Shown here: piece after piece, positions 1-64,000 of the stretch
Layout: each line of letters opens with the position of its first letter
Position numbering within the stretch: position 1 is the first letter of the stretch
Assembly (NCBI RefSeq): GCF_009712425.2
Contig: NZ_VCJR02000002.1
Location: 248,001-312,000, forward strand
Source of the DNA: Aquisalinus luteolus
Lineage (GTDB): Bacteria; Pseudomonadota; Alphaproteobacteria; Caulobacterales; Parvularculaceae
Length of the DNA stretch: 64,000 nucleotides
Direction of reading: 5' to 3'
Position numbers and translations under genes: made by a program
The notes under the pieces: generated by a model
Databases searched by the model: none
Seen by the model: only the letters and a program-made list of their open reading frames with translations
What the model was told of the DNA's origin: nothing

Positions 1-567
1 GATCTGCAGCGCCTCGACCCGGCGGGACAGGGCCTTGTAGTCGTCGCCCGCGGTGCGGCCGGTGCCGGCCTGCATGCGGATCATGGAGACGATCATCTGC
101 AGGTGGTTTTTCACCCGGTGCTGGATTTCGCGCAGCTGCTGGTCGACGCCCTGGCCCTCGGGGGCGGGTTCCTCGACAAGCACTTTCTGGACACCGAGAA
201 AACATATGACCTTGTCGTTCTCGTCACGTACGGGCTCCAGGTGGAGATTATTCCAGAAAGGCTCGCCATCGGCGCGGTAGTTCAGCAGGTTAACAGTGAT
301 CGGCTCTTCCTTCTCGATCGCCTCGCGCATCTTCTTCACCGTCGCCTTGCTGGTGTCCTTGCCCTGCAGGAAGCGGCAATTGCGACCGATGACGGCGCTG
401 GCGTTATAGCCGGTCACCCGTTCGAAGGCGCGGTTGACGTAAACGATCGGATTGTCTTCCAGCGCCGGGTTGGTGACGACCAGCGCAAAGGGGTGGAAGT
501 CTGTAATCAGGCCCTTGAGGCGCGATTGCTCCACGGCAGACATGATATTCGGATCGGCTTCGTTCAC
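1..567 (-). CDS. LOV-domain sensor histidine kinase (HisKA_2/HWE type), C-terminus beyond window
   Basis: Blue-light photoreceptor kinase. The N-terminal PAS/LOV domain (about residues 20-130) carries the flavin-adduct motif GRNCRFLQG with the reactive cysteine at residue 64. A short linker leads to the phosphoacceptor box QHRVKNHLQ with His150, typical of HisKA_2/HWE kinases. The catalytic ATPase domain lies outside the window. I chose the GTG at 567, nine bases after a GGGA-containing stretch; an ATG at 543 is possible but has no ribosome site. In Caulobacter and Erythrobacter such kinases feed the PhyR general stress pathway. PhyR and another HWE kinase are encoded about 24 kb away, so a link is plausible but inferred. 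No output domain is visible. Confidence 0.93.
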   Translation of the reverse strand, partial: MNEADPNIMSAVEQSRLKGLITDFHPFALVVTNPALEDNPIVYVNRAFERVTGYNASAVIGRNCRFLQGKDTSKATVKKMREAIEKEEPITVNLLNYRADGEPFWNNLHLEPVRDENDKVICFLGVQKVLVEEPAPEGQGVDQQLREIQHRVKNHLQMIVSMIRMQAGTGRTAGDDYKALSRRVEALQI

Positions 568-753
568 GGCGGTTCTGTTCCCTGTAGAGTTGTCGTCGTC
601 AGTAATTATAGGAAGTCGATTTCAAATTGCCCAGTTTTTGTGATGGTGTCTTTGATCCCGGTTAAACGGGGGCGCTGGCGAGCATGCCCCACACAATGGC
701 GGGATTTTGGCATTGGCTGGCCAATTTGCTGACCTACGCCAGCTTTATTCCGG

Positions 754-778
754 GAATTATCCGGATAACGGATAATTC
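754..778. repeat. Perfect inverted repeat upstream of the LOV kinase
   Basis: Arms GAATTATCC (754-762) and GGATAATTC (770-778) flank GGATAAC, so the site also reads as three GGATAA half-sites. It sits in the 225-base gap between the reductase gene and the LOV kinase gene, about 190 bases upstream of the kinase start. There is no T-run on the minus strand, so an operator is more likely than a terminator. The rest of the gap (568-753) shows nothing I recognise. Confidence 0.5.
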
Positions 779-792
779 GCAAGATTATTTAT

Positions 793-1680
793 CTAGAGGG
801 AATGAACGTCGATCATGCTTGCCTCAAGCAGGGCCTTTGCCATGCGATTGGCTGGTGTTGCGATCCCATGCTTCTCGCCGAGGCGGACAATGACGCCATT
901 TCGGGCCTGAACCTCCATCGGGCGGCCGGCAAGCCGGTCCGCATGGATAGAATTGACACCTTCGCGGTCGCCGGTCGCGTAGTGATAGACGACATCGTCG
1001 GCAATCGTGTCTGGCAGGACAGCGCCCTCGGCCCGGCCTACAGCGGCGCATTCCTCGACAATCTGCCGCATCAGCCCTGCCACCGGGGCAAAGCGGGCAA
1101 TGCCCGAAGGCTGCAGGGTGATGGCGTTGACCGCTCCGGCGCTGTTGATGCACAGCTTGGCCCAGGCCTTCGAGGCGAAATCATCAGTCGTGGTAACGGC
1201 TATGGGCGTGTGGGCGAAAAGGGCCGCGAAGGCCGAGCCGTCGGGTCCGTCAGGGACGATGACGGTGCCTGCGCGCCGTTGCAGCACCCTGCCTGGGGCG
1301 GTCCGCTCTGCCGGTATATCGACGATGCAGGGCGTGATGCGGGCAGGGTCGAAGAAGGGCCGGAAATTCTCCACCTGCTCGATCCCGTTCTGCAGTACGG
1401 CAAGGCGGGTGGTCTCGCCGGTCAGGGCCGGCAGCCATTTGGCGGCGTTGGCGGAATCATACGTCTTGGCCGCAGACAGGACCCAGTCGACGGGGCGGGC
1501 GTCATCGGGGCTGGTGTGGACAGTGGGTGCGGCGGTTATCTTGTCCCCGTCAAGTTCAATCGCAAGTCCATCGGGCAGGGGCGACCGGGTGCAGACATAG
1601 ATTTCATAGTCCGTGTCCTGCCCAAGCCAGGCCGCGACGGTGCCACCGATAGCTCCCGGGCCAATGATTGCGATTTTCAC
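793..1680 (-). CDS. Ketopantoate reductase family oxidoreductase (PanE/ApbA-like)
   Basis: NADPH-dependent 2-dehydropantoate 2-reductase family, 295 residues. The N-terminal Rossmann motif is KIAIIGPGAIGGTVAAWLG. The middle contains the substrate-domain lysine/asparagine region KAWAKLCINSAGAVNAIT, and the C-terminal helical domain holds the conserved NSIHADRLAGRP segment. The GTG start at 1680 has a strong GGAGGGAGA ribosome site; in-frame sequence further upstream overlaps rlmN and is not counted. It lies 29 bases downstream of rlmN on the same strand. Many paralogues in this family do not make pantoate, so I assign the family but not the panE function. Confidence 0.85.
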   Translation of the reverse strand: MKIAIIGPGAIGGTVAAWLGQDTDYEIYVCTRSPLPDGLAIELDGDKITAAPTVHTSPDDARPVDWVLSAAKTYDSANAAKWLPALTGETTRLAVLQNGIEQVENFRPFFDPARITPCIVDIPAERTAPGRVLQRRAGTVIVPDGPDGSAFAALFAHTPIAVTTTDDFASKAWAKLCINSAGAVNAITLQPSGIARFAPVAGLMRQIVEECAAVGRAEGAVLPDTIADDVVYHYATGDREGVNSIHADRLAGRPMEVQARNGVIVRLGEKHGIATPANRMAKALLEASMIDVHSL

Positions 1681-1709
1681 TTGTCTCTCCCTCCAGTGCT
1701 GGCGGCGGA

Positions 1710-2897
1710 CTATTCCACGTCTGCTGCGGTGGCCGGGTCGGACAGGCCGTCGCCATAGAGGCGGGCGCGGCGGGCTTCTGACGCGCGTTGCTTGACGCTG
1801 TCGGTCTTCAGCTGGCCGCAGGCGGCACCGATGTCGCGCCCGCGCGGTGTGCGGATGGGCGAGGCATAGCCGGCGCGGTTGACGATATCTGCGAAGGCCT
1901 CGATCCGGGTCCAGTCGGCGCATTCATAGGCGGCGCCCTCCCACGGGTTGAACGGGATCAGGTTGATTTTGGCCGGAATGCCCTTGAGCAGGCGGACAAG
2001 CTCGCGGGCCTCTGCGTCTGAATCGTTCACGCCCTTCAGCATCACATATTCAAAGGTGATACGGCGGGAGTTGGAGACGCCGGGATAGTCGCGGCAGGCC
2101 TGTAAGAGCTGTTCCAGCGGATACTTCTTGTTGATCGGCACCAGCTCGTTGCGCAGCGCGTCATTGGTGGCGTGAAGCGAGATCGCCAGCATCGCCTCGG
2201 TGCTCGTCCCCAGCTTCTGGAACTCCGGCACGATGCCGGAGGTCGAGACGGTGATGCGCCTGCGCGAAATGGAAATGCCCTCGCCGTCGGCAATGATTGC
2301 TATCGCATCCGAAACGTTATCGAGATTGTAAAGCGGTTCGCCCATGCCCATGAAGACGATATTGGTCAGCTGGCGCTCGTCGAGGGAGGAGGGCCATTCG
2401 CCGATATCGTCCTTGGCGACCAGTACCTGGGCGACGATTTCCGCCGCTGTCAGGTTGCGCACGAGGCGCTGGGTGCCGGTGTGGCAGAAGGTGCAGTTGA
2501 GCGTACAGCCGACCTGGGAGGAAACACACAGCGCCCCCGCCTTGCCGACGCCGGGAATGAACACGGTCTCGGCTTCCACGCCCGGGGCGAAGCGCAGGAG
2601 GTATTTGCGCGTGCCGTCGGACGAGACGCGATGCTCGACAATCTCCGGTCGGGTCAGGCGGTATTTTTCAGCAAAGCCAGCGCGAAGGTCTTTCGAGATG
2701 TTCGTCATCTCGGCAAAGTCGCGGACGCCGTGATTGTAGATCCACTGCCAGATCTGGGAGGCGCGCATCTTCGCTTTCTTCGGCTCGAGGGTGAAATCCC
2801 ACTCCAGACGCGCGCGCAATTGCTCGCGGGTCAGGCCGATCAGGTTGATCTGGGCATCGGTCCTCGAGGTGAAGACCGGGGCGGAAGCGTCTGCCAT
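1710..2897 (-). CDS. rlmN: 23S rRNA (adenine2503-C2)/tRNA (adenine37-C2)-methyltransferase RlmN
   Basis: Radical-SAM dual-specificity RNA methyltransferase, 395 residues, close to the family length. The SAM/4Fe-4S cysteines are C131, C135 and C138 in [11 protein letters not shown], and the C-terminal catalytic cysteine is in DIGAACGQL. Other family signatures are [10 protein letters not shown] (SAM contact) and SLHATND. The start at 2897 (MADASAPVF) has AGAGAC six bases upstream; the longer in-frame extension lacks a ribosome site. Methylation of A2503 supports decoding fidelity. Confidence 0.96.
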
Positions 2898-3014
2898 GGG
2901 TATGTCTCTTGTATCTCGCGGCGCGCTCCGATCGGACGCGCCAGCCGTTTTCCACAATAACCGGGAAGCGGCGGGACATACAGGAAAAACCCGGCCGGGG
3001 AAAGGGGGGCGGGC

Positions 3015-3236
3015 TCAGTAGATGTCCAGCAGCAGGATGATCCCCAGCAGCACGGCGCCGATGCCCCAGGCCCAGCCGCCAACGCGCAACAGAAGGCCAA
3101 TGATGCGGGGAACTGACCTGCCTCGATACCCCAGCACGGTGATTAACCGCATGACGACGAAAAGGAAGAAGCCACCGAGCAGGGTAAGCACGGCGATGAT
3201 CAGCATCAGGTCATAAAGGGGCGTGTTATCGCTCAT
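3015..3236 (-). CDS. Small two-helix membrane protein, function unknown
   Basis: 73 residues with two strongly hydrophobic segments (about 8-32 and 46-71) joined by a short basic loop containing YRGRSVPR. No domain is recognised. It sits between rlmN and an aldo/keto reductase gene on the same strand, with separate gaps on both sides. Confidence 0.6.
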   Translation of the reverse strand: MSDNTPLYDLMLIIAVLTLLGGFFLFVVMRLITVLGYRGRSVPRIIGLLLRVGGWAWGIGAVLLGIILLLDIY

Positions 3237-3293
3237 CCTGCTATTCTGTCATCAGGACATGCCAGTGTCTTTCCCCTGTTCGGGGAGACAAGA

Positions 3294-4286
3294 TCAGATC
3301 TCGCCGCGGATCTTGCCCATGATTTCGCGGCTGTAGAAGGCTTTCAGCTCCTCGTGCAGGGCATCGTCGAGCGGGTCGAGACGGCTGACCTTGGCGTTGG
3401 CCCTGACCTGGTCGGCGGACGAGGCACCGGTGATGACGGTCGTGACTGCCGGATGGTCGAGGACCCAGCGCTGGGCAGCGTCGGCCATGGAGCAGTCCTG
3501 CGGCAGGACCGGGCGCAGGCGCTCGACGAAATCAAGTCCGGTGTCGAAAGGCAGGCCGGCAAAGGTTTCGCCGACATAGAACGCCTCGCCGTCACGGTTG
3601 AAATTGCGGTGGTCGTTTTCGGCGAACTTCTGGCCCGGCTTGTACTTGCCGGCAAGGAGCCCGGAGGCGAGTGGCAGGCGCACGATAATGGCAACGCCCT
3701 GGTCGTGGGCGGCGGGCAGGATCTCGTCTGCCATGGTCTGGCGCAGCATGTTGAAGATCAGCTGGAGGGAAGAAAGACCCTCTGCTGTCAGGGCATATTT
3801 CGCCTGCGAAACAGTTTCGACCGAGGCACCGAACCGCTTGATGAGCCCTTCGGATCTGAACTCTCGCAGATGTTCGAATACTTCGCCCTTTTCCAGCTCA
3901 CCCTCGCCGATGCAGTGCAACTGGACGAGATCGAGATTGTCAGCCTTGAGGTGTTCCAGGCAATCCTCGATATGGGCGCGCATGACGTCCTTCTCGAAGG
4001 TGCCGGGAAAACCGGCTTCCGGCCGACGTCCGATCTTTGTGGCGATGAAAAGGTCGTCGCGTTTCCCCCGCGCCTCGAGGAAGCGCCCGATCAGGCTTTC
4101 CGACCGGCCCATACCATAGACGTCTGCGGTGTCGATGAAGGTGATGCCGGCATCGACCGCGGTTTGCAAAATCTCGAACGCGTCATCCTCTGATACATCG
4201 CCCCAGTCGGCCCCGCCGAGCTGCCAGCAGCCCAGGCCGATTTCGGATACGGGTGGGCCGTCACTGCCAAACAGTCTGTTTTTCAT
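3294..4286 (-). CDS. Aldo/keto reductase
   Basis: 330-residue NADPH-dependent aldo/keto reductase. It shows the TIM-barrel signatures GLGCWQLGGADWG, the catalytic FIDTADVYGMGRSE (Asp and Tyr of the tetrad), ATKIGRR (catalytic Lys) and DLVQLHC (His). The ITGASSADQVRANA region near the C-terminus is the NADP phosphate-binding segment. The start at 4286 has a GGAGGA site six bases upstream. It resembles the YajO/PdxI-like oxidoreductases, but the substrate cannot be told from sequence. Confidence 0.93.
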   Translation of the reverse strand: MKNRLFGSDGPPVSEIGLGCWQLGGADWGDVSEDDAFEILQTAVDAGITFIDTADVYGMGRSESLIGRFLEARGKRDDLFIATKIGRRPEAGFPGTFEKDVMRAHIEDCLEHLKADNLDLVQLHCIGEGELEKGEVFEHLREFRSEGLIKRFGASVETVSQAKYALTAEGLSSLQLIFNMLRQTMADEILPAAHDQGVAIIVRLPLASGLLAGKYKPGQKFAENDHRNFNRDGEAFYVGETFAGLPFDTGLDFVERLRPVLPQDCSMADAAQRWVLDHPAVTTVITGASSADQVRANAKVSRLDPLDDALHEELKAFYSREIMGKIRGEI

Positions 4287-4434
4287 GGGGGGAGTCCTCC
4301 TGGCGATCTTTTATCTTGTTTAAACCGATATGTTCCGGTCATGGCCTTGCGGCAAGGGTAGCGCTCATCTTTACGTCGTCAAACCGGAAAATCCGGCCAT
4401 TGGATGCGTGCGGGATTTGAAAGAAATGCGCAAG

Positions 4435-4462
4435 AAAAAGCGGGGCGCTTTCGCGGCCCCGC
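4435..4462 (-). terminator. Rho-independent terminator of the small lipoprotein genes
   Basis: Read on the minus strand, a GCGGGGC / GCCCCGC stem (4440-4446 with 4456-4462) is followed by TTTTT (4439-4435). It lies 50 bases past the end of the frameshifted lipoprotein gene and before the aldo/keto reductase, so it separates the two transcripts. Confidence 0.8.
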
Positions 4463-4513
4463 TCTCAACTCCCTCATTCTTCCCTCGGGGTGTTCCCTCC
4501 CGGTATTCAGGCG

Positions 4514-4701
4514 TCAGTTCCCGGCTTCCACCTCGACACTATAGTCGCGGTCTATCTCGTCATAGGAGCCCGGGCCATAGATGCGCGTACTGGTCTTGCC
4601 GTCATCGTCATCCTTGTCGAGATGATGACGCAGGCCGACGCCATGGTCGCGAGTGTGACGAGGCCGGTAGCAGCGAGCGATTTAAGCATAAGCTTTCTCA
4701 T
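4514..4701 (-). pseudogene. Small lipoprotein gene broken by a one-base deletion
   Basis: From ATG 4701 the frame encodes a lipoprotein signal ending MASACVII. It then leaves the frame that encodes DKDDDDGKTSTR and runs to TGA at 4514. Restoring one G after ATCATC gives CVIIVDKDDDDG, which mirrors CIIVVDEDDDDN of the intact neighbour upstream. The unshifted frame instead reads a basic, methionine-rich tail to an early TAG. The ATG overlaps the neighbour's TGA (ATGA), so the two look like a tandem duplication. A sequencing error would produce the same picture. Confidence 0.7.
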
Positions 4702-4871
4702 GCTGCCTCCTCTGCAGCCTCTGTGGCAGGCGCGACCTGCTCATAGCTGGACTCTTTCCAGTTGTTGTCGTCATCATCTTCGTCGACGACGATGATGCAG
4801 GCGGAAAGCGCCATGGACGCGGCCAGCATCAGGCCGGTGATCTTGAAGGCGGTGGTCAGGTTTGAAGGCAT
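4698..4871 (-). CDS. Small acidic lipoprotein
   Basis: 57 residues. A signal peptide with lipobox LSAC (cysteine about residue 22) is followed by IIVVDEDDDDNNW and an Ala/Glu-rich tail, so the mature peptide is about 36 residues and very acidic. The start at 4871 has a strong AGAGGAGT site; the upstream in-frame ATG lacks one. It is joined by ATGA to the frameshifted paralogue downstream. Function unknown; a metal-binding acidic patch is only a guess. Confidence 0.7.
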   Translation of the reverse strand: MPSNLTTAFKITGLMLAASMALSACIIVVDEDDDDNNWKESSYEQVAPATEAAEEAA

Positions 4872-4905
4872 AATGGTCACTCCTCTGTTGCCCCTTTGAA
4901 AGATG

Positions 4906-5109
4906 TCAGTCGTCAAAACTCAGTATGTCGCCGGGCTGGCAGTCCAGCTCCTTGCAGATCGCCTCCAGCGTGGAGAAGCGGATCGCCTTGGCCTTGCCCG
5001 TCTTCAGGATGGACAGGTTGGCGATGGTCACGCCGACCCGCTCGGAGAGCTCGGTCAGTGACATGCCCCGCTCCAGCAGGATCCTGTCCAGTTTTACGTT
5101 AATGGCCAT
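4906..5109 (-). CDS. XRE/Cro family helix-turn-helix regulator (YozG-like)
   Basis: 67 residues, essentially one HTH_3 domain: MSLTELSERVGVTIANLS is the helix-turn-helix, and FSTLEAICKELDCQPGDIL is the typical C-terminal half. It starts 3 bases after the DUF2975 gene, forming the widespread two-gene pair in which a tiny XRE protein accompanies a DUF2975 membrane protein. Confidence 0.9.
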   Translation of the reverse strand: MAINVKLDRILLERGMSLTELSERVGVTIANLSILKTGKAKAIRFSTLEAICKELDCQPGDILSFDD

Positions 5110-5112
5110 GCT

Positions 5113-5652
5113 TTAAACCGTGAACTCCTGCTCTTCCTGCAGTCTTGCGCCCTCACGGAAAACCTCGGCCAGCACCAGGGCGACCGCCGCCCCGAGCCAG
5201 TTTGTCAGGTCGATCGACAGCCCGCCGCCATCGCCATATTCGACGCCGAACAGTACCGCCCAGAGAAAGGCGATCGGCACGATGGCGAGCTTGGCAAGCT
5301 CTGCGAAAAAGATGACCTTGGCGATGCGCTTGAAGCGGTCGGCGTTTTCCGCCTCGAACGGGGTGCCGGCGCTGATGGTGCGCAGCACTTCCATCAATCG
5401 GGAGGAAACGACCACGAACATCGTCGCCGTGATGAAGGCCATGGTTATTTCGACGAACTCCCCCATGGTGTAGTCACTGTCTGAATCAGACCGGAACCCA
5501 TCGAGGAGGCCGTCGAAAAAACCGCCCACCGGAACGGCAATGAACATGAAGAGGGCTACGAGGCCGGTCACGAGCATCGTGATCAGCGATATGATAAAGA
5601 CGATCAGCAGGATTACGGATAGAATGCCTGCGACCTTGTTTTTCTTTGTCAT
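5113..5652 (-). CDS. DUF2975 family membrane protein
   Basis: 179 residues with four predicted transmembrane segments (about 10-35, 65-85, 110-135, 145-165). The segment FMIFVVSSRLMEVLRTISAG-like, with GTPFEAENADRFKRIA after it, is characteristic of DUF2975. It is followed at once by an XRE regulator. Biochemical function is unknown; the pairing suggests the membrane protein modulates the regulator or is its target. Confidence 0.85.
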   Translation of the reverse strand: MTKKNKVAGILSVILLIVFIISLITMLVTGLVALFMFIAVPVGGFFDGLLDGFRSDSDSDYTMGEFVEITMAFITATMFVVVSSRLMEVLRTISAGTPFEAENADRFKRIAKVIFFAELAKLAIVPIAFLWAVLFGVEYGDGGGLSIDLTNWLGAAVALVLAEVFREGARLQEEQEFTV

Positions 5653-5678
5653 TTCGTAAATCCCGCTAGAATAGAAGA

Positions 5679-5727
5679 AACAGGGTGGCCCCGTAGAGGG
5701 CGTGGGTTAAGTGGTGGCCACCCTGTT
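5679..5727. repeat. 12-base inverted repeat upstream of the DUF2975 gene
   Basis: AACAGGGTGGCC (5679-5690) pairs perfectly with GGCCACCCTGTT (5716-5727) across a 25-base loop. It lies in the gap between the 43-residue gene and DUF2975, about 27 bases upstream of the DUF2975 start, where a promoter or leader would be. It shares the CAGGGTG core with the hairpin next to it. Confidence 0.55.
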
Positions 5728-5733
5728 CTCGCT

Positions 5734-5757
5734 GGTCACCCTGGTTACAGGGTGACC
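5734..5757 (-). terminator. Hairpin spanning the stop codon of the small membrane protein gene
   Basis: GGTCACCCTG and CAGGGTGACC form a perfect 10-base stem with a four-base loop, and the loop is the TAA stop codon plus one base. There is no T-run, so this may be a mRNA-stabilising or attenuating hairpin rather than a classical terminator. Confidence 0.5.
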
Positions 5758-5876
5758 GGCATCCCCGACAGCGCGCCGAAATAACCGGCCGATACCAGGA
5801 AAACGATGGTCAGTGTGGCAAGGACGTTGACAAATCCGCCAATAGACCCGAATTTAGATGTACGTTTGTAAGGCAT
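5745..5876 (-). CDS. 43-residue single-pass membrane protein
   Basis: Sequence begins MPYKRTSKFGSIGGFVNVLA, with a basic N-terminus followed by one transmembrane segment (about 15-36). The start at 5876 has a near-perfect AAGGAGAA site; a longer frame upstream has none. The C-terminal codons form half of a 10-base hairpin. The strong ribosome site and tight structure suggest a genuinely expressed small protein. No family recognised. Confidence 0.6.
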   Translation of the reverse strand: MPYKRTSKFGSIGGFVNVLATLTIVFLVSAGYFGALSGMPVTL

Positions 5877-6012
5877 GTGACTTCTCCTTTGCTTCAGCAA
5901 GCGTTTGACTTTGACTTTACTCGGTGGCGGCTGGTTCATTCCGGTCGCCCTTTTTTTGACTTTGAAGAGGACTGTTTTGTTTTTCGTCCCTTATTGATTA
6001 TCAATATATACA

Positions 6013-6074
6013 TATCGAAAAACGATGCAATGGGTTTTTATCGAAAAACGACAAATATTTTGTGTTTTTCGATA
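6013..6074. promoter_or_regulatory. Three copies of an ATCGAAAAAC motif upstream of rdgB
   Basis: TATCGAAAAACGA occurs at 6013-6025 and 6039-6051, 26 bases apart, and the inverted form GTTTTTCGATA lies at 6064-6074, ending 22 bases before the rdgB start. The whole 220-base gap is far more AT-rich than its surroundings. Repetition in both orientations suggests an operator array for an unidentified regulator, possibly the XRE protein encoded nearby (inference). Confidence 0.5.
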
Positions 6075-6096
6075 TAGGCATAGGTAAGGCACTGAA

Positions 6097-6705
6097 ATGG
6101 CTAGGAAATTTTCTGACGAAAAAATGGTCCTCGCGAGCCACAACAAGGGCAAACTGGCCGAATTTGCGCATCTTTTTCGCCCCCACGGCATCGAAATCCT
6201 GTCCGCGGGGGAGCTGGGATTGCCCGAACCCGAGGAGACCGGCGAGACATTCGAGGATAATGCGATCCTGAAGGCGGTGGCGGCGGCAAAGGCTGCCGAC
6301 ATGCCGGCACTTGCCGACGATTCAGGGTTGGCCGCCGCCGCGCTGAACGGCGCGCCGGGTGTCTATTCCGCCCGCTGGGCCGGGCCGGAGAAGGATTTCA
6401 CCGCCGCCATGCAGCGGCTGGAGGACGAACTGATCGCCGCGGGTAATACTGACCGCTCGGCGGCGTTCGTCTGCGTTCTCGCCCTCGCCTGGCCCGATGG
6501 CCATGTCGAGACCGTGCGCGGCGAGGCCAAGGGCCGGCTGATCTGGCCGCCGCGCGGCGATGGCGGCTTCGGTTACGACCCGGTCTTCATGCCGGTCGGA
6601 CGGACCAAGACCTTCGCCGAGATGAAGCCCGAAGACAAAAAGGAAATTTCCCACCGGGCCGAGGCGTTCGAGCGCCTGATCAAGACCTGTATAGCGAGCG
6701 AATGA
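6097..6705 (+). CDS. rdgB: RdgB/HAM1 non-canonical purine NTP pyrophosphatase
   Basis: Hydrolyses dITP, XTP and dITP-like nucleotides to monophosphates, keeping them out of DNA and RNA. 202 residues. The N-terminal nucleotide loop is VLASHNKGKLAEF, followed by ETFEDNAILKA, the catalytic ADDSGL with PGVYSARW, then GGFGYDPVF and the C-terminal SHRAEAF. The stop overlaps the hemW start (ATGA), so the two are translationally coupled, a common arrangement in alphaproteobacteria. Confidence 0.97.
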   Translation: MARKFSDEKMVLASHNKGKLAEFAHLFRPHGIEILSAGELGLPEPEETGETFEDNAILKAVAAAKAADMPALADDSGLAAAALNGAPGVYSARWAGPEKDFTAAMQRLEDELIAAGNTDRSAAFVCVLALAWPDGHVETVRGEAKGRLIWPPRGDGGFGYDPVFMPVGRTKTFAEMKPEDKKEISHRAEAFERLIKTCIASE

Positions 6706-7823
6706 GCGATACAGGAAAGACCGGCCTTTATATCCACTGGCCGTTCTGCACGCGCATCTGCCCCTATTGCGACTTCAACGTCTACAAGGATCGCGGTGCC
6801 GACGAGGCCGCGTGGGAAGAGGCGCTGCGTGCCGATCTGGAGTGGTGGGCGCAGAAGGCTGGAGCTACTCTGTATACAAGCGTCTATTTCGGCGGCGGCA
6901 CGCCGTCGCTGATGGCGCCGTCGCTGGCCAGGGCGGTAATCGAGGCGGCTGCGCCTGTTGCTGGCGCTGAAATTACGCTGGAGGCCAACCCGACCGATGC
7001 CGAGCGAGAGCGGTTCACTGACTTTGCCGCTGCCGGGGTCAACCGCCTGTCGCTTGGGGTGCAGTCCCTGCGCGACGAGGCGCTGGCATTCCTCGGCCGA
7101 AACCATTCCGCAACCGAGACGATCAAGGTGCTGGAGTTCGCACGGGGCGCTTTCGAGCGGCTGACTTTCGATCTCATCTATGCCCGCCCGGGCCAGAGCC
7201 TCGATGTCTGGCGGGCGGAGCTGGCCGAGGCGCTGGCACTCGCCAAGGGGCATTTGTCGCTTTACCAGCTGACGATCGAACCGGGCACGGCTTTCGAAAA
7301 GGCGGTGGCGCGAGGCGACTGGGCCCCTGCCGATGAGGAGATGACCGCCGCCCATTACGATCTGGCGCAGGCGATGTGCGCAGACGCCGGGCTCGCGCCC
7401 TATGAAGTCTCCAACAATGCTGCGCCGGGCCACGAGGCACAGCACAACCTGCTCTACTGGCGTTATCAGGATTATGTCGGCATCGGGCCGGGCGCCCATG
7501 GCCGGGTGCGGATCGACGGCCAGCTTTACGAGACGGTCGCGCTGGACAAGCCGGGGGAGTATCTCGCCGCGACGCCTGAACAGCGCTTTGCGTTGTCGCC
7601 ACTGACCGGCGTGGAACAGGCAGTGGAAATGCTGTCCATGGGCCTGCGCCTGAGCGAGGGGATCAGCCTTGCCAGGTATGAGGCGCTGGCGGGCGCGCCG
7701 TTGAATGACCGCACCCTGACGGAAATGGCTGGTGATGGCCTCGTCCACGTCGAGGGCGACCGGCTGTCTCTGACCGCCGATGGCCGCCGGGTGCTGAACG
7801 CGATAGTCGCCAGCCTCGTCTGA
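6702..7823 (+). CDS. hemW: HemW heme chaperone, radical SAM (coproporphyrinogen-oxidase-like)
   Basis: 373 residues. The radical-SAM cluster motif lies near the N-terminus at C16, C20 and C23 in FCTRICPYCDF, followed by YFGGGTPSL, SLGVQSLRD and the HemN_C domain (GIGPGAHGR, EMLSMGLRL). HemW proteins bind and deliver heme. They keep CX3CX2C but lack the extra residues required for HemN oxygen-independent oxidase activity. It overlaps rdgB by four bases. Confidence 0.93.
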   Translation: MSDTGKTGLYIHWPFCTRICPYCDFNVYKDRGADEAAWEEALRADLEWWAQKAGATLYTSVYFGGGTPSLMAPSLARAVIEAAAPVAGAEITLEANPTDAERERFTDFAAAGVNRLSLGVQSLRDEALAFLGRNHSATETIKVLEFARGAFERLTFDLIYARPGQSLDVWRAELAEALALAKGHLSLYQLTIEPGTAFEKAVARGDWAPADEEMTAAHYDLAQAMCADAGLAPYEVSNNAAPGHEAQHNLLYWRYQDYVGIGPGAHGRVRIDGQLYETVALDKPGEYLAATPEQRFALSPLTGVEQAVEMLSMGLRLSEGISLARYEALAGAPLNDRTLTEMAGDGLVHVEGDRLSLTADGRRVLNAIVASLV

Positions 7824-7839
7824 GCGCTCACAATCCCGC

Positions 7840-7869
7840 TTGTCACGCTCCTGCCATTTCTGGGATAAT
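7840..7869 (+). promoter_or_regulatory. Candidate sigma-70 promoter of the five-paralogue array
   Basis: TTGTCA (7840-7845), 18 bases, then GATAAT (7864-7869). It lies 26 bases upstream of the first array gene, whose GGGAGG ribosome site follows. It is the only gap upstream of the array. Confidence 0.45.
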
Positions 7870-7895
7870 CTGCGTATTCTGGCGGGAGGCCGGGT

Positions 7896-8630
7896 ATGTT
7901 GTTGCGCAGGATGATGGAGCATGTGCGGACCCAGAACTGGTTTGCCGTCCTGCTCGATTTCGGCATCGTGGTCGTCGGTGTGTTCATTGGTATGCAGGTG
8001 TCGAACTGGAACGGCGTGAACCAGCAGCGCCAGATCGAAGACGAGATCATCGAAAGGCTGCATGCGGACTTTACAGAGATCGTCGCCTGGGCGAGTGCTG
8101 GCCGGGACTATGTCGAGGGCCTTCATGCCCACACCGGCCCATTGGTCGATGCCGGTGCGGCGGGATTTATCCTGCCAGAGCAGGAGGAGCCGCTGCTGAC
8201 GGCGATCAATGAGTGCTACGACCTGCTCATCACCCTGAAGACGTCGGCGACCTATACCGAGATCGTTTCCTCCGGACAAGTGCGTCTGATCCGCAATGAT
8301 GCGCTGCGTCAGGCGCTGGCAGGGTATCAGGCAAGCAGTGATGAATCCCATACTGCGTTTCAGGCTTTGAGCCAGGCTTTCATGCGTCATATCGATATCC
8401 TGGACAGCCATGCGATTATCGCGCCTGATGTGGCCAGCCTGCCCGTCGGCTCGAACATCGTGGTGACCGGTTATGACTGGGCGGCGCTAGATGATGATCC
8501 GCGGCTGCCGGCGACATTCCGCTTCTTCCATAATCTGCGCAGCAATGAATATCTGTTCTTCAACGGACTGGCCGAGGAGGCGCAGGCGGTGCTGACAATT
8601 CTCGAGGAAGAAACGGCGCTCAGACCCTGA
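7896..8630 (+). CDS. Array membrane protein 1 (paralogue family, DUF6090-like)
   Basis: 244 residues. A basic, aromatic N-terminus (MLLRRMMEHVRTQNW) is followed by one transmembrane helix (about 17-38) ending in the hallmark QVSNWN, then a roughly 200-residue soluble region, probably periplasmic. A central motif, TYTEIVSSGQVRLIRND, is shared with array members 2, 3 and 5. The NWN boundary and YxEIxxSG motif recall the DUF6090 proteins of Bacteroidetes; I infer distant kinship only. It begins after a candidate promoter and is separated from the rest of the array by an NTF2-like gene. Function unknown. Confidence 0.8.
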   Translation: MLLRRMMEHVRTQNWFAVLLDFGIVVVGVFIGMQVSNWNGVNQQRQIEDEIIERLHADFTEIVAWASAGRDYVEGLHAHTGPLVDAGAAGFILPEQEEPLLTAINECYDLLITLKTSATYTEIVSSGQVRLIRNDALRQALAGYQASSDESHTAFQALSQAFMRHIDILDSHAIIAPDVASLPVGSNIVVTGYDWAALDDDPRLPATFRFFHNLRSNEYLFFNGLAEEAQAVLTILEEETALRP

Positions 8631-8726
8631 GGGCCGGTATCCATGACTGCTGGCCAAGGCGTTGCGTATCCGCCCGGTTGCAATAATATTGACAGGGTAA
8701 AGGCGCAAAGGGGGCGTGATGAGTAG

Positions 8727-9212
8727 ATGGGCAGTTTACTTGCGGTGGTCGGTGTAATGGCGGCGGTGCTGCCGGGGCTTCCCGGGGCCGGGGCCAGCCC
8801 TTCGGATAGGGGCGCAGATGGCGTGCGTGCGGCGCGGACGGCCTTCAACAAGGCGATCGCAGAGGCAGATGCCGTTACCATCGGCAAGATCCTTGCCGAG
8901 GATACCGTGCTGGTTGCGGGCACCAACAGCGCGGTCATCTCCGGCCGGGCCGAGCAGGTCGGCGTGTGGGAAGCAGACTTCGCCGATCCGGATCGTCTTG
9001 TCTATCATCGGAAGACCGCCAAGGTGACCCTGTCGCCGCTCTATCCCATGGCGATGGAGACGGGCACGTGGCGGGGTTCCCCAGCGGGTAATGGCACCGA
9101 CTGGGTCGGCGGCAGCTATACCGCGAAATGGCGGCTGATCGACGGGCGCTGGCAGGTCGAGGCGGAAACCTACATGACCACGGGCTGCGGCGGCGCTCTT
9201 TGTGATGACTGA
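8727..9212 (+). CDS. Exported NTF2/SnoaL-like (DUF4440-type) protein
   Basis: 161 residues with a signal peptide (cleavage likely after GAGAS, about residue 24). The alpha+beta fold signatures are VRAARTAFNKAIAEADAVTIGKILAEDTVLVAG, then GRAEQVGVWEADF and the terminal strands YTAKWRLIDGRWQVEAETYM. Two cysteines at the extreme C-terminus (TGCGGALC) could form a disulfide. It is inserted between array members 1 and 2 on the same strand, 24 bases before member 2, so it may work with the membrane proteins. Ligand unknown. Confidence 0.8.
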   Translation: MGSLLAVVGVMAAVLPGLPGAGASPSDRGADGVRAARTAFNKAIAEADAVTIGKILAEDTVLVAGTNSAVISGRAEQVGVWEADFADPDRLVYHRKTAKVTLSPLYPMAMETGTWRGSPAGNGTDWVGGSYTAKWRLIDGRWQVEAETYMTTGCGGALCDD

Positions 9213-9236
9213 CGGGCGAGTAGCAAGGAGAAAGCC

Positions 9237-9983
9237 ATGCTCCTGAGGCGGATGATATCCCACGTCAAGGCGCAGAACTGGCTGGCTGTGTTTCTGGACT
9301 TCTTCATTGTCGTGGTCGGTGTGCTGATCGCCTTTCAGATAACCGAGTGGAGTGAGCAGCGAGAGGCGGCAAAACGGCGCGAGGCAGCGCTCGTCCGGCT
9401 GCACGACGAATCCGAGCTGGCTGTCGGCTATTTCAGGGAAATCGTGGGCATGTATGACGATCGTTCTGTCCACCGTTCCGAGGCCATTCGGCGCATGATT
9501 GACAATGACTGGGAGGGGGTGGATCTTGACGCGATGACGACCGGTATCACGTCTGTCGGTATTCTGCCGTCTGCATCGCCGCCTCGCAGTGTTTATGATG
9601 AAGTGATCAGCACAGGGCAGTTTTCGGAACTCGGTGACCCGGCCTTGCGAACCTCGATATCGGATTATTACGGACGGCTTTCTTTCCTGCAGGGGCAGAT
9701 CCTCTATACAAGATCAATCAACGCATACTTCCCCGATTGGCAACACCCGGGCATCATCCTGACGTTTGAACCCGGGACGGCGAGGGAGCGTGACTATGAG
9801 ATCGATTTCGATCTCGTCAGTAATGATCCGGATTTCATCGAGGGCATGATCGCGGGCAATAACTCGATGCGTGCGGTCGCCGGATGGTGGCGCGCCGTGC
9901 TGGAGGGGGCAGAGCAGATGTGCAAAGAGCTTGCCCGCGCGACTGGCCAGCCCTGCGAGCCTGTAGAAGAGAGTATTGGCTGA
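9237..9983 (+). CDS. Array membrane protein 2
   Basis: 248 residues, same layout as its neighbours: MLLRRMISHVKAQNW, a transmembrane helix (17-38) ending in QITEWS rather than QxxNWN, then a soluble domain with SVYDEVISTGQFSELGD. Strong ribosome site AAGGAGA. A lone C-terminal pair of cysteines (MCKELARATGQPC) is not shared by all members. Its TGA shares one base with the ATG of member 3, so the two are translationally coupled. Confidence 0.8.
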   Translation: MLLRRMISHVKAQNWLAVFLDFFIVVVGVLIAFQITEWSEQREAAKRREAALVRLHDESELAVGYFREIVGMYDDRSVHRSEAIRRMIDNDWEGVDLDAMTTGITSVGILPSASPPRSVYDEVISTGQFSELGDPALRTSISDYYGRLSFLQGQILYTRSINAYFPDWQHPGIILTFEPGTARERDYEIDFDLVSNDPDFIEGMIAGNNSMRAVAGWWRAVLEGAEQMCKELARATGQPCEPVEESIG

Positions 9984-10747
9984 TGCTGCTGCGCCGTATG
10001 ATGGAACATGTCCGTACCCAGAACTGGCTGGCTGTCTTTCTGGACTTCATCATTGTCGTCGTCGGTGTGTTCATCGGTATCCAGGTGGCGAACTGGAATA
10101 ATGTCCGGTCTGACCGGGCCTATGAGAGGGATATCCTGTACCGGTTGCATAATGAAATTCTAACTCTCGAGACCGGGCGAGAAGTGCCGGGACTTGTACA
10201 ACACAACAAAGCTTTGCGGGAATTTCTACCCAGACTGAAGGCGGGGCTCGAAGACACAGAGGTCGATGATCTGACATGCCGTGGGATTATCAGATCCCAT
10301 GTCCTCAATGGTCCGCCAGATAGCTTGCCCGCGCTGGATGAGCTTATTTCATCAGGTCGTATGAAGACACTGAGAAATACTGACATTCGAAGCTTCGGAA
10401 GTTCCTTTTTGCAGAAACGTGAATTTGGCCGCGAACTGATTACAGAGTTTGACAATGACTTGCGTGACCTCGGGCGCGAGTTTCCGGAACTGATGCACAT
10501 TCAGATTGCCAACGATCCGGAAACGGAACAGGGTTCATCGCAGGATTTCACCTGCGATCTCGTTGGCATGCGTAATAATACAGCTTTTCAAACGGCGTTG
10601 ATAAATAACGTTGATCGTTTCAATGGGATCATGAGTTATCACTTTGATTTTGTTGGTGCCGACCTTGATGCGCTTCATCAAGCTGTGGATCAGGAATTGC
10701 GTATTCAACATATAGCTGACGATGATACGCAGGAAGAACGACTATGA
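9983..10747 (+). CDS. Array membrane protein 3
   Basis: 254 residues. The N-terminal 40 residues are almost identical to member 1 (MLLRRMMEHVRTQNW, then FIIVVVGVFIGIQVANWN). The soluble part contains ALDELISSGRMKTLRNTDI, the family motif. Codon use after about 10140 is visibly more AT-rich than in the other members, which suggests divergence or a different recent history of this domain. It starts inside the stop of member 2 and overlaps member 4 by ATGA. Confidence 0.8.
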   Translation: MLLRRMMEHVRTQNWLAVFLDFIIVVVGVFIGIQVANWNNVRSDRAYERDILYRLHNEILTLETGREVPGLVQHNKALREFLPRLKAGLEDTEVDDLTCRGIIRSHVLNGPPDSLPALDELISSGRMKTLRNTDIRSFGSSFLQKREFGRELITEFDNDLRDLGREFPELMHIQIANDPETEQGSSQDFTCDLVGMRNNTAFQTALINNVDRFNGIMSYHFDFVGADLDALHQAVDQELRIQHIADDDTQEERL

Positions 10748-11490
10748 TTTTCCGCCGTATCAAAGCCCATATCGAAAAGGAAAACTGGTTCGCGGTCTTC
10801 CTCGATTTCCTGATCGTCGTGTCCGGCGTGGTCATCGGGGTGCAGATCGGCAACTGGAATGCCGATAGGCAGGACCATCAGGCCTATGAACAGGCGCTGG
10901 AGCGTTACAGGGCCGAGATCGAACTGAATCTTGCCACGCTCGATACCGTCGATGAAGGTGTCGAAGAGGCGCTGGTCGTGGTTGCTGACGGTTTCGATGC
11001 CTTGCTGGCGTGCGAGGAAATCCCCGCGAACCGGCTGGCGGTCGAGAGGGCCATCAACAAGACCATGGGCACTTACGGCATCAACCTGCGGGACCAGGCC
11101 TTGCTGGACCTTACGGCGGCGGCCACCTATCTGGACCAGCAGTCCGAGGCTGACCGGGAGCGCTTCGGCAATACACGGCACCGGATGGAGATCTTCCTGC
11201 GCGAAGCGGACTATATAGAAAAGATTCCGCTACAGGAGCGGGCCCAGAATAACCCGGTTATTTCCGTCGGCAGTATCGAGGAGCGCCGGGTGGAGTATCA
11301 GGGTACGGATTACTCTCGGGCAGATCGCACGCTGGCCCTCGCCGTGCCACTGGATGTCGCCTGCAAGGACGACATGCTGCTCAAGTCTCTCTATACATGG
11401 GAGCGCTGGCAACGTGCCCTGCCCGCGGTGTCGAGAATCCTGCGGCAACAGCTGGAAGAAGACCTTGCCTATCTGGAGGAACGCCAGTGA
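10744..11490 (+). CDS. Array membrane protein 4 (divergent, motif lost)
   Basis: 248 residues. N-terminus MIFRRIKAHIEKENW, transmembrane helix ending QIGNWN, then a mostly helical soluble region. Unlike its siblings it lacks the YxEIxxSG motif; the corresponding place reads LLDLTAAATYLDQ. The C-terminus ends in a predicted coiled coil (RILRQQLEEDLAYLEERQ). It overlaps member 3 by ATGA and member 5 by GTGA. Confidence 0.78.
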   Translation: MIFRRIKAHIEKENWFAVFLDFLIVVSGVVIGVQIGNWNADRQDHQAYEQALERYRAEIELNLATLDTVDEGVEEALVVVADGFDALLACEEIPANRLAVERAINKTMGTYGINLRDQALLDLTAAATYLDQQSEADRERFGNTRHRMEIFLREADYIEKIPLQERAQNNPVISVGSIEERRVEYQGTDYSRADRTLALAVPLDVACKDDMLLKSLYTWERWQRALPAVSRILRQQLEEDLAYLEERQ

Positions 11491-12425
11491 TCCTGCGTCG
11501 TTTCATGATCCATGTCAGCGAGCAGAACTGGACGGCGGTTGTGCTGGATTTCGCCATCGTCGTGTTCGGCGTCTATATCGGCCTGCAGCTTGGCAACTGG
11601 AACGATGCCCGCGAGGAGCGTGAGCGCGAAACCGCAATCCTGCAGCGCCTGCATGTCGATTTCGAACAGCTTGAACTGCTCGACACCTATGCCGCTGCAT
11701 CGGCAGAGCAGGGGTTTCGCAGTGCTGACCTGCTGATCGGTGCCGTCGAGGATGGCACACTGACACAGTATGAGGATGAGCAGCTGTACCCGGCCGTCCA
11801 GGCTGCACTGACCGTCAGGCCGCCAAACGGTCCGTCCTCGACCTATACAGAGATTGTTGCGTCCGGCCAGGTCAGCCTGTTGCAGAACAGCGAGCTGCGC
11901 GAATGGCTGGCGACCTATGACAAGGGCCAGGATGCCTATGCCACGGTGCATTCCAATCTGTATGACATGGCCTTGCGCGAGGCGTTCCCGATCTGGCGGA
12001 TGGCAGAGTTCGATGACACCATAAACGATGAGGGCCGGGTTGTGCTCGGGCCGGTCAGCGGGTTTGACTTCGACCGGCTGGCGACAGATCCGGAGCTTGT
12101 CTATGCGATGCGGGCGGCAAGACGGATCATGGGCACGCATCATAGCTATACGGAGCATCTGGCGAACATGTCGAACCAGATCAGCCTGATCCTGGAAGAA
12201 GAGCTGGGAGAGGGGCCGTCGGAGCAGATCGTCACGATCCGCGAACAGCGCCAGTCCTATCGGGAACAGGCAGAAGAGATGTCACGCCAGCGGGCTGAGA
12301 AAGAGGCCAATGCCGCAACATCGGCGGCATCACCGGCTGAAGCGGAGGCGGACCAGGTGTCTGAAAACCCGACAGCGGCCCCGGTGCCTGACGATATCGT
12401 GGAAGAGGTTACAGAAGGGGAGTAG
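11487..12425 (+). CDS. Array membrane protein 5 with coiled-coil and acidic tail
   Basis: 312 residues from a GTG start that overlaps the stop of member 4 (GTGA). N-terminus MILRRFMIHVSEQNW, transmembrane helix ending QLGNWN, then the motif TYTEIVASGQVSLLQNSEL, closest to member 1. It has a unique extension of about 70 residues: a charged coiled coil (EQIVTIREQRQSYREQ onward) and an Ala/Glu/Pro-rich acidic tail. As the last gene and the only one with this tail, it may be a scaffold or partner-binding subunit (inference). Confidence 0.8.
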   Translation: MILRRFMIHVSEQNWTAVVLDFAIVVFGVYIGLQLGNWNDAREERERETAILQRLHVDFEQLELLDTYAAASAEQGFRSADLLIGAVEDGTLTQYEDEQLYPAVQAALTVRPPNGPSSTYTEIVASGQVSLLQNSELREWLATYDKGQDAYATVHSNLYDMALREAFPIWRMAEFDDTINDEGRVVLGPVSGFDFDRLATDPELVYAMRAARRIMGTHHSYTEHLANMSNQISLILEEELGEGPSEQIVTIREQRQSYREQAEEMSRQRAEKEANAATSAASPAEAEADQVSENPTAAPVPDDIVEEVTEGE

Positions 12426-12432
12426 CTGGCGG

Positions 12433-13068
12433 TCAGAGATTATCCGTGCGGAAGGAATGCACCTTGCCATGGGTGTCCATGACGATGATCCATTTCCCGT
12501 CTTCGGAAATATCCGCCGTCAGCGGGCGGGCATCGTCGATCCGGTCATAGCCAAGCGGCAGGGTCGCGACAGGGTCGCCGGTTTCAATTTCTTCGATAAC
12601 AAGCGTGCACACGCCGGAGCGCCATCCGGACGGGGCGCCAATGACCGGTTCGCCGGGGATGCGCCTTTCCGGCTGGAAGCAGTCTATGCGCGTGTCGTAG
12701 ACGGGGTTGGTCTTCGTCACGGCCATGCAGCGCCTGTCGCTGCGCTCGCCCGTCTCCAGGGAATAGACGGAGCATCTGTTGCCGGTCCCGGTATCTGCCG
12801 GCGTGGCGATGGAGATCGCGTCTCCATGAAAGACCGATGTGATGGCGCAGGTGCTGACATGGCCGTTGCGCACCATCCACGGGATCTCGTCATTGAGCGT
12901 CTCGTATTCGGTATAGCAGAATGGCCCGCCATCCATGGTCGCGGTGGCCTTGGCCAGCGTCTCCGTCGGCAGGTCATAGCTGTTGGTGCTGGTCGTTGCC
13001 GTCATGGCGCAGGCACCTAGCGATGCTGCAAGGGCTGTGATGGCAGCCAGCCGCAGATAACGCTTCAT
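12433..13068 (-). CDS. Predicted lipoprotein with conserved cysteines, function unknown
   Basis: 211 residues from MKRYLRLAA. Lipoprotein signal with lipobox LGAC (cysteine about residue 20). The mature part has several cysteines and a C-terminal ADISEDGKWIIVMDTHGKVH stretch that resembles a single beta-propeller blade. It converges on the membrane-protein array with only seven bases between the stop codons. No family recognised. Confidence 0.6.
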   Translation of the reverse strand: MKRYLRLAAITALAASLGACAMTATTSTNSYDLPTETLAKATATMDGGPFCYTEYETLNDEIPWMVRNGHVSTCAITSVFHGDAISIATPADTGTGNRCSVYSLETGERSDRRCMAVTKTNPVYDTRIDCFQPERRIPGEPVIGAPSGWRSGVCTLVIEEIETGDPVATLPLGYDRIDDARPLTADISEDGKWIIVMDTHGKVHSFRTDNL

Positions 13069-13090
13069 GATACCTGCCCTGTCCATGTGC

Positions 13091-14437
13091 TCAGTATCCT
13101 TCTAGCATGGCGTCTGGCAGCATGGAGGTCTGGGTGACGAAGCTGGTCGGCGCGGGGTCGATGACGCGGATGCCGCCGCCATTGATTTCCAGGATCGCAA
13201 GGCCGCGTTCGACCCGGCCATCGAGGGTCAGGCGGAACAGGCCGTCGGCACCGAGATAGCCGTTCGGGTCGGCGATGTTGGAGGCCGAATAGCGATTGAA
13301 TTTCGGCAGGTCGGCGAGGCTGGCCGTCAGCAGGGCCGCGTCATAGGCAAGAGAGGCAAGGCGCGGCGGCTGCGAGCCGTAGACGCTGGCATAGCGGCGG
13401 TTGAAAGCCTCCGACTGGGACGGGTCCGGCGCGGCAAACCAGCCGCCCGAAAGCGCCGGCTCGCGCGTCAGCTGCGGGTTGTTCCATGACGAAACCCCAA
13501 GCACCTTGATGCAGCGGACATTGACATCGTAATAGGGCAGCAGCGGCGCAAGCGCCCGCAAATTCGTGCCTTGTTCCGGCATCAAAACGGCCTGGTAGCC
13601 AGAGCCGGACGTACCCGTCGAGTTCGTTGCCATGCCCAGCTCGTTGCGGGCGGAAACATCGGCGCAGCTGCCGGCATATTGGGCGAGGCGCTTGGCCGGT
13701 TGCATCATCGCGTCCGGCGAGGGCACATATTGTTCCTCGTGGACGACGACACCGCCGCGCACGAAGGTCTCCTCATAGAAGGAATTGCGGACGCGCTGGC
13801 CATATTCGGTTTGCGGGGCGAGCAGGCCGAAGCGGGTATAGCCGCGCTTGATTGCGAAATCCGTCACCCGGGCGACTTCCATCTCGGGTGGGAAGGACAG
13901 GAGATAGACGCCATTGCCGGCAATCTGGGTGTCTGACGAGAAGGCGATCATCGGTACACCGGCGCGGCGGGTAACTTCGGCAGCGGCCTCGACGGAGGAG
14001 GACAGCAGCGGGCCGAGCACGATTTCCGCGCCCTCGCGAAGGGCTTCCTCTGCCTTGGCACGGGCGCCCTCAGCTGTGCCGCCCGTGTCCTTGGGGATCA
14101 GGAGGAAGCGGTCATTCTGAGCCTCGAAAGCCGCCATCTGGGCAGCATTGGACATTGCCTCGGCAATGACGCGAACATTCTCCGACGAGCCGGTCATCGG
14201 CAGGAGGAGGGCGACGCGCACCGGCTCCTTGTCACCGAGCTGTTCGGTGGTGACGTATTCGTTCGGGTCGTAGGGCTCGAATTCCGGTTCTTCCTCGACA
14301 GGCTCCTGCGGCTGCGGCTGGGCGATGACCGGCGGCTGCGGGCGCGGCTGGTTGACCGGTGCTGTCGTCTCGCACCCGGCAAGGAACAGGCTTGCGCCCA
14401 GCGTGGCGAACAGGGAAATCTTCAGGAAACGGTTCAT
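13091..14437 (-). CDS. Penicillin-binding protein activator LpoA-like lipoprotein
   Basis: 448-residue outer-membrane lipoprotein (lipobox LAGC, Cys22) with a proline/glutamate-rich linker (about 25-65). A periplasmic binding protein type-1 domain follows, starting VRVALLLPMTGSSENV and containing IVLGPLLSSSVEAAAEV and YTRFGLLAPQTEYGQRV. In gammaproteobacteria the equivalent domain of LpoA stimulates PBP1a. It is divergent from rsmI, as lpoA is next to rsmI in Escherichia coli, and yraN and a BON-domain gene follow, as expected. The role in peptidoglycan synthesis is inferred from family and synteny. Confidence 0.85.
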   Translation of the reverse strand: MNRFLKISLFATLGASLFLAGCETTAPVNQPRPQPPVIAQPQPQEPVEEEPEFEPYDPNEYVTTEQLGDKEPVRVALLLPMTGSSENVRVIAEAMSNAAQMAAFEAQNDRFLLIPKDTGGTAEGARAKAEEALREGAEIVLGPLLSSSVEAAAEVTRRAGVPMIAFSSDTQIAGNGVYLLSFPPEMEVARVTDFAIKRGYTRFGLLAPQTEYGQRVRNSFYEETFVRGGVVVHEEQYVPSPDAMMQPAKRLAQYAGSCADVSARNELGMATNSTGTSGSGYQAVLMPEQGTNLRALAPLLPYYDVNVRCIKVLGVSSWNNPQLTREPALSGGWFAAPDPSQSEAFNRRYASVYGSQPPRLASLAYDAALLTASLADLPKFNRYSASNIADPNGYLGADGLFRLTLDGRVERGLAILEINGGGIRVIDPAPTSFVTQTSMLPDAMLEGY

Positions 14438-14627
14438 GTCGGTCTTGCCCTCTCATCGCCCCTGACGTGGCTCGCTTGGCCGGGTGGGCGGGTGAAACAT
14501 GCTGTACAGGCGGGGTAATCACCCGCAACGCATACTGTGTCGGTTGTGCCCAGTCTAGCAACCGCCTTGCGTCAGGCAATACATGTTTTGGTGACAGAAG
14601 AGGTCGGAAGCTGGCATAGAGCAAGGC

Positions 14628-15464
14628 ATGAGCCTTCAACCCGGCCTTTATGTGGCAGCGACCCCGATCGGTAACCTGAAAGACATCACCCTCAGGGTGA
14701 TCGAGGCCCTGCGCGAGGCGGACCTGATCCTGTGCGAAGATACGCGGGTGACAGGCAAGCTGCTCAATGCGCATTCGATCAAGACGCCGATGAAGGCCTA
14801 TCACGACCATAACGCCGCCCGTGTGCGGCCGGAGGTGCTGGAGCGGCTGGAAAGCGGCGCGCGCATCTGCCTTGTCTCGGATGCTGGTACGCCGCTGATT
14901 TCCGATCCCGGCTACAAGCTGGTGCGCGAAGTGCGCGATGCCGGGCTTGCCGTCTTCACCTTGCCGGGGCCATCGGCGATGGTCGCGGCGCTGTCGGTTG
15001 CGGGTGCGCCGACGGACCGCTTCCTGTTTGCGGGCTTCCTGCCGGTAAAGTCCGGTGCGCGGAAGAGCGAGCTGGAAGCGCTGAAGGCGGTTCCCGCGAC
15101 GCTGGTCTTCTATGAGACCGGTCCGCGGCTCGCATCCTGTCTTGCCGACATGGCCGAGGTGCTGGGGTCGCGAAAGGTAGCGGTGGCGAGAGAGCTGACC
15201 AAGCTGCACGAGGAAGTGCGCGAAGGGCTGCCGGGCGATCTTTCCGCTGTCTATATGGAAGAAGGTGCGCCGAAAGGCGAGATCGTCGTGGTCGTCCATC
15301 CGCCTGCCGAGGACGAACCGGGCGCGGCCGATGCCGAGGCGATCATCGAACAGCTGCTGGAGGACCATTCGGTCAAGGAGGCGGCAACGATCGCTGCCGA
15401 ACAGACTGGCCTGCCGCGCAAGCAGATGTATGACATCGCGCTGACCCTGAAGAAGGGGCGGTAG
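14628..15464 (+). CDS. rsmI: 16S rRNA (cytidine1402-2'-O)-methyltransferase RsmI
   Basis: 278 residues, tetrapyrrole-methylase fold. Signatures are YVAATPIGNLKDITLR, LCEDTRVTGKLL, LVSDAGTPLISDPGYKLVRE, VFTLPGPSAMVAALSVAG, and the C-terminal KGEIVVVVHPP. It methylates the 2'-hydroxyl of C1402 in the decoding centre, together with RsmH. Its TAG shares a base with the GTG of yraN. Confidence 0.97.
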   Translation: MSLQPGLYVAATPIGNLKDITLRVIEALREADLILCEDTRVTGKLLNAHSIKTPMKAYHDHNAARVRPEVLERLESGARICLVSDAGTPLISDPGYKLVREVRDAGLAVFTLPGPSAMVAALSVAGAPTDRFLFAGFLPVKSGARKSELEALKAVPATLVFYETGPRLASCLADMAEVLGSRKVAVARELTKLHEEVREGLPGDLSAVYMEEGAPKGEIVVVVHPPAEDEPGAADAEAIIEQLLEDHSVKEAATIAAEQTGLPRKQMYDIALTLKKGR

Positions 15465-15832
15465 TGTCGCCACGCCCCTTAAGACAGGAAGCCGAGCGGC
15501 GGGGGCGGTTTGCCGAATCCATCGCGGCCATACTCCTGCGGCTGAAGGGCTATCGCATTCTTGCCATGCGCTGGAAGGCCCGGGGCGGCGAGGTCGATAT
15601 TATCGCCTCGAAAGCGGGCATACTCGTCTTCGTCGAGGTCAAGGCAAGGACGAGCCACGAGGCCGGTATTGCCGCCGTTACCCCGCAGGCACGCCAGCGG
15701 ATCGCCGTCGCGGCGGAACAGTTCATCCGCCACAGGCGTCTCCACCCTGAGCCGGCCTGCCGGTATGACCTGATCACTGTCCGCAATCTGACACCAAGGC
15801 ACCATAAAAATGCCTGGAGATCAGGCGACTAG
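15464..15832 (+). CDS. yraN: YraN family (UPF0102) nuclease-like protein
   Basis: 122 residues from a GTG that overlaps the rsmI stop. The PD-(D/E)XK-like core reads ILAMRWKARGGEVDIIASKAG followed by LVFVEVKARTS, with the acidic and lysine residues of the nuclease motif in place. The family is conserved next to rsmI across proteobacteria; its cellular role is still unclear. Confidence 0.92.
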   Translation: MSPRPLRQEAERRGRFAESIAAILLRLKGYRILAMRWKARGGEVDIIASKAGILVFVEVKARTSHEAGIAAVTPQARQRIAVAAEQFIRHRRLHPEPACRYDLITVRNLTPRHHKNAWRSGD

Positions 15833-15854
15833 GTCGAGTGAGTAGCGTTATTTC

Positions 15855-15882
15855 CGCCCGGTAGCGTTTCGGTAACCGGGCG
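15855..15882 (+). terminator. Weak stem-loop after yraN
   Basis: CGCCCGGT (15855-15862) and ACCGGGCG (15875-15882) pair across a 12-base loop. There is only a TTAACC tail, so it is a doubtful terminator in the 140-base gap before the BON-domain gene. Confidence 0.35.
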
Positions 15883-15972
15883 TTAACCATCCTGAACTCT
15901 ATGTCACTGGTATTGCCCGGCGTTACGCGGCATTTTTGAACGGTTATTTCGGGTCCAGAGAGGATTTGAACC

Positions 15973-16539
15973 ATGAACAAGACACTGAAGATCTCTACAA
16001 AAGCGCTGATCGCCCTGTGCGCCGCGACCATGCTGGCGACCGGCTGCGCCCAGAACCGCACGATCGGCGGCAATGTCGATGATGCGGCAGCCGACATCGC
16101 GCTGAAGGCGAACCTCGTCAAGGATGAGAAATACGACTATTCCGACGTCGATATCACCGTTTTCGAGGCGCGGGTGATGCTGACCGGCTCGATGCGTACC
16201 GAGGAAGGCAAGGCCCATCTTGAGCGGCTGGCGCAGAACTCCCCCAATGTGAAGCAGGTGATCAACGAGATCATCGTCGGCGAGAAGACATCGTTCCAGC
16301 AGGGCACCCGCGACGCGCTGATCGACCAGCGCCTTGCCGCTGCACTGCTGACCGATACGGGTGTCGTTCGGCGCAACTACCAGTTCACGGTGTCCAACGG
16401 CGTTGTCTACATGCTGGGCGTCGCGCAGGGCCCGACCGAGCTGACCCGGGCGACCGAACAGGCCCGCCGCATCGACGGCGTGAAAAAGGTCGTGAGCCAT
16501 GTCATGTATGTGGGTGATCCTTCCCGCGTAACGCGCTAG
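15973..16539 (+). CDS. Dual BON-domain lipoprotein (DolP/YraP-like)
   Basis: 188 residues, lipobox ATGC (cysteine about residue 25). Two BON domains follow: IALKANLVKDEKYDYSDVDITVF and VMLTGSMRT for the first, then QRLAAALLTDTGVV and VVYMLGVAQG for the second. In Escherichia coli the homologue DolP maintains outer-membrane integrity and supports BAM. Placement behind rsmI-yraN matches the E. coli lpoA-rsmI-yraN-diaA-dolP order (diaA missing here). Ribosome site AGAGAGGA. Confidence 0.9.
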   Translation: MNKTLKISTKALIALCAATMLATGCAQNRTIGGNVDDAAADIALKANLVKDEKYDYSDVDITVFEARVMLTGSMRTEEGKAHLERLAQNSPNVKQVINEIIVGEKTSFQQGTRDALIDQRLAAALLTDTGVVRRNYQFTVSNGVVYMLGVAQGPTELTRATEQARRIDGVKKVVSHVMYVGDPSRVTR

Positions 16540-16581
16540 ATAGAGGGCCTGAGATACAGGCCTTTTAGAAAGCGACGCGAC

Positions 16582-17541
16582 ATGACCCTGAAAATTGCGA
16601 TCCAGATGGACCCGATGGAAGACGTCCAGGTCCATGGCGATACTACGTTCGACATGGCGCTGGAGGCCCACAAGCGCGGCCACGAGATCTGGGTCTATCA
16701 CCCGCACAACCTCCGTCTCGACAAGAACCGCGTCTTCGCCCGCGTCCGCAAGGTGGCGGGCCTGAAGCGCGAGCAGGGCGAGCATGTGGAGTGGGCCAAA
16801 ACGGGGGGCGACGATCTGGAGCTGGTCGACTTGCACGGCGTCGACGTGGTGCTGGTGCGCCAGGACCCGCCCTACAACATGCGCTACATCACCGCCTGCC
16901 ATATGCTGGAATATCTGCTGCCGGATGTGATGGTGCTGAACGACCCGCGCGAGATCCGCAACGCGCCGGAAAAGCTGTTCCCCCTAGACTTCCCGAAACT
17001 GATCCCGCCGACGCTGATCACGTCTGACGAGACCGCGCTGAGGGCGTTTCGTGACAAGCATCAGGACATTATCCTGAAACCGCTCTATGGCAATGGCGGC
17101 GCGGGGGTCTTTTCGGTGACGAAAGGAGATCAGAACTTCTCGTCGCTGCTGGAAATGTTCCGCAATTTCTATGACGAGCCGGTGATCGCGCAGAAATACC
17201 TGCCCGAGGTTCGCAAGGGCGACAAGCGCATCATCCTGCTCGATGGCGAGCCGGTCGGGGCCATCAATCGCGTGCCGGCAGACCACGAGGCCCGCTCCAA
17301 CATGCATGTCGGCGGCAAGGCGACGCCCGTGGAAATGACCGAGCGTGACAAGGAGATTTGCGCTGCCATCGGTCCGGCCCTGAAGGAACGGCGGCTGGTC
17401 CTCGTCGGCATCGATGTCATCGGCGACTACATGACCGAGATCAACGTCACCTCGCCGACCGGCGTGCAGGAAGTGCGCCGCTTCGGCGGCGCCGATATCT
17501 CGGCCCTGTTCTGGGACTGGGTCGAAGAACGGCGGGGGTAG
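16582..17541 (+). CDS. gshB: Glutathione synthetase
   Basis: ATP-grasp ligase joining gamma-glutamylcysteine and glycine, 319 residues, the standard GshB length. The N-terminal domain reads KIAIQMDPMEDVQVHGDTTF. Substrate-binding RQDPPYNMRYI and the ATP-grasp stretches DIILKPLYGNGGAGVF, KGDKRIILLDGEPVGA and ITEINVTSPTGVQE-like TEINVTSPTGVQEV are intact. It stands 42 bases after the BON lipoprotein gene. Confidence 0.97.
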   Translation: MTLKIAIQMDPMEDVQVHGDTTFDMALEAHKRGHEIWVYHPHNLRLDKNRVFARVRKVAGLKREQGEHVEWAKTGGDDLELVDLHGVDVVLVRQDPPYNMRYITACHMLEYLLPDVMVLNDPREIRNAPEKLFPLDFPKLIPPTLITSDETALRAFRDKHQDIILKPLYGNGGAGVFSVTKGDQNFSSLLEMFRNFYDEPVIAQKYLPEVRKGDKRIILLDGEPVGAINRVPADHEARSNMHVGGKATPVEMTERDKEICAAIGPALKERRLVLVGIDVIGDYMTEINVTSPTGVQEVRRFGGADISALFWDWVEERRG

Positions 17542-17547
17542 AGATGC

Positions 17548-17805
17548 TTAGGAGCTCCAGGTGGTCTCGCTTGTAACTTTAATGCCAAGTTCAGCGAGTT
17601 CTTTCGTTGGAAGACCAAAATGAGCGTAAGCGTACTTTTCGACCTCTGTTTGCGCTATTTTTTCATATTCCTCCAAAGTACCCAGAGTAGCTTTGCAGGC
17701 TGCACAAGTAATTGCTGAATCTGGAGATCTATCGGACTCCACCTGAAGTTTGTTCGAGCCGCAATCCCTACATTTGAGGTCAACCGAGACTTCTAAATCG
17801 TGCAT
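17548..17805 (-). CDS. Small zinc-ribbon protein, function unknown
   Basis: 85 residues from MHDLEVSVD, with a GGGAG ribosome site. An N-terminal zinc ribbon is formed by CRDCG and CAACKA, followed by a helical tail. Its base composition is clearly more AT-rich than both neighbours, which suggests recent acquisition. It converges on gshB with six bases between stops. I recognise no named family. Confidence 0.65.
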   Translation of the reverse strand: MHDLEVSVDLKCRDCGSNKLQVESDRSPDSAITCAACKATLGTLEEYEKIAQTEVEKYAYAHFGLPTKELAELGIKVTSETTWSS

Positions 17806-17927
17806 ATCAATTCTCCCAAAATTTTGGTTAGTAAGGCACGATTCGAACAAAATAAGAACATCAAAGATTCGCCAATGTAAAGCGGCGGGGCCAAGCCCGC
17901 CGCTTTAACCGCTATTCTGATTGTGCC

Positions 17928-18863
17928 TTACCGCAGCGGCGTTGGAAACTCCGGCAGGTCGGCGACGTCAGACGGGCTGTGCTGGATGACGACGAGAGCC
18001 TGTTCTTCTTCAGCAATGGCTTCGAATGTGTCCATCGAGGCGAGGGTCTGATCGACATCTGTGTTGAAGCGCGGCACCTGGCGCTCTTCCCGGCTCTGGT
18101 TGCGGTGATAGAGGTCGCCGGTCAGCAATACCGTGCCGGTCTCGGCGAGTTTTACCTCAAGTGCGGTATGGCCCGGCGTGTGGCCCGGCAGTTCGAGGAT
18201 CATGACGCTGCCATCGCCGAAGACGTCGTAATCGCCAGTGAATTTCGTCGTCTCGAACGCGGTAAAGCCCTGGTATTGCTCTGCCGTCTCTTCGGCGAAC
18301 ATCGCGTCATGCTCGGCTTCATGGACGAGCCATGTCGCGCCCTCTGCCGCTTCCGGCTGGCCGGTGTGGTCGAAATGCATGTGGGAGATCGAGACATACT
18401 CGATGTCGGCTGGTGACAGGTCGAGCTGTGCCAGCTGGTCGATGAGGGATGTTTCGAGCGAAACAGTGAAGGGCGGATTGTTCTGCGGCCCGGATTCCAG
18501 AAGGGCGGCGGGCAGGCCGAGATCCCAGAGCAGGTCGCCTTCCGGATGGCGGATCAGGTAGCAACTGTCGGTCAGCGTGTCCTCCATGCCGGCATAGTCG
18601 CCGGAGACAGCGAAGATATCGAGGTCCGACACGGCAATGGTTCCGCAATTCATGGTGTAGAGCTCGATGCCAGCAGGTGTCGGTGCGGTGGACGCCATGC
18701 TGTCGCTGGCATCGCCTTGTGTAACGTCCCCGTCAGTTGCGTCCGGCGTGACGGTTTCGGATGTGTCGGGATAGGTCGTTTCGGTGGCGGAATCGTCTTG
18801 ACCTCCGCAGGCACTTGCGGCGAGCAGACAGGCAAGGGCAATCAGGCTGGTGGAATATTTCAT
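17928..18863 (-). CDS. Exported MBL-fold hydrolase, N-acyl-homoserine-lactonase-like
   Basis: 311 residues. Lipoprotein signal with lipobox SAC followed by an acidic Thr/Ser/Asp linker, then a metallo-beta-lactamase domain. The dinuclear zinc ligands are visible as SHMHFDH (HxHxDH), PGHTPGHT, LLTGDLYH and VIQHSPSD, the pattern of AHL lactonases such as AiiA and AttM. The MNCGTIAVSDLDIFAVSGDY region is also typical of that group. A periplasmic lipoprotein form is unusual, since characterised lactonases are mostly cytoplasmic. Whether it opens AHL lactones or other lactones is not decided by sequence. Confidence 0.85.
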   Translation of the reverse strand: MKYSTSLIALACLLAASACGGQDDSATETTYPDTSETVTPDATDGDVTQGDASDSMASTAPTPAGIELYTMNCGTIAVSDLDIFAVSGDYAGMEDTLTDSCYLIRHPEGDLLWDLGLPAALLESGPQNNPPFTVSLETSLIDQLAQLDLSPADIEYVSISHMHFDHTGQPEAAEGATWLVHEAEHDAMFAEETAEQYQGFTAFETTKFTGDYDVFGDGSVMILELPGHTPGHTALEVKLAETGTVLLTGDLYHRNQSREERQVPRFNTDVDQTLASMDTFEAIAEEEQALVVIQHSPSDVADLPEFPTPLR

Positions 18864-18949
18864 GGTCTCGCTCCCCTTTCGGTCGTTCATGCGATCACCT
18901 GATTTTACGGCGTGTGCCGAGCCCGTGCAAAGAATGTTTGCGTGAAGAA

Positions 18950-18975
18950 GGGCAGCGGGTGACCGCTGCCCTTTT
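18950..18975. terminator. Strong stem-loop terminator after yjhX
   Basis: GGGCAGCGG (18950-18958) and CCGCTGCCC (18963-18971) form a perfect nine-base stem with a GTGA loop. TTTT follows on the plus strand and TTCTTC on the minus strand. It ends the yjhX transcript and insulates the lactonase-like gene. Confidence 0.8.
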
Positions 18976-18993
18976 GGTTACCCGTTTGGTTGG

Positions 18994-19254
18994 TCAGCCC
19001 CTGTTGTCGAGCTGGCCCCTGACGGCTTTGCGGCCATCATAGGTGATGGTGTAGGGACGGCTGTCGTAAGACGCGATGAAGCGGCGTTTCTTCAGTTTTT
19101 TGAAAAGCGCCAGCGTGCAGTCGGCAAGGCTCCAGCCTTCCGGCGTCACGCAATTGACTTTGATGATACGGCCCTTGTCGTCCTTTTCGACGGCGATGCA
19201 ACCGCCACGCGCCAACACATGCAGCGTGCGCTGCTCTGCCTTTGAAATGTTCAT
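18994..19254 (-). CDS. yjhX: YjhX family (UPF0386) toxin
   Basis: 86 residues matching E. coli YjhX along its whole length: NISKAEQRTLHVLARGG, CVTPEGWSLADCTLALFKKL and the C-terminal VRGQLDNRG. In E. coli YjhX is reported as the toxin of the YjhX-YjhQ pair, with the acetyltransferase-like YjhQ as antitoxin. No YjhQ-like gene is adjacent here, so the protein may be a solitary winged-helix-like regulator. A terminator follows it. Confidence 0.88.
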   Translation of the reverse strand: MNISKAEQRTLHVLARGGCIAVEKDDKGRIIKVNCVTPEGWSLADCTLALFKKLKKRRFIASYDSRPYTITYDGRKAVRGQLDNRG

Positions 19255-19323
19255 TGATTGAGATGTCCTGATAGGTCAACGGATCAGTACGAGGGGTGTG
19301 CCCCGTACCCGGATGATCGGTTG

Positions 19324-19344
19324 CTATGCGACAATCTCTGACAT
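19324..19344 (-). other. Possible 6-residue leader peptide upstream of yjhX
   Basis: ATG-to-TAG reading MSEIVA, preceded by a well-placed TGGAG site seven bases upstream. It lies between DUF817 and yjhX. A GTAC...GGGG/CCCC...GTAC stem-loop (19290-19311) sits between it and yjhX, so an attenuation-type leader is conceivable. Chance is also possible at this length. Confidence 0.25.
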
Positions 19345-19374
19345 GGTTTCTCCAGTATGTCTGGACCTTGGGTA

Positions 19375-20283
19375 CTACCGATATTGCTGGCGGTCAAGTT
19401 TGTGCGGTTTGTGGACAAGCGTTACCAGAACCCAGCTGATCAGCATGAGGAGATACCACGAGCCCATCTTGGCGAAGGAGACCATGCGCCAGCCTTCGCG
19501 CTGGTCCGGGTAGAGCCAGGCGGAGGTGGCGGTGCCGATATTTTCCGCCAGCCAGATGAACAGGGCGACGAGGAAGAAGCCGAGCAGCAGCGGCATCCTG
19601 TGCTGCCAGCGCCAGACCCGGTAGTGCACGAAGGTGCGGCCATAGAGAATGGCGGCGAGGGCAAAAAGGCCTATACGTATATCGGGCAGGTAGTGATGGG
19701 TGAAGAAGTTCACATAGATCAGGACGGCGAGGATGACCGTCGCCCAACGCGGCGGGTAGTGCGTGAACTGAAAATCGAAGGTACGCACGGTGCGGGCAAG
19801 GTATGACCCGACGGCGGCATACATGAAGCCGGAGAAGAGCGGCACCGAGCCGCCGAACATGGCGAGGCGGATAAGGCTTTCCTCCGGATAGACCCAAGAG
19901 CCGGCAGCGGTCTTGAACAGCTCCATCCCCGTGCCGACGATATGGAAGATGAGGATGACCAGCGCCTCGCGCGGACGCTCCAGCCGGGTGAGGAGAAAAC
20001 TGGTCTGTATCAGGATTGCCCAGAGAAACAGGAAGTCATACCGGGCGATGGGTAGCGCTTGTGGCCAGAAGGCGGTGGCGATGATGCCGGCGAGCATCAG
20101 CCCGCCGAACAGGCAGGCCCAGGCCTGCTTGATGCCGAAGGCGAGGAATTCGGTCAGCGCCTTGACCAGCCAGGAGGGTAGTGCCCTGCCGGCCAGTCGT
20201 TCCCAGACGGGAAATATGCGCGCCAGCGTCTGGTCGACGCGGCTGTCGCTGTCCGGCTGGTATGGCTCGTTGGTGTGCGTCAC
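19375..20283 (-). CDS. DUF817 family integral membrane protein
   Basis: 302 residues with about seven or eight transmembrane helices. Family signatures are FLAFGIKQAWACLFGGLML, the EALVILIFHIVGTGMELFKT segment and the C-terminal SFAKMGSWYLLMLISWVLVT. Function is unknown; the conserved histidine and glutamates within helices hint at a cofactor or catalysis. It lies upstream of yjhX on the same strand with a 120-base gap. Confidence 0.88.
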   Translation of the reverse strand: MTHTNEPYQPDSDSRVDQTLARIFPVWERLAGRALPSWLVKALTEFLAFGIKQAWACLFGGLMLAGIIATAFWPQALPIARYDFLFLWAILIQTSFLLTRLERPREALVILIFHIVGTGMELFKTAAGSWVYPEESLIRLAMFGGSVPLFSGFMYAAVGSYLARTVRTFDFQFTHYPPRWATVILAVLIYVNFFTHHYLPDIRIGLFALAAILYGRTFVHYRVWRWQHRMPLLLGFFLVALFIWLAENIGTATSAWLYPDQREGWRMVSFAKMGSWYLLMLISWVLVTLVHKPHKLDRQQYR

Positions 20284-20358
20284 GTCCCGCTCGTTGCTTG
20301 CCTCACTCCATCATCGGGTATGGCGTGATTTTCCGGCAAGGGTAAGGCTGTCAGGTGG

Positions 20359-21786
20359 CTAGTACGGGGCGAAGCCGTTTTCGCGCAGGAAGTCGATGGC
20401 GCTACCGAAGAACAGCGGTTCTACCGTGTCGAACTTGAAGTAGTAGGTGCCGTCCGGCAGCGTGACTGTCTCATTGCCATGCTCGAAGCCATGGCCCTGA
20501 CCGTGAATGCCGACAATGCGATAGCTGGTATTGCCAGCCGCATCGAGACCCGCTTTCAGCGCGGCGACATTCTCCGCATAGGGAACGACCGGGTCATCCT
20601 CGCCGAAGACGGCGAGGTATGGCGTAACGGTCAGGCTTTCCAGCATCGGGGCGGGGTCATACTCGAACCGCCTGATCCAAAGGGCATCGACGGTTTCCGG
20701 TGACGAAGCGAAATCGGTATCGCCGAACATGTCGCCCTTCCAGCCTTCATCCTCTGCCTGCGTCTCGATCTCCTGCAGGCGGGCGTAGATCTCTTCGTCC
20801 GCCAGAGTGCGGCTGACGGAGATATCGAGCACGTCATAGACGAGGTCGATCTGGGCGTCGCTCAGGCCGAGCATGTCGCCGAAGGTCTTTGCCGAGGCGC
20901 GTTGCTGCTGCATGATCGAGGTGGCAGGCCCGATCCAGGTGACGAGGAAGGCTGGCTGTGGCGCTTGCGGATCGCTCTGTGCCAGCTCTGCGACATTCTG
21001 GATAACCCATGTGCCTGCGGACGTGCCCTGCATGCCGGTTCGGGCCGGGTCGACCTGTGGCTGGGCTTGCAGGAAGGCGAGCGCCGCCTGCGCATCGGCG
21101 GTGAGGTCTGCTTGCGTGAAGCTGTCGCAATCGCCTTCGGAGGCACCGGCACCGCGCTTGTCATAGACGATTGTCGCGATGCCGTACTCTGCATAAAGAC
21201 GTTCCTGCCCATACTCTTCATACCGTTCGCTGCAGCCACGCCCGGCCACGAGAACGAGGCCCGGATGAGGGCCGGGGCCATCGGGCATGACCAGCGTTGC
21301 TGCGAGCTGCGTCCCGTCAGCTGAGGTGAAGGTTACCTCGCTGTCGGTAAATCGTTTTGCCGGCGGGGCGGGCATCGGCTTCAGATGAAGCGTGCGGACA
21401 GGGTCGGTGCCGACCGTGCCCTTCATCTGGCGAAAGGCGGGGTCATATTGCAGCGTCGCATCGCCGGAATAAAGACCCTCGATGGTTATCGTGCCATCGG
21501 CGTTGATGCTAACCTCATCCCCATCGCCCATACCGTACCACAGCCAGTCCTCGATCTCGGTCGCGGCGACGAGGGCACCCTCTTCGTTTTCGCTGATATG
21601 GACGATGAGATTGAGCACCGAGCCATCCTGCACCAGGGCACCGCGCCAATAGCCTGAAAGTACCTCCGGCGAAGGGGGTGGCGTGGCTGCTTCAGCCTGC
21701 GTGGCGGGCGCTGCGATATCCTGCGCCACGGCGGTGAGGCCAAATGTCGGGATGCAGAGCGTCAGGTAAAGGACGGTACGGATCAT
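20359..21786 (-). CDS. Exported alpha/beta-hydrolase fold protein
   Basis: 475 residues from MIRTVLYLT, with a GAGGAGG ribosome site. A signal peptide (cleavage near AVAQD) is followed by a beta-rich N-terminal domain (about 40-150) and an alpha/beta-hydrolase domain from FTSADGTQLAATLVMPDG. The oxyanion region is LVLVAGRGCSERYEE, the nucleophile elbow GTSAG, and the catalytic His probably lies in IHGQGHGFEHG. It resembles secreted serine hydrolases and dienelactone-hydrolase-like peptidases. Substrate unknown. The next gene upstream starts 66 bases away. Confidence 0.85.
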   Translation of the reverse strand: MIRTVLYLTLCIPTFGLTAVAQDIAAPATQAEAATPPPSPEVLSGYWRGALVQDGSVLNLIVHISENEEGALVAATEIEDWLWYGMGDGDEVSINADGTITIEGLYSGDATLQYDPAFRQMKGTVGTDPVRTLHLKPMPAPPAKRFTDSEVTFTSADGTQLAATLVMPDGPGPHPGLVLVAGRGCSERYEEYGQERLYAEYGIATIVYDKRGAGASEGDCDSFTQADLTADAQAALAFLQAQPQVDPARTGMQGTSAGTWVIQNVAELAQSDPQAPQPAFLVTWIGPATSIMQQQRASAKTFGDMLGLSDAQIDLVYDVLDISVSRTLADEEIYARLQEIETQAEDEGWKGDMFGDTDFASSPETVDALWIRRFEYDPAPMLESLTVTPYLAVFGEDDPVVPYAENVAALKAGLDAAGNTSYRIVGIHGQGHGFEHGNETVTLPDGTYYFKFDTVEPLFFGSAIDFLRENGFAPY

Positions 21787-21851
21787 GATGCCTCCTCGGT
21801 TGCGAGGAGGGTAGATCAAGACGGCAAGTATAGGAAACGGATTGTCGGCGG

Positions 21852-23660
21852 CTATTCGGCAGACTGGCTCATGGCGGTTTCTTCCTCCTCGTCCTCTTCG
21901 GAGATGGAGGTGATGTTGAAGGTAAAGCCGTTTTCGTCCGAGCCGAAAATGCACTCGCCATCGAGATAGTTTCGGGCCAGCAACGCTATGATCGAGTGGC
22001 CGAAACCGCGCCCTTCCAGCTGTCCGACCGGCGGGCCGCCTGCCTCTCTCCAGTCGAAACTAAACCCGCCGTCTTCATTCGGTGACCAGAGGATGGAAAC
22101 CCTGCCGCCATCGGCAGACAGGCTGCCATGCTTGACGGAATTGGCGGCGAGCTCGTTTAGGATAAGGCTGAAAGCCGTCGCCTGGCCTGTGTCGAGCACC
22201 ATGCCATTGCTCTCTATCGAGATGCGTTCGTTCTGTCCGAGGGAATAGGGTGCAACGGCCTTCTCGGCGAGCTTTTCGGCATCGACCTGTTTGTAGAAGG
22301 ACGTCGCCTCGGTCACGCTGGCACCGGAAATTGTGTGAGACGTGTGCAGCGCCTGCAGCCGTTGCAGGGTCGCCTGTACGAAACTGTCGACATCCGTTGC
22401 ATGCCGGGCCGACAGGTTGATCAGCGCATTGGTCACCGAGAACAGGTTCTTGATGCGGTGGTTCAGCTCCTGCACCAGCAGGCGGATCTGTTCCTCGGCC
22501 TTTTTGCGGGCCGTTATGTCGACCGCGGAAGGGACCAGGTAAGTGACATTGCCGTTGCTGTCCATGACGGGCGAGAGGAAGAACGCGATGGTGGCGTATT
22601 CATCCTCTGCGATGCGAATGGTGGCGTCATATTCCACCATCTCTCCCTGCTTTGCGCGCTCTATCGCCTGTTGCAGGCGGGTCTGCTCGATACGGTCATG
22701 GGAAAACCAGTATGTCTCCCAGAATGGCTTGCCGATGACATCGTCCGCGGTCAGGTCTGCCGTTTCCAGCGCGCGGGAATTGGCCTCGACCAGCTTGCCG
22801 TCGGTCGTCAGCAGCCCGGCAAGGACGCCGAGCCCGTCGAGGATCGAGCGGATGCGCATCTGCTCTTCCTTGATGGCGGTAATGTCGAGATTTGTACCGG
22901 TCATGTAGAGCCGGCGCGAGCGAACGGTCTGGATTACCTGGCCGCGTCCGAGCAGCCAGCGGATGCGGCCCGTCCGCCGATCGCGGATGCGGAATTCGGA
23001 ATTGTACTCGCCTTCACCGCGCAGGGCCCGGGTCAGTGCGTCCTGCACTTCCTCACGGTCGTCCTCGTGAACGCGGGTGACGATATCGCTGGAATAGACC
23101 GGCCCTTCGGATGGCAGACCCCATAATTCGCGCAGCTTGCCATGGGTGTAGACCCGGTTGGTCTTGAGGTCCCAATGAAAGATGCCGATATCGGAGGCGT
23201 CCATGGCGAGGTCGAGCTGCTTGTCGCGGGTATCGACCTGGCTTTCGAGATGCTGGATATGAGAAATCGCAAAGGCGATCGACCACACGGCGACGAGCGA
23301 GATGATCAGCCCTGCAATGGCATCCTGCTGCGACATCAGGCTGGTGCCATACCAGTAGAAGAGCGCGAGGGTGGAGACCAGCGCCGCGCCATAGGAAATG
23401 CGCGACCAGGGCAACGGATAGGTCAGCCCGACGAATATGATGGCGAGATAGCCGCCATAGGCCGGCGCCGTATCCGTGACCGTAATGACCGCGGCAATGG
23501 TCAGGAAGGCAATGAAGAGCAGGATTGGAAGGAACAGGTCGCCCCAGCGCAGCGGGGGCCTGTATCTCAGGTTTGCCGGCAGGCCCGCTTCGATATCTGC
23601 GTCGCGGACCGGGCTCCCGGGAGTATCGTGGCCGGTTTTATGTGTTTCCGGTGGCACCAT
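21852..23660 (-). CDS. HWE histidine kinase with N-terminal membrane region and PAS domains
   Basis: 602 residues. The N-terminus has about four or five transmembrane helices (45-150), then a coiled region and two PAS domains (about 155-275 and 280-390, MYMTGTNLDITAIKEEQ between them). The phosphoacceptor is His401 in ELNHRIKN, the N-box is LNELAANSVKHG, and the W-x-E of the HWE family is Trp537-Arg-Glu in FDWREAGGPP. HWE kinases phosphorylate PhyR-type receivers, and phyR is in this cluster. An acidic tail closes the protein. The start is not certain, since no clear ribosome site precedes it. Confidence 0.93.
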   Translation of the reverse strand: MVPPETHKTGHDTPGSPVRDADIEAGLPANLRYRPPLRWGDLFLPILLFIAFLTIAAVITVTDTAPAYGGYLAIIFVGLTYPLPWSRISYGAALVSTLALFYWYGTSLMSQQDAIAGLIISLVAVWSIAFAISHIQHLESQVDTRDKQLDLAMDASDIGIFHWDLKTNRVYTHGKLRELWGLPSEGPVYSSDIVTRVHEDDREEVQDALTRALRGEGEYNSEFRIRDRRTGRIRWLLGRGQVIQTVRSRRLYMTGTNLDITAIKEEQMRIRSILDGLGVLAGLLTTDGKLVEANSRALETADLTADDVIGKPFWETYWFSHDRIEQTRLQQAIERAKQGEMVEYDATIRIAEDEYATIAFFLSPVMDSNGNVTYLVPSAVDITARKKAEEQIRLLVQELNHRIKNLFSVTNALINLSARHATDVDSFVQATLQRLQALHTSHTISGASVTEATSFYKQVDAEKLAEKAVAPYSLGQNERISIESNGMVLDTGQATAFSLILNELAANSVKHGSLSADGGRVSILWSPNEDGGFSFDWREAGGPPVGQLEGRGFGHSIIALLARNYLDGECIFGSDENGFTFNITSISEEDEEEETAMSQSAE

Positions 23661-23665
23661 TCAGA

Positions 23666-23881
23666 TCAAACATCGTCCATGTCATTCATGATCGATTTGG
23701 CCTCGTCTGCGTGCTTCTTGCACATCTCCATGCCCAGCACGATGAGGGCGCGCACGGCCGCAGACCGGTTGGCGGCCCGGTTCTCGAAGCGCCAGTCATC
23801 GATATCGGCAAGCTCCGTATCCGTGACGAGGATCTGAAGCTTACTGATCCGCTTTTCCTGTCTGTCGCCAGAGTCTGACAT
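23666..23881 (-). CDS. Ribbon-helix-helix-like small protein in the GSR cluster
   Basis: 71 residues. ISKLQILVTDTELADIDDWR followed by RSAAVRALIVLGMEM matches a beta-strand and two-helix RHH pattern, as in Arc/MetJ-type DNA-binding proteins. The ribosome site is AGGA at good spacing. It ends five bases before the kinase gene and probably shares its transcript. A role in regulating the cluster is inferred. Confidence 0.7.
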   Translation of the reverse strand: MSDSGDRQEKRISKLQILVTDTELADIDDWRFENRAANRSAAVRALIVLGMEMCKKHADEAKSIMNDMDDV

Positions 23882-23984
23882 TCGCCGTCCTTCTGTTCAA
23901 CACCGACAACTACCCAGCCATTCAGGCCTCAGCAAGGTTAGGTGCCGGGTTTTCCTGTGCCGTGCAAGTTTCGATATTATGCCG

Positions 23985-24146
23985 TTAACGCGGTTTTTGA
24001 GAAATATTCTTTTGACGCCCCGCAAGCAAGTTTTCCAGAGGTTCTGGCAGCGGTGCGTCGAGCAGTTCTTTTTTGTACTGTTTCAGAACGGTTTCGGCGA
24101 CCTGGGGTGACTGTCGGGCCGCCGACTCATGCCGGTCCTTACTCAT
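23985..24146 (-). CDS. nepR: NepR anti-sigma factor
   Basis: 53 codons, running from ATG 24146 to TAA 23985. The central segment VAETVLKQYKKELLDAPLPE followed by PLENLLA matches the NepR helix pattern (LKxxYxxLLxxPLPxxLxxLL) that wraps EcfG and the PhyR sigma-like domain. N- and C-terminal tails are basic and unstructured, as usual. The AGGAG site overlaps the stop of the sigma-like gene just upstream, so translation is probably coupled. The neighbourhood (phyR, HWE kinase) supports the call. Confidence 0.85.
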   Translation of the reverse strand: MSKDRHESAARQSPQVAETVLKQYKKELLDAPLPEPLENLLAGRQKNISQKPR

Positions 24147-24159
24147 CTTCTGTAGACTC

Positions 24160-24564
24160 CTAATCCTCGAACATCATCCGTCTGGACTGCTGGATCCGTT
24201 TCTCAAGGGTCGTGTCCGGGATACGCAGGATACCTGCGGCTGAAGCGGACGGGATCTCCTCGATGACCATCAGGGCGAATGCAAGCCTGTTGTCCATGGG
24301 CAATTGGCGGAAACGCCATATAGCGGGCTGGACATCGCTGTCGCCGCCGCCCTTGTCCTCCGGTGCATATGGCTTGCTGGCCAGTCGGTCACAAAGGGAA
24401 CGATAGAGGTGATCGCGCAGACCATCTTCCGCGAAATCAGCTGACAGATAGACTTGTTCTGCCTCGACCACATCGAAGACAAATTGATCCGCTTCCTCCG
24501 CATTGCTGGCGATAAGGTGAGCGAACCGGCGCGTCCGGGCGATGATGTCACGGGCCTCATGCAT
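24160..24564 (-). CDS. Short, divergent EcfG-like sigma factor
   Basis: 134 residues, against about 170-200 for typical EcfG. Residues 10-35 (RRFAHLIASNAEEADQFVFD) align with ECF region 2, where DADDLVQET is expected, but the acidic core-binding motif is changed. Residues 85-132 (RQLPMDNRLAFALMVIEEI, then AAGILRIPDTTLEKRI) correspond to region 4. The linker is short. Ribosome site GGGAGG. It could be a working but fast-evolving EcfG, or a decoy that binds NepR. Gene order sigma then nepR is the reverse of the usual nepR-ecfG. Confidence 0.7.
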   Translation of the reverse strand: MHEARDIIARTRRFAHLIASNAEEADQFVFDVVEAEQVYLSADFAEDGLRDHLYRSLCDRLASKPYAPEDKGGGDSDVQPAIWRFRQLPMDNRLAFALMVIEEIPSASAAGILRIPDTTLEKRIQQSRRMMFED

Positions 24565-24654
24565 ATACAGGCCTCCCTCTGACAGAGTGCATAGTGTCGG
24601 GCATGGTGCCCGTCATGTCGTTGATCCATGTTAAGCCACTGGCAGCGGTGCCGG

Positions 24655-25398
24655 TCATTCAGCGACCGCCATGAAGCTCAGGCGGCGGGGCGGTCCATTG
24701 AGATGCAGGTGCTCTTCGGAGTAACCGCTTGTCTCGATAAGCTTCGCCCGGTCGAGGATCGTCAACACGCCCTTATTCTTCTTGATCAGACCTTCCTTTT
24801 CAAGGCCTCTCAAGACCCTGTTAACGTGAACAAATGACAAGCCAAGGCAATCGGCGATCAGGATCTGGCTGACTGGAAGCTCCATGCAGTCCGCCCCGGC
24901 GTCGCCGACAATGCGCGCCCGGCGGTGAAGCTCGAGGATGAGGTGTGCGACGCGCTCGCGCGCAGTACGTCGGCCATTGCGTACGATCTGCTCGCGCAGG
25001 ATGCCTTCCTCCTGCACGGTCGTCCACCACAGGGCTGCTGCAATGGAAGATCCTTGTGCAAAGAGGGACAGGATGGAATCGGAATTGACTACGGTGGTCG
25101 TGACCTTGGTCACGGCGGCAACGGAATGGTCAACCTCGTCGTCCAGGAAGACCTGCAGGTCGAAAATGTCCCCCGGCAGCATGAAATTCAGGACCTGGGT
25201 GCGCCCATCCTCCAGCGTGATGTAGCGCACGGCCCAGCCCTGCTTGATGACGAAAACCTGGCTGGTTTTCTCGCCACGTCGGATGATGTCCTCACCTGGC
25301 GCGTAGGAATGATCGCGCAAGGACATGCCGGATAGCGTCTTGCCATCTTCGTCCGTAAGCTTTGAGTAATAGGATAATCGCCTGAACAGGGGCTGCAC
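24655..25398 (-). CDS. Crp/Fnr family transcriptional regulator
   Basis: 247 residues from a GTG with a GGAGG site. The cyclic-nucleotide-binding fold (about 20-130) includes YAPGEDIIRRGEKTSQVFVI and LEDGRTQVLNFMLPGDIFD. The C-terminal winged helix is LPVSQILIADCLGLSFVHVNRVLRGLEKEGLI. It lacks the four cysteines of oxygen-sensing Fnr. It lies between phyR and the sigma gene on the same strand, so it may tie the stress response to another signal (inference). Confidence 0.92.
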   Translation of the reverse strand: MQPLFRRLSYYSKLTDEDGKTLSGMSLRDHSYAPGEDIIRRGEKTSQVFVIKQGWAVRYITLEDGRTQVLNFMLPGDIFDLQVFLDDEVDHSVAAVTKVTTTVVNSDSILSLFAQGSSIAAALWWTTVQEEGILREQIVRNGRRTARERVAHLILELHRRARIVGDAGADCMELPVSQILIADCLGLSFVHVNRVLRGLEKEGLIKKNKGVLTILDRAKLIETSGYSEEHLHLNGPPRRLSFMAVAE

Positions 25399-25419
25399 GT
25401 CTTCAACCTCCCCCCGGAC

Positions 25420-26196
25420 CTAATGCATTATCTGCGCGCGCTCCACGTCGAGACAATGCGCGACAGCAGCCTTGACGCTTTCGATACGGTAGGGCTTTGC
25501 AATAACGAAGTCCGGCTCGACGTCTTCACCGGTCAGGACCTGTTCAGGATAACCGGTGATAAAGACGACAGGGCAATTCAGGGATTCCTGAATCTCCATG
25601 ACGGCGTCGGCACCGGTCTTCATGCCGATCAGGTTGTAATCGGCCAGAATGATGTTCGGCTTTTTCTGCTGCGACATGGAAATCGCCTTGTCCGCGGTAT
25701 TGGCCTCGCCGCACACCTCGACACCGATGGATGTCATGATATCGCGCAGGTCCGCGGCAATCAGGGGCTCATCCTCGATGATGATCGCCTTTGCACTGCG
25801 CGGCAGGGAGATGACCTGACGGCCCTTTTGCAGGATCGAAAGCGGGTCCTGACCCTTCACGGCAATGATCTGGGCAGCCGTTTCGGGGGTGAAGTTCATG
25901 ACATCGACGAGCAGCAGCATCAGGCGCTCGTTACCCGGCGGCTCGGGCAGCGCGGCGAGCAGCGCTTCGTCGGAAAACAGCGATTCCTCCGACCGGCGCC
26001 CGGAAGAGGCCATGCGCCATGTATGCAGGAAGGCATGGAGCAAGTCGGGCAGGCTTTCAGTGGAGCTCTTGGGATCGATATTGACCTTGGCGAGGGCAAG
26101 ACGAGTCAGCTCGTCGCCGATCAGTCGGTCGGCGAAGATCGCCCGGGCAAACTGCCGGACAGTGGCTATATGTGACGCGTGGCTCATCATGGTCAT
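25420..26196 (-). CDS. phyR: PhyR general stress response regulator
   Basis: 258 residues. An N-terminal sigma-like domain (about 10-125) is followed by a receiver domain (135-255) with acidic pair Glu141-Asp142, phosphoacceptor Asp186 in ILADYNL, Thr214 in VFITGYPE and Lys234 in IAKPYR. When phosphorylated, the sigma-like domain binds NepR and frees EcfG. Neighbours nepR, an EcfG-like gene and an HWE kinase make this a complete GSR core. It is divergent from a gene carrying a GSR-type promoter. Confidence 0.95.
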   Translation of the reverse strand: MTMMSHASHIATVRQFARAIFADRLIGDELTRLALAKVNIDPKSSTESLPDLLHAFLHTWRMASSGRRSEESLFSDEALLAALPEPPGNERLMLLLVDVMNFTPETAAQIIAVKGQDPLSILQKGRQVISLPRSAKAIIIEDEPLIAADLRDIMTSIGVEVCGEANTADKAISMSQQKKPNIILADYNLIGMKTGADAVMEIQESLNCPVVFITGYPEQVLTGEDVEPDFVIAKPYRIESVKAAVAHCLDVERAQIMH

Positions 26197-26285
26197 TCAA
26201 CGATATAATATACAATACAGGATTGATAAAGTTCGATTGATCTCGCCAAAAATCAATAAAAGGGCATAATTTCGGCGCGGTGGAA

Positions 26286-26310
26286 GGAACACCCTTGGCC
26301 TCGAAGAGTT
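26286..26310 (+). promoter_or_regulatory. Candidate EcfG-type (GSR) promoter
   Basis: GGAAC at 26286-26290, 17 bases, then GTT at 26308-26310, matching the alphaproteobacterial GSR consensus GGAAC-N16/17-GTT. It is 60 bases upstream of the gene at 26371 and 90 bases from the phyR start, in an AT-rich gap. Confidence 0.65.
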
Positions 26311-26370
26311 TAGATATTATTCTGTTAATATTGGTTTATGATCCGTTAACCGGATCGGAGGGGAAGTGCG

Positions 26371-26787
26371 ATGACCAGAATTGAAGTAATTTTCGGGGGA
26401 ATTCTGGTTCTGGCCGTCATTGCGGCTGGCTCTCTCGTGCTGTTCCAGAACGGTTTCCAGTTTGTCACCATCGGCGCCGGCCAGTCCGGATCGGCCTATG
26501 CGCGTACACCCGCCGCCACTGCCGGCGAGGCGGCCGTTTTTACCGGCGTGCGGGAGACGGATTTGTGCACCTGCTACGAAACAGGCTTTGCAAAGGGCAG
26601 CGAGAGTGTTGGTGGCGATAACGGCGGCATCGAGTCCGTCGCCTATCGCGGTGGGTTCTCTTCCTGCCGGGCAGAGCTGGGTGCTGAAGGCGGCAATGCC
26701 TGGACAGAGGGCTGGGTGAACGGCGCCGACAATCGCCTGAGCCAGCGCAGCTGCCGTCTCTACATGAAGCGGGTCTCACTGCAATAA
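26371..26787 (+). CDS. Exported or membrane-anchored protein, likely GSR-regulated
   Basis: 138 residues. N-terminal hydrophobic segment (about 6-27), then a small domain with four cysteines (CTC, SSC and SC) and many glycines, including YETGFAKGSESVGG and TEGWVNGADN. No family recognised. It is the divergent neighbour of phyR and has the GGAAC-N17-GTT promoter, so it is probably a stress-response effector. Confidence 0.65.
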   Translation: MTRIEVIFGGILVLAVIAAGSLVLFQNGFQFVTIGAGQSGSAYARTPAATAGEAAVFTGVRETDLCTCYETGFAKGSESVGGDNGGIESVAYRGGFSSCRAELGAEGGNAWTEGWVNGADNRLSQRSCRLYMKRVSLQ

Positions 26788-26825
26788 GCCTTGAGGCATC
26801 GAAGCTCTTTCGGCCTCGAAACGGG

Positions 26826-27116
26826 CTATTCCGACAGATTATCCACCACGATTTTGAATGGCCTGATCTCCCGTGAGATAAATACGCCCGCCTTCTGGTA
26901 GGGGTCTTCGGCGGCGAAGGCCTCGACTTCTGCGCGGTCCGCCATGTCCAGCAGGAACAGGCTGCCAGACGGATTTCCCTCCTCATCGAGCAACGGCCCG
27001 GCAATCTTCACCTTGCTGCCGTGGTCGGCCACATGGTCGAGATGCTCGGGGCGGACATTCGGGCGCTTGGCAGGGCCGTCCGGCCCATCGCGGCAGATGA
27101 GGATGAAGTGCGGCAT
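26826..27116 (-). CDS. YciI family protein
   Basis: 96 residues with the ferredoxin-like YciI fold: MPHFILICRDGPDG, the conserved RPEHLDHV (His-Asp pair), IAGPLLDEEG and EDPYQKAGVF. Related to muconolactone-isomerase-like and chlorite-dismutase-like small proteins; the YciI reaction is not established. It sits 26 bases after gpsA on the same strand. Confidence 0.92.
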   Translation of the reverse strand: MPHFILICRDGPDGPAKRPNVRPEHLDHVADHGSKVKIAGPLLDEEGNPSGSLFLLDMADRAEVEAFAAEDPYQKAGVFISREIRPFKIVVDNLSE

Positions 27117-27142
27117 GGCTGGAAATCCTTCTGATCGGGCAC

Positions 27143-28177
27143 TTAGTCAGGCGCGCCTTCTTTCTTGAGCGGTCTGGCAAGCAGGCCGAGAATGGCCTGG
27201 TCGACGCCGATCCGTCCCTCGACAAGCTCGGCAACGGCAGCGCAGATCGGCATATCAACACCCGCCTCGCCGGCAAGTTTCATCAGGGGACCGGCGCTGG
27301 CTGCGCCCTCCGACACGGTCTGTCGTTCTGCGATGATTTCCTGCGCCGTGCGGCCCTGGCCGATCTCGTAACCCAGCGACATGTTGCGGGACTGGCGTGA
27401 GGAGCAGGTGAGGATCAGATCGCCAAGGCCGGACAGCCCGGCCATCGTCTGGGCGTCGGCGCCGAGGGCTACACCAAGGCGCTGAAACTCTGCAAAGCCG
27501 CGAGCCATCAGCGCGGCGCGGGCGCTCTCGCCGAGCCCCTTGCCCTCGACGACCCCGCAGGCAATGGCGAGTACATTTTTGACCGCGCCACCCAGCTCGG
27601 CACCGATCATGTCAGCCGTCAGGTAGGGCCGGAAATGGGGCGCCTTTATCGTCTGCGCCCAGCGTTCGCCCGATGACTGGTCGGCGCAGGCAAGGGTAAC
27701 GGCCGTCGGCAGGCCCTTGGCGACATCGGCGGCAAAGGAAGGCCCGGACAGGATAGCCGGTATGGCCTCCGGCCAGGCCTCGGCAATCACCTCGGTCATC
27801 AGGGCGCCGGTGCCGCGCTCGATCCCCTTGCAGCACAGGGCAACCGGCAGGGGTTTGCCCCCGGTGATGCGGCGCATTTCGGCAAGATTCTCGCGGGCAT
27901 ACTGGGCCGGGATAACGAAGATGATCGCGTCGGTGGCCTCCAGGGCGGTAGGCAGATCTGTGGTCGCGGTCAGGGTTTCCGGCAGGGGTATGCCCGGCAG
28001 GTAGACCGTGTTGTCGTGCTGCTCGTTGATCGCAGCAACGACATCGGCGTTACGCGCCCACAATGTCGTGGCCATACCGGCGCGGGCGGTGAGGGTAGCG
28101 AGGGCAGTCCCCCACGAGCCGCCGCCGGCGACGAGGATGTTCTGATAGGGACTGGTATTGCCTGTCGTATCGCTCAT
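27143..28177 (-). CDS. gpsA: NAD(P)H-dependent glycerol-3-phosphate dehydrogenase
   Basis: Makes sn-glycerol 3-phosphate for phospholipids. 344 residues. It has the Rossmann [39 protein letters not shown], the catalytic lysine in [11 protein letters not shown], and [15 protein letters not shown]. Its start overlaps the tsaD stop (ATGA). The order tsaD-gpsA-YciI is common in alphaproteobacteria. Confidence 0.96.
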
Positions 28178-29271
28178 GCTTTCGGACCCTTCTTGCCGCC
28201 GCCATGACGCCTGCCTTCGGGGTTCTCGTCAAGCGGCCAGCGGGCGCGCGGGGCGAGGGCGAGGGTCTCTGCGAGGGGCGGTGCGCCTTCTGCCACAAGA
28301 TGCTCCGCGCCAGCCAAGGCGATCATTGCAGCGTTGTCTGTGCAATATTTCGAAGGCGGAACGAGCAAGGTCCAGCCTTTGCTATCGACCAGCGCCGTCA
28401 GGGCGGCGCGAATTTCGGTATTCGCCGCGACGCCGCCTGCAATAACCAGCCGGCCAGTGTCACCAGCCGGAATCTCGAAGTCCGTCATCGCCCGCTCGGT
28501 CCGTGCGGCGAGATGTTTGGCGGCGGCGCGCTGGAACGAGGCGCAGATGTCGGCGATGTCCTGGTCCGACAGCGGCGCAAGCTCCTCGGCGGCGAGACGT
28601 ACGGCTGTCTTCAGCCCGGAGAAAGAAAAGTCATACCCGGGCCGTTTGAGGAGGGGCCGGGGCAGATCGAACCGGGTCGCGTCGCCTGTCTCGGCGGCCG
28701 CTTGTACTTTCGGTCCCCCCGGCTGGCCGAGCCCGAGCAGCTTGGCGGTCTTGTCGAACGCCTCGCCAGCAGCATCGTCGATCGTGGTGCCGAGGCGGGC
28801 ATACCGCCCCACGCCATCGACCCGCAACAGCTGGGTATGGCCACCGGAGACGAGGAGCAGCAGGTAGGGGAAGGGGCAGTCTTCGGTCAGCCGGGCGGAC
28901 AGGGCATGGCCCTCCAGATGGTTGACCGGGATGAACGGTATGGCCCGGGACAGCGCATAGGCCTTGGCCGTCATCATGCCGACCATGACCCCGCCGATCA
29001 GGCCCGGACCCGACGTGGCGGCGACGGCATCGATGCCGCCATCAGTCATACCCGCCTCTTCCAGCGCCCGGGTGACGACCTGGTCGGCCTTCTCGACATG
29101 GGCGCGGGCGGCGATCTCCGGCACCACCCCGCCAAACGCGGCGTGGTCATCCTGTGTGTGGATGATGTTCGACAGGATTTCGGTAGTGCCGTCGCCATGG
29201 CGGCGCAGCACCGCCGCGGCGGTTTCATCGCAGCTGGTCTCGATGCCGAGAATGGTGATCGTGTCGTTCAT
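28174..29271 (-). CDS. tsaD: tRNA N6-threonylcarbamoyltransferase TsaD
   Basis: Transfers the threonylcarbamoyl group to A37 of ANN-decoding tRNAs. 365 residues, actin-like/ASKHA fold. Signatures are [15 protein letters not shown], the metal histidines in [32 protein letters not shown] and [13 protein letters not shown]. It is divergent from hemC, the usual tsaD-hemC arrangement. Confidence 0.97.
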
Positions 29272-29439
29272 CGCCTGAAAATCCGAAAACTGGCCCTGAA
29301 ATCTATATGGGTGCGGCGCCGGTGCTCTTTCCGTTGCGGCCTAAAACCGCTAAGGGAGCGCCCGTGCCTAGACGGAAAATGCCGCCCGGGCAATCATTCT
29401 CCTGCGCCAAGGCGCAACGCCATCTTACACGGGACCCAA

Positions 29440-30408
29440 ATGCCGGACAGGGCCGAGTTCACCATCGCATCGAGAAAGTCGCCGCTGGCCGTGCGCCAGT
29501 CGGAAATGGTGCGCGAGATGATCCTGAAAGCGGTGCCCGATGCAGGCGAAATCCCGATCCGCACCTATGTGACCGAGGGCGATCGCCGCCTGTCCGGCTC
29601 GCTCGCTGAGATCGGCGGCAAGGGGCTGTTCACCAAGGAAGTCGAGCAGGCCTTGCTGGATGGCGTTGCGCGGATCGGCGTCCATTCGATGAAGGACATG
29701 CCGGCGGAAATGCCGGACGGGCTCATGGTGGCGGCGGTTCCCGTGCGCAACGATGCCCGCGATGCATTTATATCCCCGATAGCATCAAGCCCTTGGGAGA
29801 TGCCGAAAGGTGGGGTCGTCGGTACCTCCTCCGTGCGCCGCGCCGCGCAGCTGTTGCATCGCCGTCCGGACCTGCAGATCGTGCCGATGCGCGGCAATGT
29901 CGGCACGCGGCTGGGCAAGCTGGCAGATGGTCAGGCGCAGGCGACCTTCCTTGCCGAGGCCGGGCTGGAACGTCTCGATAGAAACGACGTCGAAAGGACC
30001 GTTTTGGAACCGGAAGAAATGTTGCCGGCCGTCAGCCAGGGTGTTCTGTGCGTGCAGTGCCGGGCCGATGACGAGGAAGCGGCGCGGTTGCTGGAAAAGA
30101 TCGAATGCCGCCAGACGAGCCTCGCCAGCGCGGCGGAGCGGGCCTTCCTGACCCGGCTCGACGGCTCCTGCCGCACGCCGATTGCCGGGCTGGCGACCAT
30201 GAATGGCAGCGAGATGCGGTTCCGCGCCCAGCTGCTGACCCTCGATGGCCGTGAGGAAGTCTATCATGACGAGACCGTGCGCCTGACCGGCGACAGCTAT
30301 CGTGCCCGGATCGCCGAGGCGATGGCACAGGGCTTGCGCATTGCCGAAGAGATCTATGAGGCGGCGTCACCGGCAATCCGCCAGCTGATCCGTCAGGCAT
30401 CGCATTGA
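29440..30408 (+). CDS. hemC: Hydroxymethylbilane synthase
   Basis: Polymerises four porphobilinogens. 322 residues from ATG 29440 (MPDRAEFTIASRKSPLAVRQ). Motifs are SRKSPLAVRQ, TEGDRRLSGSL, VHSMKDMPAEMP, GTSSVRRAAQLL and the dipyrromethane-cofactor cysteine in RLDGSCRTPIAG. A much longer in-frame extension upstream reads through the tsaD gene antisense and is discarded. It is the first gene of hemC-hemD-mic60-hemY. Confidence 0.96.
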   Translation: MPDRAEFTIASRKSPLAVRQSEMVREMILKAVPDAGEIPIRTYVTEGDRRLSGSLAEIGGKGLFTKEVEQALLDGVARIGVHSMKDMPAEMPDGLMVAAVPVRNDARDAFISPIASSPWEMPKGGVVGTSSVRRAAQLLHRRPDLQIVPMRGNVGTRLGKLADGQAQATFLAEAGLERLDRNDVERTVLEPEEMLPAVSQGVLCVQCRADDEEAARLLEKIECRQTSLASAAERAFLTRLDGSCRTPIAGLATMNGSEMRFRAQLLTLDGREEVYHDETVRLTGDSYRARIAEAMAQGLRIAEEIYEAASPAIRQLIRQASH

Positions 30409-30418
30409 GGGGGGCAGA

Positions 30419-31135
30419 ATGGGTAAGGACAGCAGATTGATCGCCGTCACCCGCCCGCAGCCCGATGCCGACGTGTTCGCCAGGCAGCTGGATGAGGCCA
30501 ACCTGCCATCGCTGATTGCGCCTTTTATTGATATCGCTTTCGAAACGAACACCGAGATTGAAGACGCATCGGCTTTCGCCGTGACCTCGGCCAATGGCGT
30601 GCGGGCGCTGGCCCGGGCGACCGCTGACCGGTCGCTGCCTGTCTATGCCGTCGGTCCGGCGAGTGCGGAGGCGGCGCGGGGGGCTGGGTTCTGCGTTGCG
30701 GGCGTCGCTGAAAGCTCGGTCGACAGCCTTGCTGCGCTGATAGCGGCGTCGGGCGAGCAGGGGCCGGTCCTGCATGTCACCGGCTCGCATCAGGCAGGCG
30801 ATCTGGTCGCGGCGCTGACGGCGGCAGGTATTTCAGCCTTCAGGCAGCAACTTTATCGGGCAGAAGCCGTTCACCAGATGCCGGAAGCGCTGCGTGCGGG
30901 ACTGGAGGAGGGGCGCGTGGAGGCGGTGACGCTTTTCTCGCCGCGCACTGCCAGACTGTTCCGCGAGCTGGTCGAGGGCGAGGGGCTGATGGATACCCTT
31001 CAGGACGTGCGGTTGATCTGCCTGAGCAAGGCTGTGGCAGAGGCGCTGTCTGGTTTGCCCGCGCGTGCTATCATAGCGGCAGAACAGCCGGATGCCCGCG
31101 CAATCATTGACATTGCCGCTGGCGGACGCACATAG
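30419..31135 (+). CDS. hemD: Uroporphyrinogen-III synthase
   Basis: 238 residues. The weakly conserved HemD fold shows as LIAVTRPQPDADVFARQL, AFAVTSANGVRALA, PVYAVGPASAEAARGAGF, VLHVTGSHQAGDL and VTLFSPRTARLF. It closes and inverts ring D of the hydroxymethylbilane. It starts ten bases after hemC. Confidence 0.92.
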   Translation: MGKDSRLIAVTRPQPDADVFARQLDEANLPSLIAPFIDIAFETNTEIEDASAFAVTSANGVRALARATADRSLPVYAVGPASAEAARGAGFCVAGVAESSVDSLAALIAASGEQGPVLHVTGSHQAGDLVAALTAAGISAFRQQLYRAEAVHQMPEALRAGLEEGRVEAVTLFSPRTARLFRELVEGEGLMDTLQDVRLICLSKAVAEALSGLPARAIIAAEQPDARAIIDIAAGGRT

Positions 31136-31170
31136 GAATTGAGACGGAAATAACGGGAAGAGAGACTCTC

Positions 31171-32772
31171 ATGGCAGCCGACAAGACCGACAACGACCAG
31201 CCGGAAAACGACAAGCCAGAGAACGAGAACACGTCATCAGCCTCCGATGGCAGGACACAGCCGGAAGAGGTCGAGACCGAAATCGTCGACGAAGAAAGCG
31301 CCGAGACGGGCGGCGAGACCTATTCCGCCTCCGAAACGACGCATGATACTGAAGATACTCCGGCTGATCAGGACAAGCCCGCCAAGCCGGGCGGATTGAT
31401 GTCCCCGGGGTTGATCCTTGCCGGTATCCTCGTGCTGGTTGCCGCCTTTACCCTGTTCTCTTACCTCTCCCGCAACACAGATGACCGCGATCCTCCGGTG
31501 GCAGCTAACGACGCCAGCCCTGTCACTGCAGCGCTGGATGGTCCGCCGGAGATGGGCGATCCGCAGGACGTGCCTGCCGAGGAAGCCCCGGCGGTGCCGG
31601 CGACTTCCCGCGAGGAGACGCAGGTAGCGAAAGTGCCAGCCGAGAAGACCGGTAATCAGTCTGACAGGATGAAACAGGCAGCCCGCGAGGAGCAGGATGC
31701 CGAAGAGGCGCCGGCTCAGACAGCTCAGGCGACTGAAGAGGAAGCGCAGCCAACCGCCGCGCAGCTGGCCCAGCAACGCCGGGAAGCTGCCGCCGAGCGG
31801 GCCCGCCAGCGTCAGGGCCGGGAGCAGGCACAATCCGCTGAAGCCGAGGCAACGGAACCTGTAACGGATGAAGGCGAGACGCCTGAAACCGCGATGGCGG
31901 CGAACGATACAGAGGCTGACACGGATACTCGGTCTGACGATCAGGCTGGCGAGCAGATGGCACAGGTGGATGACGCTGCCGAGGCGACCACCGAAGAGAC
32001 ATCTACTGCCCCTGCCCGCGAAGCGCGGGCTCAGACGGCAACAGGCGCGGTGACCGCGGAGGCGGAAACCGACACAGCCTTGCAGGAGACCCGCGCTGCG
32101 CTGGCCGAACAGCGCCAGACCAATGCGCGTCAGGCGCGCGAGATCGAGGCCCTGCGCCGCGAGATCGACACGGCGCTCGCCGAACAGGATCGCCGCTCGC
32201 AACAGCGCATCGCGCAGCTGGAAACCCGCATCGAGCAGATCCAGACACAGGATGTCGCCGCGGCAACGAAACAGGCGGCAATTGCGCTCGCTGTCTCCAA
32301 CCTTCAGCGGCAGATGTATTCCGGTCGTCCGTATGGTGACCAGCTGGCCGTGCTGGAGCGGTTGACCGGGGCCAACGCACCGGTGCGCAAGTTGCGCGAG
32401 AATGCCGAAGATGGCCTGCCGCCGATGAGCTATCTGCAATATTCCTTCCTCGATGCGGCGCGCTCTGCGCTGGCGGCGGCGCGCCGTGAGGAAGCGACGA
32501 GCCCGCTCGGCAAGTTCTGGGCGAATTTCGTCGGCCTGTTTTCTGTCCGCAAGGTCGGTGCCCGGAGCGGCGATAGTCCGTCTGCGATCATTTCCCGTGC
32601 CGAGGCAAGCCTGGAGAATGGTGATCTCGAAGCAGCCCTGCGCGAGCTGGCAGCGCTGGAAGGCGAGCCGGCTGACGCGATGGAGCCGTGGATCGAGGAA
32701 GCCCGTGCCCGGGTCGAGGCTGATCAGACGCTGGACAATCTGACCAACAACGTCCTTAGCCAGGCCGGCTGA
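31171..32772 (+). CDS. Alphaproteobacterial Mic60/mitofilin homologue
   Basis: 533 residues. Acidic disordered N-terminus (1-75), one transmembrane helix (about 76-98, GLILAGILVLVAAFTLFSYL), a long Ala/Glu/Gln-rich region, a coiled coil (about 305-365), and the C-terminal mitofilin domain. That domain includes GRPYGDQLAVLERLTG, LGKFWANFVGLFSVRK and SRAEASLENGDLEAAL. Mic60 bends the inner membrane and contacts the outer membrane, as in mitochondrial cristae. Its position between hemD and hemY is the known alphaproteobacterial context. Confidence 0.9.
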   Translation: MAADKTDNDQPENDKPENENTSSASDGRTQPEEVETEIVDEESAETGGETYSASETTHDTEDTPADQDKPAKPGGLMSPGLILAGILVLVAAFTLFSYLSRNTDDRDPPVAANDASPVTAALDGPPEMGDPQDVPAEEAPAVPATSREETQVAKVPAEKTGNQSDRMKQAAREEQDAEEAPAQTAQATEEEAQPTAAQLAQQRREAAAERARQRQGREQAQSAEAEATEPVTDEGETPETAMAANDTEADTDTRSDDQAGEQMAQVDDAAEATTEETSTAPAREARAQTATGAVTAEAETDTALQETRAALAEQRQTNARQAREIEALRREIDTALAEQDRRSQQRIAQLETRIEQIQTQDVAAATKQAAIALAVSNLQRQMYSGRPYGDQLAVLERLTGANAPVRKLRENAEDGLPPMSYLQYSFLDAARSALAAARREEATSPLGKFWANFVGLFSVRKVGARSGDSPSAIISRAEASLENGDLEAALRELAALEGEPADAMEPWIEEARARVEADQTLDNLTNNVLSQAG

Positions 32773-32832
32773 AGACGCCCATAGCCAGGTCAAGCGCCTG
32801 CCCACACAGATACACAATGACAAGGCCCGCCG

Positions 32833-34470
32833 ATGATCCGGATCCTGATATTCATTCTGATACTGACGCTGGCCGCCGCCGGGCTGACGGCCCTGCTGGC
32901 CGTCGATGGCAATATCCACATCCAGTTCGGCGATTATGTCTATTTCAACCCGGCGGCCCCGACGCTGATAGGGTTTTTCATCCTGCTGGCGCTGCTGATC
33001 GTTACCGTGCTGATCATCAGCTATCTGATGCGCTTGCCGGAGAAGCTGAGCGCCAGGCGTCGTGAGTCCCAGCGCCAGAAGGGGATCATCTCGCTGACGC
33101 GCGGGCTGGAGGCCGTTGCCGCCGGTGATGCATCGGATGCCCAGCGCCACGCAAAGAATGCGCAGAAGCAACTTGAAGAACCGGCGCTGACGCGACTGCT
33201 GACGGCACAGGCGGCGCAGCTGGCGGGTGACCATGTAACGGCTGAGGAGAGCTTCTCTGCCATGCTGGAAGCGCCGGAGACGGAGTTTCTTGGCCTGCGC
33301 GGGCTTTACCTGCAGGCGGTGGGGGCTGGCGACATGAAGGCGGCCAAGGGCTATGCCGATCGGGCGTTCAAGCTGCGCCCCAATGCGCGCTGGGCGTATG
33401 AGTCCGTGTACCAGCTATCGGTCGAGCGCGGGTCGTGGTCCGATGCGCAATCGGCCCTGAAGCTGGCCAGCCGCAACGGGCTTGAGGATGGTGACCACGT
33501 CAAGCGGCATGAGGCGGCGCTGATTACGGCGCGGGCTTATGCAGCAGATGCTTCGGGCGAGAAGGACGATGCCCTGTCGGATGCAAAAGACGCGGTCAAG
33601 CTGGCACCGGACTTTCCGCCTGCCGCCGTTCTCGCCGCGCGGCTGGAGGGTGCCAGGAGCCGCCGCAAGGCCGTGAAGATCCTGGAGCAGGCCTGGGCCG
33701 CGCGACCGCACCCGGCCCTGCGCCAGGCATGGCTGGACGTGTATTCCGACCTTGCCCCGAAGGAGCGTGTGGCAACGCTGTCGCGTCTCGCCGAGCAGAA
33801 CCCTGATGACCAGCAGAGCCACCATCTGGAGGCAGAGGTCGCCATAGCCGATGGCAATTACGACAAGGCCCGGAATATCCTGCAGCCGCTGTTCTCGCGC
33901 CGCCCGACCGTGCGCACCTTCACCCTGATGGCGCAGGCGATGAAAGCTCAGTATGGAGAGGAAGCCGCCGAGCCATGGCTGGAAAAGGCAGCCCATGCCC
34001 CGGCGGAGCCCGGCCCCGGTGCCGATGGCACGTTTCATTTCACCACTGATGGCTGGCGTCGCCTGGTCATGGAGTTCGGCGATCATCATCGCCTGTCGCC
34101 GCCGCCGCTGGAGGAGGTGACCGCCGCCATGTCGCAGGATGAGGTGCTGCTGCTGGCAGCCCCGCCACCGGCACCCGAGCCCGAACCCGAGCCTGAACCT
34201 GACGTGAAAGAGGTCATCTCGACGGATAGCGATACGGTTGATCAGACGCCGCTGACATCACCCGCAGCAGGGCAAGGCGACCAGCCTGCGCCGCCAACAC
34301 AAGCGCCAACTGAACACCCTGCCGACAAGCCGGTCGAGAAGAGGGCCGAAGATAGTGCCACTGCCGAGGAGCGCAAACGCGCAGAGCAGGAAAAAGAACT
34401 CAAGGAAAAGGAAGCGGCCCTGTCCGCTGCCGGCATGGGCGGCGGCATGTATGAGGATGATGAGCGCTAG
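32833..34470 (+). CDS. hemY: HemY-type TPR membrane protein
   Basis: 545 residues. The HemY N-terminal domain has two transmembrane helices (about 4-22 and 42-66) around GNIHIQFGDYVYFNP. A string of TPR-like helices follows (about 85-400), then a Pro/Glu-rich and charged tail. Genetically linked to heme synthesis, but its reaction is not established; this is not the protoporphyrinogen oxidase also called HemY. Encoded after mic60. Confidence 0.9.
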   Translation: MIRILIFILILTLAAAGLTALLAVDGNIHIQFGDYVYFNPAAPTLIGFFILLALLIVTVLIISYLMRLPEKLSARRRESQRQKGIISLTRGLEAVAAGDASDAQRHAKNAQKQLEEPALTRLLTAQAAQLAGDHVTAEESFSAMLEAPETEFLGLRGLYLQAVGAGDMKAAKGYADRAFKLRPNARWAYESVYQLSVERGSWSDAQSALKLASRNGLEDGDHVKRHEAALITARAYAADASGEKDDALSDAKDAVKLAPDFPPAAVLAARLEGARSRRKAVKILEQAWAARPHPALRQAWLDVYSDLAPKERVATLSRLAEQNPDDQQSHHLEAEVAIADGNYDKARNILQPLFSRRPTVRTFTLMAQAMKAQYGEEAAEPWLEKAAHAPAEPGPGADGTFHFTTDGWRRLVMEFGDHHRLSPPPLEEVTAAMSQDEVLLLAAPPPAPEPEPEPEPDVKEVISTDSDTVDQTPLTSPAAGQGDQPAPPTQAPTEHPADKPVEKRAEDSATAEERKRAEQEKELKEKEAALSAAGMGGGMYEDDER

Positions 34471-34475
34471 GCCGC

Positions 34476-34805
34476 TCAGTTGTCCTTCCTTACGCGATAG
34501 GCCTTCTGTTTTTGCGGCGTCCGTGTCGCGGATGTTCGCAGAGGGGATGCGGGGGTTTCGTCAGTGTCATCGGCTTTCCGTGTCCGGATGTCTTCCCTGT
34601 CGCCGTCAGTGCCCGCGACTTTCGCCCTGATCGCGGCCGCCCCGGTAAGATGGGCGGCGCTGTCTTCGGCACGACCCTGTTCATCGTCGTCAAGCAGCGC
34701 CAATGGCGCCATGCCGCCATCGCGCCCAGCCTCGGCATTGCGGACATACCAGTAGGCAAGGACGGCAAATATCCCCAGCATCATCAGGAAAGCGATGGAA
34801 TTCAT
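34476..34805 (-). CDS. Single-pass membrane protein, function unknown
   Basis: 109 residues: an N-terminal transmembrane helix (about 4-21, ending YWYVRNAEAG), then a charged, probably disordered cytoplasmic tail ending in a basic cluster. It converges with hemY, with five bases between stops. Confidence 0.55.
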   Translation of the reverse strand: MNSIAFLMMLGIFAVLAYWYVRNAEAGRDGGMAPLALLDDDEQGRAEDSAAHLTGAAAIRAKVAGTDGDREDIRTRKADDTDETPASPLRTSATRTPQKQKAYRVRKDN

Positions 34806-34890
34806 GGTAGGGTCGGTCCGGTTGTCGTTGACGATCGATCAGAGGATAGCGCGGCTGTCCTAAGCCGATGTTAACCGTGGAGGGCTGTTG

Positions 34891-35697
34891 ATGGACGAGT
34901 ATCAGGGAAAATGGGCACTGGTGACCGGGGCATCGGCGGGGCTTGGTGCCGAATTTGCCCGCCAGCTTGCCGCCCGTGGCTGCAATGTCGTCCTCACCGC
35001 CCGAAGGGAGGATCGCCTTGCTGTGCTGTCGGAGGAGCTGGAAAGGACAGGCGTTCAGACGGCGAGCATCCCGGCTGATCTCTCCCGTCGCGATGCGCCG
35101 GGTGACATCATGGCGGCCATGGCCGCGAAGGGGATCTGCCCCAATGTGCTGGTCAACAATGCCGGGTTCGGACTGACCGGTGAATATGCCGATCGCAGCT
35201 GGCAGGAGCAGGGCGATTTCATCCAGCTGATGGTCACAGCCTGTGCGGAGCTCGCCCATCAATGCCTGCCCGCCATGCGAGAACGCGGCTGGGGGCGGGT
35301 CATCAACGTGTCGTCAGTTGCGGGGCTGGTGCCGCCTTCCGCCGGGCATACCCTGTACGGGGCGAGCAAGGCTTTCCTCATCAGCTTCACGCAGGCGCTG
35401 GCGGCTGAGACTGAGAAGGACGGTGTGAAATGTTGCGTTGTCTGCCCGGGATTTACCTATACGGAGTTTCACGACGTCAACGGCACGCGCGAGATGCTGC
35501 ACAAGGCGATGCCTGATTTCATGATGCTGCAGGCAGGTGATGTCGTTGCAGGCACACTGAAGGCGGCAGACAGGGGGCATACGGTCCATGTGCCCGGCTG
35601 GCAATACAAGACGATCGTCGCCCTGTCGCGGATCATGCCGCTTTGGCTGACGGAAGGTATCGCCAGGGCGCAGCAGGGACGCTATCGCAAGACATGA
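34891..35697 (+). CDS. SDR family NAD(P)-dependent oxidoreductase
   Basis: 268 residues, classical short-chain dehydrogenase. Cofactor motif TGASAGLGAEFA, NNAG in LVNNAGFGLTG, catalytic Ser in NVSSVAG and YxxxK in YGASKAF. The segment CPGFTYTEFHD follows. Ribosome site GGAGG before ATG 34891. Similar to the DltE/YqjQ-like SDRs; substrate unknown. Confidence 0.93.
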   Translation: MDEYQGKWALVTGASAGLGAEFARQLAARGCNVVLTARREDRLAVLSEELERTGVQTASIPADLSRRDAPGDIMAAMAAKGICPNVLVNNAGFGLTGEYADRSWQEQGDFIQLMVTACAELAHQCLPAMRERGWGRVINVSSVAGLVPPSAGHTLYGASKAFLISFTQALAAETEKDGVKCCVVCPGFTYTEFHDVNGTREMLHKAMPDFMMLQAGDVVAGTLKAADRGHTVHVPGWQYKTIVALSRIMPLWLTEGIARAQQGRYRKT

Positions 35698-35705
35698 CAT
35701 TAAGA

Positions 35706-35736
35706 GGCCGCCCGTGCATTACGCACACGGACGGCC
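35706..35736. terminator. Stem-loop between convergent SDR and barrel genes
   Basis: An 11-base stem with one mismatch (35706-35716 with 35726-35736) and a nine-base loop, located just past the SDR stop. It is probably a shared terminator for the two convergent genes, although neither side has a long T-run. Confidence 0.45.
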
Positions 35737-35778
35737 CAGGGGGGAAGTCATGGATGACGTTCGATCGAACGCATCACC

Positions 35779-36561
35779 CTAGAACTTGTAGCGGTAGCCT
35801 GCTTCCAGGACATAGCTCGAGTTCTGGACCTGCAGTTCGGCCGGGAACAGATCAACCTCGACATCGACGTCGCCAGTGCCGCGATAGCGGACATTGGTCA
35901 GCAGTGAGGATGTGTCGTTGAGGGCGAAGTCGAGGCCACCGATGAACTGATAGGCAAAGACGTTGCCGCTGTCGCTGGCAATGGCGACACCCGACGGCGA
36001 GTAGTCGACATCAACGAAGGCGGTGCCGAGGCCTGCGCCGACATAAGGCGTCAGGCGGGTGTTGTTCTCGAAATCGAGATAGGCGTTGGCGAGAATGTAG
36101 GTCGTGCTGATGTCGCCCTGACCGTCAGCGACGATCTGGCCGACGCTGGCGCCGAGCGGCGAGGTCTGGCCCTGGATGAGCACGGCTGCATCGACCGGCA
36201 TGATGTTCATGCCCGCAGCCTCGACCATGCGGTGGGCTTCAACATCATTCTTGGCGTAGGCGAGCTCTGCCTCGAGGCGGAACATGCCGTAATCCTTGCC
36301 GACGGCAGCGCCGAATGTGTAGCCGTCATCGAAGTCGGTTTCCCAGCCGACTTCAGTGCCTTCCGGCAGGCTTGCGCCATCCAGCGCCGTGCCGGTGCCG
36401 GTGATGAAGAAGGGGCGGGTGAACTCGCCGGAATTGTCGGAATTCTCCTGGCTGTTCACGCCAAATGTGCCCGATACGTAATAGTCTTGCGCGGCGGCTG
36501 ATGTTGCAAAGCCTGCAACGGCTACCAGTGCGCCAATCCCCAGGGAGCGTCGATAGATCAT
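35779..36561 (-). CDS. Outer-membrane beta-barrel protein (OmpA/porin-like fold)
   Basis: 260 residues with a signal peptide (SAAAQD, cleavage about residue 24). It alternates aromatic and polar strands (YYVSGTFGVNSQ, YILANAYLDFENN, YVGAGLGTAFVDVDY) and ends in YRYKF, the C-terminal aromatic signature for barrel insertion. It looks like an eight-stranded barrel without the peptidoglycan-binding OmpA domain. Strong GGAGGA ribosome site. Confidence 0.88.
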   Translation of the reverse strand: MIYRRSLGIGALVAVAGFATSAAAQDYYVSGTFGVNSQENSDNSGEFTRPFFITGTGTALDGASLPEGTEVGWETDFDDGYTFGAAVGKDYGMFRLEAELAYAKNDVEAHRMVEAAGMNIMPVDAAVLIQGQTSPLGASVGQIVADGQGDISTTYILANAYLDFENNTRLTPYVGAGLGTAFVDVDYSPSGVAIASDSGNVFAYQFIGGLDFALNDTSSLLTNVRYRGTGDVDVEVDLFPAELQVQNSSYVLEAGYRYKF

Positions 36562-36649
36562 TTTATTCCTCCAGTAGTTTATCGCTTGCAGCTACAATCT
36601 GGGGTCCATTGATCTTTCGTCATCTCTTGCCCGGTCACATTTGTGTGAT

Positions 36650-37792
36650 TTACTCTTTCGCTTCCTGCTGCGCATGCTCCAGCGCGAGGTATTTTTCCGA
36701 CTGCATCTCGCTCAGGCGGCTGGCCGTGCGGGCGAATTCGAAACTTCCGTCACCTGCCGGGTACAGATCATCGGGCAGCGCATCGGCGGAGCAGACGAAT
36801 TTCGTGCGATGCTCATAAAGCGCATCGATGAAGGTGACGAAGCGCTTTGCCTCGTTGCGCTGCTCTTTCGTCATCTGCGGGATGTGGTCCATGAACACAG
36901 TGTGATAGTTGCGGGCGACGCAAAGATAATCCTCCGCGCCCAGCGCCTGTCCGCACATGGCCCTGAAGTTGACCCGCGCGGCACCGCGTGCGGTGCGCGG
37001 CAGGGTGAGCTTGCGCCCCCGCACCATGTGGATGGCTTCCCGTTCCGTGCCGCCGGCGATCAGCCGTGTCCACGCCTTGTCCATCGCCGTATCGGCTTGC
37101 GTTCCGAGCGGGCAGTGATAGACCGGCGACCCGGCGAGCTGTTCGAGGCGATAGTCGCGGGCGGCTATGAGCTCGTGAATATCCACCGTCTCCTTCAACA
37201 GATCGATGAACGGCAGGAACAGTTCGCGGTTGATGCCATCCTTGTACAGATCGTCCGGATGGCGGTTGGATGTGGCAACGATGACCGCGCCTTCCTGAAA
37301 CAGGTATCCGAACAGCCGGCCGAGCAGGGTGGCATCTGTAATGTCCGTCACCTGGAACTCGTCGAAACAGATCAGCCAGCCTTCATTGAAGGCGGCACGG
37401 GCAATATGCGGGATCGGGTCATCGAGGCTGGCCTTGCGCACCCGGTTCGCCTGCGCCTTGCGGGTGGCATCGTCCATCTTGCGCCACTGCGCAATCTGTT
37501 CGTGGATGCCGACCATGAACTCGTGAAAATGGACCCGGCGCTTTTCCGTCACCGGCGCGTTGTTGAAGAACAGGTCCATCAGCAGGCTCTTGCCGCGCCC
37601 GACGCCGCCCCAGAGGTAGAGCCCGCGCGGCGGCGTGGAACGGGAGCCGAAAAATCCCTTCTTGCCGGGGGTGTAGTCATCCAGCTTTTCATGCAGGTCC
37701 TGCAAGTGGCCAGCGGCCTCGCGCTGGGCCGGATCGGCGGTGAGCGTGCCTGCCGCAACCAGTGCGTCATACCTGTCGAGCGGTCCTGTCAT
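36650..37792 (-). CDS. zapE: ZapE/AFG1-family ATPase
   Basis: 380 residues from MTGPLDRYDAL. P-loop in YLWGGVGRGKSLLMDLFF, then RVHFHEFM, Walker B in LICFDEFQVTDITDA and IVATSNRHPDDLY. Bacterial ZapE destabilises FtsZ rings late in division. The mitochondrial relative AFG1 handles misassembled respiratory subunits, and both roles are possible here. Ribosome site AAGGA. Confidence 0.94.
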   Translation of the reverse strand: MTGPLDRYDALVAAGTLTADPAQREAAGHLQDLHEKLDDYTPGKKGFFGSRSTPPRGLYLWGGVGRGKSLLMDLFFNNAPVTEKRRVHFHEFMVGIHEQIAQWRKMDDATRKAQANRVRKASLDDPIPHIARAAFNEGWLICFDEFQVTDITDATLLGRLFGYLFQEGAVIVATSNRHPDDLYKDGINRELFLPFIDLLKETVDIHELIAARDYRLEQLAGSPVYHCPLGTQADTAMDKAWTRLIAGGTEREAIHMVRGRKLTLPRTARGAARVNFRAMCGQALGAEDYLCVARNYHTVFMDHIPQMTKEQRNEAKRFVTFIDALYEHRTKFVCSADALPDDLYPAGDGSFEFARTASRLSEMQSEKYLALEHAQQEAKE

Positions 37793-37884
37793 GGGCGTCC
37801 TTCGTCGTGCCGATAAAGACTTTCCCCCTACCCCATATTGTGGCAAGGGCAAAGCAATGAGGTGAATTGGGGCATGTAGCTGGC

Positions 37885-38856
37885 ATGGTTACCATCAACG
37901 ATATCGAGCAGGCAGCAGACCGGATCGCGCCGCATGTGCTGAAGACGCCGCTGCTGGAAAGCGAGACGCTGAATGCGCGCCTCGGCGGGCGGCTGTTCGT
38001 CAAGGCCGAGAGCCTGCAGAAGACCGGCTCGTTCAAGCTGCGCGGGGCAACCAACCGCATCTCGGCGCTCAGCGAAGTGGAAAAGGCACGCGGCGTCGTC
38101 GCATACTCCTCCGGCAATCACGCCCAAGGCGTCGCGCTGGCCGCAAAGATCCACCATGTGAATGCGGTCATCGTGATGCCGTCAGACGCGCCGAAGGTGA
38201 AGATCGCCAACACCGAGCGCCATGGCGCCGAGGTCGTTCTGTATGACCGCGATACCGAAAGCCGGGAGGAGATAGGCGAGGCGATCGCCGAGAAGCGCGG
38301 CTCGGTGCTGATCCCGCCCTATGACGATGCGCATATCATCGCCGGGCAGGGCACGGCGGGGCTGGAAATCGCCGAGCAGGCGGAAGAAGCCGGCGTCATC
38401 CTCGACGATGTCGTGATCTGCTGTTCCGGCGGCGGGCTGTCTTCCGGCGTGTCGCTGGCGCTGGCCGATCGCAGCCCGGAGACGGCGGTGTGGACGGCCG
38501 AGCCGGAAGGCTTTGACGATACGGCGCGATCCCTTGCTGCCGGGCGGCGGGTATCGAACAAGCCGGGGGTGAAATCGATCTGCGATGCGCTCCTGTTGCC
38601 GACGCCGGGCTCGCTTACCTTCCCGATCCTCTCGGAGCATATCGCCGGCGGGCTGGTCGTCGATGATGACGATGTGCGCCGCGCGATGCGGATCGCGTTC
38701 GAGGAATTCAAGCTGGTGCTGGAGCCGGGCGGGGCTGTGGCCCTCGCCACCATCCTGTCGCGGCGGATCGACGTACTGGGCAAGAATGTCGCCGTCATCG
38801 CGACCGGCGGCAATGTCGACGCGGCCCTGTTCGCCGAGGTAATCCAGGGGCGGTAG
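37885..38856 (+). CDS. Threonine/serine dehydratase family PLP enzyme
   Basis: 323 residues from ATG 37885. Fold-type II PLP enzyme: Schiff-base lysine in KTGSFKLRGATN, substrate loop SSGNHAQGVA, phosphate loop CSGGGLSSG and the C-terminal ATGGNVDAA. There is no ACT regulatory domain, so it resembles catabolic threonine dehydratase or serine racemase rather than feedback-controlled IlvA. Substrate preference unresolved. Confidence 0.92.
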   Translation: MVTINDIEQAADRIAPHVLKTPLLESETLNARLGGRLFVKAESLQKTGSFKLRGATNRISALSEVEKARGVVAYSSGNHAQGVALAAKIHHVNAVIVMPSDAPKVKIANTERHGAEVVLYDRDTESREEIGEAIAEKRGSVLIPPYDDAHIIAGQGTAGLEIAEQAEEAGVILDDVVICCSGGGLSSGVSLALADRSPETAVWTAEPEGFDDTARSLAAGRRVSNKPGVKSICDALLLPTPGSLTFPILSEHIAGGLVVDDDDVRRAMRIAFEEFKLVLEPGGAVALATILSRRIDVLGKNVAVIATGGNVDAALFAEVIQGR

Positions 38857-38863
38857 GCTGACC

Positions 38864-39181
38864 ATGAAAAACACCGTGGAAGCGGTACTCATCATTGGCT
38901 CGCTCGCCCTGCTTCTCGGGGTGATGGCTTTGTTCAGCGTTCCCAATCTGCACGGTTTCATAATGGGCAGTCTTTTCGGCGCCTATGTAGGGTTTGCAGG
39001 TCTGCCATTTTTCGATTCAGGGAAATGGAAGCCGCGCCCGATAGTGTGCGGGATACTTGCCGGTGTTGCTTGTGCGGCAATAGCGGCAAGCCGGACGGCG
39101 GATATGCAGACCGTAATCCTGTGGGGCCTCGTAGGCGCGATAGCGGGACTGTTTGCGCCTATATGGGTCAAATATGTCTAG
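38864..39181 (+). CDS. Small multi-pass membrane protein
   Basis: 105 residues with three or four hydrophobic helices (about 6-24, 29-50, 60-77, 83-101). It follows the dehydratase gene by seven bases, so is probably co-transcribed. No family recognised. Confidence 0.6.
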   Translation: MKNTVEAVLIIGSLALLLGVMALFSVPNLHGFIMGSLFGAYVGFAGLPFFDSGKWKPRPIVCGILAGVACAAIAASRTADMQTVILWGLVGAIAGLFAPIWVKYV

Positions 39182-39184
39182 ATA

Positions 39185-39421
39185 TCAGGGTCGTTCCGGG
39201 GCCGTATCGATGATGTGGGCGTTTGTGAAGGTCTCACCTGCCTCCGTATAGATCACGCCATCCTCGATCTTCTTCACCTTGACGATGCGCTTTTCCTCGC
39301 CGGTCATGATCTCGATCGTCGTGCCGACAAGGGACGCATCGAGTTTCGGGTCAGGGTTGAAAGCGGGTGTTGCGCAGGCGGTGATGGCCGCGATCAAGCC
39401 GATAACAATGAGCGGGCGCAT
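39185..39421 (-). CDS. Small lipoprotein, function unknown
   Basis: 78 residues. Signal peptide with lipobox ITAC (cysteine about residue 16), followed by a small beta-rich region (GTTIEIMTGEEKRIVKVKKI). Ribosome site GGAAGGAA. It converges on the membrane gene with three bases between stops. Confidence 0.6.
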   Translation of the reverse strand: MRPLIVIGLIAAITACATPAFNPDPKLDASLVGTTIEIMTGEEKRIVKVKKIEDGVIYTEAGETFTNAHIIDTAPERP

Positions 39422-39497
39422 GGCTGGTTCCTTCCTCTTTTATTGCGGAACCCTAGCAGGTCATCCCGGCTGTCGCATGACCTGGGTCAATTTCGCG

Positions 39498-40217
39498 TCA
39501 GAGCGATTTCTGGTTCACCCGGGCCGACAGGTCGGCGGCGGATTCCTTGCGTTCCGAATACCGGTCGACGAGGTAGTCGCTGCGCCCCCGGGTCAGCCAG
39601 GTGAACTTCATCAGCTCTTCCATCACGTCGACGACCCGGTCGTAGAAGGGCGACGGCTTCATGCGGCCATCCTCCTCGAACTCGAGGAACGCCTTGGGCA
39701 CCGAAGACTGGTTGGGAATGGTGATCATGCGCATCCAGCGGCCGAGCACCCGCATCTGATTGACAGTGTTGAAGCTCTGGGAGCCGCCGCAGACCTGCAT
39801 CAGGGCAAGGGTCTTGCCCTGCGTCGGGCGCACACCGCCGAGAGAGAGCGGGATCCAGTCGATCTGGGTCTTCATCAGGCCGGTCATGGCCCCATGGCGT
39901 TCCGGTGAGCACCAGACCATTCCCTCAGACCAGGCGGCCAATTCGCGTAGCTCCGAGACCTTTTCATGGTCGGCGGGCGCGCCATCTGCCAGTGGCAGGC
40001 CGGTGGGGTCGAACAGTTTCGTTTCGGCACCGAACATATCCAGCAATCGCTGGGCTTCGAGGGTCAGCAGCCTGCTGTAGGAGCGCTCGCGCAGGGAGCC
40101 ATAGAGTAACAGGATGCGCGGGCGATGGCCGAGGTCGCCCGCGGGCGCGAGGCTGTCTGCGTCGATGGGGCGGATATGCTCCTGCGACAGGGCGGGCATG
40201 TCAGTCGGGTCGGTCAT
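39498..40217 (-). CDS. arsH: ArsH NADPH-dependent FMN reductase
   Basis: 239 residues from [11 protein letters not shown]. Flavodoxin-like fold with [14 protein letters not shown] (FMN phosphate loop), [14 protein letters not shown] and [16 protein letters not shown], all ArsH signatures. ArsH oxidises trivalent organoarsenicals or protects against redox stress. Its start overlaps the aqpS stop (ATGA), the last step of the ars operon. Confidence 0.95.
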
Positions 40218-40903
40218 GTCAGGCTTTCGGGTTGGCTTGTGGTCCGCCGCGGCTGCAAGAGCCATAAGGCAAGGCTGGTCGCGACAACGGCGGCGATCAG
40301 CTGTGCGGCGATGAAGAGCGGTGCGTCTGCCGGGGCGATGCCGGCGAACGTGTCGGTGAAGGACCGGGCGATGGTCACCGCCGGGTTGGCGAATGAGGTC
40401 GAGGAGGTGAACCAGTAGCCTGCCGTGATGATCAGGCCGACGGCGTAGGGCACGGCCTCCGCCCTGAACCTGACAGTGGCAAGAATGGTGAAGACGAGGG
40501 CAAAGGTCGCTGTCGCCTCGCCCAGTGCCTGGCCGAGGCCGGAGCGGGCCTTCACGCTGGTCTGGACGAGGTCCATGTCGAACATGGCGTGCGCCAGCGC
40601 GACACCGGCCAGCCCGCCCGCGATCTGGACAGCGACAAACAGGGCGGCTTCGCCTGGCCTGATTTGCCTTTGCAGCAGGAAGGCGAGGGTGACGGCAGGG
40701 TTGAAATGGGCGCCGGAGATGGGCCCGAAAATTAGGATCAGCACGACCAGCCCTGCGCCGGTCGCAATCGTGTTGCCGAGCAGCGCAACGGCGTCATCCG
40801 CCGATAGGGCATCGCCCATGATACCGGAGCCGACGACGATGGCGAGGAGGAGAGCCGTGCCGATGAACTCGGCGGTCAGGCGCTGGCCGGTGGTGTAGCC
40901 CAT
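40214..40903 (-). CDS. aqpS: Aquaglyceroporin AqpS-type arsenite channel
   Basis: 229 residues, six transmembrane helices with two NPA boxes (HFNPAVT and FANPAVTIA). In Sinorhizobium meliloti AqpS replaces the arsenite pump: arsenate is reduced inside and arsenite leaves down its gradient. The same arsR-arsC-aqpS-arsH setting here, with no arsB or acr3, supports that role. It abuts arsC, sharing one base. Confidence 0.92.
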
Positions 40904-41364
40904 CAGTCAGCCTCTCCAGAGAGGAAGGCATCGATACGGGCGCGGATATCGGCAAAGATAGCCTTGAAGGCTGCGCGCTTGTCAGCATCGCTGCCTGTTG
41001 CGGCGGCCGGGTCCGGGAAGGACCAGTGCAGCTTGCGCGGCGCGGGGGCGCCGGGGCGTGTCGGCCAGATTGGGCAGACTTCCCCGGCGGCGTTGTCGCA
41101 GACGGTGACGACAACATCCATGATTGGCGCATTTTCCGCAGCGAACTCGTCCCAGCTTTTCGAGCGCACCGCCCCGCCATCGCCGGAGACAGGTTCGATG
41201 CCGTGTGCCCGCAGCGTTTCGAGAGCGAAAGGATTAGGTGTGTCGGTGGGTTTGGAGCCAGCTGACCAGCCGCGCCAAGCGCCATCCGAAGCATGGGTCA
41301 TATAGCTCTCCGCCATGACGGAGCGGGCTGAATTGCCGGTGCACAGGAACAGGATATTGCGCAT
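40903..41364 (-). CDS. arsC: Arsenate reductase (LMW-phosphatase type, thioredoxin-coupled)
   Basis: 153 residues from MRNILFLCTG. The PTP loop is C8-TGNSAR-S15 with Arg14. Further conserved parts are GSKPTD and VVTVCDNAAGEVCPIW, whose cysteines resemble the redox pair of thioredoxin-linked arsenate reductases. It converts arsenate to arsenite for export by AqpS. Its ATG overlaps the arsR stop. Confidence 0.94.
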   Translation of the reverse strand: MRNILFLCTGNSARSVMAESYMTHASDGAWRGWSAGSKPTDTPNPFALETLRAHGIEPVSGDGGAVRSKSWDEFAAENAPIMDVVVTVCDNAAGEVCPIWPTRPGAPAPRKLHWSFPDPAAATGSDADKRAAFKAIFADIRARIDAFLSGEAD

Positions 41365-41702
41365 CAGCAGCACTCCTCTTTCGAACGGGTGACGATGTAG
41401 GGGCCGCACAGTCTCGGGTCGCCATTGCAGCAATCGGCCATCAGGAAATCGATGAGTTCGCGGATACCGGCATAATCCGCCTTGTAGAAGATGCGCCGCC
41501 CGTCGCGGTCGGAGGTGACGAGGCCCGCCTGTTCAAGCTCCTTCAGGTGGAAGGAGAGTGTGGAGGAGGCGATGCCCAGCGCTTCAGCCAGGGCGCCAGC
41601 GGGCTGGCCGCCGGTGCCTGCCTTGACGAGCAGGCGGAAGATGTCGAGGCGGGTTTCCTGCGACAGGGCGGCAAAAGCGTTAACGGCCGATTTCGTTTCC
41701 AT
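41364..41702 (-). CDS. arsR: ArsR family metalloregulator
   Basis: 112 residues from METKSAVNAF. Winged helix with ALAEALGIASSTLSFHLKEL and VTSDRDGRRIFYKAD. Candidate arsenite-binding cysteines lie in the C-terminal DCCNGDPRLC and the final EECC, unlike the E. coli ArsR site in the recognition helix. First gene of the ars operon. An 18-base palindrome covers the region directly before the start. Confidence 0.94.
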   Translation of the reverse strand: METKSAVNAFAALSQETRLDIFRLLVKAGTGGQPAGALAEALGIASSTLSFHLKELEQAGLVTSDRDGRRIFYKADYAGIRELIDFLMADCCNGDPRLCGPYIVTRSKEECC

Positions 41703-41703
41703 A

Positions 41704-41721
41704 TTTCCATAATTATAGAAA
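41704..41721 (-). promoter_or_regulatory. Candidate ArsR operator
   Basis: TTTCCATAATTATAGAAA is an 18-base palindrome with one mismatched pair, in an AT-rich stretch within an otherwise GC-rich region. It begins two bases upstream of the arsR ATG, so binding would block both transcription and the ribosome site. Confidence 0.5.
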
Positions 41722-41741
41722 TATAGAAATTTAAGCAAGTG

Positions 41742-42689
41742 CTATTGGTTTTCGCCCTTGTCCCAGACCAAAAGATCAGGCTTTTCGCCGTTTTCAAGCG
41801 CCTTCAGACACTCCAGAAATGCCTCTGCGATGTCTTCCTGCCGGGTGCCGCCGGAAACATGGGGCGTGATGGTGATGCGCCTGTCATCCCATAGGGGCGA
41901 GCTGGCGGGGAGGGGCTCGGTCTCCTGAACATCGAGAACGGCATGGACGATATGCCCGGCATCGAGGGCCTTGAACAGGTCAGCTTCAGGCAGTGCCGTG
42001 CCGCGCCCGACATTGATGAGCAGGCTGTTCCTGAACTGCGTAAGAACGGACAGGTCAATCAGCCCGCGTGTAGCGTCATTGTCCGGAAGGGCGAGAACGA
42101 CAAGATTGAAGCGCTCCGGTGCATGGCCCTGCAGGTCCTCGAGTGTGATGACCCTGTCGAAGCCATCGACTGCCCGTGCCGAGCGGGCGACGCCAATCGT
42201 TTCGAGACCGAGATTGCTCAGGTATTTTGCGATGGTTGCGCCCATCGGGCCGGTGCCGAAGATCAGCGCCCGGTGGGTGAAGGCGTAGTCGCCCAGCGCC
42301 TGCTTGTTCTGCCAGTCACGGTTTGCGGCGAGGCGCTCGCGCAGAGCCATGTTCTGGGTGTGGCGCAGATAATAGGCGAGCACATATTCGGCAAGCTGGT
42401 TACCGAGCGTGCCGATGGTGCGCGTCAGCACCGGCGGGTCGAAATCGGCATTGACGACGATCTTGTCATAGCCTGCCCCGGCGCAATGGACCCAGGCGGC
42501 CTCCGAAAAGTCGTTGATGCGACCGTCCGGGCCGAAAGTGATGACGGCATAGGGCGCGTCGCCGTCCGGGGTAATGTTGCCATCCGAGGCGTCGATGATC
42601 TCGAGGTCGGGCCGCGCCTCGCGCAGCATGGCCATGGTGACGGGGCGGTGTTCGAGAAGGAAGGCGCGGGTGATGAAAGGTGTACTCAT
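41742..42689 (-). CDS. D-2-hydroxyacid dehydrogenase (GhrA/SerA superfamily)
   Basis: 315 residues from MSTPFITRAF. NAD-binding GTGPMGATIAKYL, then NVGRGTALPEADLF, LDVQETEPLPASSPLW and the catalytic histidine in TPHVSGGTR. The start lies 104 bases from the divergent antiporter. Substrate probably a 2-keto acid such as glyoxylate or hydroxypyruvate, by family. Confidence 0.92.
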   Translation of the reverse strand: MSTPFITRAFLLEHRPVTMAMLREARPDLEIIDASDGNITPDGDAPYAVITFGPDGRINDFSEAAWVHCAGAGYDKIVVNADFDPPVLTRTIGTLGNQLAEYVLAYYLRHTQNMALRERLAANRDWQNKQALGDYAFTHRALIFGTGPMGATIAKYLSNLGLETIGVARSARAVDGFDRVITLEDLQGHAPERFNLVVLALPDNDATRGLIDLSVLTQFRNSLLINVGRGTALPEADLFKALDAGHIVHAVLDVQETEPLPASSPLWDDRRITITPHVSGGTRQEDIAEAFLECLKALENGEKPDLLVWDKGENQ

Positions 42690-42792
42690 GACATCGTTAT
42701 AAAGGGCGGGTCTGCCGCAAGAAAAGCCCGACTGGTCGATAGGCGCAAAATCGGTAATGGTGGGCGCTTCGAACCAGGAACGGGATTTATTC

Positions 42793-44163
42793 ATGGATGC
42801 TTTCACCCTGTTGCCGCCGGTGATGGCGATCCTCGTCGCAGTGGTCGCGCGCAATGTCTATGCGGCGCTGATCGTCGCCCTGTTCCTGTCGGAGGCGCTG
42901 ATCGGCTTCGGCACGCCGGGCGGGTTCTTCCTGTTCGACGGGCTGGTCGGCACGGTCGACCGCTCGGTCGCGGTGTTCGAAAGTTCGTACAACACGCAGA
43001 TCTTGCTCTTCTGCCTTCTGATCGGCGCGCTGATCGCCTTCATGCGCGAATCCGGCGGCGTCGCGGCGATGGCGCAGGCGCTGATCCGCTCCGGCCTCGC
43101 AGGCTCGCGGCGGCGGGCGGAGCTGGCGGTGGCGGGCACCGGCACGGTGATCTTCATCGAGACGAATGTCTCGCTGCTGTCCGCCGGGGTGCTGGGGCGG
43201 CCTCTATACGACGCCCACGGACTGTCGCGCGAGCGGCTCGCCTATATCATCGACTCGACCTCTGCGCCCATCAGCGTGTTGTTGCTGCTCAATGGCTGGG
43301 GCGCCTATGCGCTCAGCCTTGTCGGGGAGTATGACTTCGCCAATCCGCTGAACGTGGTCATGGGGTCGGTGCCGTGGAATTTCTATGCGCTCTTGACGGT
43401 CACCGGTGTCTACCTCACCGCGATTACGGGCCGTGTGTTCGGGCCGATGGCAAAGGCCGATGCGCGGGTTGCGGGCGGCATCGAGGAGGCAGGCCCGGCG
43501 CCGACACGGCCGCGCTACATGTGGCTGCCGCTGGTCATCATGATCGTCAGTGCACTTTCTTTCATGACCATCACCGGAAATGGCAACATCACCGATGGCG
43601 ATGGCGCGCGGTCGATCCTCTGGGCGATCACGCTGGCCGTGGTCGTCGCGGGCACGATGCTGTGGCTCGACCGGCTGTTCACCACGCGCGACCTGCAGGA
43701 GAAAGCGTTCCAAGGCATTGGCGAGATGGTGCCGCTCGTCACCGTGCTGCTCCTGTCCATCGCGCTCGGCTCATCCCTGCGCGCGCTCGGCACGGGGGAG
43801 TTCGTCGCCGGCGTCGCCGCCGGGAACCTGCCGGCCTTCACCGTACCGATGATCCTGTTTGCCGCCGCGGCGCTGACCAGCTTCATGACCGGGACGAGCT
43901 GGGGCACATACGGCATCCTCGTGCCCATCGCCATGCCGCTTGCAATCGCCCTCGGCATCCCGCCATCGCTGGCGCTGGCTGCCGTGCTCGGCGGCGGTGT
44001 CTTCGGCGATCACTGCTCGCCGATCTCCGACACGTCGCTCATCGCCTCCGTTGCGGCGGGGTCGGAGCATCTGTCCCATGTCCGCACACAGCTGCCCTAT
44101 GCGCTGGTCGCAGCGGGGATAGCGGGCGTGATGTACCTGGTCGCCGGAATCGTGGCGGGGTAG
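42793..44163 (+). CDS. nhaC: Na+/H+ antiporter, NhaC family
   Basis: 456 residues from MDAFTLLPP, with about 11-12 transmembrane helices. Family markers include TGTVIFIETNVSLLSAGVLG, IDSTSAPISVLLLLNGWGAY, FMTGTSWGTYGILVPIAMPL and GGGVFGDHCSPISDTSLIAS. It exchanges Na+ for H+ for pH and salt homeostasis, fitting a marine cell. NhaC-like proteins can also carry organic acids, so ion specificity is inferred. Confidence 0.9.
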   Translation: MDAFTLLPPVMAILVAVVARNVYAALIVALFLSEALIGFGTPGGFFLFDGLVGTVDRSVAVFESSYNTQILLFCLLIGALIAFMRESGGVAAMAQALIRSGLAGSRRRAELAVAGTGTVIFIETNVSLLSAGVLGRPLYDAHGLSRERLAYIIDSTSAPISVLLLLNGWGAYALSLVGEYDFANPLNVVMGSVPWNFYALLTVTGVYLTAITGRVFGPMAKADARVAGGIEEAGPAPTRPRYMWLPLVIMIVSALSFMTITGNGNITDGDGARSILWAITLAVVVAGTMLWLDRLFTTRDLQEKAFQGIGEMVPLVTVLLLSIALGSSLRALGTGEFVAGVAAGNLPAFTVPMILFAAAALTSFMTGTSWGTYGILVPIAMPLAIALGIPPSLALAAVLGGGVFGDHCSPISDTSLIASVAAGSEHLSHVRTQLPYALVAAGIAGVMYLVAGIVAG

Positions 44164-44216
44164 GCGGAGTAATTCTGAAATCCGTTGAGAATGAGATTTT
44201 GAATAGTCAGCCAAGG

Positions 44217-44343
44217 CCTGAAAGGCACTTTGTGCCTTTCAGGCATGGCGGACAATCGTTTTGCGGGTCGACTTTTGTCAAAGCTGCGCCTTTGGCGCGC
44301 CGCTTAGCGGTTGCAGCCTTGACAAAAGCCGATCCCGCGAAAC
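44217..44343. repeat. Structured intergenic element, copy 1
   Basis: A 12-base palindromic hairpin (CCTGAAAGGCAC at 44217-44228, GTGCCTTTCAGG at 44232-44243) is followed after 14 bases by a long stem, left arm 44258-44281 and right arm 44319-44343. Inside it are two hairpins, GCGCC-TTT-GGCGC (44286-44298) and CCGC-TTA-GCGG (44300-44310), giving a three-way junction. Copy 2 at 54885-55019 keeps the same order and pairings with different bases. It lies between convergent nhaC and sdhB. Confidence 0.75.
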
Positions 44344-44370
44344 ACCCATCGCTCCAAACGCCGTCCAAAG

Positions 44371-44402
44371 AAAAAGGCGGCTGTACAGGCAGCCGCCTTT
44401 TT
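44371..44402. terminator. Bidirectional terminator between nhaC and sdhB
   Basis: AAAAAGGCGGCTG (44371-44383) and CAGCCGCCTTTTT (44390-44402) form a perfect 13-base stem with loop TACAGG. It has A/T runs on both strands, so it can stop transcription from either side. Confidence 0.9.
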
Positions 44403-44442
44403 GAGTTGTCAGATGGGACACGTGGTGGTCCCGTAAACGAGA

Positions 44443-45252
44443 CTACTTCGCCCGTTCTACCATCATGCGCTTGATCCCGGCAATAGCCTCTGCAGGGTTG
44501 AGGCCCTTGGGGCAGACTGATGTGCAGTTGAAGATCGTGTGGCAACGATAAAGCCGGAAATTGTCGTCGAGATAGTCGAGGCGCTTGCTCTTCTCGTCGT
44601 CGCGGGAATCCTGCAGCCATCGATAGGCCTGCAACAGGGCGGCGGGGCCGAGATATTCATTGCCGTCATCCTTGTCGCCATTCCACCAGTAGGATGGGCA
44701 GGAGGTCGAGCAGCAGGCACACAGGATGCATTCATACAGCCCGTCGAGTTTCTCACGGTCCTCATGGCTCTGGATGTGTTCCTTTTCCGGCTCGTCGTCG
44801 GACTGCAGGAACGGCTCGATCGCTGCATGCTGTTCGTAGAATTTGGACAGGTCCGTCACGAGGTCCTTGACCACCGGCTGGTGCGGCAGCGGATAGATGG
44901 CGACATCGCCGGAGCCGCACTCGTCCATGCCCTTGGTGCAGGCAAGCGTGTTGGCGCCGTTGATGTTCATCGCGCATGAACCGCACACGCCTTCGCGGCA
45001 GGAGCGGCGGAAGGTGACGGTGGGGTCGAGCGTATCCTTGATGCGGATCAGCGCGTCGAGCACCATGGACACATCCGAGACGTCGATTTCATAGGTATCG
45101 ACGCGCGGGTTTTCGCCACTGTCCGGATCGGAGCGATAGATCTTGAAGGTGCGCATCTCCGGCGCCTTGTCGGAGGACGCGGATTTCTCGCCCTTGTAGC
45201 TCTTGCCTTTGGAATTGATCTTCGAATTACGGGGTAGTGTCAGCTCTACCAT
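44443..45252 (-). CDS. sdhB: Succinate dehydrogenase iron-sulfur subunit
   Basis: 269 residues. The 2Fe-2S cysteines lie in [21 protein letters not shown]. The 4Fe-4S and 3Fe-4S clusters use [16 protein letters not shown] and [17 protein letters not shown]. It passes electrons from FAD in SdhA to quinone at the SdhCD membrane anchor. Last gene of the sdhCDAB operon. Confidence 0.97.
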
Positions 45253-45312
45253 GGAAATGACTTTCTTTCTGTCTCTGGTCGAAACACTCTCTGATGGTCA
45301 GTATGCGATGCC

Positions 45313-47097
45313 TCAGTACACCCGGGCCTTCGGCTCGATATAGGCGATGTCGTTCGACATGGTCCATGTGTGGACAGGGCGGTAGTCGATCACCGACTTG
45401 CCGTCTTCGTACCAGGCGATGGTGTGCTTCATCCACTCATTGTCGTCCCGGTCCGGATAATCTTCGCGGGAATGAGCGCCGCGCGACTCCTGGCGGTTGG
45501 CGGCGCCATCCATCGTCACCGTTGCCTGGCCGACGAGGTTGTCGAATTCCAGGGTCTCGACGAGGTCGGTGTTCCAGATCATCGAACGGTCGGTGACGGA
45601 GATGTCGGCGACGCCCGTGTGTACCTTGCCCATCTTCTCCTGGCCTTCGGCGAGAACCTCGCCGGTGCGGAAGACGGCGCAGTTTTCCTGCATCGCCTTT
45701 TGCATGGCAAGGCGCAGCTGGGCCGTCGGCGTGCCGCCGGACGCATGACGGAAGCGGTCGAGGCGCTGCAGGGCGAAATCGTCAGCGGCTTTCGGTGTTT
45801 CCGGCACCGGCGTTGACGGGTCGACGATCTCCGCACAGCGCAGGCCTGCGGCGCGACCGAACACGACGAGGTCGATCAGCGAATTGGAGCCGAGGCGGTT
45901 GGCGCCGTGTACGGAAACACAGCCAGCCTCGCCAATGGCCATCAGGCCCGGTACGATGGCGTCATTATCTTCACCCTTCTTGGTGATGACCTCGCCATGA
46001 TAATTGGTCGGTATACCGCCCATGTTGTAGTGGACTGTCGGCAGGACCGGGATTGGCTCTTTCGTCACATCAACGCCGGAGAAGACGCGGGCGGTCTCGG
46101 AGATGCCCGGCAGGCGCTCTGCCAGTGTTTCTGCGGGAATGTGGTTCAGGTTCAGGTGGATGTGGTCCTTGCCCGAGCCGACGCCACGGCCTTCGCGGAT
46201 CTCGATCGTCATGGCGCGGGAGACGACGTCGCGCGAGGCGAGGTCCTTGGCACTCGGCGCATAGCGCTCCATGAAGCGCTCGCCTTCCGAGTTGGTCAGG
46301 TAACCGCCTTCGCCGCGGGCGCCCTCGGTGATCAGGCAGCCGGCACCATAGATGCCGGTCGGGTGGAACTGCACGAACTCCATGTCCTGCAGCGGCAGGC
46401 CGGCGCGCAGCACCATGGCATTACCGTCGCCGGTACAGGTGTGGGCGGAGGTGCAGGAGAAGAAGGCGCGGCCATAGCCGCCGGTTGCGAGGATCGTGTT
46501 CTTGGCGCGGAAGCGGTGGATGGTACCGTCATCGAGTTTCCAGGCGAGGATGCCCTTGCACTCGCCATTGTCCATGATCAGGTCGAGGGCGAAATATTCG
46601 ATGAAGAACTCCGCCTTCTGACGAACGGCCTGGCCATAGAGCGTGTGCAGGATGGCGTGGCCGGTACGGTCGGCCGCGGCGCAGGTGCGCTGGACAGGGC
46701 CTTCGCCGAAATTCTTCGTCATGCCGCCAAAGGCGCGCTGGTAGATCTTGCCTTCCTCGGTGCGCGAGAACGGCACGCCCCAATGCTCCAGTTCGTACAC
46801 GGCGGCGGGCGCGTGCTTGCAAAGATACTCGATCGAGTCCTGGTCGCCGAGCCAGTCGGAGCCCTTGACCGTGTCATACATGTGCCAGCGCCAGTCATCC
46901 TCGCCCATATTGCCGAGCGACGCGGAGATGCCGCCCTGCGCCGCAACGGTGTGCGACCGGGTCGGGAAGACTTTCGTCACGCAAGCGGTTTTCAGCCCGG
47001 CCTGTGCCGCGCCGAGGGTGGCGCGAAGGCCCGCGCCGCCAGCGCCGACGACGACGACGTCATAGGCATGATCGATAATCTCGTAGGACGTGCTCAT
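45313..47097 (-). CDS. sdhA: Succinate dehydrogenase flavoprotein subunit
   Basis: 594 residues. FAD motif [15 protein letters not shown], the FAD-linked histidine in [12 protein letters not shown], the active site region [20 protein letters not shown], and the catalytic Arg region REGRGVG and [10 protein letters not shown]. It oxidises succinate to fumarate in the TCA cycle and respiratory complex II. Twelve bases after sdhD. Confidence 0.98.
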
Positions 47098-47109
47098 AGG
47101 ATACTGCCT

Positions 47110-47454
47110 TTATGCGATCAGGGTGATGGCGATGATCGACCACAGCGCGATGGCGCCGGCGACGAGCGCCACGAAAGTGTTGAGGAAATGCAGCCAGCCG
47201 CGCAGGTCGGGCTTGTGGATATAGTCATCGATGATGACCTCCATGCCGATACGCATGTGATAGAAGCCGATCAGGATCAGGAGCGCGAGCGGGATCGCGA
47301 CCGACCATGGATGGCCGGCGATCCACTCCATCAGCTCCGCGCGATTGTCGCCGCCATGGGAAAGCAGCGCGAAGACGAACCAGATGGCAAGCGGGACAAG
47401 GGCGAGCGCGGTGATGCGCTGTGCGATGAAGTGGGTGGTGCCGTGTTTTGCCAT
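47110..47454 (-). CDS. sdhD: Succinate dehydrogenase membrane anchor subunit D
   Basis: 114 residues, three transmembrane helices (about 15-33, 50-71, 88-112). Heme/quinone region HFIAQRITALALVPLAIWF and YHMRIGMEVIIDDYIH. Start MAKHGTTHF at 47454. It anchors SdhAB to the inner membrane together with SdhC. Confidence 0.93.
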   Translation of the reverse strand: MAKHGTTHFIAQRITALALVPLAIWFVFALLSHGGDNRAELMEWIAGHPWSVAIPLALLILIGFYHMRIGMEVIIDDYIHKPDLRGWLHFLNTFVALVAGAIALWSIIAITLIA

Positions 47455-47456
47455 GA

Positions 47457-47855
47457 TCAATTGCCTCCCAGCATGAAGACGGCGGACCAGACGGCGACGG
47501 TCAGCGCCAGCGATCCCCCGACAACGGCCCAAGCCGACCCGCGCGAGGCCGGGATGGAGAAACCATAGCCCGCATCCCAGACGAAGTGGCGGATGCCGTT
47601 GAGCAGGTGAAAGAACAAGGCCCAGGTATAGCCGAACAGCACGATCAGCCCGAAGGGCGAGGTGTAGATGCCCTGCACGGTGTTGAATGCGGCCTCGCCG
47701 GTCGCGGCGGCGGCGAGCCAGATGGTCAACAGGATCGTGCCTGCATACATCGCCATGCCGGTGGCGCGGTGGGTGATCGAACAGAACAGGGTGACGGTCC
47801 ATCGCCAGATCTGCAGATGGGGGGAAAGCGGGGTGCTCGCGCTCTGGTCGCTCAT
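47457..47855 (-). CDS. sdhC: Succinate dehydrogenase cytochrome b556 subunit C
   Basis: 132 residues from MSDQSAST. The classical LSPHLQIWRW and SITHRATGMAM motif and the heme histidine in FHLLNGIRHFVWD are present, with three transmembrane helices. First gene of the sdhCDAB operon; the start at 47855 is favoured over an upstream ATG because SPHLQ lies near the N-terminus in this family. Confidence 0.93.
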   Translation of the reverse strand: MSDQSASTPLSPHLQIWRWTVTLFCSITHRATGMAMYAGTILLTIWLAAAATGEAAFNTVQGIYTSPFGLIVLFGYTWALFFHLLNGIRHFVWDAGYGFSIPASRGSAWAVVGGSLALTVAVWSAVFMLGGN

Positions 47856-48068
47856 CAATTGCCTCGTGGTCTCGTTTGAGCGGAAAATATCGTGGGTCGG
47901 TGACAAGTCAACGAATCTGTGCGCTTTGCCGCAGCTTCCCCTCGGTTGTCATCCAAGTCCGCCTCTGTGTCACAGCGATATGGTTTGGCGGGCTTTTTTG
48001 CAAGGCACAATGGACAGACGCGCGATTATGAAGCACGATAAATGCAAAGCAGAGTGTGGGGTAATGTG

Positions 48069-48584
48069 ATGCTGGGGAATTTGCGCAAGATCGGGTTGGT
48101 GCTGGCTGCATCGGTGATGGCTGGGTGGGCTGTGCCGTCCTTTGCGGCGGATATCGCAGAGGACATGTCGGCAGAGGAAATCGACAGCCTGCTCTCCGGT
48201 GCCGGGTTCAATACGACCCTCATGTCCGACAAGAGTGAGGGCACGCCCGTCGCTGTTGCCCGGCTGGGCCAGGTCAATTTCGTCGTCAGGGCGCTGAGCT
48301 GCGAAGGCGCGCCAGCGCGCTGCTCGCAATTGCTGTTCTTTGCCAATTTCGATCTTGGTCGCACGATCACCAATGCCGATTACCGCGTGGTCAATGATTT
48401 CAACGATTCAAGCTATGATGGCCGCGCCTATGTGCTGGAGGATTCCGGCGAGATCGGCGTCGACTTCATCATCGACCTGACCGGCGGGGTGACCCCGGCG
48501 CACATCCAGTCCCGTCTCGGGCGCTGGCAGGGTATCGTGTCTGATTTCCTGCGCGAAATGAATGCGGCCCAGACCGGCTCGTAA
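48069..48584 (+). CDS. Exported YbjN-domain protein
   Basis: 171 residues with a signal peptide (cleavage near SFAAD). The YbjN-like domain shows as MSAEEIDSLLSGAGF, SQLLFFANFDLGR, DYRVVNDFNDSSYDGRAYVL and HIQSRLGRW. YbjN domains have a chaperone-like fold related to type III secretion chaperones; the exported form is of unknown function. Divergent from sdhC. Confidence 0.8.
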   Translation: MLGNLRKIGLVLAASVMAGWAVPSFAADIAEDMSAEEIDSLLSGAGFNTTLMSDKSEGTPVAVARLGQVNFVVRALSCEGAPARCSQLLFFANFDLGRTITNADYRVVNDFNDSSYDGRAYVLEDSGEIGVDFIIDLTGGVTPAHIQSRLGRWQGIVSDFLREMNAAQTGS

Positions 48585-48697
48585 ATAAAAGTTGATGTCC
48601 TGCGTCGGTGGCGCGAGAAAGCCCTTGCCCCTGACATGATGTCAGGGATCAGGATGCCTCATCTCAGGCAAAAGCAGCTTCGAACAGGGGGATGTTA

Positions 48698-49285
48698 ATG
48701 CAGGAATTCACCACGGAAGACCTTCGCGCTGCCGTCAATGCGGAACGGCTTTCAGCCTATGCACGCCTGAGGGGCGGGTTCCCCATCCCGTTGGCCGGGG
48801 CGACATACTGGGCGGTTCTTGGCATTGCCGGATATTTCCTCGATCTTTCGACCTGGTCCATGATCGCCTTTTTCGGTTCCGGGTCGATCTTTCCGCTGGC
48901 GCTTCTTTACGCAAAAATTTTCCGTAACGACTTCATGAAGAGCAGGACCGCGGTGGGCTCGGTCATCCTGCCTGCCATGCTCAGCATGTTGCTTTTCTGG
49001 GCCTTCATCGTGGTAGCAGCCGGTGAGGCGCCGTCGATGATCCCGCTTATCCTGGCGGTGGGCATGTCCATCCACTGGCCTGTTATCGGGTGGAGCTATG
49101 GCCGCACGGCGCTGTTCTCTGCCCATGCCGTGCTGCGGGCGATCGTACCCACGGCGCTGTGGTTCCTGTTTCCCGACGAGCGGCTGACATGGCTGCCGCT
49201 TTCGGTTTCCGCGATCTATCTGGCAACTATCGTGGTGATTTTTGTCGATAGTGGCCGTGTAAAGCGAAGCCTTGGCAAGGAATGA
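48698..49285 (+). CDS. Multi-pass membrane protein, function unknown
   Basis: 195 residues from ATG 48698, where the GGGGG site has proper spacing. After a soluble N-terminus there are about six hydrophobic helices between residues 30 and 185, and a basic C-terminus. Tentatively DUF7010-like by layout, but I cannot confirm a family. Confidence 0.6.
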   Translation: MQEFTTEDLRAAVNAERLSAYARLRGGFPIPLAGATYWAVLGIAGYFLDLSTWSMIAFFGSGSIFPLALLYAKIFRNDFMKSRTAVGSVILPAMLSMLLFWAFIVVAAGEAPSMIPLILAVGMSIHWPVIGWSYGRTALFSAHAVLRAIVPTALWFLFPDERLTWLPLSVSAIYLATIVVIFVDSGRVKRSLGKE

Positions 49286-49379
49286 TGGGCGAAATCGCGA
49301 ATTTTCTCTTGCGAGCGCGACAATCTGTCACCAAATGTGCTATGGGTTAAGTTGAAAGAGAGAGTGGGCGAGGGAGCTT

Positions 49380-49643
49380 ATGCACCGCGATCATCACAAG
49401 GACATGCGAATTGGTCTGGTCGGCATTCTGGCCGGGGCAGCGCTGAGCGTGTCTGCCTATGACAGCCTGATGGCGCATACATCCCCGGCGACGGAAGGCA
49501 TTTCGGTCCGTCACCAGGTCAGCCAGATGATCGGCCTTGATGTCGAGCTGCCTTGCCTTGCAGAAAACCGCGTGGTCGGGATCGTCCTGAAAGTATTCGC
49601 TGACGTGACAGGCATGGACGGTGACAGCGAGGACAAGAGCTGA
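49380..49643 (+). CDS. Small exported or anchored protein
   Basis: 87 residues. N-terminal His-rich start (MHRDHHKDMR), a hydrophobic segment (about 11-27), then a short region with one cysteine. A strong terminator follows 30 bases downstream, which supports an expressed single-gene transcript. No family recognised. Confidence 0.5.
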   Translation: MHRDHHKDMRIGLVGILAGAALSVSAYDSLMAHTSPATEGISVRHQVSQMIGLDVELPCLAENRVVGIVLKVFADVTGMDGDSEDKS

Positions 49644-49672
49644 CCGCTATCCTTCACAACATGAGTGAGAAG

Positions 49673-49694
49673 ACCGCCCGAGGGCGGTTTTTTT
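49673..49694 (+). terminator. Rho-independent terminator
   Basis: ACCGCCC (49673-49679) and GGGCGGT (49682-49688) followed by a run of T to 49694. It ends the transcript of the small gene at 49380. Confidence 0.88.
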
Positions 49695-49717
49695 ATGGAG
49701 AGGGTTGTAAAGGGTGC

Positions 49718-49756
49718 TTGACAGGCATATTTTCTGCTTGTAAAGGTGTCTTTACA
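49718..49756 (+). promoter_or_regulatory. Promoter with overlapping TGTAAA-N6-TTTACA operator
   Basis: TTGACA at 49718-49723 could act as a -35, with the -10 zone 17 bases later overlapping a perfect palindrome, TGTAAAG-GTGT-CTTTACA (49739-49756). The TGTAAA-N6-TTTACA shape is that of TyrR boxes and some TetR or XRE operators. A further palindrome TGACAC-AAGGG-GTGTCA lies just downstream (49770-49786). Upstream of the membrane gene at 49819. Confidence 0.45.
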
Positions 49757-49818
49757 CGTAAAGCTAGCTTGACACAAGGGGTGTCATCAGGCCGAGCGTG
49801 ACAGCAAGGGAAAAAGTA

Positions 49819-50037
49819 ATGACCCGTATTCTGACCCTGTTCGGTCTCACCTGCCTATTCTGCCTGGGCGGCGGATATGCCGTCGGTGCGATGCTGGCAA
49901 AAATCTTCGAGCACAATGATCTGCAGGCAGCACTCATGTGGGGACTTGCCGCCATACCGCTGGTCGCGACCGGTGCCTGGTGCTTTCAGGCCGGGCGCCA
50001 CACCTGCCAGGGCGAAGGCAACGGGGGCAAGGCGTAA
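49819..50037 (+). CDS. Small two-helix membrane protein
   Basis: 72 residues from MTRILTLFG, two transmembrane helices (about 4-26 and 35-55), and a C-terminal tail with one cysteine. Its TAA shares one base with the next ATG. First gene of a run of small membrane genes leading to an XRE regulator. Confidence 0.6.
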   Translation: MTRILTLFGLTCLFCLGGGYAVGAMLAKIFEHNDLQAALMWGLAAIPLVATGAWCFQAGRHTCQGEGNGGKA

Positions 50038-50225
50038 TGCGGTTTGACTGGCGCCGCCACATCATCTCGATCGTCGCGGTTGCGCTGATCCTTGTCTATG
50101 TCGCCCTACTGGTCGTCGACATCATGCAGGGCAAAGGGCTGGAGAATCTCGGCGTCTATGCCGTCATGTCAATCTGTCTGGCATTGGCCATCGGGGCGAA
50201 GGTCATGCCATCAGACTGGAAGTAA
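50037..50225 (+). CDS. Small two-helix membrane protein
   Basis: 62 residues (MRFDWRRHIISIVAVALILV), two transmembrane helices (about 8-28 and 36-54). Overlaps the previous gene by one base. No family recognised; two-helix small proteins often accompany XRE regulators. Confidence 0.6.
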   Translation: MRFDWRRHIISIVAVALILVYVALLVVDIMQGKGLENLGVYAVMSICLALAIGAKVMPSDWK

Positions 50226-50262
50226 CATGCTGAAACCGGTGCAAAGGGATTGAGACAAGATA

Positions 50263-50925
50263 ATGCGTACATGGACTTTCTTTCTAAAGATGATAGGCGG
50301 CCTCTTCTTCGCCGGGATAGGCGTTGGGTTGTTCGTCGGGTGGACGAGCGATGGCGGCCAAGGGTCGTTCTGGTTCCCTGTGGTTGGCGCGATACTCTTC
50401 TTCGGTGGCGCTGCCGCCATGTATTGGGGCTATCGCAGGAAAGCCGCCGCGGCCGATGATGGGGCGGATGTCAGCGACATCGACATGCTGCTGGGCGATA
50501 TGTCCGATCCGGTGCAGCGCAGGATCATCCTGCGCGTCGCCGTCGCTAGCGCCATTCATGGCATTATGCTTGTGAATTTCCTCGACGGGTCGGCTGTGCC
50601 GGTAACGTTTGGCGACGGCCCGCTGGAGCGACCGGAACTGATTACCATCGGCAGCTATGCGGTGTTCCTCGTGACGCTTGTCTGGATCGTGATCGAGTGC
50701 ATCCGCTTTCACCGGATCGATGAATTCTGGACACGGATCGTCATCGGACCGGCGGCGCTTGCCGGCGCCATCCTGTTCATGGCGGTCACGCTGTGGACGC
50801 TGGGCGAAGAGGCGCTCGGCTTTGGCGAGGCGCGGTTCTGGCACTACTACCTGTTCTATTACCTGACGATCCTCGGATTGATGATCGGCAAATGGCAACT
50901 CGGCAAGCGCCGGGGAGGCATCTGA
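50263..50925 (+). CDS. Multi-pass membrane protein in XRE-regulated cluster
   Basis: 220 residues with two N-terminal helices (about 6-27, 37-55), an acidic loop, then four more helices (90-110, 125-145, 160-180, 190-208). It stops three bases before the XRE gene, like the DUF2975-XRE pair at 5.1-5.6 kb, but it is not recognisably DUF2975. Confidence 0.65.
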   Translation: MRTWTFFLKMIGGLFFAGIGVGLFVGWTSDGGQGSFWFPVVGAILFFGGAAAMYWGYRRKAAAADDGADVSDIDMLLGDMSDPVQRRIILRVAVASAIHGIMLVNFLDGSAVPVTFGDGPLERPELITIGSYAVFLVTLVWIVIECIRFHRIDEFWTRIVIGPAALAGAILFMAVTLWTLGEEALGFGEARFWHYYLFYYLTILGLMIGKWQLGKRRGGI

Positions 50926-50928
50926 TCG

Positions 50929-51129
50929 ATGGACAACAATCTGAATGAGTTGCGTGACCGGCATGGCTGGAGCCAGGGCGAGCTTGCAAAACGGCTCGGC
51001 GTTTCCCGCCAGACGGTGAATGCCCTGGAGAAAGGCCGTTATGATCCATCACTGCCACTGGCGTTCAAGATCGCCAGGCTGTTCGACCTGAAGATCGAGG
51101 AAATATTCTCCGATGACGGAGAGAAGTGA
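50929..51129 (+). CDS. XRE family helix-turn-helix regulator (YgzD-like)
   Basis: 66 residues, a single HTH_3 domain: WSQGELAKRLGVSRQTVNALEKGRYDPSLPLAFKIA. This compact type is usually paired with small membrane proteins. It lies between a membrane gene and the CPBP gene. Confidence 0.93.
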   Translation: MDNNLNELRDRHGWSQGELAKRLGVSRQTVNALEKGRYDPSLPLAFKIARLFDLKIEEIFSDDGEK

Positions 51130-51153
51130 TTAAACGCTCAAGGAGGGAAGATC

Positions 51154-52158
51154 ATGAGCAAGTCCTATATCTACGAACCATTGCCCGAGGGGGCAAGACC
51201 GGTCGCCGCATGGTGGGCGATCCTGCAGGTGCCACTGCTGTTCATGCTGGCGCTGGTCGGGGCCGCCGTGGTTGCGGCACTGGTGGCCATCGCGGTGTTC
51301 TCCATCGCTATTCTGGGGGGCAGCTGGGATCCCGCCGCATCCGCCGAGCCGCCGGGCTGGACGATGGGTGTCCTGATCGCGGCTGCCATGCTGGGGCTGT
51401 TCATCAGCCTGACATTTGTTTCCATCATGAAGATAAAGATGGAGAAACGCTCGCTGGCATCCGCCGGCATCACCGGCTTCCTCTATGGGGGTAAGTTCTG
51501 GGGCGGCTTTGGCGGCGGTATCCTTGTTGCCATCGTACTCGGTATCCCGGCCGCGCTGGCGGGGGCCGTGTTCGGCATGCCGGAGGCAACGGAGGCCGCG
51601 CTGAACTTCGACCATGTCCTGTCCGGCCAGTTTGCGCTGATGGTGCTCGGCATCTTCATCTTCGTGATGATCCAGGCGCCGGCGGAGGAAATCTTCATTC
51701 GCGGCTGGTTGCTCAGTGCCCTGACATGGCGCCATGGTCTGGTCGTCGCGCTGGTCTTTTCCAGCATCGTCTTTTCGCTGCTTCATGCGGACCGGGTCGT
51801 CGCCGGGTTCATGTGGATGGTCTATACGCTGATCGCTGTCGGCTCCATCGGCGTGCTGTTCGCGGCCCTGTCCTATGCGGCGCGGTCTGTCCTGCCGGCG
51901 GCGGGCATGCATACAGGCTATAACTTCACCCTGATCACGCTGGGTGTCGGCTATCTACTGGCTCAATCGGAGGATGGCGATGTGTTTGCGGCGCTGGCAG
52001 GTGCGCTTGATATGGAGAACCTGCCGACATTCGAGTTCACGCCGGTCACCATCATCGACCTGCTGTCCCGTGGTGCCATCCCGCTGGCGCTTGCCTTCTG
52101 GTATTTCGGACGTCGAAAGGCGGCGCCTGCCGTTGCCACGGAAACGACGACTGCCTGA
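51154..52158 (+). CDS. CPBP family intramembrane metalloprotease
   Basis: 334 residues, about eight transmembrane helices. The Abi/CAAX protease motifs are EEIFIRGWLLSAL (EExxxR) and FSLLHAD (second motif histidine). Such proteins are CAAX proteases, immunity or regulated-proteolysis enzymes. Ribosome site AAGGAGG. It follows the XRE gene by 24 bases, suggesting joint control. Substrate unknown. Confidence 0.92.
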   Translation: MSKSYIYEPLPEGARPVAAWWAILQVPLLFMLALVGAAVVAALVAIAVFSIAILGGSWDPAASAEPPGWTMGVLIAAAMLGLFISLTFVSIMKIKMEKRSLASAGITGFLYGGKFWGGFGGGILVAIVLGIPAALAGAVFGMPEATEAALNFDHVLSGQFALMVLGIFIFVMIQAPAEEIFIRGWLLSALTWRHGLVVALVFSSIVFSLLHADRVVAGFMWMVYTLIAVGSIGVLFAALSYAARSVLPAAGMHTGYNFTLITLGVGYLLAQSEDGDVFAALAGALDMENLPTFEFTPVTIIDLLSRGAIPLALAFWYFGRRKAAPAVATETTTA

Positions 52159-52187
52159 TTGAAAAACCGCACGGCCCGTGCTCACAT

Positions 52188-52217
52188 CCTCCCGGACTTC
52201 CAAACCAGTCCGGGAGG
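52188..52217 (+). terminator. Stem-loop containing the ypfJ ribosome site
   Basis: CCTCCCGGAC (52188-52197) pairs perfectly with GTCCGGGAGG (52208-52217), followed by ATTTTTC. It can terminate the CPBP transcript. Its 3' arm is also the ribosome site (GGGAGG) of the next gene, so a read-through transcript would hide that site. Confidence 0.7.
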
Positions 52218-52224
52218 ATTTTTC

Positions 52225-53151
52225 ATGCGCAGAACCGGCCGCCGCAAGAGCACCAATGTCGTCAACCGCAAGGGCGAAGGGCGCCAGGGCCTTGGCGGGC
52301 TTGGCGGTGGCGGCGGCAACTTCATCATCTTCATGCTGTTGCGCCTCGTCATGACGCGTTTTGGGCTGGCCGGGATCGCTATCCTCGTCGTCGGCTATTT
52401 TGCGCTGCAGGCAATGGGCCTCAACCCGCTGCAGATGCTGTCCGGCGGCGGGCAGGGCGCACCTGCCGGGCAATCAGCCGCCAGCCAGGCGGACCTGTGC
52501 GAAAGCGGCAGCGAGACAGAGCAATTCATGTGCGTCGTCCTTGCCTCGACGGAAGATGTCTGGGATGGCGAGTTCACCCGGCGCGGCAGCACCTATCCCC
52601 AGCCTGAACTGCACATCTTCTCCGGCGGTGTCAGCGCCGGGGCCTGTGGCTACGCCTCCTCCGCCGTCGGGCCATTCTACTGCCCGGCGACCAACGCTCT
52701 TTATCTTGACACGGAGTTCTTCACCGAGCTGTCGCGCCGTTTCGGCGCGCCAGGCGATTTCGCGCAGGCCTATGTGGTGGCGCACGAGGTCGGCCACCAC
52801 ATCCAGAACGTCTCCGGCACGCTGTCGGATGTGCAGCGGGCCAAGCAGGGCCTGACCGGGCCGGGGCAGAACGCGCTGCAGGTGAAGGTCGAGTTGCAGG
52901 CCGACTGCCTTGCCGGGGTCTGGGCCCATCACGAAAACGACCTTGCCGGGCTCGATGATGGCGATATCGACGAAGCGCTGACGGCGGCAAACGCGATCGG
53001 CGATGACACGCTGCAGCGCCAGGCCGGCCAGCGCCCGATGCCCGACAGCTTCACCCATGGCACCTCGGCCCAGCGCATGGAATGGTTCCAGCGCGGCTAT
53101 CGCTCCGGCGAGATGGAAGCCTGCGACACGTTCGACGCCAACGCTCTTTAG
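52225..53151 (+). CDS. ypfJ: YpfJ-type neutral zinc metallopeptidase
   Basis: 308 residues from MRRTGRRKSTNVV. A Gly-rich basic N-terminus leads into one transmembrane helix (about 35-65), then the peptidase domain. That domain has the zinc motif HEVGHHIQN and the family segments GGVSAGACGYASSAVGPFYCPA and ELQADCLAGVWAH (third ligand glutamate). Family KPN_02809/YpfJ, uncharacterised substrate. The other in-frame starts upstream lie within the hairpin. Confidence 0.93.
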   Translation: MRRTGRRKSTNVVNRKGEGRQGLGGLGGGGGNFIIFMLLRLVMTRFGLAGIAILVVGYFALQAMGLNPLQMLSGGGQGAPAGQSAASQADLCESGSETEQFMCVVLASTEDVWDGEFTRRGSTYPQPELHIFSGGVSAGACGYASSAVGPFYCPATNALYLDTEFFTELSRRFGAPGDFAQAYVVAHEVGHHIQNVSGTLSDVQRAKQGLTGPGQNALQVKVELQADCLAGVWAHHENDLAGLDDGDIDEALTAANAIGDDTLQRQAGQRPMPDSFTHGTSAQRMEWFQRGYRSGEMEACDTFDANAL

Positions 53152-53176
53152 AAGTTCCCGCCCTTGCTCGCGGTCC

Positions 53177-53911
53177 TTACTCTTTCCAGTGCTCGTTGAC
53201 CCAGGTCGCGGGCAGTGCGTGCTTGTAGAAACGCTTGTGCAGCGGCGCAGGCCACACCCCGACCGCCGCTTCATCCGGGTCCGGACGGCCGGTAAAGGCA
53301 ACGATACGCGCCTCCGGCGTCAGCGCCGGTTCGCGGAACCAGTTGAACGGGAAGGGTGGCACCAGATCGTGCTTGAACGACACGCACCATTCCACCGGCC
53401 AGAATTTCTGGTTGGGGATATATTTCGAGATGTAATGCTGCTCGGTGCGGTGTTCTTCCAGCACCTTTTGCGGGTTCGCCTCGAAAATCTCGAACAGGCC
53501 GGTGTGCTTGCCTGCCGGAAACCGGAAGGCGGATGTGTTGCCGAGGCCGCGCGTCTTCTGCGTCCAGTTCTCGATAACGCAATATTCCCCCGGCGCATAG
53601 GCGAAAAGGTCATCCAGCGGGCCGGTAATGATCAGGTCGATATCGAGGAACATGACATCGCCCGACAGGTCGGCCAGCGGGTACTGCCAGCAGGAGATCT
53701 TGCGCCACGGCGTCCAGGTATATGGCTCGGGCAGGGTGATGCGTGGCAACGGCTGGATCTCGATGCCCTGGTTCAGGCCGGTTCGGTCATCGGTGAAACA
53801 GACAAAGCGCAACGGCCCGGTAATGTTGCGCGTCACCGCGCCATAGAGCCGGTTCACATATTCAGGGCCGTAGCGCGTGCCCCATTTCATGCAGATGATC
53901 GTCTTGTCCAT
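53177..53911 (-). CDS. Glycosyltransferase-like protein
   Basis: 244 residues. The sequence begins IICMKWGTRYGPEYVNRLYG, contains a DXD-type nucleotide-sugar motif in MFLDIDLIITGPLDDLF, and TEQHYISKYI with WCVSFKHD later, an arrangement seen in GT8-like transferases. There is no signal or membrane segment. Acceptor unknown. Divergent from the oxygenase gene. Confidence 0.75.
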   Translation of the reverse strand: MDKTIICMKWGTRYGPEYVNRLYGAVTRNITGPLRFVCFTDDRTGLNQGIEIQPLPRITLPEPYTWTPWRKISCWQYPLADLSGDVMFLDIDLIITGPLDDLFAYAPGEYCVIENWTQKTRGLGNTSAFRFPAGKHTGLFEIFEANPQKVLEEHRTEQHYISKYIPNQKFWPVEWCVSFKHDLVPPFPFNWFREPALTPEARIVAFTGRPDPDEAAVGVWPAPLHKRFYKHALPATWVNEHWKE

Positions 53912-54063
53912 ACCCGGTCCATTGAGCGTTGCCGAAGCAAAGCCGCTGGCACCTGAAATGTCCAGACATTATCGCCGCTGCACGTTGAGTTGTCAGCCCG
54001 CCCGCGGATGCGGTATGGAAGGGCAGTTATCAATCGCCAGAGGCCAGCCATGCTGGATTTGAC

Positions 54064-54690
54064 ATGCTGAATTTCGATGCCCTGAGGGCCGCCGACACCC
54101 GCATCTCTCCCTTCACCTATATCGTCGCCGAGGGCGCGGTGAGTGAGGACGAGGCGGCAGAGGTCCGTGCCGATTATCCGAAGATCGACAAGACCGGTTA
54201 CCTGCCGCTGTCGCAGCTGGACGCGAAGGGCAAGTTCGCCGAGCTTATCGAGGACCTGAAATCGCCGGAGCTCGCCGACGTCCTCTCCGACAAGCTGGGG
54301 CTAGAGCTGCGCGACAAGCCGCGCATGATCACCGTGCGCAAGCATTCGAAACTGGGTGACGGGCGCGTGCACAATGACAGCGTTTCGAAAATCTGCACCA
54401 TGCTGATCTATCTCAACGAGGGCTGGGACAATGCCGCCGGCGGGGCGATCCGTGCGCTGAACGGTGAGGGGTCGATGGACGATTTCGCCGAGGAAGTCTC
54501 GCCGCTTGCCGGCAATGTCTTCGCGTTTGCGCGCTCTGATACTAGCTGGCACGGCCACCCGCCCTTCCAGGGCGAGCGCTATGTCATCCAGACAACGTTC
54601 CTGATCAACGAGGAAGAACTGGCGCGGAAGGAAAACCGCGGCGGCTTCCAACTGTTCCTGAAAAAGCTGAACCCGTTCGAGAAGGGGTAG
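54064..54690 (+). CDS. 2OG-Fe(II) oxygenase family protein
   Basis: 208 residues. The double-stranded beta-helix shows the iron ligands HND (HxD) in GRVHNDSVSK and the distal H in SWHGHPPFQGERYVIQ, whose Arg would bind 2-oxoglutarate. The region LIYLNEGWDNAAGGAIRAL is typical of the prolyl-hydroxylase-like branch. Substrate unknown. It ends before a 475-base gap. Confidence 0.85.
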   Translation: MLNFDALRAADTRISPFTYIVAEGAVSEDEAAEVRADYPKIDKTGYLPLSQLDAKGKFAELIEDLKSPELADVLSDKLGLELRDKPRMITVRKHSKLGDGRVHNDSVSKICTMLIYLNEGWDNAAGGAIRALNGEGSMDDFAEEVSPLAGNVFAFARSDTSWHGHPPFQGERYVIQTTFLINEEELARKENRGGFQLFLKKLNPFEKG

Positions 54691-54722
54691 GGGTTTCTCT
54701 TCGACTCGTCTATTTTGGTTGT

Positions 54723-54836
54723 ATGGAGTTTACTCTTCTTTTGATGGAATTTGTGATCGCCGTATTGGGGCTCGCGACTATTCTGCTGCCCTCATGGGGC
54801 TGCTTTTTAAAAAAACCTTTTTCCGTTTACAATTAA
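54723..54836 (+). CDS. Possible 37-residue hydrophobic peptide
   Basis: ATG 54723 to TAA 54836 encodes a peptide starting MEFTLLLMEFVIAVLGLATI, one potential transmembrane helix. It is in an AT-rich stretch of the 475-base gap 54691-55165, with no clear ribosome site. Could be chance. Confidence 0.25.
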   Translation: MEFTLLLMEFVIAVLGLATILLPSWGCFLKKPFSVYN

Positions 54837-54884
54837 GGCATTGATTTTAAAGGTGGAGCATCAGACTCACGATCTATCAGCCAA

Positions 54885-55019
54885 GAGCCATTAAGGCTCT
54901 TTGAAGCCTTAATGGCTCGGCTGCCAATTGTTTTACCGGTCAGGATTTGTCAAGGACGGCCCAAAGGGCCGCCGGCGGAGCCGGGCTACGCTCCTTGACT
55001 AATCCTGATCCGGTGAAAC
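54885..55019. repeat. Structured intergenic element, copy 2
   Basis: A 14-base palindromic hairpin (GAGCCATTAAGGCT at 54885-54898, its partner at 54905-54918) precedes a long stem (54930-54955 with 54993-55019). Inside are GGCCC-AAA-GGGCC (54958-54970) and CCGGC-GGA-GCCGG (54972-54984). Order, loop lengths of three, a one-base bulge at the same point and the terminal GTTT...GAAAC match copy 1. Many paired bases differ but pairing is kept. Located between convergent oxygenase and prfC genes. Confidence 0.75.
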
Positions 55020-55046
55020 AGACACCGTGCGTACAATGCCCCCATC

Positions 55047-55165
55047 GCCCTCTTCGAGGGCACTTCCCCCGCAAGCGGGGGAAGAAAGAGCGAGCGTCTC
55101 AATTTATGTGCGATGTCATTCCTCCCCCGTGTACGGGGGAGGTGCCCCGACAGGGGCGGAGGGGG
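55047..55165. repeat. Cluster of palindromes abutting prfC
   Basis: GCCCTC-TTC-GAGGGC (55047-55061), CTTCCCCCGC-AA-GCGGGGGAAG (55063-55084), CCTCCCCCGT-GT-ACGGGGGAGG (55121-55142) and GCCCC-GACA-GGGGC (55144-55156). The last pair is followed by GGAGGGGGCTACG, which contains the prfC stop codon. The C-rich/G-rich palindromes look like the dispersed intergenic repeats common in alphaproteobacterial genomes. Confidence 0.6.
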
Positions 55166-56755
55166 CTACGCCACTTCGCGCGAAGCCGAGAACCGGATCT
55201 CCGGCGCGTTCTTTGCCGCGTACTGAATTTCCCAGGCGCCGGGGGCGAGGAAGACGGGGGCGCCATCGCGGTCTTCGGCCATGTTGGCGCGGTTCTTCTC
55301 GATAAATTTCTTCAGCGCCGCCTTGTCGTCGGAGGCGAGCCAGCGGGCGGCCTGATAGCGGCTGGGCTCGACACCGGCGGCGATCTTGTACTCCGCGCCG
55401 AGGCGGGAGGTGAGCACGTCGAGCTGCAGCTGGCCGACGACGCCGATCAGCTGGTCCGCGCCCAGCATGGGCGAGAAGACCTGCACGACGCCTTCTTCGG
55501 CGAGGTCCGTCAGCGCCTTGTTCAGCTGCTTGGCCTTCAGCGGATCATCGAGACGTACACGGCGCAAGATCTCCGGCGCGAAGGACGGGATGCCGGTGAA
55601 TTTCAGGTCCGGGCCGCTGGTCAGCGTGTCGCCGACGCGCAGCGTGCCGTGATTGGGGATGCCGATAATGTCGCCGGGCATCGCTTCCTCGGTGATCTCG
55701 CGATCCTGCGCGAAGAAGAAGATCGGGCTCTGGATCGCCATCGGCTTGCCGGTGCGCATGTGCTTCAGCTTCATGCCGCGCTTGAAATTGCCCGAACACA
55801 GCCGCAGGAAGGCGACCCGGTCACGATGGTTCGGGTCCATGTTCGCCTGCACCTTGAACACGAAGCCGGAAACATAATCAGCCTCCGGCACGACCGTTTC
55901 GGGTTCTGCCGGTTGCGGGCGCGGCGCCGGGGCGATGGATTCGACAAGGTTCAGCAGGCTGGCGACACCCTGTTTCCTCAGGGCACTGCCGAACAGGACC
56001 GGGCTCATATGTCCCTGGCGATAGGCTTCGGCATCGAGCGGCTTGTAGGCCTCGACGGCCAGCGCCGCATCCTCGCGGAACTTTTCGAGTACATGGTCCT
56101 TGACCATGGCGTCGAGCTTTTCGTCGTCGGGGCCAGAACACTCGACCAGCTTGCGGCGGGTGCCGTCTTCACTGGCCGCCGATGGATCGAAACGGTTGCG
56201 CACGAGGTCGTAACAGCCCTGAAAATCCGGGCCCATGCCGACCGGCCAGGTGACGGGCGACAGGTCGAGGGCGAGGGTTTCCTCGATCTCGTCGAGCAGC
56301 TCGAAGGCGTCACGCGCCTCCCGGTCGATCTTGTTGATGAAGGTGATGATCGGGATATCGCGTAGGCGGCAGACCTCGAGCAGTTTCAGGGTCTGGCTCT
56401 CGATGCCCTTGGCGGCGTCGATGACCATGATCGCACTGTCGACAGCCGTCAGGGTACGGTAGGTATCCTCGGAAAAATCCTCGTGGCCCGGCGTGTCGAG
56501 CAGGTTGAAGGTCGCCTTGTCGGACTCGAAGGTCATGACGGAGGACGAGACCGAGATGCCACGCTTCTGCTCCATCTCCATCCAGTCGGAGCGGGTGCGG
56601 CGACGCTCGCCCCGGGCCTTCACGTCGCCGGCCATGCGGATGGCGCCATGCTCCAGGAGCAGGCGCTCGGTCAGCGTGGTCTTGCCCGCGTCGGGGTGGG
56701 CGATGATCGCGAAAGTGCGGCGGCGCTGCCATTCTGGCTGTGTGGTGGCGGACAT
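55166..56755 (-). CDS. prfC: Peptide chain release factor 3
   Basis: 529 residues. Translational GTPase: G1 AHPDAGKTTLTERLL, the RF3-specific RRTRSDWMEMEQKRGISVSSS, G3 DTPGHEDFSEDTYRTL and G4 FINKIDRE, followed by RF3 domains II and III. It recycles RF1 and RF2 from ribosomes after termination. The stop codon lies in a repeat element. Confidence 0.97.
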   Translation of the reverse strand: MSATTQPEWQRRRTFAIIAHPDAGKTTLTERLLLEHGAIRMAGDVKARGERRRTRSDWMEMEQKRGISVSSSVMTFESDKATFNLLDTPGHEDFSEDTYRTLTAVDSAIMVIDAAKGIESQTLKLLEVCRLRDIPIITFINKIDREARDAFELLDEIEETLALDLSPVTWPVGMGPDFQGCYDLVRNRFDPSAASEDGTRRKLVECSGPDDEKLDAMVKDHVLEKFREDAALAVEAYKPLDAEAYRQGHMSPVLFGSALRKQGVASLLNLVESIAPAPRPQPAEPETVVPEADYVSGFVFKVQANMDPNHRDRVAFLRLCSGNFKRGMKLKHMRTGKPMAIQSPIFFFAQDREITEEAMPGDIIGIPNHGTLRVGDTLTSGPDLKFTGIPSFAPEILRRVRLDDPLKAKQLNKALTDLAEEGVVQVFSPMLGADQLIGVVGQLQLDVLTSRLGAEYKIAAGVEPSRYQAARWLASDDKAALKKFIEKNRANMAEDRDGAPVFLAPGAWEIQYAAKNAPEIRFSASREVA

Positions 56756-56858
56756 GCTCGGTCGGTTTCTGTCAGGTGGATATGCGAACGGGCGGCTGAT
56801 GCCGCCCGGATGCGCCCTGTCTACAGCCCGGCCTGCGGGTTGTCAAAACTAACGAAAG

Positions 56859-58295
56859 TTATTCGCCGTCATAGACCTGCAGGTCAGATTGGGAGTTCAG
56901 CTCTCCGAGGCGCATGACATGGGTCAGGCTGCGGAAGGCAGAGGTGCTCTCGCGCGGGTCCTCGGCCAGCACGATCAGGTCGGCGGTCTTGCCTGCCTCC
57001 AGCGTGCCGGTCTCCTCACCCAGCCCCATGGCGATAGCGCCGTTGCGGGTGGAGAGGGTGATGATCTCCGCCGGGTCGAGGCCGGCTTCTTCCATCAGCT
57101 CCATCTCCTCATAGATCGAGGGGCCGTGAAGCGTCATCGGGTTGCCGGCGTCGGTCGCCGTTGCGATGAAGCCGCCCGCCTCATGCACGGCGAGAAGGTT
57201 CTGCTGCATCTGCAGGACTTCCGCGCCGGAGCCTTCCAGCCGGTTGATTGCCCAAGCAAAGCCAAGGCGTGGCGGCAGGTTGCCCTTCAGCACGGCAGTG
57301 TCGTTGATCCGGGCACGGATCGCGGCATCGACGCAATTGTTCGGGTCGTCGATCGGCGCCGGGCTGTCGACGGCGACGCTGGCGAGCGCCCGGCCCCAGT
57401 TGCGGCCTGCCTGCAGGGTCGGGGCGTAGGCGACATTGTTCTCCGTCAGCAGGGAAAGGAATTCCTCATCTACCGGCGCATCGTCGACGGAGTGGACCAG
57501 CATTTCCGCGCCAGCTTTCAGAGCGATCTTGGCTTCGCGAAGAGAAGTGGCGTGGACGATCAGTGGCAGGCCGGCTTCATCGGCAGCGGCGCCTGCCTCC
57601 ATCATCAGCGCATCGAGGCGCTCGCGGTCCTCGTCAGACGGCGCGAGGTACCAGACCTTCATCGCCGCAGCGTCAATCGCCTGCAGGAAGGCGATATTGT
57701 CGGCAAGGTCAGTGCTCTCCTGCATGGGCAGGAACAGGGCTTCGTCGGCGACATCGCCGACCATGAAACCGGCATTGTTCTCGACATGGGTCGTCAGCGG
57801 TCCGGCGGCGCGCACATGGACGCGGTCCGGGCGATCCGTGTCCGTCGCATGCTCGCCGGTCACGGTCCAGGCCTGGCCGCCGACATCGTAGGCGGCGGTG
57901 ATGCCAGTGCAGAGGTAGGCCTCGTGCCAGCGGCCGGGGTTCGCCTTGGCCCAGGCGACGGTTTCGTCGTAGGGGTAGACATCGCCGAGAATGCCGCTGT
58001 CCGGCCTCCCGTCGAGCCAGCCTGTCTGGCCGAAATGGACATGGGCATCGACAAGGCCGGGGGTGATAAAGTGGCCGGAGAGGTCTTCCACCGTCGCGCC
58101 GTCCGGCACGGGGCAGGCATCCGCCGTGCCGACGCAGGCGAGTTGGCCGTCTTCGACGATCACATTCGCGTTCTCGATAGCGGGGGCGCCGGTGCCGTCG
58201 ATGACTGTGGTGCCAGTCAGCGCCGTGGTTTCAGCATGTGCCGTGGCCAGCGCCATCAGGCTTGTTGCCGTCAGGGCAATAATCGTGCGGGTCAT
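56859..58295 (-). CDS. Exported amidohydrolase family protein
   Basis: 478 residues with a signal peptide (cleavage near AHAE). Metal ligands of the amidohydrolase TIM barrel are HVH in VDAHVHFG, the histidine in LIVHATSLREA, HSVDDAP and ATDAGNPMTLHG. C-terminal SRNGAIAMGLGEETGTLEAGKTADLIV is typical of imidazolonepropionase and prolidase-like secreted members. Substrate not determined. Confidence 0.92.
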   Translation of the reverse strand: MTRTIIALTATSLMALATAHAETTALTGTTVIDGTGAPAIENANVIVEDGQLACVGTADACPVPDGATVEDLSGHFITPGLVDAHVHFGQTGWLDGRPDSGILGDVYPYDETVAWAKANPGRWHEAYLCTGITAAYDVGGQAWTVTGEHATDTDRPDRVHVRAAGPLTTHVENNAGFMVGDVADEALFLPMQESTDLADNIAFLQAIDAAAMKVWYLAPSDEDRERLDALMMEAGAAADEAGLPLIVHATSLREAKIALKAGAEMLVHSVDDAPVDEEFLSLLTENNVAYAPTLQAGRNWGRALASVAVDSPAPIDDPNNCVDAAIRARINDTAVLKGNLPPRLGFAWAINRLEGSGAEVLQMQQNLLAVHEAGGFIATATDAGNPMTLHGPSIYEEMELMEEAGLDPAEIITLSTRNGAIAMGLGEETGTLEAGKTADLIVLAEDPRESTSAFRSLTHVMRLGELNSQSDLQVYDGE

Positions 58296-58395
58296 GTCTC
58301 GTTCCTCCTGTCAGGGCGTACTGTGTCGGGCCGGGCGAAGCCGGTCAAGCGGCCTTGGCGCCTGACAAACGCCATGCCGGCTCTATGTAGATACT

Positions 58396-58421
58396 GGAAC
58401 CTGAGTGAATGCTGGCGCGTT
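58396..58421 (+). promoter_or_regulatory. Candidate GSR-type promoter of sodC
   Basis: GGAAC at 58396-58400 and CGTT at 58418-58421 with 17 bases between, matching GGAAC-N16/17-CGTT used by EcfG. The transcription start would fall near 58430, about 30 bases before the sodC ATG. Confidence 0.6.
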
Positions 58422-58459
58422 CACCCCATGACCAATTCATGCAACTCCCGGAGGACTCC

Positions 58460-59104
58460 ATGTACAGATCCATCACCGCCGCCATCGCCGCCAGCATCAT
58501 CGCCGCGGGCTCCGTCGCCTGCGCCGACCAGACAGTCGAGGACCAGACTGTCGAAGAAAACCGCGAGGTCGACGCGGCGAGCGATAGCACCATGACAGCC
58601 GAACAGGCCCGCCGCGCCAATATGGGCGAGACGGAAATGACCGATGAAGGCCCGGCAGAGGCACAGGCCGTGCTGATGGACCCCGAGGGTAATGAGGTCG
58701 GCACCGTCAGCTTCACCCAGACACCCAATGGCGTGCTGATACGCGCCGGGCTGACCAATGTGCCCGCTGGCGAACACGGCTTCCATATTCACGAGACCGG
58801 CGCCTGCTCGCCTGACTTCGGTGCCGCAGGCGGTCATTATGCGCCGCGCGGAAATGACCATGGCGCGCTCAGCGAAAACGGTCTTCACGCTGGCGATATG
58901 CCGAATATCTTCGTCAGTGAAGACGGCACGCTGGTCACCGAAGTGCTGAACACAAACATCTCGCTGCTCGCGGACGAGACCGGCACGCTGTTCGATGAGG
59001 ATGGGTCAGCCGTGATGATCCATTCGGGTCCGGATGATTACCAGTCCCAGCCGAGCGGTGCCGCCGGTGACCGCATCGCCTGCGGTGTCGTCGAGCGGAT
59101 GTAA
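58460..59104 (+). CDS. sodC: Cu/Zn superoxide dismutase, lipoprotein form
   Basis: 214 residues from ATG 58460 with a GGAGGA site. Lipoprotein signal (VAC), acidic linker, then the SOD domain: GEHGFHIHETGAC (copper ligands), GGHYAPRGNDHG and GDMPNIFV (zinc and copper ligands), MIHSGPDDYQSQPSGAAGDRIACGV with the disulfide cysteine and active-site arginine. It removes superoxide in the periplasm. The promoter suggests GSR control. A bidirectional terminator follows. Confidence 0.95.
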   Translation: MYRSITAAIAASIIAAGSVACADQTVEDQTVEENREVDAASDSTMTAEQARRANMGETEMTDEGPAEAQAVLMDPEGNEVGTVSFTQTPNGVLIRAGLTNVPAGEHGFHIHETGACSPDFGAAGGHYAPRGNDHGALSENGLHAGDMPNIFVSEDGTLVTEVLNTNISLLADETGTLFDEDGSAVMIHSGPDDYQSQPSGAAGDRIACGVVERM

Positions 59105-59130
59105 TCATTCCTGCACACGCAAATAAAAAA

Positions 59131-59160
59131 GGCCCGCCGGATCGCTCTGGCGGGCCTTTT
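59131..59160. terminator. Bidirectional terminator between sodC and the M3 peptidase
   Basis: GGCCCGCC (59131-59138) and GGCGGGCC (59149-59156), with AAAAAA before and TTTT after. It serves both convergent genes. Confidence 0.88.
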
Positions 59161-59182
59161 CAGTTTTATAGAGAAACGCGGA

Positions 59183-61204
59183 TTATTCTTCTTCCATCAG
59201 GCGCTTTTCATAGGCTTCGACGGAAAACTCGCGGCCGAGGAAATCTTCCAACAGGTCGTTGGCCGATGCCTTGCCGCCGGGCGCCAGCACCAGGTTGCGA
59301 TAGCGCGCAGCCGTTTCAGGATCGCGCAGGCCATTGGCTTCGAACTCGGAGAAGATGTCGAGGGCGATGGCGGTCGACCACTGATAGGTGTAATAGGCCG
59401 CGCCATAGCCATCGAGATGGCCGAAAGATGCCCAGCTATGGGTGCCGTCCATCTGCTTGAATGGCGAATAGGACCGGAAGGTCTCGTTATAGACAGCATC
59501 GAGATCCATACCCTCCGGGGACTGATCGTAATAGCTGAGCGAAATATCCGAATAGGCCAGCTGGCTCATGACGCCGGAGCCCTGACCGAACAGGCGGGCC
59601 GCTACCATCTTGTCGAACAGGTCCTTCGGCAGCACCTCGCCATCGGCGTTGACGGCGAATTGCTTGAGATTGTCATAATCCCAGACCCATTCCTCCAGCA
59701 TGGTCGAGGGCGCTTCGGTGAAGTCGCTCTCGATCTCGGAGAAGTTCTGCATGGCATAGTCGAGATTGCCAGAGAACAGCCAGTGAATGAGGTGGCCGAA
59801 CTCATGCAGGAAGGTCTCAACCTGGCCGTGCTCCATCAGGCCGGTTGAGTGATCGCCCGCCGGAAAATTTGTGACGAGTGTGCCAACGGGTACGGAGCGA
59901 TCCGTCAGGCCGACGCGAAGCGGGAACATGGCGGCGTGGGAAAACTTGCCCTCGCGCGGGTGCAGGTCGAGATAGAATTTCCCGATCAGCGAGCCGTCTG
60001 CGTCATGCATCTCGTAGGCACCGACGCTGTCATGCCAGACTTCCGTTTCCCACGGTGTGATCTCGACATTGAACAGGTCCTCGACAAGGGTGAACATGCC
60101 CTCCTGCACATTATCGAAGGCGAAATACTGGCGCACTTCCTGACTGTCGAGGGCGTAATCTTCCTGACGCACCAACTCGCCATAATAGCTGGCCGACCAG
60201 CCGGGCACTTGCTCTGCATCCGGATTATCCTGTTGCAGGCGCTGCAGCAGGCGGTCGTGATATCTCTGCGCGGCAGGGCGCGCGACGTCGGATAGAGAGT
60301 CGATGAAGTCGCGGGCGCGTTCCGGTGTCTCGATCATGCGACCATCGAGATCGAAATGCGCATATGTTTCATAACCCAGCATCTGTGCCAGCTCATAGCG
60401 CTTTTCCAGCATGGCGCGGAAGACGTCCGTCTGTTCCGGCCAGGCGCGGTTGGAGAAGACACGCGAGACTTCCTTGCGCAGGCTCTCATCCTCCGCATAC
60501 GTGAATACCGGAGAAACATCCGGATAGGCCATGGTGATCGTCACTGCACCATCGTCACCGACCGGGTGGTTGTCGATATAATCCTGTGGCAGACCAGCCA
60601 GTTGGCTCGGCAAGGCCTTCACCACGGCATCCTCGTCGCGGATATTCTGGGAGTGCTTGAGCGAGAGGTCATTCAACTCGTTTTGCAGGGCCTCGACGGC
60701 GGCGCGGCCTTCGTCATCCAGCGTGACACCGCCCTTGCGGAACTGGGTGATCTGCTTGTTCACCAGATAGCGTTGTTCTTCGGTTGCATCTGTCAGGTCA
60801 ACAGCGGACAGCTGCTCATAGATCGGGCGGGAGAGGGACAGGCCGCTGTAGAAATTATAGGTCTTCTGCAGGCACATGGCGCCGGCGTCGCGCATATCCG
60901 CATCCGGATGGGTTTCTGACAGGAGATAGCCTTCGAGGAAGGCGCTGACCGTCATCAGGTAGAGTTCATCGAAATCCGCGAGTGTCGTGTCGAGGCCCGG
61001 CGCGTCGGTGCTTTCCTCCAGCGCCGTCTTCATCTCGCCGATCTTGGCGACTGCTGCATCGCAGCGCTCTGTCAGGGCAGCGGGACTTTCCGGCGCGATG
61101 GCCAGGGTGGAAATGAAGGCGTCGACATCGTCGCTGGCGAAAGCCGGTGTCAATACGGCTGCGGCGGCGCAGGTAGCGCCGAGCAGGAAAGATTTGAATT
61201 TCAT
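59183..61204 (-). CDS. Exported M3 family zinc oligopeptidase
   Basis: 673 residues with a signal peptide (ending TPAFASD). Thimet-type peptidase: zinc motif HEFGHLIHWLFSG, third ligand Glu in the IESDFTEAPSTMLEEW segment, and the catalytic Tyr region YDQSPEG further on. Members include Dcp and PrlC, which cut short peptides. A periplasmic location is inferred from the signal. An 80-base upstream gap contains no other feature. Confidence 0.93.
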   Translation of the reverse strand: MKFKSFLLGATCAAAAVLTPAFASDDVDAFISTLAIAPESPAALTERCDAAVAKIGEMKTALEESTDAPGLDTTLADFDELYLMTVSAFLEGYLLSETHPDADMRDAGAMCLQKTYNFYSGLSLSRPIYEQLSAVDLTDATEEQRYLVNKQITQFRKGGVTLDDEGRAAVEALQNELNDLSLKHSQNIRDEDAVVKALPSQLAGLPQDYIDNHPVGDDGAVTITMAYPDVSPVFTYAEDESLRKEVSRVFSNRAWPEQTDVFRAMLEKRYELAQMLGYETYAHFDLDGRMIETPERARDFIDSLSDVARPAAQRYHDRLLQRLQQDNPDAEQVPGWSASYYGELVRQEDYALDSQEVRQYFAFDNVQEGMFTLVEDLFNVEITPWETEVWHDSVGAYEMHDADGSLIGKFYLDLHPREGKFSHAAMFPLRVGLTDRSVPVGTLVTNFPAGDHSTGLMEHGQVETFLHEFGHLIHWLFSGNLDYAMQNFSEIESDFTEAPSTMLEEWVWDYDNLKQFAVNADGEVLPKDLFDKMVAARLFGQGSGVMSQLAYSDISLSYYDQSPEGMDLDAVYNETFRSYSPFKQMDGTHSWASFGHLDGYGAAYYTYQWSTAIALDIFSEFEANGLRDPETAARYRNLVLAPGGKASANDLLEDFLGREFSVEAYEKRLMEEE

Positions 61205-61330
61205 AAATACTAATCCTCTAGTTTTATTGCATCCTATGCCGGGGAGCGGGTGGTGGCAATAGAGACGGACGAGAGGCCTTTCCGGCTGGCATGAGTTACC
61301 CGGAGGGGTTAAGCTGCACGCGAGGGTGGT

Positions 61331-62179
61331 ATGCGTTCAAGGGCATTCGTCAAAAGACACCGTGAAAGACGGACGCAGGGCGGGTTGATATCAAAGCTCG
61401 CCGGCTTTGCGCCGTTTTCCATCTTCCTGTGGCTGTTATTCGGGCTCTACTGGATCCTGAACATCCTGATGATAGTGATCATGCCATACTGCAATTACGA
61501 CCTGTTCTGAGTCGGTGGTTGGCCATGGGGGACCAGCTATCTGCAGCTGATGCTCTACATCGTCGTGCTGTCAGTGGCCGTCATGGTGCTGTCAGTCCTG
61601 ACCGAGAAGCGGTGGCGCAATGCGGCGCTCGGCCTGTTTTTCCAGTCCTTCATGCTGGTCGGGACAGCGCTTCACGTCGGTGCGCAGTATGGCTGGTATT
61701 ATCCGGACTCTTTCCCGGGGCGGACATTGGCGGGCATCATCGAGGCAACTCAGCCACGATATCTGCACAATGAGCAAGCCGTCTATGTAGAGCGGGCCCT
61801 GCCGCCCGAGGTGGAGCGTTTGCGGGAGGCGGCCTATGAGGCAATCCGAACCGGACCTTATCCAGACCGTGCATATGATATCATCCTGCGGACAGATGGC
61901 ACGTATGAACTGATCCGTATGCCCGCTTACTGGCGCAATGGGAACAAGCAACGGTCGGAAGATTTCGGTTATGAGCTGGCACTGCGCGAATGCGTCGCTG
62001 ATTTCTCGCGCGCGCGCGAAAGGTCGAAGACGCTGTGGCGTGATGATGATACGGTAATGTATGTCGAATATGTCGGCGGGGTGCCCTTCAGTCGCTATTA
62101 TCGGACCCGGGTCTGGGATGCGGAGAGGGTGTTGCGAGAAACATATCCGGAATTTTTCGATGCGCTCGACGCGCAATGA
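61331..62179 (+). pseudogene. Membrane protein gene interrupted by an in-frame TGA
   Basis: From ATG 61331 the frame encodes a basic N-terminus and a transmembrane helix (FAPFSIFLWLLFGLYWILNI), then TGA at 61508-61510. The same frame continues without another stop to 62179: VGGWPWGTSYLQLMLYIVV, two or three more helices and a soluble domain. The second half has no good ribosome site. With the stop read as Trp (TGG), one 282-residue protein results. A nonsense mutation, recoding or a sequencing error are all possible. Confidence 0.6.
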
Positions 62180-62273
62180 AATAACCTGCAAGTCTGGCAG
62201 GCAGAGATTTCCCCATTGATCTGAAGCGATTGCAGGCTAGGCTTCCCGGTGAACGAGGAACACTGGAGAGATC

Positions 62274-64000
62274 ATGCGCCTTCTGAGAAATGCCCTTTTG
62301 CCTGCTGTCCTGGTCGCGTCGCTTGTCGCCTGCGTCGAACCGGCGACAGAGGGGTCATCGACCAGCGAGGCGGGCTATGCCAGCCAGGTCGAGGGGCTGG
62401 AGACTGTCGATGGCTTTTTCGAGGTTCATGAAGGCGATGGCAAGGTGCTGGTGACACTGCCGGCGCCGGACGAGGGCGGCACACTGATCCGGTTCATCCA
62501 TGCCATGCGGCTGACCTCCGGGCTGGGGTCCAACCCGATCGGGCTCGATCGCGGCTGGGGGAATTCCGGCCAGATTGTGCGCCTGCGCCAGGTCGGTGAC
62601 CGGGTGGTGGCGGAGGTCGAGAACCATCGCTATCGCGCCACGGCGAATAATCCATTGGAGCAAGAGGCAGTGGCGCAGTCCTTCGCGACATCCTTCATCT
62701 GGTCCGGGCCGGTGAATGCGGTGGCGGATGATGGCCGGGTGCTGGTCGATCTCACCGGGCTGCTGACCATGGACATCCTCGGCCTCGCCGATGCCCTGGC
62801 GGAAGAGGGGTCCAGCTTTTCGTTATCGTCCGACCTGTCGATGATCGAGCCCGGCAGCGTGCTGGCCTTCCCGGACAATGTCGAGGTCGACACGCTGATG
62901 ACGTTCACGTCGGGTAATCCGGGGGCGGAGGTTCAGGCAACGGCGCCCTATCCCGGGGCCGTGACGCTGGGCGTGCACCATTCCTTCGTGCGCCTGCCGG
63001 ATGATGGCTATGTGCCGCGTAAGGCCGACCCGCGCACAGGCACGTTCACCCTCGGCTTTTACGATTACTCCGCACCGCTGAACGAGGAAATCATCACGAC
63101 CTGGGCCATGCGCCACCGGCTGCAGCGCGTCGATCCGGCCGATCCCGACAGTGCTTTCGTAGAGCCAATCGTCTTTTACATCGATCCCGGCGCGCCGGAA
63201 CAGATCCGCGATGCGCTGGTCGAGGGCGCGAGCTGGTGGGCCGATGCCTTCGATGCGGCGGGGCTGGAAGGGGCCTATCGGGTCGAGCTGTTGCCCGAAG
63301 ACGCGCACCCGCTCGATGTACGCTACAATGTCGTGCAATGGGTGCACCGCCAGACGCGGGGCTGGTCCTACGGCGGGGGGATCATCGATCCGCGTACGGG
63401 GGAGTTCGTCAAGGGCCATGTCATCCTCGGCTCCCAGCGTGTACGTCAGGACCGGATGATTTTCGAGGGGCTGGCCGGTGCGGGCAAGAGCGGTAGCGGC
63501 GATGCCGATGATCCGGTGGAAATGTCGCTTGCCCGCATTCGCCAGTTGTCCGCCCACGAGGTCGCCCATGCGCTCGGCTTCGGGCACAATTTTGCTGCGT
63601 CTGTAAACGACCGGGCGTCTGTCACAGACTATCCCGCGCCATGGGTGGTTGCCCGGCGCAATGGCACGCTCGATTTCTCGCAAGTCTATGACAGCGGCAT
63701 AGGGGAGTGGGACAAGGTGACGGTAGAATGGCTCTATGGCGAATTCGATCCGGAAACGGAGGAAGAAGAGCTGAACGCCATCATCGCGGATGCCCGTGAC
63801 AGGGGCTTGCTTTATATTGCCGACCAGCATGGCCGCTCCGCCGGGACGATGCATCCGCTCGCGGCGGTCTGGGACAATGGCGCCGATCCGGTGATGGAAC
63901 TGGAGAATGTCATGGCCGTTCGGCGTATCGCGATTGCCGGCTTCGATGCTGATGCGCTGGCCGCTGGCCGCCCGCAATCGGCCCTCGCCGACGTGTTCAC
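62274..64000 (+). CDS. Zinc-dependent metalloprotease, lipoprotein (DUF5117/DUF4953 type), partial
   Basis: Open to the window edge, 575 codons visible. Lipoprotein signal (lipobox VAC, cysteine about residue 21), then DUF5117-like beta-rich domain (ETVDGFFEVHEGDGKVLVTL, VRLRQVGDRVVAEVENHRYR). After SFVRLPDDGYVPRKADPRTG comes the gluzincin/metzincin-like motif HEVAHALGFGHNF (HExxHxxGxxHN). Family members are large secreted proteases of about 800 residues. Upstream CTGGAGAG is the ribosome site. C-terminus lies outside. Confidence 0.9.
   Translation, partial: MRLLRNALLPAVLVASLVACVEPATEGSSTSEAGYASQVEGLETVDGFFEVHEGDGKVLVTLPAPDEGGTLIRFIHAMRLTSGLGSNPIGLDRGWGNSGQIVRLRQVGDRVVAEVENHRYRATANNPLEQEAVAQSFATSFIWSGPVNAVADDGRVLVDLTGLLTMDILGLADALAEEGSSFSLSSDLSMIEPGSVLAFPDNVEVDTLMTFTSGNPGAEVQATAPYPGAVTLGVHHSFVRLPDDGYVPRKADPRTGTFTLGFYDYSAPLNEEIITTWAMRHRLQRVDPADPDSAFVEPIVFYIDPGAPEQIRDALVEGASWWADAFDAAGLEGAYRVELLPEDAHPLDVRYNVVQWVHRQTRGWSYGGGIIDPRTGEFVKGHVILGSQRVRQDRMIFEGLAGAGKSGSGDADDPVEMSLARIRQLSAHEVAHALGFGHNFAASVNDRASVTDYPAPWVVARRNGTLDFSQVYDSGIGEWDKVTVEWLYGEFDPETEEEELNAIIADARDRGLLYIADQHGRSAGTMHPLAAVWDNGADPVMELENVMAVRRIAIAGFDADALAAGRPQSALADVF

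What the first reader, a model, noticed from the sequence alone, without database searches (positions are those of the whole stretch)
7896..12425. Tandem array of five paralogous single-pass membrane proteins with an inserted NTF2-like protein
All five share an N-terminal block (M-[IL]-x-R-R ... H-[VI]-x3-N-W-x-A-V), one helix and a Q-x-x-[NE]-W boundary, then diverged soluble domains. Members 2 to 5 overlap by one to four bases, so they are translationally coupled and probably made in fixed ratio. Tandem expansion with diversified periplasmic parts suggests a hetero-oligomer or a family under diversifying selection. I know of no described system with this layout.
Basis: partly seen in the sequence, partly recalled or inferred. 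Interest (0 to 1): 0.78.

Follow-up and report, generated by a model that had tools for sequence, protein, structure and literature searches.

The report
Recombining array of membrane-anchored periplasmic proteins
Five neighbouring bacterial genes share one nearly constant membrane anchor but carry very different outer parts; relatives in other bacteria show that these outer parts are swapped behind the anchor like interchangeable heads, so this looks like a recombining set of recognition or protection proteins whose target is still unknown.

Summary
Five tandem genes (7896-12425) encode single-pass proteins with a shared 40-residue N-terminal anchor block and diverged C-domains; a DUF4440 (NTF2-fold) gene lies between members 1 and 2. 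The family is DUF6090-like, although all five score below Pfam's cut-off. It is patchy in the order (62 of 150 genomes, own included; 1 to at least 18 copies), often in same-strand arrays overlapping by 4 or 1 bp.

The main new result is modularity. Over 410 members, anchor and C-domain identity are uncorrelated (r = 0.02; two halves of the C-domain give 0.52). Anchors resemble others of their own locus far more than C-domains do. An A. flavus member shares a 91%-identical C-domain with a genome of another family, with a breakpoint at codon 37. At the same hemW-lpoA locus A. flavus holds two non-orthologous members; five other relatives hold none there.

A fixed hetero-oligomer is therefore unlikely, and gene-wide dN/dS (0.06-0.35) gives no sign of diversifying selection. 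The best reading is a recombining repertoire of membrane-tethered periplasmic binders, closest in style to orphan-immunity strings. The function is inferred; no toxin or other ligand was found.

The parts
7896..8630 (+). member 1 (244 aa): anchor block + helical-bundle domain
   Evidence: AlphaFold2 model mc07a33089b18, mean pLDDT 93.1
8727..9212 (+). inserted DUF4440/SnoaL-like (NTF2-fold) protein, 161 aa; 81% identical protein at the same locus in A. flavus
9237..9983 (+). member 2 (248 aa)
9237..9338 (+). first 102 bp of member 2: 87% DNA identity to the first A. flavus member, after which the two are only distantly alike (swap point)
9983..10747 (+). member 3 (254 aa), overlaps member 2 by 1 bp
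10744..11490 (+). member 4 (248 aa), overlaps member 3 by 4 bp; model has a longer beta-hairpin before the last helix than member 1
11487..12425 (+). member 5 (312 aa, GTG start), overlaps member 4 by 4 bp; C-terminal tail about 60-70 residues longer than the other members
7896..8015 (+). anchor block of member 1 (codons 1-40; helix 2-11 and start of helix 15-79 with the membrane span); the other four genes begin with the same block
6702..7823 (+). hemW-like flank (name recalled); lies next to the LpoA-like gene without an array in G002, G005, G006, G014, G024
13091..14437 (-). LpoA-like flank on the other side (name recalled)

Best explanation
This is a recombining repertoire array of DUF6090-like proteins. 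Each protein is held in the inner membrane, N-terminus in, by a nearly constant 40-residue block (short helix plus membrane span with conserved D21, G28, Q34, W38) and displays an all-helical bundle in the periplasm. The anchor block (about 120 bp) recurs every 0.7-0.8 kb, so each C-domain coding stretch is bounded by two anchor repeats. Recombination in these repeats, or conversion of them, adds, removes and swaps C-domains while the proteins stay anchored, coupled and expressed. Shown: array, coupling by overlap, anchor/C-domain decoupling, a C-domain shared between families without its anchor, locus turnover. Inferred: topology, homologous recombination as the engine, and the role. I think the role is neutralising or capturing varied incoming agents in the periplasm (rival toxins more likely than phage), like an orphan-immunity string.
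For: Anchor vs C-domain identity: r = 0.02 over 68,659 pairs of 410 members; split-half control within the C-domain r = 0.52; nearest neighbour by anchor lies in the same genome for 48% of 309 members against 10% by C-domain, chance 3%. Anchor identity 0.741 in the same locus, 0.674 same genome other locus, 0.577 other genomes; C-domain 0.188/0.172/0.169 (genome labels partly assigned by hand). 42 of 108 pairs with C-identity of 0.6 or more have an anchor identity under 0.75 (41 of 107 without one redundant locus). Sharp breakpoints at codon 41 (L157/L182, likelihood ratio 58) and, between A. flavus and a genome of another family, codon 37 (likelihood ratio 51, C-domain 91% identical), with identity ending at the end of the gene. 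Same-locus turnover between sister species. Overlaps of 4 or 1 bp in 185 of 241 neighbours. Models of two members show the same anchored helical bundle.
Against: No toxin, secretion system or ligand is linked; VipB (T6SS) occurs in 2 of 150 genomes of the order, neither among the 62 with family members. PADLOC scan of 118 members: no consistent hit. No fold match that points to a function. No hypervariable face: mismatch rates are even over the C-domain (0.24-0.29). Recent pairs mostly keep their anchor: at C-identity of 0.8 or more only 3 of 28 have an anchor under 0.75. In the 42 low-anchor pairs the fitted breakpoint has the lower side on the left in 23, and at codons 30-50 in only 3; in the other 19 it points the other way. 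Pairs with a related first half of the C-domain do have somewhat more similar anchors (0.665 against 0.573). Anchor DNA in the window array is only 62-79% identical, low for homologous recombination today.
Confidence: 0.5

Rival explanations
1. Periplasmic ligand-sensing or adaptor repertoire: the constant anchor docks on one conserved inner-membrane partner (kinase, protease, channel) and the varied helical bundles bind different small ligands or substrates.
For: Anchor conserved at protein level while synonymous codons in the window array are close to what codon usage predicts (115 of 215 same-codon sites, 98 expected); weak structural resemblance to sensor helical bundles (NarQ, PilJ, MCP2201, Z about 7.3-7.4), a level the tool calls common for bundles; companion TPR, single-span and multi-span membrane proteins next to some arrays.
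Against: No constant neighbour: among 124 of 231 flanking proteins scanned, the commonest Pfam family has 4. Anchors follow the locus more than the genome, which points to local conversion rather than fit to one host partner.
Confidence: 0.2
2. Fixed hetero-oligomer of five subunits made in set ratio.
For: Overlapping genes, shared membrane helix.
Against: Copy number from one upward, non-orthologous content at the same locus in a sister species.
Confidence: 0.05
3. Lineage-specific expansion of a selfish or near-neutral kind: arrays grow and shrink by unequal crossing-over, and most members have no specific ligand.
For: Patchy presence (62 of 150 in the order, 6 of 289 in a class sample, own genome included); toxin-antitoxin pairs inside two arrays.
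Against: Purifying selection on C-domains (dN/dS 0.06-0.35); few broken copies among the listed matches (the lists are capped); a C-domain shared between families.
Confidence: 0.15
4. Exclusion of phage DNA entry by membrane-anchored periplasmic proteins.
For: Location and topology would fit; a TIR-TPR gene lies next to one array.
Against: No confirmed relative in viral contigs with the A2 alignment, and none in phage or plasmid records with member 3; no consistent PADLOC family. Defence genes need not be on phages, so this is weak.
Confidence: 0.1

Closest known systems
DUF6090 (Pfam PF19578)
   Same: The membrane span and part of the C-domain align; 100 of 118 relatives match at E up to 0.1, best 2.9e-11.
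   Different: The five window members score 12.0-17.8 bits against a cut-off of 23.5, so they are DUF6090-like, not filed members; no paper in the library names the family.
T7SS immunity strings esaG / tipC / tsaI (PMC9484751; abstract, 12 passages and the Discussion read)
   Same: Strings of non-identical paralogues, variable copy number, conserved blocks, recombination in them (esaG, tipC); tsaI has a conserved first 75 residues (two membrane spans) and a variable rest, close to this layout.
   Different: Gram-positive, linked to known toxins; TsaI has five predicted spans and little sign of recombination; exchange of C-domains between families of an order is not reported in what I read.
Homogeneous polyimmunity loci (PMC3482391; 12 passages and section 39 read)
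   Same: Same-strand tandem paralogues with small gaps, no polymorphic toxin seen between them, content differing between close relatives, patchy lineages.
   Different: Defined by families regarded as immunity proteins; DUF6090 was not among the families in the passages I saw; at least one genome here holds several arrays.
S. aureus tandem lipoproteins (lpl), as described in PMC9484751
   Same: Tandem paralogues with a shared block where recombination occurs and variable copy number.
   Different: Lipoproteins with a central shared block; relatedness not tested here.

Membership tests
DUF6090 (PF19578) | Pfam gathering score (23.5 bits) for the window proteins | tested here: not met
   12.0-17.8 bits for the five; six-frame search of the genome, none over the cut-off
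DUF6090 (PF19578) | detectable homology of close relatives to the profile | tested here: met
   100 of 118 members of A2 at E up to 0.1, best 2.9e-11
Homogeneous polyimmunity locus | tandem paralogues of one family, same strand, small gaps | tested here: met
   185 of 241 neighbour pairs overlap by 4 or 1 bp
Homogeneous polyimmunity locus | content differs between close relatives | tested here: met
   between species; no strains of one species compared
Homogeneous polyimmunity locus | not interrupted by toxin genes or cassettes | tested here: inconclusive
   no polymorphic toxin among 19 of 25 inside genes scanned, but CcdAB and ParDE-type pairs in two MAG arrays
Homogeneous polyimmunity locus | usually one locus per genome | tested here: inconclusive
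   G024 has members on several contigs (C57, C58, C78, C89 and others); not counted over genomes
Homogeneous polyimmunity locus | family known to neutralise a toxin | not testable with these tools
   no assay; no linked toxin found
T7SS immunity string (esaG/tipC/tsaI) | homology to EsaG, TipC or TsaI (DUF443) | tested here: inconclusive
   no such family in Pfam/NCBIfam scans of the five or among the 25 of 51 families shown for 118 relatives; no direct comparison made
T7SS immunity string (esaG/tipC/tsaI) | recombination in conserved blocks between paralogues | tested here: met
   analogous signal, by my own measures and not by RDP4:
Integron cassette array | attC site between genes | tested here: not met
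   members 2-5 overlap, leaving no room; the gaps before member 1 and before the DUF4440 gene were not scanned for attC, and no integrase was searched

The most novel reading that the evidence does not exclude
A gene-scale repeat/cassette system without a dedicated recombinase: the anchor-coding repeat at the start of every gene serves both as the membrane address and as the recombination platform, and the overlapping gene ends make each C-domain a compact exchangeable unit. Bacteria of several families of one order (and marine gammaproteobacteria) thereby trade periplasmic recognition heads from a shared pool, as an adaptive defence repertoire against rival toxins or phages.
Probability: 0.3. 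Interest if true: 0.82.

Novelty: new variant of a known kind. Interest (0 to 1): 0.6.

Why it matters
An uncharacterised protein family turns out to behave like a polymorphic, modular repertoire, the evolutionary pattern of genes caught in conflict or recognition. That makes the function of DUF6090-like proteins testable: delete an array and challenge the strain with neighbours, or exchange heads behind one anchor. It would also extend recombining-immunity-string logic to alphaproteobacteria and marine gammaproteobacteria, with C-domains found in different families of an order. A second uncharacterised single-span family found beside arrays (Q-x-R-Q motif) may belong to the same system.

Tried and rejected
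Promoter/terminator scan: numbers at chance level; one promoter-like site at 7840-7869. Rfam at gathering scores: nothing in 5000-16000. NCBIfam and PHROGs: no meaningful hits. Solved structures by sequence: 5 chance-level hits. Foldseek of the member 1 model against PDB and viral models: no match with E up to 0.001; VIA second looks for members 1 and 4: generic helical bundles only; this does not show that the fold is new. Prepilin-like and ExbD-like readings of the anchor were considered from memory only and dropped, as no such Pfam family appeared for the window proteins or among the families shown. Immunity to an own T6SS: not supported. C-domain without anchor: a C-only search found 59 of 150 genomes, against 62 with the whole protein; I did not check each hit for its anchor. 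Hypervariable tip loop: not supported. Integron reading rejected for members 2-5.

Limits: r = 0.02 is partly due to saturation of C-domain identity, so the split-half control and the high-C pairs carry the argument. The 260-member set contains a few mis-started copies of the window's own genes; these were replaced in the 410-member set. Redundant loci were removed by exact DNA identity and by hand; one redundant truncated copy (L177) stayed in. The p-value printed assumes 20 inside genes scanned; it was 19 of 25, partly picked by eye, so only '5 of 25 at least' is claimed. Only 124 of 231 flanking proteins were scanned, large ones (600 aa or more) left out and looked at separately. In one search nine of the eleven strong hits come from genomes that supplied rows of the query.
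Full report
WHAT IS THERE. Window 7896-12425 holds five same-strand genes that share an N-terminal block, with a DUF4440 (NTF2-fold) gene between the first and second. Against member 1 the others are 26-34% identical; 18 of the 25 invariant columns lie in residues 4-38. Members 2/3 overlap by 1 bp, 3/4 and 4/5 by 4 bp. The genome has one further family member far away (C4:133537). Flanks 85-87% identical in DNA and a hemW-like protein 82% identical place the genome next to Aquisalinus flavus (L098 and L145 hold the same sequence); NCBI puts that species in Parvularculales.

FAMILY. All five match Pfam DUF6090 weakly and below its cut-off (12.0-17.8 vs 23.5 bits). Of 118 relatives, 100 match it at E up to 0.1, best 2.9e-11. 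No paper in the library holds DUF6090 or PF19578. Whole-genome searches, own genome included in each count: 25 of 41 near relatives, with up to 28 matches; 62 of 150 genomes of the order, 1 to at least 18 scored copies, 6 of them with one; 6 of 289 of a class sample; 14 of 398 of a phylum sample. Among named genomes it also occurs in marine gammaproteobacteria such as Marinicella, Kangiella and Paraglaciecola. No confirmed relative was found in viral contigs (alignment A2), nor in plasmid or phage records (member 3 only).

ARRAYS ARE COMMON AND OVERLAPS ARE GENERAL. Of 76 loci from named contigs, 44 hold two or more members and 32 a single one, some cut by contig ends. After removing redundant loci, 241 neighbouring same-strand pairs: 141 overlap by 4 bp, 44 by 1 bp, 1 otherwise, 13 are 0-100 bp apart, 42 more than 100. 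L043 holds 12 members in one run. The coupling is therefore not special to this set of five.

CONSTANT ANCHOR, VARIABLE HEAD. In 260 unique members the first 40 columns are 61% identical on average, the rest 15-21%. AlphaFold2 models of member 1 (pLDDT 93.1) and member 4 (91.5) both give a short helix 2-11, a helix from residue 15 to 79 or 89 that carries the membrane span, and a helical bundle; short strands before the last helix in member 1 are a longer beta-hairpin in member 4. Orientation N-in follows from the arginines before the span (inference). Fold searches give only generic helical bundles.

ANCHORS AND HEADS HAVE DIFFERENT GENEALOGIES. Over 68,659 pairs of 410 members anchor and head identity are uncorrelated, r = 0.02. 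The same measure between two halves of the head gives r = 0.52. Nearest neighbours by anchor are in the same genome for 48% of 309 members, by head for 10%, chance 3%. Anchor identity falls from 0.741 (same locus) to 0.674 (same genome, other locus) to 0.577 (other genome), while head identity stays at 0.17-0.19. In anchor DNA, 153 of 1194 same-locus pairs are at least 85% identical against 4 of 1200 sampled pairs from different loci. Of 108 pairs with head identity of 0.6 or more, 42 have an anchor identity under 0.75. The clearest: L157/L182 (same genus), head 0.98, anchor 0.69, breakpoint at codon 41; A. flavus first member (L023) with L182, a genome of another family of the order, head 0.91, anchor 0.59, breakpoint at codon 37; DNA identity rises to about 90% after nucleotide 120 and drops at the end of the gene.

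RESULTS AGAINST A NEAT PICTURE. At head identity of 0.8 or more only 3 of 28 pairs have an anchor under 0.75, so most recent pairs keep their anchor. In the 42 low-anchor pairs the best breakpoint has its lower side on the left in 23, and at codons 30-50 in 3; in 19 it points the other way, mostly with low likelihood ratios. Pairs with a related first half of the head (674) have somewhat more similar anchors than all pairs (0.665 vs 0.573). Exchange is real in the clear cases, but its rate and exact junctions are not settled.

THE SAME LOCUS IN RELATIVES. In A. flavus the order is hemW, DUF4440 (81% identical), a multi-span membrane protein, two members, then the same flank. Neither member is an ortholog of any of the five (29-50% over matched parts), but the first 102 bp of window member 2 are 87% identical to the first A. 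flavus member (22 of 27 same-amino-acid codons identical in the first 40, against 5 of 29 in the rest). Of seven further regions with hemW, five (G002, G005, G006, G014, G024) show the LpoA-like gene about 35-290 bp from hemW with no array between; in G037 and G033 no LpoA match lay in the fetched stretch. In that second pair of related genomes (G037, G033) two members are clear orthologs (head 0.76-0.77), the other combinations are not (0.28 or less), and one ortholog pair has an anchor identity of only 0.59.

SELECTION. dN/dS of the head is 0.06-0.35 in all computable pairs: purifying on average. Mismatches spread evenly over the head, lower only in the motif at 118-143. Codon identity in the window anchors is only slightly above expectation (115 of 215, 98 expected; rest 121 of 335, 143 expected), so protein-level constraint keeps the anchor there, with some homogenisation elsewhere.

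COMPANIONS. DUF4440-type proteins lie inside arrays in L049, L050, L052, L068 and L071 (5 of 25 inside genes at least) and inside or directly beside arrays in L185, L191, G016 and L085; such genes number 2-7 per genome in seven genomes. A second single-span family (Q-x-R-Q motif, about 168 aa, no Pfam hit in the two members scanned) overlaps or adjoins arrays in many loci. In 25 genomes searched, 12 of 15 array-bearing ones and 1 of 10 without arrays have a match; the 11 matches with E below 1e-60 are in array-bearing genomes, ten within about 120 bp of a member by the positions, and the one of G705 about 0.6 kb away; nine of the eleven genomes supplied rows of the query, and several of the 12 weaker matches lie away from arrays. 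The window genome and A. flavus have none. A multi-span protein occurs beside arrays in A. flavus, L050, G032 and G798, and a TPR protein with weak FlgO similarity upstream of several. Two arrays of MAGs hold toxin-antitoxin pairs.

MECHANISM. Shown: modular exchange in clear cases, turnover, overlap coupling. Inferred: because every head is flanked by two copies of the anchor repeat, homologous recombination or conversion in the repeat can swap heads without breaking the operon. Role (inferred): a repertoire of membrane-tethered periplasmic binders. The nearest documented analogues are T7SS immunity strings, TsaI above all in layout (conserved first 75 residues with two spans, variable remainder; PMC9484751), and polyimmunity loci (PMC3482391). 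I do not file the array as either: no toxin is linked, no homology was seen, and T6SS is absent from the array-bearing genomes of the order sample (2 of 150 positive, both outside the 62). Phage exclusion, sensing and adaptor roles remain open.

VERDICT.

Noticed in passing
L146:1540-2025, L150:1560-2078, L051:7496-7981 and others (alignment A6): Uncharacterised single-span family with Q-x-R-Q after the span, overlapping or adjoining arrays; its row in L184 looks like a chimera of two subgroups (start of one, remainder of the other).
   Followed up: partly
L049:5568-6491: One protein joins a membrane-span start that resembles the Q-x-R-Q family (by eye) to a DUF4440 domain, linking two companion families.
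   Followed up: no
L060:1412-2005 and 2942-3546; L071:5189-5865: CcdAB and ParDE pairs (L060) and a ParD with a ParE-like neighbour without Pfam hit (L071) sit between array members in two Robiginitomaculum MAGs; a ParDE-like pair by eye lies beside the singleton in L109.
   Followed up: partly
L145:4914-5636, L050:9799-10500, L157 and L182: A multi-span membrane protein (no Pfam hit for the A. flavus copy) recurs beside arrays in alpha- and gammaproteobacteria.
   Followed up: partly
L068:3030-5456 (-): TIR-TPR protein on the opposite strand near the start of an array.
   Followed up: no
L036:895-2817, L050:133-2004, L189, L191, L194: TPR proteins with weak FlgO similarity and a conserved KRRN-type start lie just upstream of or inside arrays.
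   Followed up: partly
L083 and L090, position 8001-8747: A conserved singleton in two Henriciella species (C-domain 84% identical, similar neighbours); L007, L008 and L090 singletons are the nearest head relatives of window member 4 (0.46-0.54).
   Followed up: partly
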